From a virus, in IMG/VR virus record IMGVR_UViG_3300028025_001656, positions 1 through 29,285 of that record: a DNA stretch of 29,285 nt. One strand, written 5' to 3'. A program made the translations under genes and the position numbers. Below, piece after piece: positions 1 through 29,285 of the stretch. Below the pieces are notes generated by a model. It had not been told where the DNA came from and ran no database searches. It saw only the letters and a list, made by a program, of their open reading frames with translations. How positions within the stretch are numbered: the first letter of the stretch is position 1; every line of letters begins with the position of its first letter.

Positions 1-393
1 AAAGCAACAGGCAAACAAATCACAATCATTGACACTTGGAAAGGTTCGCCAAACGAACTCACCACAACCCACGCACTCGCAACACAGGTAGACATCTACG
101 AGCTGTTCAAGGCCAATATGGGGGAACGCAAGTACAAGTCCATTAAGGCCACTTCTAAGACCGCCTCAAAGAAGTTTGCGGACGAATCCTTGGACGTTGT
201 CTTTATCGACCTCACACATACATACGAAGCCGTGAAGGAGGATATTGCCTTATGGCTGCCCAAGGTTAAGAAAGGTGGTTATATAGCGGGAGACGACTAC
301 CACGAGAATTGGCAGGGAGTAATTCAAGCGGTAGATGAATTGCTGCCAAATCGCATCTTGATTGACGACTGCTGGTTATATTGCAAACAATGA
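1..393 (+). CDS. Class I SAM-dependent methyltransferase, 3' end only
   Basis: The reading frame is open from base 1, so the start lies outside the window; 130 residues are visible. The segment VVFIDLTHTYEAVKED followed by a proline/lysine turn, KKGGY and AGDDYH matches the second half of the Methyltransf_24-type Rossmann fold (usual pattern FIDGDHSYEAV...D....W.P.L.PGG.L.GHDY). The SAM-binding glycine loop (motif I) is not in the visible part. Such enzymes transfer a methyl group to small molecules or glycans. The window ends in a glycosyltransferase gene; if the genome is circular or circularly permuted the two could be neighbours in one sugar-modification cluster, but that is inference. 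Substrate unknown. Confidence 0.75.
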   Translation, partial: KATGKQITIIDTWKGSPNELTTTHALATQVDIYELFKANMGERKYKSIKATSKTASKKFADESLDVVFIDLTHTYEAVKEDIALWLPKVKKGGYIAGDDYHENWQGVIQAVDELLPNRILIDDCWLYCKQ

Positions 394-424
394 GTTATTT
401 AGAAAAAATCTAAATAGTACAAAA

Positions 425-739
425 ATGCCAAGAGGAAATCCAAACTTAGTAAAAGGCGTAAGTGGAAACCCAGCGGGACGACCTGCTGGCATTCCAAACA
501 AGAACACGGGCAAGATTCGAGAAGCATTCCAAAAGCTAATTGAGGACAACTTGGAGAATATGACCATCTGGTTAAGCGATGTTGCAGCTGAAGACCCGAA
601 GGCGGCACTTGACCTACTTAGCAAGATGGCGGAGTACACCACGCCTAAGCTGGCAAGAGTCGAAAACAAATTAGAGGTCTCCGAAGAGCTAACTCAAATC
701 AAGGTAGAAATTGTCCGTTCTGGAAATCAAGACAAGTGA
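425..739 (+). CDS. Terminase small subunit-like protein
   Basis: 104 residues. It opens with a basic, Gly/Pro-rich motif (GNPNLVKGVSGNPAGRPAG) of the DUF5681 type that is typical of small proteins just upstream of large terminases in phages. A helical region follows (KIREAFQKLIEDNLENM), then an acidic C-terminus. The ATG at 425 is preferred over an upstream in-frame start because the conserved basic motif starts almost directly after it and the upstream frame overlaps the preceding gene. Its last 29 bases overlap the start of the large terminase. Expected role: recognition of phage DNA for packaging. Position and motif support the call; DNA binding itself is inferred. Confidence 0.7.
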   Translation: MPRGNPNLVKGVSGNPAGRPAGIPNKNTGKIREAFQKLIEDNLENMTIWLSDVAAEDPKAALDLLSKMAEYTTPKLARVENKLEVSEELTQIKVEIVRSGNQDK

Positions 740-1871
740 ACTGTTCGAACGTAACTACGAAGCACTAACCCGTATCGTAGTTAACCAAGGCGGTTCTCGT
801 TCGGGTAAGACGTATTCCATTCTTCAGATGCTGATTGTATTGGCTATGCAAGAAAAGGGGAAAGTCTTCTCTATTGCTCGTAAGTCGTTGCCATCGCTTA
901 AGATGACGGCTTATCGTGACTTTATGGAGATTCTTCGGAATATGAACTTGTACGATGAATCCAAGCACAACAAGAGCGACTTCACCTATTCATTAAACGG
1001 AAACCTGTTTGAGTTCCTGTCGCTCGACCAGCCACAAAAGAAACGGGGAGCAAGACGTGATTATCTTTTTTGCAATGAGGCAAACGAGCTAAGCTGGGAG
1101 GATTTTTTCCAAATGCTCGTTCGCACCACGGGCAAGATATGGCTCGACTACAACCCATCAGATTCGTTCCACTGGATTTACGACAAGCTGCTAACCCGTG
1201 ACGATGTAACGTACATTCAATCCACCTACAAGGATAACCCATTTCTTGACAAGTCGATTGTAGACGAGATAGAACGCCTTAGAGACACAGACGAGGACTA
1301 CTGGCGTATCTATGGCCTTGGTGAACGTGGAATGAGCCGAGCGACCATCTTTCAGTTCGGACAAGCAGAAATACCACAAGAAGCAAAACTTATATCCTAT
1401 GGCCTTGACTTTGGTTACACCAACGACCCTACCGCACTCGTGGCCGTTTACCAACTGGACACCCACCTGTACCTTGATGAACTCATTTACCGAACGGGAC
1501 TCACAAACAGGGACATCCATTCCCATTTTCAGTCGTTCAATTTAGACCGAAGGGATGAAGTCTTTGCCGATAGCGCAGAGCCGAAGTCCATTGATGAACT
1601 GCACCGATTCGGGTGGAACGTAAAGCCAACTGTAAAGGGAGCTGACTCCGTCAACGCAGGGATTGACATTCTCAAGAGGCACAAGCTATTCGTAACGCCA
1701 CGGAGCAGCAACCTAATCAAAGAACTTCAGAATTACAAGTGGGTTGAGGATAAAAACGGAAACCTTCTTAATAAGCCGATAGACGCATTTAACCACGGAA
1801 TCGACGCTGCACGTTATGCGGTAGCCAATAAGCTCTCTAAGCCTAACTATGGTCGTTACAACGTCCGTTGA
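711..1871 (+). CDS. terL: Terminase large subunit (packaging ATPase/nuclease)
   Basis: 386 residues. The N-terminal ATPase domain has a Walker A at residues 27-34 (GGSRSGKT) and a Walker B-like strand DYLFCNEANE at about 117-126 with the catalytic Glu. The C-terminal RNase H-like nuclease domain starts at YGLDFGYTNDPTAL (about 231-244), carrying the first catalytic Asp, with a second acidic site in EVFADSAEPKS and a third in the DAFNHGIDAARYA segment. Length is normal for a compact phage terminase of the Terminase_3/6 group. No ATG precedes the Walker A, so a TTG start at 711 is used, overlapping the upstream small-subunit gene. The protein pumps DNA into the prohead and cuts it. Confidence 0.96.
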   Translation: MSVLEIKTSELFERNYEALTRIVVNQGGSRSGKTYSILQMLIVLAMQEKGKVFSIARKSLPSLKMTAYRDFMEILRNMNLYDESKHNKSDFTYSLNGNLFEFLSLDQPQKKRGARRDYLFCNEANELSWEDFFQMLVRTTGKIWLDYNPSDSFHWIYDKLLTRDDVTYIQSTYKDNPFLDKSIVDEIERLRDTDEDYWRIYGLGERGMSRATIFQFGQAEIPQEAKLISYGLDFGYTNDPTALVAVYQLDTHLYLDELIYRTGLTNRDIHSHFQSFNLDRRDEVFADSAEPKSIDELHRFGWNVKPTVKGADSVNAGIDILKRHKLFVTPRSSNLIKELQNYKWVEDKNGNLLNKPIDAFNHGIDAARYAVANKLSKPNYGRYNVR

Positions 1872-1882
1872 GTTATTTACCT

Positions 1883-2548
1883 ATGGAACTGAAATTAGTA
1901 GTACCTACGTCACTTGATGAAATCACGTTGGAGCAATACCAACGCTTCGCCCGTATTGAGGGGGACGAAGAGTTTCGTCAGAAGAAGATGCTCGAAATCT
2001 TTTGCCAAGTTCCTTTTGCTGAACTGCCCAAGGTTCGCCTCGTGGACGCTAACAACGTCCTGACTGTATTAAGCAAGACCCTAAATCAAAAGCCAGAGTT
2101 AACCAAGTTCTTCGAGCTGAAGGGGACTAAATACGGATTCATTCCTGCGCTTAACGATATTTCATTGGGTGAGTTTGCAGACCTTGATAACTATATGAAG
2201 GACTGGGCTACGATGCACCGTGCAATGGCAGTATTGTATCGACCCGTCACCAAGGAGAAAGGAGAACGCTACGACATCGAGGACTACGCACCAGACGAAT
2301 CAAGAGAAGAACTATTCAAGCAAATGCCAGTATCGGTTGCCTTAGGTGCGATGGTTTTTTTTTATCGTTTAGGGAACGTATTAGCGCAACATACACTAAG
2401 CTCTTTGGCGAAACAGGTGAAGACCTCTACACAAGGGAAGCCCAGTTCGGGCAACGATGGGGATGGTATTCCTCCATCTATGCTCTGGCTTCAGGAGATG
2501 TCACAAAGTTTGAAGCAGTCACTCGACTACCTATTCATCAATGCCTGA
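1883..2548 (+). CDS. Tail-assembly-like protein, zero-frame product
   Basis: 221 residues in the zero frame. The N-terminal part (PTSLDEITLEQYQRF, then GFIPALNDISLGEFADLDNYM, then MHRAMAVLYRPVT) resembles a protein I recall next to terminases and tail genes of Bacteroidetes phages; no biochemical role is known to me. The ATG at 1883 is chosen because the expected N-terminus starts MELK; a TTG at 1868 (overlapping the terL stop) is the alternative. At 2355-2363 the gene contains nine T in a row, after which a second reading frame stays open to 2607. This is the arrangement of lambda G/GT-type tail chaperones. After about residue 180 the zero-frame sequence becomes low in complexity, suggesting that the other frame is the constrained one there. 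Confidence 0.8.
   Translation: MELKLVVPTSLDEITLEQYQRFARIEGDEEFRQKKMLEIFCQVPFAELPKVRLVDANNVLTVLSKTLNQKPELTKFFELKGTKYGFIPALNDISLGEFADLDNYMKDWATMHRAMAVLYRPVTKEKGERYDIEDYAPDESREELFKQMPVSVALGAMVFFYRLGNVLAQHTLSSLAKQVKTSTQGKPSSGNDGDGIPPSMLWLQEMSQSLKQSLDYLFINA
2355..2363 (+). other. Candidate slippery site for -1 ribosomal frameshifting (T9)
   Basis: Nine T read in the zero frame as GTT TTT TTT TAT. Bases 2356-2362 give T TTT TTT, which fits the X XXY YYZ slippery heptamer and permits re-pairing of both tRNAs after a one-base backward slip. The -1 frame has no ATG, GTG or TTG from here to its end yet stays open for 81 codons and closes by ATGA overlap with the next gene. Transcriptional slippage on the T run, or a homopolymer sequencing error, would give the same appearance. 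Confidence 0.7.
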
Positions 2549-2607
2549 CCTACCTAAGTTTTGAAAAGGAAAAGAACGAAATTGAAATACAAAAAATAAA
2601 AGGATGA
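2362..2607 (+). CDS. -1 frame extension of the tail-assembly-like protein
   Basis: 81 codons in the -1 frame, without any usual start codon, so best read as the C-terminus of a fusion of about 241 residues made by frameshifting at 2355-2363. The sequence looks genuinely protein-like: REAQFGQRWGWYSSIYALA, then GDVTKFEAVTRLPIHQCL, then TYLSFEKEKNEIEIQ, a pattern I associate with a conserved small phage domain. The stop TGA (2605-2607) overlaps the ATG of the next gene at 2604. By analogy with lambda GT the extended form would be the minor product used in tail assembly; the position well upstream of the tape measure differs from lambda. Function is inferred. Confidence 0.72.
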   Translation, partial: LSFRERISATYTKLFGETGEDLYTREAQFGQRWGWYSSIYALASGDVTKFEAVTRLPIHQCLTYLSFEKEKNEIEIQKIKG

Positions 2608-3071
2608 GGAGTTTTTATCAAGCCACCGAAAAGATTAACGAGTACCTATCGTCTCACCCGTTGGTGAAGGTTGTTACGTTTGGGGATATATTCGATGTAG
2701 ACCTAAACAAGCAGAGCATCTTTCCCTTGGCTCACATTATGGTCAATCAAGCGACATTCGCAGACCACGTAATCCGTTTCAACATTTCGGTGATGGCTAT
2801 GGATATCGTTGACGAGACCAAGCAGGATTTGAGAGACCAGAACGAGCCTTTTTTTGGCGTGGACAATCAACAGGACATTCTAAATACGACTCTTGCTATT
2901 CTCAACGGGTTGCAGTCGCAGTTACGTCGTGGCACTCTGTACACGGAGAAATACGAAATCGAAGGAGACGTAAGTTGCGAGCCATTCACTGAGCGGTTTG
3001 AGAACTTGCTTACGGGTTGGAACCTCACCTTTGACTTGATTGTACCTAACACCGAAATCAGTATCTGCTAA
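2604..3071 (+). CDS. Tail terminator/completion-like protein
   Basis: 155 residues. The signature segment VTFGDIFDVDLNKQSIFPLA followed by HIMVNQATFADHVIRFNISVM is one I associate with tail completion (tail-terminator) proteins of Bacteroidetes phages: a short alpha/beta protein whose beta strands form a hexameric ring at the head-proximal end of the tail tube. The start ATG overlaps the stop of the -1 frame extension (ATGA), which argues for translational coupling to it. The stop overlaps the ATG of the next gene (TAATG). No cysteine or catalytic motif stands out. Identification rests on family resemblance and on its place before an HK97-gp10-like gene. Confidence 0.6.
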   Translation: MRSFYQATEKINEYLSSHPLVKVVTFGDIFDVDLNKQSIFPLAHIMVNQATFADHVIRFNISVMAMDIVDETKQDLRDQNEPFFGVDNQQDILNTTLAILNGLQSQLRRGTLYTEKYEIEGDVSCEPFTERFENLLTGWNLTFDLIVPNTEISIC

Positions 3072-3577
3072 TGCCACGTCAGGAGTTAGTCGAAGCCGTT
3101 CTTAACAAGTTCGCCAAGCGTGTAATTCAACAGGCGAAGCAGAATCTTACCAAAAAGAAAAAGAACGCTTCTAAAGAGCTTTACAACTCGTTAGACTACG
3201 AACTATCAGTCGGTCCTAATTCGTTCTCTCTGACGTTTGAAATGGAGGATTACGGGGAGTTTCAGGATAAAGGTGTAAGCGGTGTTAAGCGCAAGTTCAA
3301 CACGCCATACAAATACACCAACAAGATGCCGCCACCCAAGGCATTTGCTCAATGGGTAGTCCGCAAGGGACTTGCTGGAGTCAGGGGCAAGGATGGTAAG
3401 TTTATCCCACGCAAGTCGCTTCAGTACCTTATCGCAAAGAGCGTGTTCAACAATGGTATCAAGCCGAGTTACTTTTTTAGCAATCCTTTCAAAGTGAATT
3501 TTAATAAACTACCCGCAGAGGTGGCAGAGGCATTTCAATTAACACGAGAAGACTTTCAAGCATTTACCCGTAAATAA
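3071..3577 (+). CDS. HK97 gp10-like / neck protein
   Basis: 168 residues, basic at the N-terminus (KRVIQQAKQNLTKKKKNASK). The middle has the pattern MEDYGEFQDKGVSGVKRKF, which matches the strand-turn YGxFxDxGxxG of HK97-gp10/neck-type proteins, followed by a helical C-terminal segment (LQYLIAKSVFNNGI). Such proteins sit at the head-tail junction or help tail completion. TAATG overlaps at both ends place it in one translational unit with the terminator-like gene and the tail gene downstream. The family call is by motif only; a tail-assembly role rather than head-closure is possible given that the portal lies elsewhere. Confidence 0.6.
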   Translation: MPRQELVEAVLNKFAKRVIQQAKQNLTKKKKNASKELYNSLDYELSVGPNSFSLTFEMEDYGEFQDKGVSGVKRKFNTPYKYTNKMPPPKAFAQWVVRKGLAGVRGKDGKFIPRKSLQYLIAKSVFNNGIKPSYFFSNPFKVNFNKLPAEVAEAFQLTREDFQAFTRK

Positions 3578-4716
3578 TGGCTATACCCACCGCAACCTAT
3601 CCCACGACTCCGCAGTTTGCGAGGTCGCCTATCTTTATTACGTTAACCAAGGGCGCAGGAGGCACAGACGGCCTTATTGACGCAACCCTTACGCTGCGAA
3701 TCTTTGCAGGGGATAGCACTACAAGCCCAGCGATTGACTACACGTTGTACAAGACGAGCATCAGCGATGCGCCAATCACATTTGAGATAAGCGAACTCAT
3801 TCGGGAAAAGATTATTTCGGTCTTAAAGCAATCGAGTACCAACTCCTACCAGAACGGAACTACCGAAGCGGTTTGGTGTAAGTTCTCCTTGTCCTCTAAC
3901 TACGTCAACGGTGGAACGCCTGGCTCTGGCTTGATTGTAAACAACGCTTCTTGGTTGAATACGGATGGGTGGTTGAGTTACACGCAGCATACGGGAACAA
4001 CTACAGGCCGAATGGTTACCGACCGCACGTTGTACACAGCAGTAGGTAAGGACTACGTTTTATCAGCATACGCACCATCACGAATCTACTTCTTTTACCG
4101 CAACGTGGGAGCGTCTTGGACTAACGTGGCCAACTACACGCCAAGTACGACAAGTATAAGCAGAATTGCTTATATTCCTTACGACCGAGTCAACGCATCT
4201 ACGTTCTCTGGGCTTGGTCTAAACGAGACCTTTCAAGTAGGCTTCGGGCAGGACTCGGCAACGCCTTCGGTAGTGTATACAGTGAGCGAGATTTGCGAAC
4301 CGAAATACGACCCAGTACGACTCACGTTCGTAAACAAGTTCGGGGTAACTGACCACCTTACTTTCTTCAAGGTGTCAACCGAAGACGCTACGTTCACCGA
4401 GGAGACCTATATGCCTCAGTTGTCCGTAAGCGCAACCACCGCGGCCAACGTAACACAATCGCTGCAATACCGTAAGTTCAACGTAAATAGCCGTGAGGTT
4501 ATCACGCTGAACACGGGTTGGGTAGATGAGAACTACGCCGATATTATTAAAGAGCTGATGCTATCTGAAAAGATTTCACTTAACTACGAGGGGGTAGAGT
4601 TTACTGCCAACGTAGTGCGTGACTCGGTTCGTTACCAGAAGTCCATAAACGACCGCAACATCAATTACACTATGGCCTTTGAAATCGCTTGGGATATTCT
4701 AAACGACATCCGATGA
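3577..4716 (+). CDS. Tail/baseplate structural protein with beta-rich insert
   Basis: 379 residues, rich in Ser, Thr and aromatic residues. The N-terminal about 85 residues (RSPIFITLTKG to FEISELIREKI) and the C-terminal about 120 residues (VRLTFVNKFGVTDHLTFFK to NYTMAFEIAWDIL) look like the two halves of one structural fold. They flank a beta-rich segment (about 120-230) that resembles a small carbohydrate-binding-type domain (ASWLNTDGWLSYTQHTG, then TLYTAVGKDYVLSAYA). No enzyme motif is visible. It overlaps the next large tail gene by ATGA. I read it as a tail-tip or baseplate component, with the insert possibly contacting the cell surface; this is inference from position and composition. 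Confidence 0.55.
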   Translation: MAIPTATYPTTPQFARSPIFITLTKGAGGTDGLIDATLTLRIFAGDSTTSPAIDYTLYKTSISDAPITFEISELIREKIISVLKQSSTNSYQNGTTEAVWCKFSLSSNYVNGGTPGSGLIVNNASWLNTDGWLSYTQHTGTTTGRMVTDRTLYTAVGKDYVLSAYAPSRIYFFYRNVGASWTNVANYTPSTTSISRIAYIPYDRVNASTFSGLGLNETFQVGFGQDSATPSVVYTVSEICEPKYDPVRLTFVNKFGVTDHLTFFKVSTEDATFTEETYMPQLSVSATTAANVTQSLQYRKFNVNSREVITLNTGWVDENYADIIKELMLSEKISLNYEGVEFTANVVRDSVRYQKSINDRNINYTMAFEIAWDILNDIR

Positions 4717-6737
4717 ACAAGGTAAGCATCTTTCTGGGGGAGCAGGAATTGGACGTATTCCAAGACGAGGAGATTTCAATAAATCTAAGCGTTCAGAACA
4801 TCCAAGACATAAGCAAGGTCTTCACGGACTTTACGCAGGGCTTTAGTGTGCCTGCATCGCCACGCAACAACACCATCTTTGAACACTACTACCGAACCGA
4901 CATCGTTGGCGGTGCAGACTTCCGAGTACGGCCAGAGGGGCGCATTGAAATCAACGGCTTGGTATTTCGGTATGGGGTGATTGAACTCGAAGGGGTGCAA
5001 ATGCAAAAGAACGCACCGTACGCGTACGACATCACCTTTTACGGGCAGTTGGTAAACCTTACTGACCTATTCGGTGAGGACTACCTTTACGACCTTGACT
5101 TATCAGCATACAACCACGACTACGACCAAGCAACAATCCATTCGGGATTAACAGGGACAGGCATTCATTCGGGGGTAATTATCTACCCAATGATTACGGC
5201 TCAGGACGTGTGGTATTACGACTCAGTAAACAACGACCACGGAGCGAACAACATTCACTTCCACAACGTAAACGAAAACCACGGACTTCAATACTACGAC
5301 CTGAAGCCTGCTATCCAATTGAGCAGGATTGTAGACGCTATATCTACGAAATACGGGATAAGTCTAAACATCACCGATGTAAACGATTACGACCTGTTGT
5401 ATATGTGGTGTCACCGCCGAGCTGGATATATGTACAAGGACTTGGCGTATGCAATGCCATTTGAGAAGATTGAAGCACCAGACCCCGTTAGCGTAATTAG
5501 TCCAGATTGGTGGAACTACACAACAAGTGTATTCACACCACAGGGAGCGACTGGCTCGGGTAACGTATATCGTTTTGAAGTTGACATTACAACAACCTAC
5601 ACGAGCGATTACACTATTGGCCTATTCGTAAACGGTGTACTGACCGCTCAGGTGGTTAAGAACGGAAGTTTTGCTGGTTACGCATTTGAGAACATATCCA
5701 TCACCAATGGTGAGTCGGCATATCTTGCTTTTCAAGCATCCACAAACGAGCCAGTAACATTCGACACTAACTTAATAGAAGTATCGCTTCAGTTCGCACC
5801 TAATACCGTCTACGCCTCTGCGTATAACGCTGCCTCTCAATCAATAGGAGCAACCGTGTACGTTAGTGACCTGATGCCAGAGCAAAAGGTTACCGACTTC
5901 CTCGCTTCGTTGTGTAAGATGTTTAACCTTGTTATCATACCAACAAGCGAAACGACATTCGACCTGTTGCCATTGGGCGATTGGTACGCGGCGGGAACCG
6001 ATGTCAACCTAAGTCAATACTTCGACATCACAGAAAGCCAAGTAGAAAAGCCACAACTCTACAAGCAAATAAATTTTAAGTATAACGAGACAGGGGCAAT
6101 TACAGGCGAGCAATACCGACTGACCAATAACGTGGGCTACGGAGACCTCCGCTCTAATTTCGTTTTTGACACGGACGAGGAATTGGCAGTAGAGCCGCAG
6201 TTCGACCAAATGCTTTTCAACATCTTGACCGATGAAGACGGTGGTGCTTTAACAAACATCCTCGCAGGCTATGCCGTCACTCGTGAACTGGAAACTTACT
6301 TAGGACAACCATTCCTGTTCTATGCCCCTGAGACCTACTTTATCGGGGACAACCCCGTTTCATTTATTGACGATTCAAACATTATTACAGGCCACGACGC
6401 AGTCGAGGTAGACACTATTTGGTATTGCAACGCTTCATCTAAGCTAACAAACGGAGCAACAACCTACTCACTAAACTATGGAGCAGACATCGACCCCTAC
6501 ATATTGGCAACGGTTAACAATAGCCTTTACAATACCTATTGGAGGGATTACGTCGTTGACTTATACAACCCAAGTCGTAGATTGGTGCGGGTTAGTGCTA
6601 TACTGCCTCTGGGCAAGATTCTAAACTTCGACCTTAAAAACAAGTTGATTTGGAATGGCCAAAGGTGGATTGTGAATAACGCAACATTCGCACTAACCAC
6701 AGGCAAGGCAGAGTTCGAACTTTTAAACGATGTATGA
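4713..6737 (+). CDS. Large tail/baseplate protein
   Basis: 674 residues. The ATG at 4713 overlaps the previous stop (ATGA) and is preferred to a TTG 24 bases upstream. The N-terminus (LGEQELDVFQDEEISINLSV, then DFTQGFSVPASPRNNTIF) resembles a protein I recall as a conserved tail component of Bacteroidetes siphophages. A beta-rich middle (about 265-370) is Ser/Thr/Gly-rich and looks like an inserted sandwich domain. The part after VYVSDLMPEQKVTDFLASL (about 395 onward), with KMFNLVIIPTSETTFDLLP, resembles hub-like domains that build the tail tip. No catalytic motif recognised. Probable role: distal tail or baseplate hub upstream of the tape measure. Confidence 0.6.
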   Translation: MNKVSIFLGEQELDVFQDEEISINLSVQNIQDISKVFTDFTQGFSVPASPRNNTIFEHYYRTDIVGGADFRVRPEGRIEINGLVFRYGVIELEGVQMQKNAPYAYDITFYGQLVNLTDLFGEDYLYDLDLSAYNHDYDQATIHSGLTGTGIHSGVIIYPMITAQDVWYYDSVNNDHGANNIHFHNVNENHGLQYYDLKPAIQLSRIVDAISTKYGISLNITDVNDYDLLYMWCHRRAGYMYKDLAYAMPFEKIEAPDPVSVISPDWWNYTTSVFTPQGATGSGNVYRFEVDITTTYTSDYTIGLFVNGVLTAQVVKNGSFAGYAFENISITNGESAYLAFQASTNEPVTFDTNLIEVSLQFAPNTVYASAYNAASQSIGATVYVSDLMPEQKVTDFLASLCKMFNLVIIPTSETTFDLLPLGDWYAAGTDVNLSQYFDITESQVEKPQLYKQINFKYNETGAITGEQYRLTNNVGYGDLRSNFVFDTDEELAVEPQFDQMLFNILTDEDGGALTNILAGYAVTRELETYLGQPFLFYAPETYFIGDNPVSFIDDSNIITGHDAVEVDTIWYCNASSKLTNGATTYSLNYGADIDPYILATVNNSLYNTYWRDYVVDLYNPSRRLVRVSAILPLGKILNFDLKNKLIWNGQRWIVNNATFALTTGKAEFELLNDV

Positions 6738-6886
6738 AACAGGGGTACTTAAGTTATTTAGTAGAGCTTCTTAATAGCAGCACACTTTACGGCGTGGCAA
6801 AAGAAATTGACATAGCGAAAGGGATGTACAAGTTAGACGGGAGTACAAAAAGAAAATATAGACAATGGCGGTCACCGAAACAGTAA
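6734..6886 (+). CDS. Small hypothetical protein between tail gene and tape measure
   Basis: 50 residues, basic C-terminus. The ATG overlaps the previous stop by ATGA and its last 22 bases overlap the tape measure start, exactly the packing used by its neighbours, which is the main reason to believe it. The sequence starts MKQGYLSYLVELLNSSTLYG and ends in a Lys/Arg/Trp-rich tail. No family recognised. Without it there would be a 127-nt gap inside an otherwise gapless operon. It may have a tail-assembly role, but nothing in the sequence says so. Confidence 0.6.
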   Translation: MKQGYLSYLVELLNSSTLYGVAKEIDIAKGMYKLDGSTKRKYRQWRSPKQ

Positions 6887-8703
6887 AGATTGAGGGCGAT
6901 GCTAAGGGCCTTGAGGACACGCTCAATAAGCTCAACGATAGCACCGAGAAACTCGCAGACAACATCAGCGAGGTATCGTCTATTGCTAAGAAAGGATTCG
7001 ACAACGTAGGCAAGGGAGCTAAGACCGCAACGAAGGCCGTGGAGGCCACCAAAGGCGGTATATCTAAATTGGTTGGGGCTATCAAGAGTCTAACCATTAT
7101 TGGCGTGGTAGGTGATACCATTACAGAGGTATTTACAGGCAACCAAAAGGTAGTCGACCTCTTCAACATCACCATCAACACAATTAAGATTCTATTTAGT
7201 GACCTTGCCGAGGTGGTCTTCCCAGCGGTTGCGGAAGCATTGGACAAAATCTTTAGCGACCCAGTACAGGCGATTAAGGACTTTGGTTCCTTGGTGGTTG
7301 AATACGGATTGAATCTATTCAAGCAGATGGGCAACGCCATCGGTGCGCTTGGTAGTTCGCTTGTTGCTTTCTTCAAAGGCGACTTTGCAGAAGCGTCTAA
7401 GTTGGCTAAGGAAGCATTTAGCGAGGTCGTAGACGGTGTTGTTGGCGTTGAGGAAGGTGGCATCGAAAAGATACAGAAAGCCGCAGAGCGATTGACTAAA
7501 AGAGTCAAGGAGGCGGTTAAGGACGGTGAGAAACTAAACGAGTTAGAGAAGGCCGCAGCGAAGGCGGACGTAGAACGCCAGAAGATTCAGTTGAAAGCCC
7601 AGACGTTAGCCGAGAAGCAGCGCCAAGCACGAGATGATGAGTTTGCTTCTATTCAAGAGCGTATTGAGGCAAATGAGAAACTCGGCAAGATTTTAGAGCA
7701 ACAATATCTGGACGAAGCCGCACAGATTGATAAAAAGGTTGCATTCGCACAATCGCAGTACAACATCAACAAGACAACGGAGAACTACATTGCGCTTGAG
7801 CAGGCACGTTTAGAATTGATTGACCTCGAAGAGCGTCTGGAAGGCCAGCGTTCAGAGCAGAAGATGAACTACATTTCTTTGCTCCGTGAACAAAACGACA
7901 TCGAGAAAAGCAACACGGAAGCATACCTAACTCAATTAGAGAATCAGTTAAACGCAGATGCTGAGTTAATCGACTCGGAGCGTATGCGCCTGAACTCACA
8001 GCTTGAGAATATCGACATCTTAAAGACGGCACGACTTGCCGCTATCGAGGACGAATTAAACGCAACAAAAGAAGGCACGGCTCGGTATGCGGAGTTGATT
8101 AATCAACGCAATGAAATAGAGCAAAATGCGACTATTGAAACTGCCAAGATTAAGAAAGACCTAAACCAAAAGGACATTGAAGACCGTAAGATGGTCAACG
8201 ATGCGTATATGAATTTAGCGCAGCAGTCGCTATCGGCCTTGGCTTCTCTTTCTGAGTTGTTCGCAGGTGATAACGAAGCACGTCAACGAAAGGCGTTCCA
8301 GTTGAACAAGGCCTTGCAGATTGCCGATGCCACGATGGCGACCTACACGGCAGTTGTTGGGGCGTTGGGCGCAAAGGGAGCCGATGGTCTATTGCCATTC
8401 CCTGTACGAGTAGCCAATGCAGTTGCTGCTGGAGTTATTGGTGCAGCGAATGTCGCTAAGATTGCAGCCACCAAGTTTGACGGGGCTGAAGGGCCAAGTC
8501 CAGATACTTCGTATTCTCCAACCTCCGCAGGAGCATCTACAACGCCTCAATTTAACGTGGTAGGTCGTGGTGGTGTAAATCAGTTGGCCGAGTCCGTAAA
8601 CGGAATGAACGCAAGACCCGTCCGTGCCTATGTAGTCGCTGGCGAGGTTACAACACAACAGAACTTAAATCGTCGTAGAGCAAGAACCGCAACATTCGGA
8701 TAA
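6865..8703 (+). CDS. Tail tape measure protein
   Basis: 612 residues. The N-terminus (VKIEGDAKGLEDTLNKLNDS) is the amphipathic helical start common in tape measures. It is followed by hydrophobic/Gly-Ala helices at about 65-190 (GAIKSLTIIGVVGDTITEVF; GSSLVAFFKGDFAEASKLAK), a long Lys/Glu/Gln coiled coil at about 200-440, and a second hydrophobic Ala/Gly-rich region at about 455-520 (LPFPVRVANAVAAGVIGAA). This sets the tail length and is ejected at infection. At about 0.15 nm per residue (known rule) the tail would be near 90 nm, if the whole protein spans the tube. The stop overlaps the start of the protease gene. Confidence 0.88.
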   Translation: MAVTETVKIEGDAKGLEDTLNKLNDSTEKLADNISEVSSIAKKGFDNVGKGAKTATKAVEATKGGISKLVGAIKSLTIIGVVGDTITEVFTGNQKVVDLFNITINTIKILFSDLAEVVFPAVAEALDKIFSDPVQAIKDFGSLVVEYGLNLFKQMGNAIGALGSSLVAFFKGDFAEASKLAKEAFSEVVDGVVGVEEGGIEKIQKAAERLTKRVKEAVKDGEKLNELEKAAAKADVERQKIQLKAQTLAEKQRQARDDEFASIQERIEANEKLGKILEQQYLDEAAQIDKKVAFAQSQYNINKTTENYIALEQARLELIDLEERLEGQRSEQKMNYISLLREQNDIEKSNTEAYLTQLENQLNADAELIDSERMRLNSQLENIDILKTARLAAIEDELNATKEGTARYAELINQRNEIEQNATIETAKIKKDLNQKDIEDRKMVNDAYMNLAQQSLSALASLSELFAGDNEARQRKAFQLNKALQIADATMATYTAVVGALGAKGADGLLPFPVRVANAVAAGVIGAANVAKIAATKFDGAEGPSPDTSYSPTSAGASTTPQFNVVGRGGVNQLAESVNGMNARPVRAYVVAGEVTTQQNLNRRRARTATFG

Positions 8704-9635
8704 TGAAAGTAATTGAACTCGTCCTCGAAGATACCGAAGGACTAAACGGCATTAACGCCATAAGCATCGTAGAACATCCCGCCATCGAGGAGAACTTTAT
8801 CACGTTGTCAAAAGAACACGAGGTACAGTTCGCCAAGCAGGACGAGGAGAAGCGCATCTTGATGGGTGCAGCCTTGGTTCCTAATAAGACCATCTACCGC
8901 AACCAAGGCGGAGAGGAGTTTTACGTCTACTTCTCAAAAGAGACCGTGCGTAAGGCATCTGAGTTATTCCTAATGCGTGGATACCAAGGCAACACAACGC
9001 TTGAACACGCAGCCGAACTCAATGGCTTGTCGGTTGTTGAATCGTGGATTATCGAAGACCCAGAGAAAGATAAGACTGCCATTTACGGAATGGAGTTGCC
9101 CGAAGGTACTTGGATGGTGTCAATGAAAGTCAACAATGAGGACGTCTGGACAAACTATGTAAAGACTGGCCGTGTAAAGGGCTTTTCAATCGAGGGCTAC
9201 TTCGTTGACAAGCTGCAAATGGAATCCCACTTGGAGCGCATCGAAGAAGAGGAGGCTGAGTTCCTACTTTCCAATATTATTGCCAAGATTAAAAAGGATG
9301 GCCGCCTAAAGAGCAAGAAGCGAGTCGAAATGGAGTCGTATACAGACTACCCAGAGGCCGTTCGCAACAATGCTAAGCGTGGTATCGAACTCAACGAGAA
9401 AGGCGGTAACAAGTGCGCTACGCAAGTGGGCAAGATACGAGCACAACAACTGGCAGACGGGAAGCCCGTAAGCGTGGAGACAATTAGCCGTATGTACTCG
9501 TACCTATCAAGAGCTGAGGCATACTATGACGAATCCGATACGGAAGCCTGCGGTACTATTTCCTTTTTGCTATGGGGCGGACTTGCCGCCAAGCGTTGGT
9601 CAGAATCTAAATTAAAAGAACTCGGTAAACTATGA
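8703..9635 (+). CDS. Prohead serine protease, XkdF-like, with extra C-terminal domain
   Basis: 310 residues. The N-terminal about 180 residues have the layout of the XkdF-type/prohead protease fold: VEHPAIEENFITLS near the start, RILMGAALVPNKTIYR, the likely catalytic His in GNTTLEHAAELNG, and the likely Ser in VKGFSIEGYF. It would trim scaffold and capsid inside the prohead. From about residue 213 a separate small domain begins (YTDYPEAVRNNAKRGIELNE, then KCATQVGKIRAQQLA, then MYSYLSRAEAYYD, then TISFLLWGG); it is a family I remember attached to phage head proteins but cannot name. Scaffold and capsid genes follow directly, consistent with the call. Confidence 0.8.
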   Translation: MKVIELVLEDTEGLNGINAISIVEHPAIEENFITLSKEHEVQFAKQDEEKRILMGAALVPNKTIYRNQGGEEFYVYFSKETVRKASELFLMRGYQGNTTLEHAAELNGLSVVESWIIEDPEKDKTAIYGMELPEGTWMVSMKVNNEDVWTNYVKTGRVKGFSIEGYFVDKLQMESHLERIEEEEAEFLLSNIIAKIKKDGRLKSKKRVEMESYTDYPEAVRNNAKRGIELNEKGGNKCATQVGKIRAQQLADGKPVSVETISRMYSYLSRAEAYYDESDTEACGTISFLLWGGLAAKRWSESKLKELGKL

Positions 9636-9775
9636 AAGAGACCCCAAGTCGCACATCACCCAAGAACGGCAAGCGTGGTTGCCTGTGCAAAAACAACACC
9701 TACTCCTCTAAGTGCTGCGATGGTTCGCTCAGAGCGCAGGGAGTAGGCCCTGTTAATAAAGCCCCGAATTTGTAA
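9632..9775 (+). CDS. Small Cys-rich protein in the head module
   Basis: 47 residues. The ATG overlaps the protease stop (ATGA). Four cysteines cluster in KRGCLCKNNTYSSKCCDGSL, followed by a Gly/Pro-containing tail. This short pattern is one I recall as a frequently conserved mini-protein next to head genes of Bacteroidetes phages. The Cys spacing (CxC...CC) could bind a metal ion or form disulfides; nothing tells which. It is followed by a 30-nt gap before the scaffold gene. Confidence 0.7.
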   Translation: MKETPSRTSPKNGKRGCLCKNNTYSSKCCDGSLRAQGVGPVNKAPNL

Positions 9776-9805
9776 CAAAGTAAACCCAATCAAATTAGTT
9801 GAAAT

Positions 9806-10351
9806 ATGAAAGCGAGCGAAATTTTCACCAAATTCTTTGCTGAGTTATCAGCAGTAGAAGCAGAGGTTAAGTTGGCGCAGGCCAAACTTGACAACGGAAC
9901 TGTCCTCGAAGCCGAAGCATTTGAAGCAGGCCAACCCATCTTTATCGTTAGCGAAGAAGACCGTATTGCTGTTCCAGTAGGAGAATACCTGATGGAAGAC
10001 GGACGTGTTTTGGTCGTTACCGAAGAAGGCGTGATTGGCGAAATCAAAGAAGCAGCCGCCGAAGAGGAAACACCAGAGGTAGAAGTAGAGGTTGAGGCCG
10101 CTGCTGAGCCATCTGTTGAAGACAAGATTAAGGAGCTTGTAATGCCCCTTATCGAAGAAATGAAGGCGGAGTTGTCCGCAATGAAGGAAGAGATGGGAGC
10201 CTACAAGAAGAAGCAAGAAATGTCTTCTGACGTACCTGCCGCATCCGCCATCAAACACAATCCAGAAGGTTCAGTTAAAGAGGTAGTAAGCCTGTCGCAA
10301 AACTCGCCCGAGTCTGCCCTTGACCGTGTCCTTGCCCGTTTAAACAAATAA
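9806..10351 (+). CDS. Capsid scaffold-like protein
   Basis: 181 residues, strongly acidic. The N-terminal 90 residues include a beta-type segment (GQPIFIVSEEDRIAVPVGEY, then GRVLVVTEEGVIGEI), then a low-complexity Glu/Ala/Val run (about 75-100), then a coiled-coil helix (VEDKIKELVMPLIEEMKAEL, then SAMKEEMGAYKKKQEM), and a short C-terminal region ending in DRVLARLNK. Acidic linker plus coiled coil directly between the protease and the major capsid gene is the usual scaffold arrangement. It would be degraded by the XkdF-like protease. The C-terminal basic residues may bind capsid, as known for other scaffolds. Confidence 0.72.
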   Translation: MKASEIFTKFFAELSAVEAEVKLAQAKLDNGTVLEAEAFEAGQPIFIVSEEDRIAVPVGEYLMEDGRVLVVTEEGVIGEIKEAAAEEETPEVEVEVEAAAEPSVEDKIKELVMPLIEEMKAELSAMKEEMGAYKKKQEMSSDVPAASAIKHNPEGSVKEVVSLSQNSPESALDRVLARLNK

Positions 10352-10367
10352 AACCCAAACATAACAA

Positions 10368-11294
10368 ATGCCCACAACTACTTCAATCACCACGACGTAT
10401 GCTGGCGAATTCGCTGGTAAATACGTTGCCGCCGCTCTGTTGAGCGCACCTACCTTGGACAAAGGCCTCATCGAGGTTTTGCCCAACGTACTTTACAAAT
10501 CCGTTATCCAGAAGGTTAACACGGACGACATCTTGAAGGACGCTACTTGCGACTTTGACCCTACGTCTACCGTTACCTTGACCGAGCGTATCTTGACCTT
10601 GGAAGAGTTCCAAGTTAACTTGCAAATGTGTAAGAAGGACTTCGAGCAAACTTGGCAAGCCGTTGAGATGGGATATTCCGCTTTCAAGAATGTACCTGCC
10701 TCTTTCACTGACTTCTTGATTGCCTACGCCGCCGAGCGTGTTTCTGCCCGCATCGAGCAGAACATCTGGGCTGGTGTTAACGCATCTTCTGGCCAGTTCG
10801 CAGGTTTCCAAACCTTGTTCGCTGCTGATGGAGACGTTGTAGACGTAACCGGTACTACCGTTACCGCTTCTAACGTAATTGCTGAAATGGGCAAGGTAGT
10901 TGACGCTATCCCTGCTGCCCTGTACGGCAAGCCTGACGTTTACTTGTATGTATCTCAGAACGTAGCCAAGGCTTACGTCCGTGCATTGGGCGGATTCGGA
11001 GCTTCTGGTCTGGGTGCAAATGGTGTGAACAACCAAGGTACTATGTGGTATGGTTCTGAGCCTTTGTTCTTCGACGGAATTCCCGTTGTATTGGCCGAAG
11101 GTCTTTCTGCTAACCGTATGGTTGCAGCTCAGAAGAGCAACTTGTTCTTCGGAACTGGCTTGTTGAGCGACAAGAACGAAGTTCGCCTGATTGATATGGC
11201 CGACATCGATGGTTCTCAGAACTTCCGCTTGGTAATGCGTATGAGCGCAGGTATCCAGTACGGTATCGGTTCCGACATCGTTTTCTACGCTTAA
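10368..11294 (+). CDS. Major capsid protein
   Basis: 308 residues. The Thr-rich N-terminus (TTTSITTTYAGEFAGKYVAA) is followed by an HK97-type layout: DFDPTSTVTLTERILTLEE (E-loop-like segment), LQMCKKDFEQTWQAVEMG, the helix AERVSARIEQNIWAG (spine helix), the P-domain strand GKPDVYLYVSQNVAKAYVRA, and the closing DGSQNFRLVMRMSAGIQYG with the terminal strand. Codon choice is uniform and C-ending for Asn, Lys/AAG and Phe, as expected for a highly expressed gene. It sits after the scaffold and is followed at once by an intrinsic terminator. Assignment rests on position, size and fold pattern. Confidence 0.88.
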   Translation: MPTTTSITTTYAGEFAGKYVAAALLSAPTLDKGLIEVLPNVLYKSVIQKVNTDDILKDATCDFDPTSTVTLTERILTLEEFQVNLQMCKKDFEQTWQAVEMGYSAFKNVPASFTDFLIAYAAERVSARIEQNIWAGVNASSGQFAGFQTLFAADGDVVDVTGTTVTASNVIAEMGKVVDAIPAALYGKPDVYLYVSQNVAKAYVRALGGFGASGLGANGVNNQGTMWYGSEPLFFDGIPVVLAEGLSANRMVAAQKSNLFFGTGLLSDKNEVRLIDMADIDGSQNFRLVMRMSAGIQYGIGSDIVFYA

Positions 11295-11311
11295 TTTTAA
11301 ATCAAATCCTT

Positions 11312-11354
11312 GAAGGGGGTGGTGGTGTAATAACGCCCCACCCCTTTCTTTTTT
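11312..11354 (+). terminator. Intrinsic terminator after the capsid gene
   Basis: A G-rich arm (AAGGGGGTGG, 11313-11322) pairs with CCCACCCCTT (11337-11346) across an A/T-containing loop, followed by TCTTTTTT. It lies in the 81-nt gap between capsid and tail tube genes. It could fully stop or only partly attenuate transcription so that capsid mRNA exceeds the downstream message. Confidence 0.8.
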
Positions 11355-11375
11355 AACTTACTAAATACAAACAAA

Positions 11376-11909
11376 ATGGCTTGTGCACTTTCCCTTGGCC
11401 GTATCGAACCCTGCAAGGACGTTGTAGGTGGTTTGAATGCGGTTTACTTTTTGAACTACGCAGACCTGACGGTAACTTATGACGCCACCAACACGGATGC
11501 GATTGACGTTCTCGGAAGCGGATTGACCGCTTACAAATACGACCTGAAAGGAACCTCCTCATTCGAGCAGGCAATCACTTCTTCTCGTGACAACGGAACC
11601 ACGTTCTTCGACCAAACCTTGAATCTGACCTTGCACAAATTGAGCAAGCAATCACACAAGGAAATCAAGTTGATGGCTTACGGCCGTCCGATTGTTATTG
11701 TTGAAGACCGCAATGGTAACTACTTCGTTGCTGGTTTGCAACACGGTTGCGAGGTTACAGGTGGTACTATCGTTACTGGTGCTGCTATGGGCGATATGAG
11801 TGGCTACACTCTGACACTAAACGGACAGGAGCCAGTTCCTGCGAACTTCTTGGATGGTACTTTGACTGCTGCTGGAATTACCACTATCGTATCAGGAACC
11901 GATTTTTAA
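11376..11909 (+). CDS. Major tail tube protein
   Basis: 177 residues, beta-rich. Features: MACALSLGRIEPCKDVVGGL at the N-terminus, a Tyr/Asp/Thr-rich beta region, LTAYKYDLKGTSSFEQAI, and a C-terminal half with HKLSKQSHKEIKLMAYGR then PIVIVEDRNGNYFVAGLQ and GYTLTLNGQEPVPANF, which is the order of strands typical of tail tube proteins of Bacteroidetes siphophages. Location between the capsid gene and coiled-coil genes and its separate message (terminators on both sides at 11312 and 12726) fit an abundant structural protein. Confidence is high for the tail tube and moderate for exact family. Confidence 0.8.
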   Translation: MACALSLGRIEPCKDVVGGLNAVYFLNYADLTVTYDATNTDAIDVLGSGLTAYKYDLKGTSSFEQAITSSRDNGTTFFDQTLNLTLHKLSKQSHKEIKLMAYGRPIVIVEDRNGNYFVAGLQHGCEVTGGTIVTGAAMGDMSGYTLTLNGQEPVPANFLDGTLTAAGITTIVSGTDF

Positions 11910-11923
11910 TATATCTTTGACGT

Positions 11924-12328
11924 ATGAATAAGCCGTTAGAGATTATTAACCGAATGCGGAAGGTTGAGTTGTCTGTCATAGATGAACTCAATTCTGCTAT
12001 TGCCTCCATCGGGCCACTGAATTCCGACTACGACGTTATTATTCGTAACACAAATAGTTTTTTAAAACAAGCTCGTGGATTAATTGGGTCTTACGAATTG
12101 GTTACAACGCAGGCGGCAAAGGCCTTAAAGGGATATCAGAACGTCTTATCTGAACTAACCAAAGCCCAGCGAAAGTACGTTGCGCAGGCAAAGGAGTTGG
12201 GTATTGACGCAAAGAAGACGCCAGAATACAACAAGTCTCAGCAACAATCGTTCTTTCTTGAAGTTAGAATTCAGTTCTTGAAAAACGAATTGGAGAACGA
12301 GCTGAAATCTGCCATACCTAATCTATAA
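11924..12328 (+). CDS. Coiled-coil protein downstream of the tail tube
   Basis: 134 residues, almost all helical by composition (RMRKVELSVIDELNSAIASI; LTKAQRKYVAQAKELGIDA; VRIQFLKNELENELKSAI). No known family recognised. It shares the segment KYVxxAKELG(I/V)D with the next gene, which suggests the two are paralogues. Its place after the tail tube and before a terminator suggests a tail or head role, for example a chaperone; this is inference. The gap to the tube gene is 14 nt, with a TATCTTTG sequence at 11912-11919 that resembles a Bacteroidetes -7 element but lacks a partner at -33. Confidence 0.65.
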   Translation: MNKPLEIINRMRKVELSVIDELNSAIASIGPLNSDYDVIIRNTNSFLKQARGLIGSYELVTTQAAKALKGYQNVLSELTKAQRKYVAQAKELGIDAKKTPEYNKSQQQSFFLEVRIQFLKNELENELKSAIPNL

Positions 12329-12333
12329 ATAAA

Positions 12334-12699
12334 ATGAGCAAACAAACAGTATACAATATCTTGGCTTCAGCCAAGCCAGTTAAGGTTGAGTTGGGAATTA
12401 AAGATGATTTTGAAACGGCCTTCAAAGTAGCTGTTGATAAAGAATGGGAATCTGTTTCTGCGGTGCAGGCTTTAGTTAAGCAAATTCCTAATGTTGAAAA
12501 AGCCTTGAATGATGCAAAGGCTAAATATATTGAAGCAAATAAAACGGCCGAAAAATATGTATCAGCAGCAAAAGAACTTGGAGTTGACATTAGTAGCGGT
12601 ACTCAGGCCACTATGAATTTATCTGGCTCAAAACCGCAAGTTATTGATAAGCTCATACAGAAGCTCAATAACATAAGAAACGAACTAAATACTTTTTAG
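12334..12699 (+). CDS. Coiled-coil protein, probable paralogue of the preceding one
   Basis: 121 residues, helical (EKALNDAKAKYIEANKTAEK, then YVSAAKELGVDISSGTQ, and a C-terminal helix IDKLIQKLNNIRNELNTF). The core YVSAAKELGVD matches YVAQAKELGID of the preceding gene, at a comparable position about two-thirds along the chain; the rest differs. Codons are more A/T-rich than in the tail tube gene. It ends the operon: an intrinsic terminator begins 26 nt after the stop. Function unknown; a paired role with the upstream protein is plausible. Confidence 0.65.
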   Translation: MSKQTVYNILASAKPVKVELGIKDDFETAFKVAVDKEWESVSAVQALVKQIPNVEKALNDAKAKYIEANKTAEKYVSAAKELGVDISSGTQATMNLSGSKPQVIDKLIQKLNNIRNELNTF

Positions 12700-12725
12700 T
12701 ATATTTTCTTAAGCAAGTCAGAAAG

Positions 12726-12747
12726 GCCACCTTCGGGTGGCTTTTTT
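12726..12747 (+). terminator. Intrinsic terminator with TTCG loop
   Basis: GCCACC (12726-12731), loop TTCG, GGTGGC (12736-12741), then six T. It ends the tail tube/coiled-coil unit ahead of the portal unit. The UUCG tetraloop recurs in two other terminators here (21504 and 25483). Confidence 0.9.
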
Positions 12748-12790
12748 GTTTGTAAGAAAAACAAAACGCCCGACCTGAGTTAATTAAAAG

Positions 12791-13126
12791 ATGAACATCT
12801 TAACAACAAGCGCATCAAGCCAAAACCTCGTTATCATTCCGAGGTCGTTTCCTGCTACGGTGGTTGTCAAGTTAACCAATGAGTCAACTAACACCACGCA
12901 GCAACAAACGAGAACACCAACGTCCGCCAATGGCTATATGACCATCGCTGCTGCTTGGGTATTGGAAGAGGCCAACTTCTACTTGTTGGAAGTATTTAGC
13001 GGCTCGAACTTAATCTACCGAGGTCGGGTGTTTTGCACCAACCAAACGAACTTCGAGAAGTATACCGTCAACTCTGGCGTTTACACGCAGGAGACCGCTG
13101 GGGATAATACATTTGTAATTATATGA
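12791..13126 (+). CDS. Small beta-rich structural-type protein
   Basis: 111 residues. Alternating Val/Thr/Asn strands (LVIIPRSFPATVVVKLTNES, then FYLLEVFSGSNLIYRGRVF, then FEKYTVNSGVYTQETA) suggest a single beta sandwich, as seen in small tail or head decoration proteins. Its stop overlaps the start of the portal gene (ATGA), so the two are probably translated together. No catalytic motif and no family that I can name. It starts the portal unit after the terminator at 12726; no clear host-type promoter is seen in the 91-nt gap. Confidence 0.65.
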   Translation: MNILTTSASSQNLVIIPRSFPATVVVKLTNESTNTTQQQTRTPTSANGYMTIAAAWVLEEANFYLLEVFSGSNLIYRGRVFCTNQTNFEKYTVNSGVYTQETAGDNTFVII

Positions 13127-14889
13127 GCAACATTCGATTCGTAGCAATGAACTCCTACGTTCGTCCCGAAATTAAAGAGGTGGCGAATAAAGGCTGGGTG
13201 GAGTACGGTGAGGACAACAACTACTTCCAATACCTGATTGACAGGTACAACGGAAGCCCGACCAACAACGCTATCATTAACGGGATTATCGATATGGTAT
13301 TCGGTAAAGGGCTTGGAGCAACAAACGCAGCCCAGAAGCCAGACGAGTACGCAATGATGATGTCCTTGTTTAGCAAGCAAACGGTGTCTCGTGTTTGTGC
13401 GGACTTCAAGATGATGGGCAACGCTGCCTTTCAGGTTATCTACAACAAAGACCACTCTAAAATTGTCAAGGTAGAACATATCCCCGTTGAGACCCTTAGA
13501 GCTGAGCGTTGCAACGAACGTGGCGATATTCCTGCTTACTACTACGCCAAGAACTGGGATGCCGTAAAGGCACGCAAAGAGGAGCCAGTTCGGATTGATG
13601 CGTTTGGAATGTCAAACAACGGCATTGAGATACTTTACATTAAGCCGTACAAAGCAGGATACTACTACTACGCACCTACGGACTACCAAGGTTCCTTGCC
13701 TTACGCTGATTTGGAGGAGGAGGTAGCCAACTACCACATCAATAACATTAAGAACGGACTTGCTCCGTCTATGTTGGTTAACTTCAATAACGGAATCCCA
13801 ACCGAAGAAGACCAAACGCTAATTGAACGCAGGATTGCAGATAAGTTTTCGGGTAGCTCGAATGCTGGTCGGTTTATCTTGGCGTTCAACGACAACAAGG
13901 AACTCGCAGCAACAATCGAACCCGTACAACTGTCGGACGCAAGCGACCAATACCAATTCCTATCTACGGAATGCACGCAGAAGATTATGGTAGGCCATAG
14001 GGTGACTTCTCCGATGCTTTTGGGAATTAAGGATAACTCAGGACTCGGTAACAACGCAGAGGAGCTTAAAACGGCTTCTATCCTGTTCGACAATATCGTT
14101 ATCCGTCCCCTTCAGGAAATTATCTTGGATGGCATCGAGCAAATCCTGTCGTTCAACCAAGCGTCTCTTAATATCTATTTCAAGACCTTGCAGCCTCTGG
14201 AGTTTAAGGAGGAGATTGTTGCTCCTTCTGAGGTGGTAGAGGAGTCCACAGGCGTTGAGGATAGCAACTTTAGTTTATCCGCCGAGGTCACCGATGCAGA
14301 GCTGGAGGAGGTATTCGACCGCCTTGCTGAGTTTGGTGAGGATGAAGACTTAGAAAACTTTGACTTGGTGGATGAGAGGCCTGTTGACTACGAGCAAGAG
14401 GCGTATTTAGATTCACTTCTTAAGTTAGCAAAGACAGGCGAAGCCTTCCCAAACGCCAAAAGCGAGCAGGACGGAATTAGCAAGGACGGACGCAAGTACA
14501 AGATTCGTTACGCATACGCTCCTAACGCTACCAAAAGCACGAGCCGTGACTTCTGCAAGAAGATGGTAAACGCAAAGAAGGTCTACCGCAAGGAAGACAT
14601 CGAGCGGATGGGCAAGCAATCCGTCAACGCTGGATTCGGTCCACGGGGAGCAGCCAACTACGACATTTGGTTGTACAAGGGAGGCGCACGGTGCCATCAC
14701 TTCTGGATGCGTAAGACCTACTTGGCAAAGGCGGAAGGCGTAACGCCAGATGCAAAGAATCCGAATGCTGATATTTCGGTTAACCAAGCCCGTAAAGCAG
14801 GAGTCGATTTGCCAAAGAACAACAAGAAGGTTGCCACTCGCCCTGTTGATATGCCGAACGAAGGATTTTTACCTAAAAGCAAGAACTAA
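13123..14889 (+). CDS. Portal protein with extra C-terminal domain
   Basis: 588 residues. The first about 370 residues have the portal layout: YGEDNNYFQYLIDRYNGSPT with the conserved N-terminal helix, IINGIIDMVFGKGLG, FKMMGNAAFQVIYNKDHSKI, VEHIPVETLRAE, FNNGIPTEEDQTLIERRI, and the stem/crown helix region TECTQKIMVGHRVTSPMLLG then PLQEIILDGIEQIL. It forms the dodecameric DNA channel in the head. After an acidic linker (about 370-435) there is an additional domain from about 445: KYKIRYAYAPNATKSTSR, FCKKMVNAKKVYRKEDIERM, FGPRGAANYDIWLYKGG, CHHFWMRKTYLAK. Its function is unknown to me. The location 11 kb after terL is unusual. Confidence 0.85.
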   Translation: MSNIRFVAMNSYVRPEIKEVANKGWVEYGEDNNYFQYLIDRYNGSPTNNAIINGIIDMVFGKGLGATNAAQKPDEYAMMMSLFSKQTVSRVCADFKMMGNAAFQVIYNKDHSKIVKVEHIPVETLRAERCNERGDIPAYYYAKNWDAVKARKEEPVRIDAFGMSNNGIEILYIKPYKAGYYYYAPTDYQGSLPYADLEEEVANYHINNIKNGLAPSMLVNFNNGIPTEEDQTLIERRIADKFSGSSNAGRFILAFNDNKELAATIEPVQLSDASDQYQFLSTECTQKIMVGHRVTSPMLLGIKDNSGLGNNAEELKTASILFDNIVIRPLQEIILDGIEQILSFNQASLNIYFKTLQPLEFKEEIVAPSEVVEESTGVEDSNFSLSAEVTDAELEEVFDRLAEFGEDEDLENFDLVDERPVDYEQEAYLDSLLKLAKTGEAFPNAKSEQDGISKDGRKYKIRYAYAPNATKSTSRDFCKKMVNAKKVYRKEDIERMGKQSVNAGFGPRGAANYDIWLYKGGARCHHFWMRKTYLAKAEGVTPDAKNPNADISVNQARKAGVDLPKNNKKVATRPVDMPNEGFLPKSKN

Positions 14890-15389
14890 TGCCAAAAGCT
14901 CTATTCGTAAAGCGGGAGGACGTAGTCCGAAATACCGCAATATCAGGCAATCTGGACACCGATAAATTTATACAATTTATTTCCATCGCTCAGGACATCC
15001 ACGTCCAGAACTACACAGGCACCAAGTTGTACGACAAGATTTCTACCGAAATCCTAAACGACACCTTGGCGGGCGACTACTTGGCGTTGGTGGTTGACTA
15101 CATTCAACCGATGCTTATCCACTTCGCAATGACCGAGTACCTGCCCTTTGCAGCGTACACAGTTGCCAACGGAGGAGTGTTTAAGCATATCAGCGAGAAT
15201 TCAACAAACGCAGAAAAAATAGAGATTGACTACTTAGTCGAGAAAGAGCGCACGATTGCGCAATACTATGCCCAACGCTTTATTGACTATATGGCTTTCC
15301 ATTCAACTGAATTTCCAGAGTACAATGAAAACGTCAACGAAGACATCTACCCAGACCGAGACAACCGTGCGTCCTCGTGGGTGCTATAA
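14889..15389 (+). CDS. Head-tail connector (DUF6712-like)
   Basis: 166 residues. Starts MPKALFVKREDVVRNTAISG, then helices FIQFISIAQDIHVQNYTGTK and LVVDYIQPMLIHFAMTEYL, and a C-terminal segment ending in YPDRDNRASSWVL. This matches head-tail adaptor proteins of the gp6-like group as I know them from Bacteroidetes phages (DUF6712-type). It would attach to the portal ring and receive the tail; sitting directly after portal, with a TAATG overlap, fits. The identification is by pattern only. Confidence 0.7.
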   Translation: MPKALFVKREDVVRNTAISGNLDTDKFIQFISIAQDIHVQNYTGTKLYDKISTEILNDTLAGDYLALVVDYIQPMLIHFAMTEYLPFAAYTVANGGVFKHISENSTNAEKIEIDYLVEKERTIAQYYAQRFIDYMAFHSTEFPEYNENVNEDIYPDRDNRASSWVL

Positions 15390-15424
15390 GGCAAAGGAGT
15401 CGAACGTAATTAAACTAAAACGAT

Positions 15425-15676
15425 ATGTCGAGTCCAAATAACAAAATATACTGGGGGCAGGGGAGCGCAATGAACCAAATCGGTTGGGGGCAGGGCTATG
15501 TCAACAACATCAACTGGGGATTGATTCACCCGAACTCGTGGGGGCATCCAGAAACGAACCTAACAGGTCAGAGCGGGGATGCTTACGACTATTTCTATTT
15601 GCAACGTGTAACGGCAGCGGGTGGGTATTACGAGGGTAGTGCTTGCGCAGTTGCTAAAATCGATTCTTGGTTATGA
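15425..15676 (+). CDS. Small Trp/Gly-rich (WGxG repeat) protein
   Basis: 83 residues. The first half repeats a short aromatic-glycine unit: IYWGQGSAMNQIGWGQGYV, NINWGLIHPNSWGHP, and then NLTGQSGDAYDYFYLQRVT. The unit WGxG occurs about every 12-13 residues, which suggests a small solenoid or a stick-like fibre segment. Located between the connector and the fibre gene, it is probably a virion protein. The next gene starts inside its stop codon (ATG 15673, TGA 15674-15676). The family is known to me only as an unannotated phage protein. Confidence 0.65.
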   Translation: MSSPNNKIYWGQGSAMNQIGWGQGYVNNINWGLIHPNSWGHPETNLTGQSGDAYDYFYLQRVTAAGGYYEGSACAVAKIDSWL

Positions 15677-16353
15677 GTTTAAGTGTAGACACTTTAAATT
15701 CTGTAAAACTATGCCGAACCTGTGAAGAGGTTAAGGATGTCTCTATGTTTGGAAAACATAGTGGACGTAGTGACGGATTGCAAAGCTGCTGCAAAAAATG
15801 TAAATCAATAAAGGACAAGGCATATCATCAAGCCAACATTGATAAAATAAAAGTAAAGGCTCACAATTATTATCTAAGTAATAAGGAGTCAATAATTAAA
15901 CGAGTTAGCGAGTACCGCATAGACAACAAGGAAGCAATAGCATCCAGAAAGGCAGAGTACTTTAGGCAGAATAAAGAGAAGTGGAATCAGTATAATAAAG
16001 ACCGAGCTAAGGTTGACCCAGTGTTTGCGTTAAAGGTTTCAATGCGTAAAACTTTGTGTAAACTTATGTCTGGCACTTATAAGTCAAAAAGAACCGAAGA
16101 GATTATTGGTTGTTCGTATGTTGAATTTAAAGAGCATATAGAGTCCAATTTTGAGTATTGGATGTCTTGGAGCAATAGGGGCTTATACAATGGCCAGATG
16201 TCTCACGGATGGGATATTGACCACGTAGTACCTTTATCTACCGCCAGAAGCGTAGAGGACATTATTAGATTAAATCACTACACGAATCTGCGCCCGTTGT
16301 GTAGTTACATTAATAGAAACATAAAGAGAGGGAATTATGAGCAGCCTGTATGA
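15673..16353 (+). CDS. HNH endonuclease (homing-type), free-standing
   Basis: 226 residues from ATG 15673, chosen over a TTG six bases upstream because it overlaps the previous stop (ATGA). N-terminal treble-clef-like part has CRTC ... CCKKC (about 15-42). It is followed by a Lys/Asn/Tyr-rich linker, and a C-terminal HNH core WDIDHVVPL with NLRPLCSYINRNIKRG. This layout is a typical phage HNH nuclease. It lies between two structural genes, is much more A/T-rich in its codons than they are, and its stop overlaps the next start. That pattern suggests a selfish insertion. The target site cannot be seen. Confidence 0.88.
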   Translation: MSLSVDTLNSVKLCRTCEEVKDVSMFGKHSGRSDGLQSCCKKCKSIKDKAYHQANIDKIKVKAHNYYLSNKESIIKRVSEYRIDNKEAIASRKAEYFRQNKEKWNQYNKDRAKVDPVFALKVSMRKTLCKLMSGTYKSKRTEEIIGCSYVEFKEHIESNFEYWMSWSNRGLYNGQMSHGWDIDHVVPLSTARSVEDIIRLNHYTNLRPLCSYINRNIKRGNYEQPV

Positions 16354-18049
16354 TGATGCCTCGTGGCTACTGATACCTGAAGGTATTAAAGAAGATGTGG
16401 TGTATGCACAGAAGCCTACAAATGGGCTGGGTGACCTCCAGTTCACCCGTGCGAGCGATGCCACCCGTACAAATAGTGCAGGGGTGATTGAACGGACTCC
16501 GTGGAATCTACTTACGTTTAGTGAGATGTTCTCGGATGCTGCTTGGAGTAAGGTTGGTTCGGGGACTGGCTTGATTCCAGTTGTAACAGCAAACGTAGCA
16601 GTCGCTCCTAATGGAACAATGACGGCAGACCGAATCGTATTCAACGCTGGTGCTTCTGGTGCTTCTCTTATATCGCAAGACGTAGCAGGAGGGATTGGTT
16701 ACACGTTTAGCATTTACGTTAAATCAAATACATCTTCCAGCCAAAACATTCAACTTCGCACTAATGGTTTGACAAGCACAACTATCACAGTTACTACCGA
16801 ATGGCAAAGATTCACGGTTACGTCCATTGCTTGGGCAAGTGCTATTCGTGGTGTTGGTCTTGACTTACGAAGTGCGGTTGGAACTACTGCCGACCTTTTA
16901 GTTTGGGGAGCGCAGTTCGTTGAAGGCACAGACGCAAAGCCCTACTTCGCAACTACCAACCGCCAAGATGTACCACGACTTGACTACCGCAATGCTGATG
17001 GGAGTTTGAATAGTTGTCCTCGGCTCTTGCTCGAACCGCAGCGGACAAACCTTGCGCTATACTCGGAGCAGTTTGAAACAAGTTGGACTGCTCAGACTGC
17101 AACCATCACCTCAAATGCTACAACGGCACCAAATGGTACATTAACTGCTGATAAACTTGTGGCGGCAGTAGGCTTAGGCTTGCCCGCTCAGCATAGAATT
17201 GACCAAACATCAACAAGCGCAGCAGGAAATAATACCTTTTCTGTTTACTTAAAAAAAGGCGAAATAGAATTTATTTTTCTTCGCATTGGGTTAAGTGGTG
17301 CTATCGTTAACTTGAATAACGGAGCGATTAGCCAAATTACTGCTGGCATTGTAGCCAGTTCTGTTGACGCAGGAAATGGTTGGTATCGTTTTATTATAAC
17401 TAAAGCTGCCTCAATCGCAAATGAGGTACTCCGTATAAATTTAAATCAGACGGCCACGTTCACGGATTTCATAGGCAACGGAACCGATGGCGCATTTATT
17501 TGGGGAGCGCAGTATGAAGTTGGTGCCTACGCCACGACCTACATTCCTACCACTACGGCAGCGGTGACGAGGTTGGCGGACTTAGCGGAAAAAACGGGCG
17601 TTTCTTCGCTTATTGGTCAAAGCCAGGGAACATTTTTTATTGAGTGCAACGTACGAGCTTTTGCCGAAGTAGTGGCTTTGTTTGCGCTTTCAGACGGCAC
17701 AAGTTTGAACCGCATCAGAGCAAGGCGTACAGCTGCTCAAACTATTACCTTAGAGCGTAATTTAAGCGGACAATCAGACCAAACTGTCAACTTCACTTCG
17801 GTGCCAACCTCTGGAAGTATTAAGGCGGCTTTTGCGTGGTCTACCGCCGCTAATGGTTTTGCTGTATATATAAACGGAACGGGTAATTCTTCATCATCGG
17901 CGCTTCCAATGTTTACCAATCAATTAAGCAGAATTTCCGTAGGTACGTTACAAACTGGAGGTTCATCGCTTGGAGATGGAGTAACCCAAGCCGCCCTATT
18001 CCCCACCCGATTGACAAACGCCCAACTCGCACAAATCACCACGCTATGA
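16337..18049 (+). CDS. Receptor-binding/tail fibre protein with lectin-like domains
   Basis: 570 residues. An N-terminal module carries FTRASDATRTNSAGVIE, a motif I recall at the start of phage lectin-type fibres. Two related domains follow: about 55-205 (NLLTFSEMFSDAAWSKV ... PNGTMTADRIVF ... TFSIYVKSN ... WGAQFVEGTDAKPYFAT) and about 235-415 (NLALYSEQFETSWTAQT ... PNGTLTADKLV ... TFSVYLKKG ... WGAQYEVGAYATTYIPT). They look like a tandem duplication of a carbohydrate-binding jelly roll. The C-terminal about 145 residues resemble a LamG/concanavalin fold. It most likely binds host surface glycans. The start overlaps the end of the HNH gene by 17 nt. Confidence 0.75.
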   Translation: MSSLYDDASWLLIPEGIKEDVVYAQKPTNGLGDLQFTRASDATRTNSAGVIERTPWNLLTFSEMFSDAAWSKVGSGTGLIPVVTANVAVAPNGTMTADRIVFNAGASGASLISQDVAGGIGYTFSIYVKSNTSSSQNIQLRTNGLTSTTITVTTEWQRFTVTSIAWASAIRGVGLDLRSAVGTTADLLVWGAQFVEGTDAKPYFATTNRQDVPRLDYRNADGSLNSCPRLLLEPQRTNLALYSEQFETSWTAQTATITSNATTAPNGTLTADKLVAAVGLGLPAQHRIDQTSTSAAGNNTFSVYLKKGEIEFIFLRIGLSGAIVNLNNGAISQITAGIVASSVDAGNGWYRFIITKAASIANEVLRINLNQTATFTDFIGNGTDGAFIWGAQYEVGAYATTYIPTTTAAVTRLADLAEKTGVSSLIGQSQGTFFIECNVRAFAEVVALFALSDGTSLNRIRARRTAAQTITLERNLSGQSDQTVNFTSVPTSGSIKAAFAWSTAANGFAVYINGTGNSSSSALPMFTNQLSRISVGTLQTGGSSLGDGVTQAALFPTRLTNAQLAQITTL

Positions 18050-18324
18050 ACTATTTAAAATACGCTTGGCCATCCGAAGGCCAGTTCATCACCGATATGC
18101 TTTCCGCTGGATTCGCAACGATGGAAGAAGACCAAATCACCTTTGTTGATTGCTACGTCCATCAAATCGGCCTCGTTGAATCTGACCCCCGTTGGGCGGT
18201 TGATATTATTTGGACAGGTGACGTACAATTTGAATCGTTGTGCGTGTGGCCTGTGCCAAATTCAGCCGTGCATTGGTTTGCGGGATGGGAGAGCAATTAC
18301 GCAGCAGCATACGAACAAAAATGA
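18046..18324 (+). CDS. Hypothetical protein downstream of the fibre
   Basis: 92 residues, Trp-rich (eight Trp), acidic, no membrane segment or signal peptide. It begins MNYLKYAWPSEGQFITDML and ends in WFAGWESNYAAAYEQK. Its start overlaps the fibre stop (ATGA) and its stop overlaps the next start (ATGA). By position it could be a fibre-associated or fibre-chaperone protein. I do not recognise the family. Confidence 0.7.
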   Translation: MNYLKYAWPSEGQFITDMLSAGFATMEEDQITFVDCYVHQIGLVESDPRWAVDIIWTGDVQFESLCVWPVPNSAVHWFAGWESNYAAAYEQK

Positions 18325-18482
18325 AGCACGATAGTACAAGCGCAGTAGCCACCTCTTGGAGTTTGGCCGTAGGTGGGTTGACGTTGGCCGAGGTGCATCA
18401 GATAGCGGGTCTGTTTGTGATGCTGACCTCGTTCGTGTACACCGTGTGGCGTTGGAACCGAGATATCAAAAATGATAGATAG
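18321..18482 (+). CDS. Small membrane protein, holin-like (first of two)
   Basis: 53 residues with one clear membrane span (about 13-45, LAVGGLTLAEVHQIAGLFVM then LTSFVYTVWRW) followed by a basic tail (NRDIKNDR). Start ATG 18321 overlaps the previous stop. Size, single span and place just upstream of an endolysin and a spanin support a holin or holin-partner role in lysis. Its 3' end overlaps the next membrane protein gene by 11 nt. There is no family-level signature, so the function is by context. Confidence 0.65.
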   Translation: MKHDSTSAVATSWSLAVGGLTLAEVHQIAGLFVMLTSFVYTVWRWNRDIKNDR

Positions 18483-18639
18483 GATTTTTCGCAACTGGAA
18501 GACCACCGTGTTCGGCTTCGTGCTGATCATCTTTGGCGGTATACTGGTATGGTTTGAGAAAGCCAGCCTTGCCGAGTTCAGTGCGTTCCTGATGGGCGGG
18601 TTTGCGCTGATGATGACCAAGGATGGAGAGAAGAAGTGA
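18472..18639 (+). CDS. Small membrane protein, holin-like (second of two)
   Basis: 55 residues. A long hydrophobic stretch at about 11-27 (TTVFGFVLIIFGGILVWF) and a second at about 33-49 (AEFSAFLMGGFALMMT), separated by a short polar turn with Lys/Glu, ending DGEKK. Two short spans with a charged C-terminus fit a class II holin-like protein. It is too short to appear in ordinary ORF lists but starts within the upstream gene. Together with the preceding protein it may form a holin pair or a holin/antiholin set. Confidence 0.65.
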   Translation: MIDRIFRNWKTTVFGFVLIIFGGILVWFEKASLAEFSAFLMGGFALMMTKDGEKK

Positions 18640-18735
18640 TAAAATCCCATATAGCGGATGATTTCCTACCAAAAAGTGCGATATAAGACACGTTAACTCG
18701 TAAATTGTTAGAGTTACTGCATAAAATTTATCAAG

Positions 18736-19167
18736 ATGAAACTATCAAATAATTTTAACCTAAGCGAGTTCGTGAGAACCGAAACGGGTTTACCGAACCG
18801 CCCGAGCCAAGAGGCGATTGCCAACCTCAAGTATTTGGTGCAATACATCCTGCAACCCGCACGAGACAAGTTTGGGCCTATTGAAGTTACAAGCGGATAC
18901 CGCTCGCCTGAGGTGAATGCTGCGGTAGGTGGTGTAGGAGCAACATCCGACCACCTATACGGAAGAGCCGCAGACATCCAATGCGAGGACTTAGCCTCTG
19001 TATTCGCCTACATACGCAAATACACGCATTTTAAGCAACTCATTTGGGAATTTGGTACAGATAGTCAACCTGCGTGGATTCACGTCTCCTACGAGCTTGG
19101 AAACAACCGAGGCGAAGTTTTAAAAGCAATCAAGAAAAATGGCAAAACCAAATACATCAAATTTTGA
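18736..19167 (+). CDS. Endolysin, peptidase M15 family
   Basis: 143 residues, no signal peptide. The Peptidase_M15_3 (D-Ala-D-Ala carboxypeptidase/L-Ala-D-Glu endopeptidase type) zinc site is visible: SDHLYGRAADI gives H73 and D80, and WIHVSY gives H116. Earlier residues ITSGYRSPEVN-type (here EVTSGYRSPEVNAAVGG) form the conserved Arg-containing strand. It cleaves peptide cross-links in the host wall. Located between holin-like genes and the spanin. Absence of a signal peptide means it needs the holin to reach the periplasm. The 96-nt gap upstream holds a small inverted repeat (18694-18716) but no clear promoter. Confidence 0.9.
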   Translation: MKLSNNFNLSEFVRTETGLPNRPSQEAIANLKYLVQYILQPARDKFGPIEVTSGYRSPEVNAAVGGVGATSDHLYGRAADIQCEDLASVFAYIRKYTHFKQLIWEFGTDSQPAWIHVSYELGNNRGEVLKAIKKNGKTKYIKF

Positions 19168-19178
19168 AAACTGGCTTA

Positions 19179-19592
19179 ATGAACTCGAAGACGTACCCAC
19201 ACCCCCTGCTTGCTCTATTGATAATCCTGATTGTGAGTCTTGCTCTGGGTAGTTGTTCAGCTGATTGGCATCTTCGGCAGGCCGTAAAGAAAGGAGCTAA
19301 TGTTTATGTACAGAAATGGGACACCACTATTGTCACGCAGGAACGGAAGATTGTTGATACAGTATTGCTACCGAAATGGGATAGCGTGGTTATCAACAAG
19401 AATAACATCAAGGTCAAATTGGTAAGACGTGTTGATACCATCCGTGTATCGGCAACTTGCCAGAGCGACACGGTGCAAGTGACGAAGTACATCCGTCAGA
19501 AGGTCTCCGCCCCACGGAAGCAATCTTTTTTTTGGCAGATAGTTGCAGCAGTTGCAATCGTTATCGGATTTGCTGCCCTAATAAAGCGATAG
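19179..19592 (+). CDS. Probable unimolecular spanin (u-spanin)
   Basis: 137 residues. The N-terminus is a lipoprotein signal: hydrophobic LLALLIILIVSLALG, then SC with the lipobox-like L23-G24-S25-C26. A Thr/Val/Lys-rich periplasmic segment of about 90 residues follows with repeated beta-type motifs (IVTQERKIVDTVLLPKWDSV, then VKLVRRVDTIRVS). A C-terminal membrane span is seen in FFWQIVAAVAIVIGFAALI (about 117-135) before KR. Lipid anchor at one end and membrane span at the other is the known u-spanin topology (phage T1 gp11). It would link outer and inner membrane and fuse them at lysis. It starts 11 nt after the endolysin stop. Confidence 0.78.
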   Translation: MNSKTYPHPLLALLIILIVSLALGSCSADWHLRQAVKKGANVYVQKWDTTIVTQERKIVDTVLLPKWDSVVINKNNIKVKLVRRVDTIRVSATCQSDTVQVTKYIRQKVSAPRKQSFFWQIVAAVAIVIGFAALIKR

Positions 19593-19721
19593 AGGTGCTT
19601 TATATGCGTTCTAATGCACTTTATACCAAAAGTGGTATGTTGATATGCCTTGGCGTATAAAAGTGTCTTAAATCAAAGATTTTCTTTTATTTTTAATTTT
19701 AGTCAAGTTATAACTTTACTT

Positions 19722-19771
19722 ACTAAGTTTAGTTATTAGTTAAGTAACTAAGTTAACTAACTAACTAAGTT
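19722..19771 (+). repeat. AT-rich repeats, candidate origin or operator region
   Basis: Within the 279-nt gap between the lysis cassette and the early genes (19593-19871) there are three copies of ACTAAGTT (19722-19729, 19747-19754, 19764-19771) and further TTAGTT/AACTAA units, which also form partial palindromes such as TTAGTTA with TAACTAA. The whole stretch 19672-19780 is over 70 percent A/T by eye. Such repeats are used as iterons or repressor sites in other phages; here the function is inferred from composition and place. Confidence 0.5.
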
Positions 19772-19784
19772 GTAAAAAATAAGC

Positions 19785-19804
19785 GTTGGAGGCATACCTC
19801 CGAC
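19785..19804 (+). other. Eight-base-pair hairpin in the intergenic region
   Basis: GTTGGAGG (19785-19792) pairs with CCTCCGAC (19797-19804) over a four-base loop CATA, with one G-T wobble. The nearest T run begins only about 14 nt later, so it does not have the usual shape of an intrinsic terminator. It may be an operator, an RNA-leader structure or a strand-specific origin element. Confidence 0.45.
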
Positions 19805-19871
19805 AAATGTTAATAACTTTTTTGTTTTCAACATTCGTCAGACCTGTTGAATCTTGCTTTAGGTTTGCAAT

Positions 19872-20060
19872 ATGGGAACAGATAGAAACACCAAGCGAAT
19901 GAAATACTTCGCTATCGAGGAGGGTCGTCTTAAGAACGACTACACCAATGCCTTCTTGAATCACTTTGGCTTTTGTGATTACAACTTGTCCATTGACGAA
20001 GCAAGAGACATTCGCAAATACAACACGTTCGAGAACGGAACTAAGCACTTTGACCAATGA
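19872..20060 (+). CDS. Small hypothetical protein, first early gene
   Basis: 62 residues, basic and polar, no membrane segment (MGTDRNTKRMKYFAIEEGRL; NAFLNHFGFCDYNLSIDEAR). Just upstream (19860-19869) lies TAGGTTTG, which resembles a -7 element of Bacteroidetes promoters, but the start codon would then be only a few bases away. The stop overlaps the next start (ATGA). No family recognised. It opens the early/replication half of the window. Confidence 0.6.
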   Translation: MGTDRNTKRMKYFAIEEGRLKNDYTNAFLNHFGFCDYNLSIDEARDIRKYNTFENGTKHFDQ

Positions 20061-20329
20061 CACCTAAGTATTACTTGGGCAAGTACAAAGGCATCGAGGC
20101 TATGGACGTGGTTCTGGACTTCCAAGAGGATAACTACAACCTCGGCGTAGCAATCGCCTACTTGCTGCGTGCCGGCAAGAAGCCATTTAATCCTATTGAG
20201 GACGACATTGAAAAAGCAATAATCCACCTACAACGTGAACTTAAACACCGAAATGCCATACTACAACAACCCACAAGTCAAGAACCAGATAGATTTGATA
20301 CTGGCGGACATTGCGAATCTTTTCGCTAA
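20057..20329 (+). CDS. DUF3310 protein (annotated as nucleotide kinase in phages)
   Basis: 90 residues. The DUF3310 pattern is clear: YYLGKYKGIEAMDVVLDF, then YNLGVAIAYLLRAGKKP, then DDIEKAIIHLQREL. These small all-helical phage proteins are widely annotated as nucleotide kinases, though the catalytic evidence is thin as far as I know. The conserved domain ends at about residue 63; the remaining 27 residues (after HRNAILQQ) are low in conservation and overlap the next reading frame. Confidence 0.85.
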   Translation: MTPKYYLGKYKGIEAMDVVLDFQEDNYNLGVAIAYLLRAGKKPFNPIEDDIEKAIIHLQRELKHRNAILQQPTSQEPDRFDTGGHCESFR

Positions 20330-20438
20330 CTGTAATGACAAAACAAGAAGCCAAGCCAAAGAGCAAGAGAAAGTCCTGCTCGGACGCATCCACCACCTCG
20401 ACCCCGCCTTTGCGGCTCGTTGCGGATACAAGGATTGA
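20253..20438 (+). CDS. Small hypothetical protein embedded between DUF3310 and RusA genes
   Basis: 61 residues from ATG 20253 (a GTG at 20235 is an alternative). Sequence is ordinary and helical: MPYYNNPQVKNQIDLILADI, then ANLFANCNDKTRSQAKE, then HHLDPAFAARCGYKD. It overlaps the DUF3310 gene by 77 nt and the RusA frame by 104 nt, leaving only five unshared bases. In the shared parts it looks more protein-like than either partner, so it may be the original gene with the flanking tails added later. Function unknown. Confidence 0.6.
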   Translation: MPYYNNPQVKNQIDLILADIANLFANCNDKTRSQAKEQEKVLLGRIHHLDPAFAARCGYKD

Positions 20439-20784
20439 AGTCACGCTTGGCAAGGTTCCTTCGCTTAATCAGTTCTATTCGTCCAAGCACTGGATAGTAC
20501 GAAAGAAGGCCAAGGACAAGTTTGTTGCCGAGGTTCTTGCTCAGCTCGCAGGATACGACCCATTCAAATTCAGTTCACTGGTAGTAAACTTAGAGCACAA
20601 CTACGGCTACGATAACGACAACTGTATAATGGCAATTAAGTTCGCCTTGGATGCGTTACGCAAGCACGGAGGCGTGCAAGACGACACCGCAAGATTCGTT
20701 ACAAAAGTTTCCATATATAGAAACTCTGACGTAGAAAAAAATACAGGTAAGGTAATTTTTTTTGGTGAATGTTTGTGGTATTGA
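20335..20784 (+). CDS. rusA: RusA-like Holliday junction resolvase
   Basis: 149 residues from ATG 20335. The RusA core is visible: VTLGKVPSLNQFYSSKHW, then DKFVAEVLAQLAG, then the acidic site YGYDNDNCIMAIKFALDAL, and GGVQDDTARFVTKVSI with the second acidic pair. RusA-type enzymes cut Holliday junctions and resolve branched replication intermediates before packaging. The first about 33 residues are Lys/Ser/Thr-rich and overlap the preceding small gene in another frame; the true start might be downstream, but no ATG exists there. A host-type promoter (20772-20801) lies over its 3' end. Confidence 0.85.
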   Translation: MTKQEAKPKSKRKSCSDASTTSTPPLRLVADTRIEVTLGKVPSLNQFYSSKHWIVRKKAKDKFVAEVLAQLAGYDPFKFSSLVVNLEHNYGYDNDNCIMAIKFALDALRKHGGVQDDTARFVTKVSIYRNSDVEKNTGKVIFFGECLWY

Positions 20785-20801
20785 TTTTTTGTATATCTTT
20801 G
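20772..20801 (+). promoter_or_regulatory. Bacteroidetes-type promoter upstream of the SSB-like operon
   Basis: TTTG at 20772-20775, an 18-base spacer, and TATCTTTG at 20794-20801 fit the known -33 TTTG / -7 TAnnTTTG consensus. It overlaps the end of the RusA gene. The 80-nt leader contains a small hairpin GTTG-ACGC-CAAC (about 20814-20825), an eight-codon open frame (20829-20855) and the A/C-rich sequence AAAACACACGCACA just before ATG 20882. Confidence 0.75.
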
Positions 20802-20881
20802 AAAAACCAAATTGTTGACGCCAACAAAATGGTACGAGCATCGACCTGCGTTTAAGTGGTCGGATTAAAAACACACGCACA

Positions 20882-21043
20882 ATGGAGTACACAAGTCGAA
20901 TGAACCTCTCGCCAGATGCGGCAAAAGAGCTTATCCAGTTCTTGCAACATCGAGTCGAGGCACTATCCTCACGCAACGAGTTCCTCGAAGCAGAAAACGA
21001 AGTATTAAAAAGAACCTTAATCAACGAATTACAAAATGGCTAA
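20882..21043 (+). CDS. Small coiled-coil protein
   Basis: 53 residues: MEYTSRMNLSPDAAKELIQF, LQHRVEALSSRNEFLEAENE, VLKRTLINELQNG. A leucine-heptad pattern runs through most of it, so it should form a helical dimer. First gene after the promoter at 20772-20801; its end overlaps the start of the SSB-like gene by 8 nt. It resembles short helical regulators or accessory proteins, but no family is recognised. Confidence 0.65.
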   Translation: MEYTSRMNLSPDAAKELIQFLQHRVEALSSRNEFLEAENEVLKRTLINELQNG

Positions 21044-21479
21044 AATCACGAGCATCACCCCAACAGGACAATGGAACGAGTTCTTTAAGTTTGAAGTACG
21101 CTTTGACGACGGAGACTTCGGAACAACATTCGCAAAGTCCACAACCCCTCCTTACGCAGTAGGCGACGACGTTACCTACACCAAGAACGAGAAGGGAACC
21201 ATCAAGATTCAAAAAGCAGGATTCCAGAACAACTACACCGCACCGTTCGCAAAGAGCGCAGCAGGTGGAGACGACCGTGGTAAGTCTATCATCCGCCAGG
21301 TTGCTTTGAAGTCGGCAGTTGAAATGTCTGCATCGTATGTAGCCCAAGGCGCAACGATTCCCGTGGAAAAGATTTTCGAGTTAGCCGACAAGTTCAACGC
21401 TTGGATGTTAAACGAGCAGAAGGGAGCAACACACGAAGAACACTTCGCTCCCCGTGTAGAAGAAAGCAGTCCTTTTTAG
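21036..21479 (+). CDS. SSB-like OB-fold protein
   Basis: 147 residues. The N-terminal about 60 residues look like an OB-fold: ITSITPTGQWNEFFKFEVRF, then GDFGTTFAKSTTPPYAVGDD, then VTYTKNEKGTIKIQKAGF. The rest is helical (SIIRQVALKSAVEMSASYVA, VEKIFELADKFNAWML). The last residues are acidic and end in ESSPF, like the protein-binding acidic tip ending in PF of bacterial SSB. I read it as a phage single-strand DNA-binding protein that recruits partners through this tip. Place among RusA, helicase and RecE-type genes agrees. Confidence 0.7.
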   Translation: MAKITSITPTGQWNEFFKFEVRFDDGDFGTTFAKSTTPPYAVGDDVTYTKNEKGTIKIQKAGFQNNYTAPFAKSAAGGDDRGKSIIRQVALKSAVEMSASYVAQGATIPVEKIFELADKFNAWMLNEQKGATHEEHFAPRVEESSPF

Positions 21480-21503
21480 TGTGTGTGTTTTTTAGGACTG
21501 CTG

Positions 21504-21529
21504 GCCCCTCTTCGGAGGGGCTTTTTTTT
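21504..21529 (+). terminator. Intrinsic terminator with TTCG loop
   Basis: GCCCCTC (21504-21510), TTCG, GAGGGGC (21515-21521), then eight T. Ends the short SSB-like transcription unit; the next promoter starts within 20 nt. Confidence 0.93.
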
Positions 21530-21540
21530 GCCTAATGTTT

Positions 21541-21567
21541 TTTGTATTAGATTTTGATTTACTTTTG
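21541..21567 (+). promoter_or_regulatory. Bacteroidetes-type promoter for the GIY-YIG/helicase operon
   Basis: TTTG (21541-21544), 15-base spacer, TACTTTTG (21560-21567, TAnnTTTG). The spacer is slightly short, so the -33 element may differ. The leader of 17 nt is ACGAAACACACAACACA and ends at ATG 21585; the A/C-rich form is shared with the other two promoters. Confidence 0.68.
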
Positions 21568-21584
21568 ACGAAACACACAACACA

Positions 21585-22148
21585 ATGAATAAACAAAAGA
21601 TAATTTCTGGATTAACAACCAAGAATCGGGTTGTGCTATCAATGCTAAAAAGGTCAAAGGTTTTTCATCACGACGAGTTTTATTCCAATGACGCTCCTAA
21701 GTTTATCTACTTCTGTATTGAGGATGATGAAATCGTATACGTTGGTAAGAGCGTTGCTATCAAACAAAGGATTTACAGTCATATAAGAAACGGTTACGGC
21801 TCTACCTTCCTATATGTAGAAATAAACCCAACTGATTCAAACAAAACAAGCTCACATAAGGCACTTGCTTATGCTGAGGCGTTATGTATACACGAACTGA
21901 AGCCGAAGTTAAACATAACAAAGCCTGGGTTGTACAAATGCGGAATTAGGGTATCTTCGCCAAAGAAAGAATACGCCACCGAGGTTGAGGATTTTGAGAT
22001 TGATTTTACCGTTGCTCCAGATATACTCATTGAAAACTTAAGACTGCAAACAGTAAAACTAAAGAAACAAATAACAGAACTTAATAGATTAAACGCCTCT
22101 TATGTAAAGGAAATCCGTTCACTAAGAAGAAAAAACAACACACAATGA
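21585..22148 (+). CDS. GIY-YIG nuclease-like protein with C-terminal coiled coil
   Basis: 187 residues. A GIY-YIG-type core is visible: FIYFCIEDDEIVYVGKS (about 40-56; the usual GIY is replaced by IYF and YIG by YVG), then IKQRIYSHIRNGYGS with the conserved Arg, and AYAEALCIHELKPKLNI with the metal-binding Glu and Asn. The C-terminal 40 residues form a coiled coil (IENLRLQTVKLKKQITEL). Codons are more A/T-rich than in neighbours and it sits between SSB-like and helicase genes with its own promoter. It may be a homing endonuclease or a host-DNA degrading enzyme. Start overlap with helicase: ATGA. Confidence 0.75.
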   Translation: MNKQKIISGLTTKNRVVLSMLKRSKVFHHDEFYSNDAPKFIYFCIEDDEIVYVGKSVAIKQRIYSHIRNGYGSTFLYVEINPTDSNKTSSHKALAYAEALCIHELKPKLNITKPGLYKCGIRVSSPKKEYATEVEDFEIDFTVAPDILIENLRLQTVKLKKQITELNRLNASYVKEIRSLRRKNNTQ

Positions 22149-23086
22149 GACATCCAGATATTCTAAGTAACGAAGCGGTCTTGCCGTTTCTTGAACGAGC
22201 CAGAGCGGGCAAGTATTACGATACAGGCAAACTGGGCAATCCGAAGATAGACGAGTACCTCCGTTTCAAGGATGGTGAGTTTATCGTTGTAACTGGCCAC
22301 GCCAACGTAGGTAAGACACACACGCTTATCTACCTGATGCTGATGCAGTCGATGAACTACGAAAAGAAGTGGTTGGTTTACTCAGCAGAAAACGAGGTGC
22401 ACTCCTTGAAGCGTAAGATGATTGAGTTTATTGCTTGCCTGCCGATTCAGCAGATACCCGAACACGTTATGTACCGCCACCTGGACTTTGTGAACGAATA
22501 CTTTACGTTTATCGATGGGAACAAACTGTACGATGCCTTCGGCCTTTTGCGGGTAATGGAGGAAATCAAAGAGGAGTGGGACTATACTGGCGCACTTATT
22601 GACCCGTACAACTCGCTATCGACCGACCAAAAGAAGTTGGGTAAAACAGGTATGCACGAATACCACTACGAGGTGGCCTCAGCGATTCGGTTATTTGCCC
22701 ATAAGAACAACGTGACTACTATTGTAAACACACACCCAGTTACAGAGGCAATGCGTAAGACCTTTCCGCAAGGCCATCAATACGCAGGACTGCCTATGCC
22801 TCCAAATACGGCCGATATTGAAGGAGGGGGCAAGTGGGGAAACCGTGCCGACTGTGTACTGGTGGTTGCGAGACTGGCCCAGCACCCGACGGAGTGGCTA
22901 TTTACAGAGCTACACGTTAGAAAGACAAAAGAAATGGAAACAGGCGGAAGACCGACTCCTTTGGCCGAACCTATCCGTATGGAATCAATGCGAGGCAATG
23001 TTGGATTTAAGATAGACGGTTATAACTTGCTTGACGCACCAACGCCCGTACAAATCACTTTAAACGATATCGATGCACCATTCTGA
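22145..23086 (+). CDS. DnaB/RecA-type replicative helicase-like ATPase
   Basis: 313 residues. RecA-like fold: Walker A at residues 51-58 (GHANVGKT) after GEFIVVT, the segment KKWLVYSAENEVHSLKRKMI with the conserved Glu, Walker B in WDYTGALIDPYNSL (about 145-158), and NNVTTIVNTHPVTEAMRK, the motif 3-like His region. VLVVARLAQHPTEWLF and HVRKTKEMETGGRP follow, with basic residues near the C-terminus suited to an arginine finger. Shorter than full DnaB (no N-terminal primase-binding domain). It is probably the phage replication helicase. Confidence 0.82.
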   Translation: MRHPDILSNEAVLPFLERARAGKYYDTGKLGNPKIDEYLRFKDGEFIVVTGHANVGKTHTLIYLMLMQSMNYEKKWLVYSAENEVHSLKRKMIEFIACLPIQQIPEHVMYRHLDFVNEYFTFIDGNKLYDAFGLLRVMEEIKEEWDYTGALIDPYNSLSTDQKKLGKTGMHEYHYEVASAIRLFAHKNNVTTIVNTHPVTEAMRKTFPQGHQYAGLPMPPNTADIEGGGKWGNRADCVLVVARLAQHPTEWLFTELHVRKTKEMETGGRPTPLAEPIRMESMRGNVGFKIDGYNLLDAPTPVQITLNDIDAPF

Positions 23087-23384
23087 AGACGCTTGGGAGA
23101 TTCACGTTCGTGATAAGATTCTCCGAGTCAATGACGCTATCCTTTGGACAAACCAAGTAGCGGTTGACAACCCGACCGAAACAATTATAGTAGACCACTT
23201 GCTCTCGCTATGGAAGGCAACTCAGATGCTCGAAGATATGGTTGACCTGAAGCGGACGTTGGACGTTAAGGTACGAGAGGCCCGTCTGGAGAATGCACAG
23301 TTGCGCTACGACCTGAATCAGTCGCTTGTACAACTTGACCAAGCAAAAGCCGAAATCCTAAAACTACAAGAGCAGCTAATATGA
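23073..23384 (+). CDS. Coiled-coil protein, helicase operon
   Basis: 103 residues. The first half (ILWTNQVAVDNPTETIIVDH, LLSLWKATQMLEDMVDLKRT) and second half (LENAQLRYDLNQSLVQLDQA, then ILKLQEQLI) have long heptad patterns, so it is probably a dimeric coiled coil. Starts inside the end of the helicase gene (14-nt overlap) and its stop overlaps the next start. Could be a helicase loader or partner by position, but this cannot be shown. Confidence 0.7.
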   Translation: MHHSEDAWEIHVRDKILRVNDAILWTNQVAVDNPTETIIVDHLLSLWKATQMLEDMVDLKRTLDVKVREARLENAQLRYDLNQSLVQLDQAKAEILKLQEQLI

Positions 23385-23602
23385 GAGGCGACTTTATCCC
23401 CCTACCTTTCGATATAGACGAAATATTCGAAATAAACGAAAAGCGTTTTGTTGTACTTGACTACCGCCGTGCCAGCAACTGGGGCGACTGGGGAGCGTGG
23501 ATGTTAATTCAAGATGAGAACGGAAAACAATTCAGCGTACCACTGCTGCACGTCCTTACTCAACGCCAGATGGGCAACGCTCAATACCGAGGCAAGAGAT
23601 GA
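23381..23602 (+). CDS. Small hypothetical protein
   Basis: 73 residues. Beta-type segments with aromatic residues (EIFEINEKRFVVLDYRRA, then WGDWGAWMLIQDENGKQF) suggest a small SH3-like or OB-like barrel. Overlaps at both ends by ATGA put it inside the operon with the helicase and the DnaA domain IV-like gene. No family known to me. Confidence 0.7.
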   Translation: MRGDFIPLPFDIDEIFEINEKRFVVLDYRRASNWGDWGAWMLIQDENGKQFSVPLLHVLTQRQMGNAQYRGKR

Positions 23603-23988
23603 ACTACAAAACCTTTTGTGAGTACATCCACTACGAAGACGATGGAAGCCGTAAGGCCCAGAACATCGCAGTTCGCTCGGCCTACTGCAAGGCGTTTCGC
23701 CCTTTCTTTACCTTGGCTGAGTTAGGCCACCAATTAAGCAAAGACCATTCGTCAATCATTCACTACGGGAAGCTCACGTTTAAACGCAACAAGTTACACG
23801 AAGCGGCACTCGAATCCGCAATGAACATCCGAGGTGAACTTCCCAAGCAAGAAACGCCCGAAGAGAAATCGGTCACAAATGTCCTCAACTATGATTATTT
23901 GGTAAGACAAAATGCAGAACTAAAGCAAGAGATAGCGTATCTAAAAGCCAAGCTGCAAAAGATAAACCAAATAGCAAATGAACTTTAA
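23599..23988 (+). CDS. DnaA domain IV-like DNA-binding protein
   Basis: 129 residues. Residues about 37-60 read TLAELGHQLSKDHSSIIHYG, the pattern of the DnaA C-terminal domain (usual form: ...IGxxFGGRDHSTVIHA...): an HTH whose DHSS/I-H residues contact the DnaA box. N-terminal RKAQNIAVRSAYCKAFRPFF forms the preceding helix. The C-terminal half is a coiled coil (VRQNAELKQEIAYLKAKLQK). There is no ATPase domain, so it is not a full initiator. It could bind the origin, compete with host DnaA or act as a regulator. Confidence 0.7.
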   Translation: MNYKTFCEYIHYEDDGSRKAQNIAVRSAYCKAFRPFFTLAELGHQLSKDHSSIIHYGKLTFKRNKLHEAALESAMNIRGELPKQETPEEKSVTNVLNYDYLVRQNAELKQEIAYLKAKLQKINQIANEL

Positions 23989-24133
23989 CATCGGATTCTA
24001 CCCTATTTACGGCGTTCTTCTGGGCTTCAACTGGTCTAAAATTGAGTTGAATGACATCGAGGTGCATCAGATACAGATACCTCTGTTTATCTTTATACTC
24101 GAAATTGAATGGGAGAACTACTTGAACGATTAG
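23978..24133 (+). CDS. Small membrane-like hypothetical protein
   Basis: 51 residues with two hydrophobic stretches (IGFYPIYGVLLGFNW near the N-terminus and IQIPLFIFILEIEW near the C-terminus) split by an acidic middle. The pattern is one I associate with small proteins found in many Bacteroidetes phage early regions. It overlaps the preceding gene by 11 nt and the sigma factor gene by 25 nt. Membrane location is inferred from composition. Confidence 0.65.
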   Translation: MNFNIGFYPIYGVLLGFNWSKIELNDIEVHQIQIPLFIFILEIEWENYLND

Positions 24134-24639
24134 CAGAACGCCACTCCGACTGGCTTCGGATGGCAAAGAGTTTTGGTGCGGACTACGATACCGCCCAAGA
24201 CCTCGTTCAAGATATGTACATAAGGATGTACACATACGTCAAGGATTTTGAGAAGATTCGCTACGGTGATGAACCCAACACGTTCTTCGTTTACATCACC
24301 CTTCGGAACCTGTACCTACGGCAGCAGCAACAGGCGGCCAGATTCATATCGTTAGAAGACTTTGACGACATCGACGAGGTACACGACCTTGAATCTGACT
24401 TGGCCTTTACGGATTTAGCCGAAGCGGTAAAGGTGGAGGTCGCCAGATGGGATTGGTACGACAATAAGTTGTTCACCCTGTACCACGATTCCAACGTATC
24501 AATGCGTAAGTTGTCGAGTGACACGAAAATAAGTTTACGGTCAATTTATCACACCTTAAAAAATGGAAGAGAACGTATCAAATCCTCCTGTGAAGAAGAG
24601 TACCAAACGTGGTCGAAAGCCAAAAGGTCTCGGGGATAG
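24109..24639 (+). CDS. Sigma-70-family RNA polymerase sigma factor
   Basis: 176 residues, ECF-like size. Region 2 at about 8-45 (RHSDWLRMAKSFGADYDTAQ, DLVQDMYIRMYTYV) has the D..DLVQD.Y core, followed by YITLRNLYLRQ. Region 4 at about 118-160 has YDNKLFTLYHDSNVSMRKLS and TKISLRSIYHTLKNGRERIK, a helix-turn-helix. Divergent from host factors, so it may redirect host polymerase to late phage promoters of unknown sequence. It overlaps the next gene by 77 nt, in a different frame. Activity is inferred from motifs. Confidence 0.78.
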   Translation: MGELLERLAERHSDWLRMAKSFGADYDTAQDLVQDMYIRMYTYVKDFEKIRYGDEPNTFFVYITLRNLYLRQQQQAARFISLEDFDDIDEVHDLESDLAFTDLAEAVKVEVARWDWYDNKLFTLYHDSNVSMRKLSSDTKISLRSIYHTLKNGRERIKSSCEEEYQTWSKAKRSRG

Positions 24640-24991
24640 AATCGAACAGTTCACAGAGGCCACAGGAATCAAGGCGGTAGTCGATTGGTTTAGCGATGCC
24701 ACTGGCGTTGACTGCGGTTGTGAAGCCCGCAAGGAGAAGCTCAATCGCTTGTTCCCAAGCAAGAATCCGAAATGTTTAGAGCAAAAGGAATACGAATGGC
24801 TATCGGAGTTCTACTTGCGTTACAGGTCTTCAATGAGTGCGGACGACCAAAAGCAAATCGCCAAGATTCACTCACGGGTCTTTAACCACGTCTACCACGT
24901 CCCCTGCGGTTGCAACCCAAAGCTCTGGGTGCAATGGGTAGAGGAGTTGCGTAGCGTTTACAACGAGTATGACGGAGCTCCAGCTGTTTGA
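24563..24991 (+). CDS. Conserved Cys-containing hypothetical protein
   Basis: 142 residues. N-terminal Lys-rich tail (KKSTKRGRKPKGLG), then DRIEQFTEATGIKAVVDWF, then GVDCGCEARKEKLNRLFP and VPCGCNPKLWVQWVEEL. The two CGC motifs (about 51-53 and 115-117) could bind a metal. It is a family I recall from many Bacteroidetes phages without assigned function. It overlaps the sigma factor by 77 nt and the next gene by 23 nt. Regulatory or structural role cannot be told. Confidence 0.75.
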   Translation: MEENVSNPPVKKSTKRGRKPKGLGDRIEQFTEATGIKAVVDWFSDATGVDCGCEARKEKLNRLFPSKNPKCLEQKEYEWLSEFYLRYRSSMSADDQKQIAKIHSRVFNHVYHVPCGCNPKLWVQWVEELRSVYNEYDGAPAV

Positions 24992-25367
24992 GTTCCTCAA
25001 GGAACGATTCTTGCCTGACTTAGAAATGAGCGAGGAGCCGATGTCGCATTGGGATTGCTACTCGGCACAATGGGCATTTGACATCGAGTTGAAGTGCAGG
25101 CGCACCCACTACGACGAGCTGCTCATTGAGAAAATGAAGTACGACAACCTCCTTGCCCGCTCAGCAAAATTCGAGACCAACCCCATCTACATCAACTCGA
25201 CCCCCGTTGGCATCTACGTCTTCCGCTTGGCGACAATCGAAATCAACTGGGAGACAAAGCGAATGCCAGCAACAACTGACTTCGCAAAGACGTACAAGGT
25301 TGATAAGGTGGTAGGATTCTTAAACGTAAACCAAGCAAAACAAATCTATGCCTTTACCAACCCCTAA
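24969..25367 (+). CDS. Small PD-(D/E)XK-like nuclease fold protein
   Basis: 132 residues. Order of elements fits a restriction-endonuclease-like fold: MSHWDCYSAQWAFDIELKCR gives D29 or D38 and the E40-L-K42 pair, followed by a strand-helix region (LLIEKMKYDNLLA) and VGIYVFRLATIEINWETKR. I regard it as a possible small nuclease or Holliday-type enzyme, but a non-catalytic role is open. Overlaps the preceding gene by 23 nt and the next by 20 nt. Confidence 0.6.
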   Translation: MTELQLFEFLKERFLPDLEMSEEPMSHWDCYSAQWAFDIELKCRRTHYDELLIEKMKYDNLLARSAKFETNPIYINSTPVGIYVFRLATIEINWETKRMPATTDFAKTYKVDKVVGFLNVNQAKQIYAFTNP

Positions 25368-25488
25368 AGCCAAAGAAGACCAAAAGGAGTTCATTAATCG
25401 CTGCGTAACTGACGACACGATGCTAAAAGAATATCCTCGCAAAGACCAGCGATTAGCGGTGTGCTACACGCAGTGGAAAAATAAATAG
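25348..25488 (+). CDS. Small conserved phage protein (KPKAKED/RxAVCYTQW motif)
   Basis: 46 residues. The pattern MPLPTPKAKEDQKEFINRCV followed by PRKDQRLAVCYTQWKNK is one I associate with small modules found alone or fused to phage head proteases. Here it lies far from the head genes, in the early half. The stop codon TAG lies inside the stem of the following terminator. No biochemical role known to me. Confidence 0.75.
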   Translation: MPLPTPKAKEDQKEFINRCVTDDTMLKEYPRKDQRLAVCYTQWKNK

Positions 25489-25509
25489 TCCTTCGGGGCT
25501 ATTTTTTTT
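25483..25509 (+). terminator. Intrinsic terminator with TTCG loop overlapping a stop codon
   Basis: AAATAGTCC (25483-25491), loop TTCG, GGGCTATTT (25496-25504), then T to 25509. The TAG of the upstream gene is part of the stem, so ribosomes reaching the end of the gene could disturb folding. Confidence 0.92.
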
Positions 25510-25518
25510 ACCTCAATG

Positions 25519-25547
25519 TTGTATGTGTTGAAAATTTTATATCTTTG
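25519..25547 (+). promoter_or_regulatory. Bacteroidetes-type promoter for the RecE-type operon
   Basis: TTG at 25519-25521, 18-base spacer, TATCTTTG at 25540-25547 (identical -7 element to 20794-20801). A 23-nt leader GTGAACAATTAAACACACAC plus ACA runs directly to ATG 25571. It starts the operon 25571-27749. Confidence 0.8.
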
Positions 25548-25570
25548 GTGAACAATTAAACACACACACA

Positions 25571-25696
25571 ATGAAAAACAAACTCATCGACCTGTTCCAA
25601 GATGTCACCGTGTACATCGCTTGGAGTACAATTTTAGGCACCGCTGCCTTTCTTCTGGTTTATTCACCGTTTATTATCATTGCGCTATGCAAGTGA
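25571..25696 (+). CDS. Small single-span membrane protein
   Basis: 41 residues. Short polar N-terminus (MKNKLIDLFQDVTV), then a hydrophobic span YIAWSTILGTAAFLLVYSPF followed by IIIALCK. It starts directly after the promoter leader and overlaps the next gene by 10 nt. Placed first in an early operon, it may act on the host membrane or exclude other phages; nothing shows which. Confidence 0.65.
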   Translation: MKNKLIDLFQDVTVYIAWSTILGTAAFLLVYSPFIIIALCK

Positions 25697-25959
25697 ATTA
25701 CACCGACCTGATGTACGAGGCCGAGAATCAAGGCCTTGCACCTGAAGACATTGTAGGCGACTACCACGAGGTCTTTGCCGCTTGGGCAGGCTTCAAGTCT
25801 GTAAACGATATGATGCGCTGGCGTTTAGAGGCAGTTGACTGCTTCGGAATGATTGACGTAGACCACGCCCCTTACGCCCCAGATATGGTTCCTGACTTTA
25901 ACTGGGAGCCTTTGTACGAACGAGCAGCGGAGCAAGACTTTAACTACTTACACTTCTAA
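25687..25959 (+). CDS. Small acidic hypothetical protein
   Basis: 90 residues from ATG 25687, inside the preceding gene's end. Acidic and Trp/Tyr-rich (YTDLMYEAENQGLAPEDIVG; HEVFAAWAGFKSVNDMMRW; PDFNWEPLYERAAEQDFNY). No charged-cluster DNA-binding motif. Very acidic early proteins of this size are sometimes inhibitors of DNA-binding enzymes (DNA mimics), but that is speculation. The next gene starts two nucleotides after its stop. Confidence 0.68.
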   Translation: MQVNYTDLMYEAENQGLAPEDIVGDYHEVFAAWAGFKSVNDMMRWRLEAVDCFGMIDVDHAPYAPDMVPDFNWEPLYERAAEQDFNYLHF

Positions 25960-25961
25960 TT

Positions 25962-26123
25962 ATGACAACAGTTGAATATATGTACTTGCTTGTGAAGCAG
26001 TACGGTCTGGACATCCCAAAAGAGGAAATGGACAAGGCAATTAACTTCGAGTCGATGCGTATGGAAACCGCCTGGAACAATGGCGGTGTAGCAGCACACG
26101 ACCGACTAAGAAAGATGCTATGA
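25962..26123 (+). CDS. Small hypothetical protein upstream of RecE-like gene
   Basis: 53 residues (MTTVEYMYLLVKQYGLDIPK, then KAINFESMRMETAWNNG, then AAHDRLRKML). Helical. Two nucleotides after the preceding stop and overlapping the following start by ATGA, so translationally coupled to the RecE-type gene. No family recognised. Confidence 0.68.
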   Translation: MTTVEYMYLLVKQYGLDIPKEEMDKAINFESMRMETAWNNGGVAAHDRLRKML

Positions 26124-26899
26124 AAATAATTGAACTATTAGACGGAAGCACTTGGGATAAGGCAACCGTAGTTGAAAAGATGATGGACGACTCGTTTTAT
26201 TACGGGTATCTTTCAAAGGCAGCACTTTCTTCCTCGGCTTGTAAACTATTGCTCCAGTCACCCAAGACCTACCACTACGTCACCAAATATGGCCAAGATG
26301 AATCCGATGCCTTCTCCGTTGGTCGACTGGTTCACCTGATGGCTCTGGAGCCTCACCGTGTTGAGGAATATGACATTATCGATGTTCAGAGCAAGAATAC
26401 CAATATGTGGAAGGAGGCCAAAGCAAAAGGCGGCCAAATCATTACCAAGAAGGAATACAACGAAGCCAGACGCATAGCAGATGCCTTGATACGCAACGAG
26501 CAAGTCCTCGGCTACATTCAAGGATGTAATTTCGAGGTTCCCGCCATTGGAATGATAGACGGTATTCCATTTAGAGGCAAGGCCGACATCCTTGGTGATG
26601 GATTTATTGCAGACCTAAAGACCACTACCGACCTGCGTGCGTTTCCTTATAGCGCAAAGAAGTACGGGTACGACCTGCAAGCGTATATCTATACCCGTCT
26701 CTTCGGGGTGCCGATTGATAAGTTTATATTTATCGCAATAGATAAGGCGAGTTTAGACGTGGGCATTTACACGGTTAGCCCTGCGTTCGTTGAGGAAGGC
26801 GAAAAGAAGTTGCAAGAGGCGATTTCCATATACAAGGAGTTCTTCTTGGGCAAGGATGAGCCAGAGTTGGACAACTACACAATTATCGGCCAGTTATGA
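26120..26899 (+). CDS. RecE-type PD-(D/E)XK exonuclease
   Basis: 259 residues. Resembles the RecE C-terminal/PDDEXK_1-type domain: N-terminal SAALSSSA-type helix (LSKAALSSSACKLLLQSPKT), the conserved GRLVHLMALEPH (His about 72), the core FRGKADILGDGFIADLKTTT with D156 and D165-x-K167, and YGYDLQAYIYTRLFG with the conserved Gln. In other phages this enzyme chews double-strand ends 5' to 3' for a single-strand annealing partner. No Beta/RecT-type annealase was found in the window; the SSB-like protein might help. First large gene of the operon from 25519. Confidence 0.85.
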   Translation: MKIIELLDGSTWDKATVVEKMMDDSFYYGYLSKAALSSSACKLLLQSPKTYHYVTKYGQDESDAFSVGRLVHLMALEPHRVEEYDIIDVQSKNTNMWKEAKAKGGQIITKKEYNEARRIADALIRNEQVLGYIQGCNFEVPAIGMIDGIPFRGKADILGDGFIADLKTTTDLRAFPYSAKKYGYDLQAYIYTRLFGVPIDKFIFIAIDKASLDVGIYTVSPAFVEEGEKKLQEAISIYKEFFLGKDEPELDNYTIIGQL

Positions 26900-27132
26900 A
26901 ACAATCAGTAGTAGATTGGTTGGTGGATAAGTTGTTTGACCAACCAACGTTGCTCCAAGAGCAGGTTGAATGGATTGAAAAGGCAAAGGAGATGGAACGG
27001 GAGCAGATGTTAAAAGAAAAAGAAGATGGTTACTCCTCTGCGATGAAATATATGCTTCAGGAGCAATGGAAGTACAAGTCACCTCTTCAAAACTACATAC
27101 AAACGTTTAAGCCAATAAAGGAAAATGGCTGA
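26896..27132 (+). CDS. Small hypothetical protein, family with IEKAKEME motif
   Basis: 78 residues. The segment VEWIEKAKEMEREQMLKEK and the preceding WLVDKLF pattern recur in the gene at 27283 (LIEKAKEMEKQQI). The family (small phage proteins with AKEMEK and a C-terminal Tyr-rich tail) is common in Bacteroidetes phages as I recall and has no known role. Helical, and overlaps by ATGA with the RecE-like gene. Confidence 0.7.
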   Translation: MKQSVVDWLVDKLFDQPTLLQEQVEWIEKAKEMEREQMLKEKEDGYSSAMKYMLQEQWKYKSPLQNYIQTFKPIKENG

Positions 27133-27286
27133 CATAACCAAATGCACAGGTAGGGGCTGCGACCTTCGGGAGACCTGCTACCGATTCACGGCTACCGCTG
27201 GAATGCTTCAGTCCTACTTTATGACCTCGCCTATTAAAAACGGTGAATGCGAAATGTATTGGGGAACTAACACCAACGAGAAATGA
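27125..27286 (+). CDS. Small Cys-rich (zinc-binding-type) protein
   Basis: 53 residues. Cys at C7, C12, C18 and near the end (GEC): MADITKCTGRGCDLRETCYR, FTATAGMLQSYFMTSPI, NGECEMYW. The order C-x4-C-x5-C followed by a RFTA segment and an ECxMYW ending is one I recall from many phages of this group and suggests one zinc site. It lies between the two paralogous genes and overlaps both. Confidence 0.72.
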   Translation: MADITKCTGRGCDLRETCYRFTATAGMLQSYFMTSPIKNGECEMYWGTNTNEK

Positions 27287-27525
27287 AACCAGAAACAGCA
27301 AAACGAACAGCATTAGAGTGGCTTGAGTACGAGTTTGTGAAACTTGAAAGCACGATTGGAGTACATAGCAGTATGTATCATTTAATTGAAAAAGCCAAAG
27401 AAATGGAGAAGCAGCAGATTATTGATGCTCGGGTAGATGGAGATACCTGGAGTACTGCTATCAAAGAGATGCGAACAGCATATGCTGAACTTTACTACAA
27501 CGAAACCTTTAACACCAACGAGTAA
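27283..27525 (+). CDS. Small hypothetical protein, paralogue of 26896-27132
   Basis: 80 residues. Shares with the gene two positions upstream the core IEKAKEMExxQ, an alignable N-terminal WL helix and a C-terminal part with the DG..SxAxKxM pattern. Ends with ELYYNETFNTNE, a motif I recall from Bacteroidetes phage small proteins. Stop and next start overlap (TAATG). Confidence 0.72.
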   Translation: MKPETAKRTALEWLEYEFVKLESTIGVHSSMYHLIEKAKEMEKQQIIDARVDGDTWSTAIKEMRTAYAELYYNETFNTNE

Positions 27526-27749
27526 TGAAAGCGACAATCGAATACGACTTGCCAGACGACCAAATAGAATTTGACTTGGCAACATCCGCTCCAAAAATGC
27601 ACTCGGTACTTTGGGATTTAGACCAATGGCTTCGAAGTAAAACCAAGTACGCACCAGACGGAATCTCGGAAGGTGAACTGAAAGCGTACTATGCTTGCCG
27701 TGAACAACTGCGGGAACTGATGAGCGATAACAACCTAAACTTTGATTGA
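27525..27749 (+). CDS. Conserved small phage protein (MKATIEYDLP type)
   Basis: 74 residues. The segment MKATIEYDLPDDQIEFDLAT followed by VLWDLDQWLRSKTKY and YYACREQLRELMS is one I associate with a conserved phage family of unknown function. Acidic beta-helix-type protein. It ends the operon from 25519, and no strong terminator follows; an inverted repeat starts 7 nt later. Confidence 0.75.
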   Translation: MKATIEYDLPDDQIEFDLATSAPKMHSVLWDLDQWLRSKTKYAPDGISEGELKAYYACREQLRELMSDNNLNFD

Positions 27750-27755
27750 TATATC

Positions 27756-27825
27756 CATCATTAAGTGCATTTTGACGCTTTAATGATGTCACTTTACACT
27801 TTGTGACCATTTCACTTTACACTTT
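27756..27825 (+). repeat. Inverted repeat and direct repeats before the HNH/methylase genes
   Basis: CATCATTAA (27756-27764) and TTAATGATG (27780-27788) form a 9-bp inverted repeat with a 15-base loop. It is followed by two copies of TCACTTTACACTTT at 27789-27802 and 27812-27825, whose starts are 23 bases apart. The second copy ends immediately before ATG 27826. No TAnnTTTG element is seen. This looks like a control region: an operator, or sites for the phage sigma factor. Confidence 0.65.
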
Positions 27826-27966
27826 ATGAGCTGCGCTAATTACACCTATGTAGAAGACGAGGAGGAGAAACGCCTCCGTATTATTATTCGTAACGGAAAT
27901 TCTGGAGAACATTATGAAGAATCACACGAAGGTTTACCTGAAGGCGATGGGGTTAAACCCAGTTGA
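27826..27966 (+). CDS. Small acidic hypothetical protein
   Basis: 46 residues: MSCANYTYVEDEEEKRLRII, IRNGNSGEHYEESHE, then GLPEGDGVKPS. Very acidic centre, no motif. Its ATG directly follows the second direct repeat, and its last 53 nt overlap the HNH gene in another frame, so it may be a short leader gene. Reality less certain than for neighbours. Confidence 0.5.
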   Translation: MSCANYTYVEDEEEKRLRIIIRNGNSGEHYEESHEGLPEGDGVKPS

Positions 27967-28180
27967 GTTCATCCCTTGCGAGGTTTGCAACAGGCGAGCC
28001 GTAGACATTCACCATATCGAACCGAGGGGTATGGGTGGTAGCAAGACCCGAGATGTAATAGAGAACCTAATGGCTCTATGCCGTGAGTGCCACCACGAAG
28101 CTGACTTTGGCGTTGAACTATCCAAGGACTTTCTTAAGGCCGTACATTTGAAAAAGATTCCAAATGGACATAACGGATAA
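27914..28180 (+). CDS. HNH endonuclease domain protein
   Basis: 88 residues. The HNH core is complete: CEVC at 22-25, VDIHHIEP at 30-37 with the two His, ENLMALCRECH at 50-60 with the second Cys pair and the Asn/His. No extra DNA-binding domain. Such small HNH proteins serve in packaging cutting, in restriction systems or as homing enzymes. It lies next to a DNA methyltransferase, with a 17-nt overlap between them, so a phage restriction-modification-like pair is possible but not shown. Confidence 0.85.
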   Translation: MKNHTKVYLKAMGLNPVEFIPCEVCNRRAVDIHHIEPRGMGGSKTRDVIENLMALCRECHHEADFGVELSKDFLKAVHLKKIPNGHNG

Positions 28181-28811
28181 AATAAGAATCTACAACGAGG
28201 ATTGTTTAGAGGCAATAAAGAAAATGCCAGATAACTCCTTTGACTTGGCTATTGTTGACCCACCGTACGGAATTGATTTAGCAAATATGAATATGGGCGC
28301 AGGCAAATCAAAAAAGGCCTCTAAAATAAAGAATAGGAAATGGGTAGCAAAAGACTGGGATAAAAGTACACCAACAAAGGAATACTTTGATAATTTAATA
28401 AGAGTAAGTAAGCACCAAATAATATGGGGTGGGAATTATTTTGAGTTACCACCCTGCCCGCATTATATTATATGGGATAAAGAAATCCCGGAGGGGTTGA
28501 GCTTCGCCGATTGTGAAATGGCTTGGACCTCTTACAATAAAGCGCCAAGAATGTTTAGATATAGCGCATATAGGGACAAAGACGGAAAAATTCACCCAAC
28601 CCAGAAACCTGTAAAACTATACGAGTGGTTGTTGCACAACTACGCAAAAGAAGGCGATACAATAATTGACACCCATCTTGGCTCTGGAAGTATAGCAATG
28701 GCCTGTCACAATAAGGGCTACGACCTAACAGCATACGAAATAGACAAAGACTATTTTGCAGCAACAAGCAAAAGAATAAAAGACCACATCGCTCAACTAA
28801 CTATGTTCTAA
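28164..28811 (+). CDS. DNA N6-adenine/N4-cytosine methyltransferase
   Basis: 215 residues. Motif IV DPPY at 32-35 (AIVDPPYGIDL), HPTQKP at 144-149 and motif I-like DTHLGSGSIAMAC at about 169-181. This order (catalytic before SAM motif) is the beta class of amino-methyltransferases. Base specificity (A or C) cannot be read from this. In phages these enzymes protect the genome against host restriction. The codons are A/T-rich relative to neighbours. The stop overlaps the glycosyltransferase start (TAATG). Confidence 0.88.
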   Translation: MDITDKIRIYNEDCLEAIKKMPDNSFDLAIVDPPYGIDLANMNMGAGKSKKASKIKNRKWVAKDWDKSTPTKEYFDNLIRVSKHQIIWGGNYFELPPCPHYIIWDKEIPEGLSFADCEMAWTSYNKAPRMFRYSAYRDKDGKIHPTQKPVKLYEWLLHNYAKEGDTIIDTHLGSGSIAMACHNKGYDLTAYEIDKDYFAATSKRIKDHIAQLTMF

Positions 28812-29285
28812 TGATACATATTATTACCCCTTGCTCACGTCCTGAGAACCTCGAACACCTTCGGGAGACAATTCCTGTTGGTTGCACTTGGACAGTCTTT
28901 ATGGACTACTCAACAAGCAAGAAAGACGTACCCAAAGGAGTGAAGGTTGTACGGTCTAACCTCGGCGGGGCTTGGGGCAACCCGCTTCGCAATCTGGCAC
29001 TCGACTACCTGCAAGCATCAGCAAGCGATAACGACTACGTTTACTTCTTGGATGACGACAACGTAATACACCCGAACTGGTACGAAGCCGTCAAGGATAG
29101 CACCGGGGACTTTGTAAACTGGGCGCAATGCTTTCGTAACGGAGACCCACGTCTCCACGCTACTGACCGCCCCCGCATTGGTAACGTAGACACCGCCTCT
29201 TATATGGTTCGAGTTGGGTTCATTGGTAAAGCAAGATTCGAATACATATACGAAGCAGACGGATTGTTTGCCCAAGCACTAATGG
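28811..29285 (+). CDS. GT-A glycosyltransferase, 5' part only
   Basis: 158 residues visible; the gene runs off the window. HIITPCSRPENLEHLRETI is the nucleotide-sugar strand at the N-terminus, followed by LGGAWGNPLRNLALDYLQ. The metal-binding DxD-type motif is in YVYFLDDDNVIHPNWYEAV (about 77-95). Family 2-like GT-A fold. The acceptor may be DNA, a virion protein or cell-surface sugar. The window also begins in a methyltransferase of the type often found with glycosyltransferases. Confidence 0.82.
   Translation, partial: MIHIITPCSRPENLEHLRETIPVGCTWTVFMDYSTSKKDVPKGVKVVRSNLGGAWGNPLRNLALDYLQASASDNDYVYFLDDDNVIHPNWYEAVKDSTGDFVNWAQCFRNGDPRLHATDRPRIGNVDTASYMVRVGFIGKARFEYIYEADGLFAQALM

Follow-up and report, generated by a model that had tools for sequence, protein, structure and literature searches.

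A −1 reading frame at a conserved run of at least nine T in a probable tail assembly chaperone gene of Bacteroidota phages, with RNA polymerase slippage as the favoured mechanism

The G/GT genes of phage lambda comprise two overlapping ORFs in the tail module. A net −1 shift fuses the first product to a C-terminal extension, giving a short and a long form. Xu et al. 2004 reportedly described the −1 frameshift of tail genes as conserved. The shift in tail chaperone genes is a textbook example of ribosomal recoding; seven bases suffice for a ribosomal −1 slip, and nine are not required. P2 gpE and gpE+E′ (phrog_103, phrog_166; cf. Pfam Phage_TAC_7) are likewise related by a −1 frameshift fusion, and the gpE gene adjoins the tape measure gene. 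In dnaX, slippage or frameshifting is used to the same end, depending on the bacterium. In Shigella mxiE and in the 9A/9T IS-element transposases two ORFs are joined via a U or A run by insertion of an extra base into the mRNA, which for mxiE takes place at a U run (PMC1088944). The gene described here shares with lambda G/GT the two overlapping ORFs, the extension joined at the C-terminus by a net −1 shift, the short and long forms and the location in the tail module. Unlike lambda G/GT, it carries a homopolymer of at least nine bases in place of a heptamer and lies right after terL, several genes ahead of the tape measure gene, which it does not adjoin as the P2 gene does. Unlike it, mxiE and the IS transposases are not phage tail genes, and their proteins are unrelated.

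The window, the whole stretch of DNA analysed, is a virus record of 29,285 bases. All features given below for the frameshift gene and its two landmark neighbours are on the plus strand. The zero-frame ORF, at 1883–2548, begins MELKLVVPTS and encodes 221 aa, the short, G-like form. The T9 recoding site, at 2355–2363, reads ATG GTT TTT TTT TAT in the zero frame. The −1 frame tail, a T-like domain at 2362–2607, has 81 sense codons followed by TGA at 2605–2607, is conserved and is helical in its model; its peptide from 2362 reads LSFRERISATYTKLFGE...QFGQRWGWYSSIYALASGD... in translation. ATG, GTG and TTG are absent from these codons, and the frame is open upstream as far as 2191. The zero-frame stop (2546–2548) precedes the tail stop by 59 nt. 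The predicted fusion, the long, GT-like form of 241 aa, spans 1883–2607, as indicated by translation and by the −1 frame in relatives; residues 1–160 are common to both forms. The dual-frame region occupies 2364–2548 and is marked by fewer substitutions at tail wobble positions. The tail stop and the next start overlap as ATGA at 2604–2607, and the next ORF (2604–3071) is conserved downstream. The run, the start-less frame and the ATGA overlap had been described in the initial annotation, whose coordinates and translation were confirmed.

This run is the sole homopolymer of nine or more bases in the window. About 0.36–1.2 A or T runs of that length are expected from a Markov model of the window. 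By itself the T9 run is unremarkable for this composition; the case therefore rests on conservation of frame and run length. Further T7 or T8 runs are present in the window at 2849–2855, 19526, 20756, 21522 and 25502, all outside the frameshift gene.

The gene for the terminase large subunit lies directly upstream, at 720–1871 (PF04466, E 1e-28; phrog_2, E 8e-44). The tail tape measure protein is encoded at 6865–8703 (phrog_9483, E 2e-13; phrog_3336, E 8e-12). Four ORFs separate the frameshift gene from the tape measure gene; both belong to the same module and are non-adjacent. Of 102 loci, 82 have terL immediately upstream; the first gene downstream is conserved in 94 of 103 loci and the second in 92 of 100. 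Placement after terL had been called unusual. The gene is indeed not next to the tape measure gene, but the position is a trait of the whole family rather than of this phage. The order of modules in the interval 720–14889 is itself unusual: terL, the frameshift gene, tail genes with the tape measure, head proteins and, last, the portal. The head protease is at 8703–9635, a likely capsid protein (by position only) at 10368–11294 and the portal at 13123–14889.

Relatives were located in IMG/VR. Single-protein searches found 35 loci with the zero-frame protein as query and 265 matches with the tail, of which 80 were kept. Every locus with both parts has a T9 run and a −1 tail, even where identity of the N part is down to 36%. 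Profile searches gave at least 600 stretches for the N part and at least 600 for the tail. With the two parts located independently by HMM, 175 distinct junction contexts were obtained among the matches listed; in all 175 the tail is in the −1 frame, and the runs are T9 (148), T10 (26) and T12 (1). Genome searches added four relatives (L206, L207, L372, L373), each with an exact T9 when read by eye. A final, deeper profile built on these relatives gave 25 loci, all with an exact T9 and with the N part off the tail by one frame in the same sense; in many of these the N part is only 16–24% identical to that of the window. Pooling of the 175 with 27 more loci, the −1 assignment of the deep loci being taken from the deeper profile search, gave 187 distinct contexts among the matches listed: T9 160, T10 26, T12 1, and none shorter than nine. 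Three bacterial MAGs (Bacteroidetes, Flavobacterium) also carry the T run and the −1 tail. Searches of IMG/VR for in-frame relatives with deeper profiles returned −1 sites only, and tblastn searches of phage isolates, with other members of the family as queries, returned the Nonlabens phages only, or nothing. Because frame and T run are conserved, comparison of the sequences makes the existence of a programmed −1 fusion near certain. The initial annotation had proposed such a fusion of about 241 residues, as the putative minor form, to be checked in homologues at the DNA level; the predicted product is 241 aa, the −1 frame was found in all relatives located, and both the run and the frame are conserved among the 187 distinct contexts listed.

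Two cultured phages of Nonlabens (Persicivirga), P12024L and P12024S, carry a homologue at 33% identity with the junction CTT TTT TTT TAT CAT and the same tail. Their gene pairs 40/41 and 38/39 resemble the window in the position after terL, the T9 run and the −1 tail, and differ in that the zero-frame extension is only about 25 residues long. Each pair is annotated as two separate hypothetical proteins. In the P12024L record the tail is an ORF of its own from an internal ATG (P12024L_41, L117:4528–4695), apparently the source of PHROG 38404 (55 aa). P12024L_41 and its P12024S counterpart are the −1 extension of the preceding gene. The annotation is thus corrected for the isolate genomes examined and for PHROGs (32199, 38404), where the second half had been split off as its own gene.

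About 9–10 proteins of the structure library match the N model and the tail model within one chain. Judging by these model matches, there are probably relatives in which the two parts share a frame. Single chains of this kind in BFVD include UniProt A0A6J5N0W0, A0A6J5MY57, A0A6J5SVK3, A0A6J7WDG4, A0A6J7WJY4, A0A6J5N3F3, A0A516L611 and A0A516L5A8. Homologues with both parts in one frame and no T run had been expected to mark the present arrangement as a sequencing error or simple mutation. The single chains answer to this in part, but about 190 conserved T-run sites exclude both explanations here.

Three explanations without a recoded product were considered. Sequencing or assembly error, or decay of the gene, would fit the error-prone nature of homopolymers and a tail without its own start codon. 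It is refuted by the conservation of frame and length: a T run of the same kind and the same frame occur in about 190 distinct contexts, in three MAGs and in two isolate genomes, both frames seem constrained, and the probability left to it is negligible. Phase variation, in which replication slippage would toggle the fusion among virions, has a precedent in some bacteria, where long homopolymers serve as contingency loci, a point also discussed in PMC1088944. It predicts a mix of frames, and none of the 175 profile-located contexts among the matches listed is in frame; the T10 and T12 sites retain the −1 relation. It is considered extremely improbable. The tail could also be a separate protein made from an internal start or by translational coupling, as the P12024L/S annotation has it for P12024L_41. 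This is hardly more credible, since 157 of 170 relatives lack ATG, GTG and TTG in the stretch from the run to the conserved WG motif and the conserved tail sequence starts directly at the run.

The two frames of the overlap were compared for constraint. Third codon positions of the tail change at 0.13 inside the overlap vs 0.22 after the zero-frame stop, the pairs compared not being independent. Within the overlap, the tail frame has an amino acid identity of 0.51, compared with 0.38 for the zero frame. Because the third positions of the tail change less in the overlap, both frames seem constrained and both products seem to be used, as far as sequence comparison indicates. Part of the conservation of the zero-frame extension is forced by the tail frame. 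The extension is predicted to be disordered (pLDDT below 50 at residues 184–206 and 211–221). The initial annotation had described it as low-complexity; it nevertheless seems constrained rather than free to vary.

The run occurs in all three codon phases among the 187 contexts listed. Observed phases are NTT TTT TTT followed by TAY, TGG, TGY or TCG; TTT TTT TTT followed by CTG or GCA; GGT, GCT, ACT or AGT followed by TTT TTT TTG; and a run shifted upstream by one codon, in which TTC or TTG replaces the second TTT. T lost on one side of the run is compensated on the other. The codon after the run starts with T except where nine T precede it already. The residue at this position is Tyr (113), Trp (31), Leu (18), Phe (10), Cys (8), Ser (6) or Ala (1) in the 187 contexts listed. 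On a tree of 106 lineages the phase or length of the run changes 19 times and the residue at its end 27 times; the length is never below nine. If a T_TTT_TTN heptamer in the zero frame were all that is required, shorter runs would be expected in about 16% of lineages. The chance of observing none is 6e-8 (97 lineages, 80% identity) or 6e-4 (45 lineages, 60%), figures that are indicative, being based on observed column frequencies with codon columns and lineages taken as independent. Long runs are rare elsewhere in these phages: across 148 kb of their remaining coding sequence, T8 or longer is seen once where synonymous shuffling predicts about 6.5, and A9 or longer twice where it predicts about 15. 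Across the junctions compared, the conserved feature is a length of at least nine rather than a slippery heptamer. T_TTT_TTT is present in the zero frame at every site, as any T9 implies.

RNA polymerase slippage was therefore weighed against ribosomal slipping. The RNA–DNA hybrid of the polymerase is 9–10 bp (PMC5009743), and A/T runs are selected against from length nine in many bacterial genomes (PMC1088944). The polymerase would slip on T9, which fills the hybrid, and some of the transcripts would gain one U; translated normally, these mRNAs would be read into the −1 frame and yield the 241-aa fusion. Alternatively, the same two-product gene would be served by a ribosome slipping −1 at U_UUU_UUU, with Phe codons in the P-site and A-site as in lambda G/GT, and the T's beyond the heptamer would be retained for the residues encoded or to boost slipping. 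This reading is in keeping with the in-frame T_TTT_TTT at every site and with the −1 ribosomal frameshifting used by known tail chaperones (PMC5009743); since every T9 contains the heptamer, the sequence alone is compatible with it at every site. T7, T8 or U_UUU_UUA/C would serve a ribosome equally well, yet none is found in the 187 contexts listed, and the length of the run is compensated on either side. A downstream structure or SD-like stimulator is not conserved: predicted RNA structure at the junction gave a mean z of −0.25 downstream vs −0.26 to −0.39 for the upstream background, in a model that excludes pseudoknots, and an SD-like motif upstream of the run was seen in only 9 of 85 sites, with no conserved Shine-Dalgarno-like signal. 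Ribosomal slipping is held to be a real but minority possibility. RNA polymerase slippage is favoured because a run of at least nine is conserved though T7 would suffice, and because no RNA structure or SD-like signal is conserved; it is judged the likelier source of the fusion, with reasonable though limited confidence. Transcriptional slippage, named in the initial annotation as an alternative, has thus become the better-supported mechanism, the conserved element being the run of nine or more and not the heptamer. Taken whole, a two-product chaperone gene whose fusion arises by RNA polymerase slippage is the best explanation, and its chance of being right in every part is put slightly above even.

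It appears rather likely that RNA polymerase slippage at T9 governs the ratio between the two tail chaperones in a large and ancient group of Bacteroidota phages. In that event the proportion of the long form would be set by the host polymerase and not by the host ribosome, and slippage in tail chaperone genes would form a natural parallel to dnaX. The comparison of divergent phages points to another machine that gives the same two-protein output. A full-text literature search of incomplete coverage for slippage in phage tail chaperones yielded nothing but reviews and papers on unrelated systems, and novelty is accordingly unproven.

The gene is probably a tail assembly chaperone of the G/GT type, a reading based on architecture, synteny and weak profile links; homology does not prove the role. 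As in lambda G/GT, the N part common to both forms would have the tape measure protein as its binding partner, and the C-terminal extension the tail tube protein. The only good match of the N part is phrog_32199 (unknown function), at residues 3–179 with E 4e-25. phrog_166, which P2 gpE matches too, is matched by 10 of 69 relatives, at best with a borderline E of 0.0014. TAC_7 is matched by one of the 69 (E 0.075). Sequence homology to the G and T proteins of lambda and to P2 gpE was rejected, there being no significant match to the family profiles. The initial identification as a G/GT-like chaperone is upheld by synteny, architecture and these weak links, although a significant family match is absent. 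N part and tail were folded apart in AlphaFold. The AF2 model of the N part has pLDDT 83 overall, with residues 1–183 folded; that of the tail has pLDDT 89 and is all helical. Both match uncharacterised phage proteins in the structure library. A protein of ctCpR1 annotated as a tail assembly chaperone (BFVD) was matched with prob 0.98, E 0.01 and TM 0.36–0.40. Against PDB, Foldseek and VIA both left the N part without a match above background, and VIA returned none for the tail; no solved structure is thus matched, by which the fold is not shown to be new. Flavobacterium phage 6H, a weak structural match, was set aside as not clearly belonging to this system: close to its end the gene reads TGT TTT TTC TAC, with only T6, and its −1 frame stops immediately.

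A divergent homologue with an exact T9 and a −1 tail is present at L375:11581–12329 (G1406 contig 60), on a bacterial contig without clear phage genes alongside. This copy could be a remnant or domesticated. Within the window, a 228-aa ORF at 15667–16353 lies between structural genes and, by eye, has the look of an HNH-type endonuclease (CxxC pairs, late DHVVPLS).
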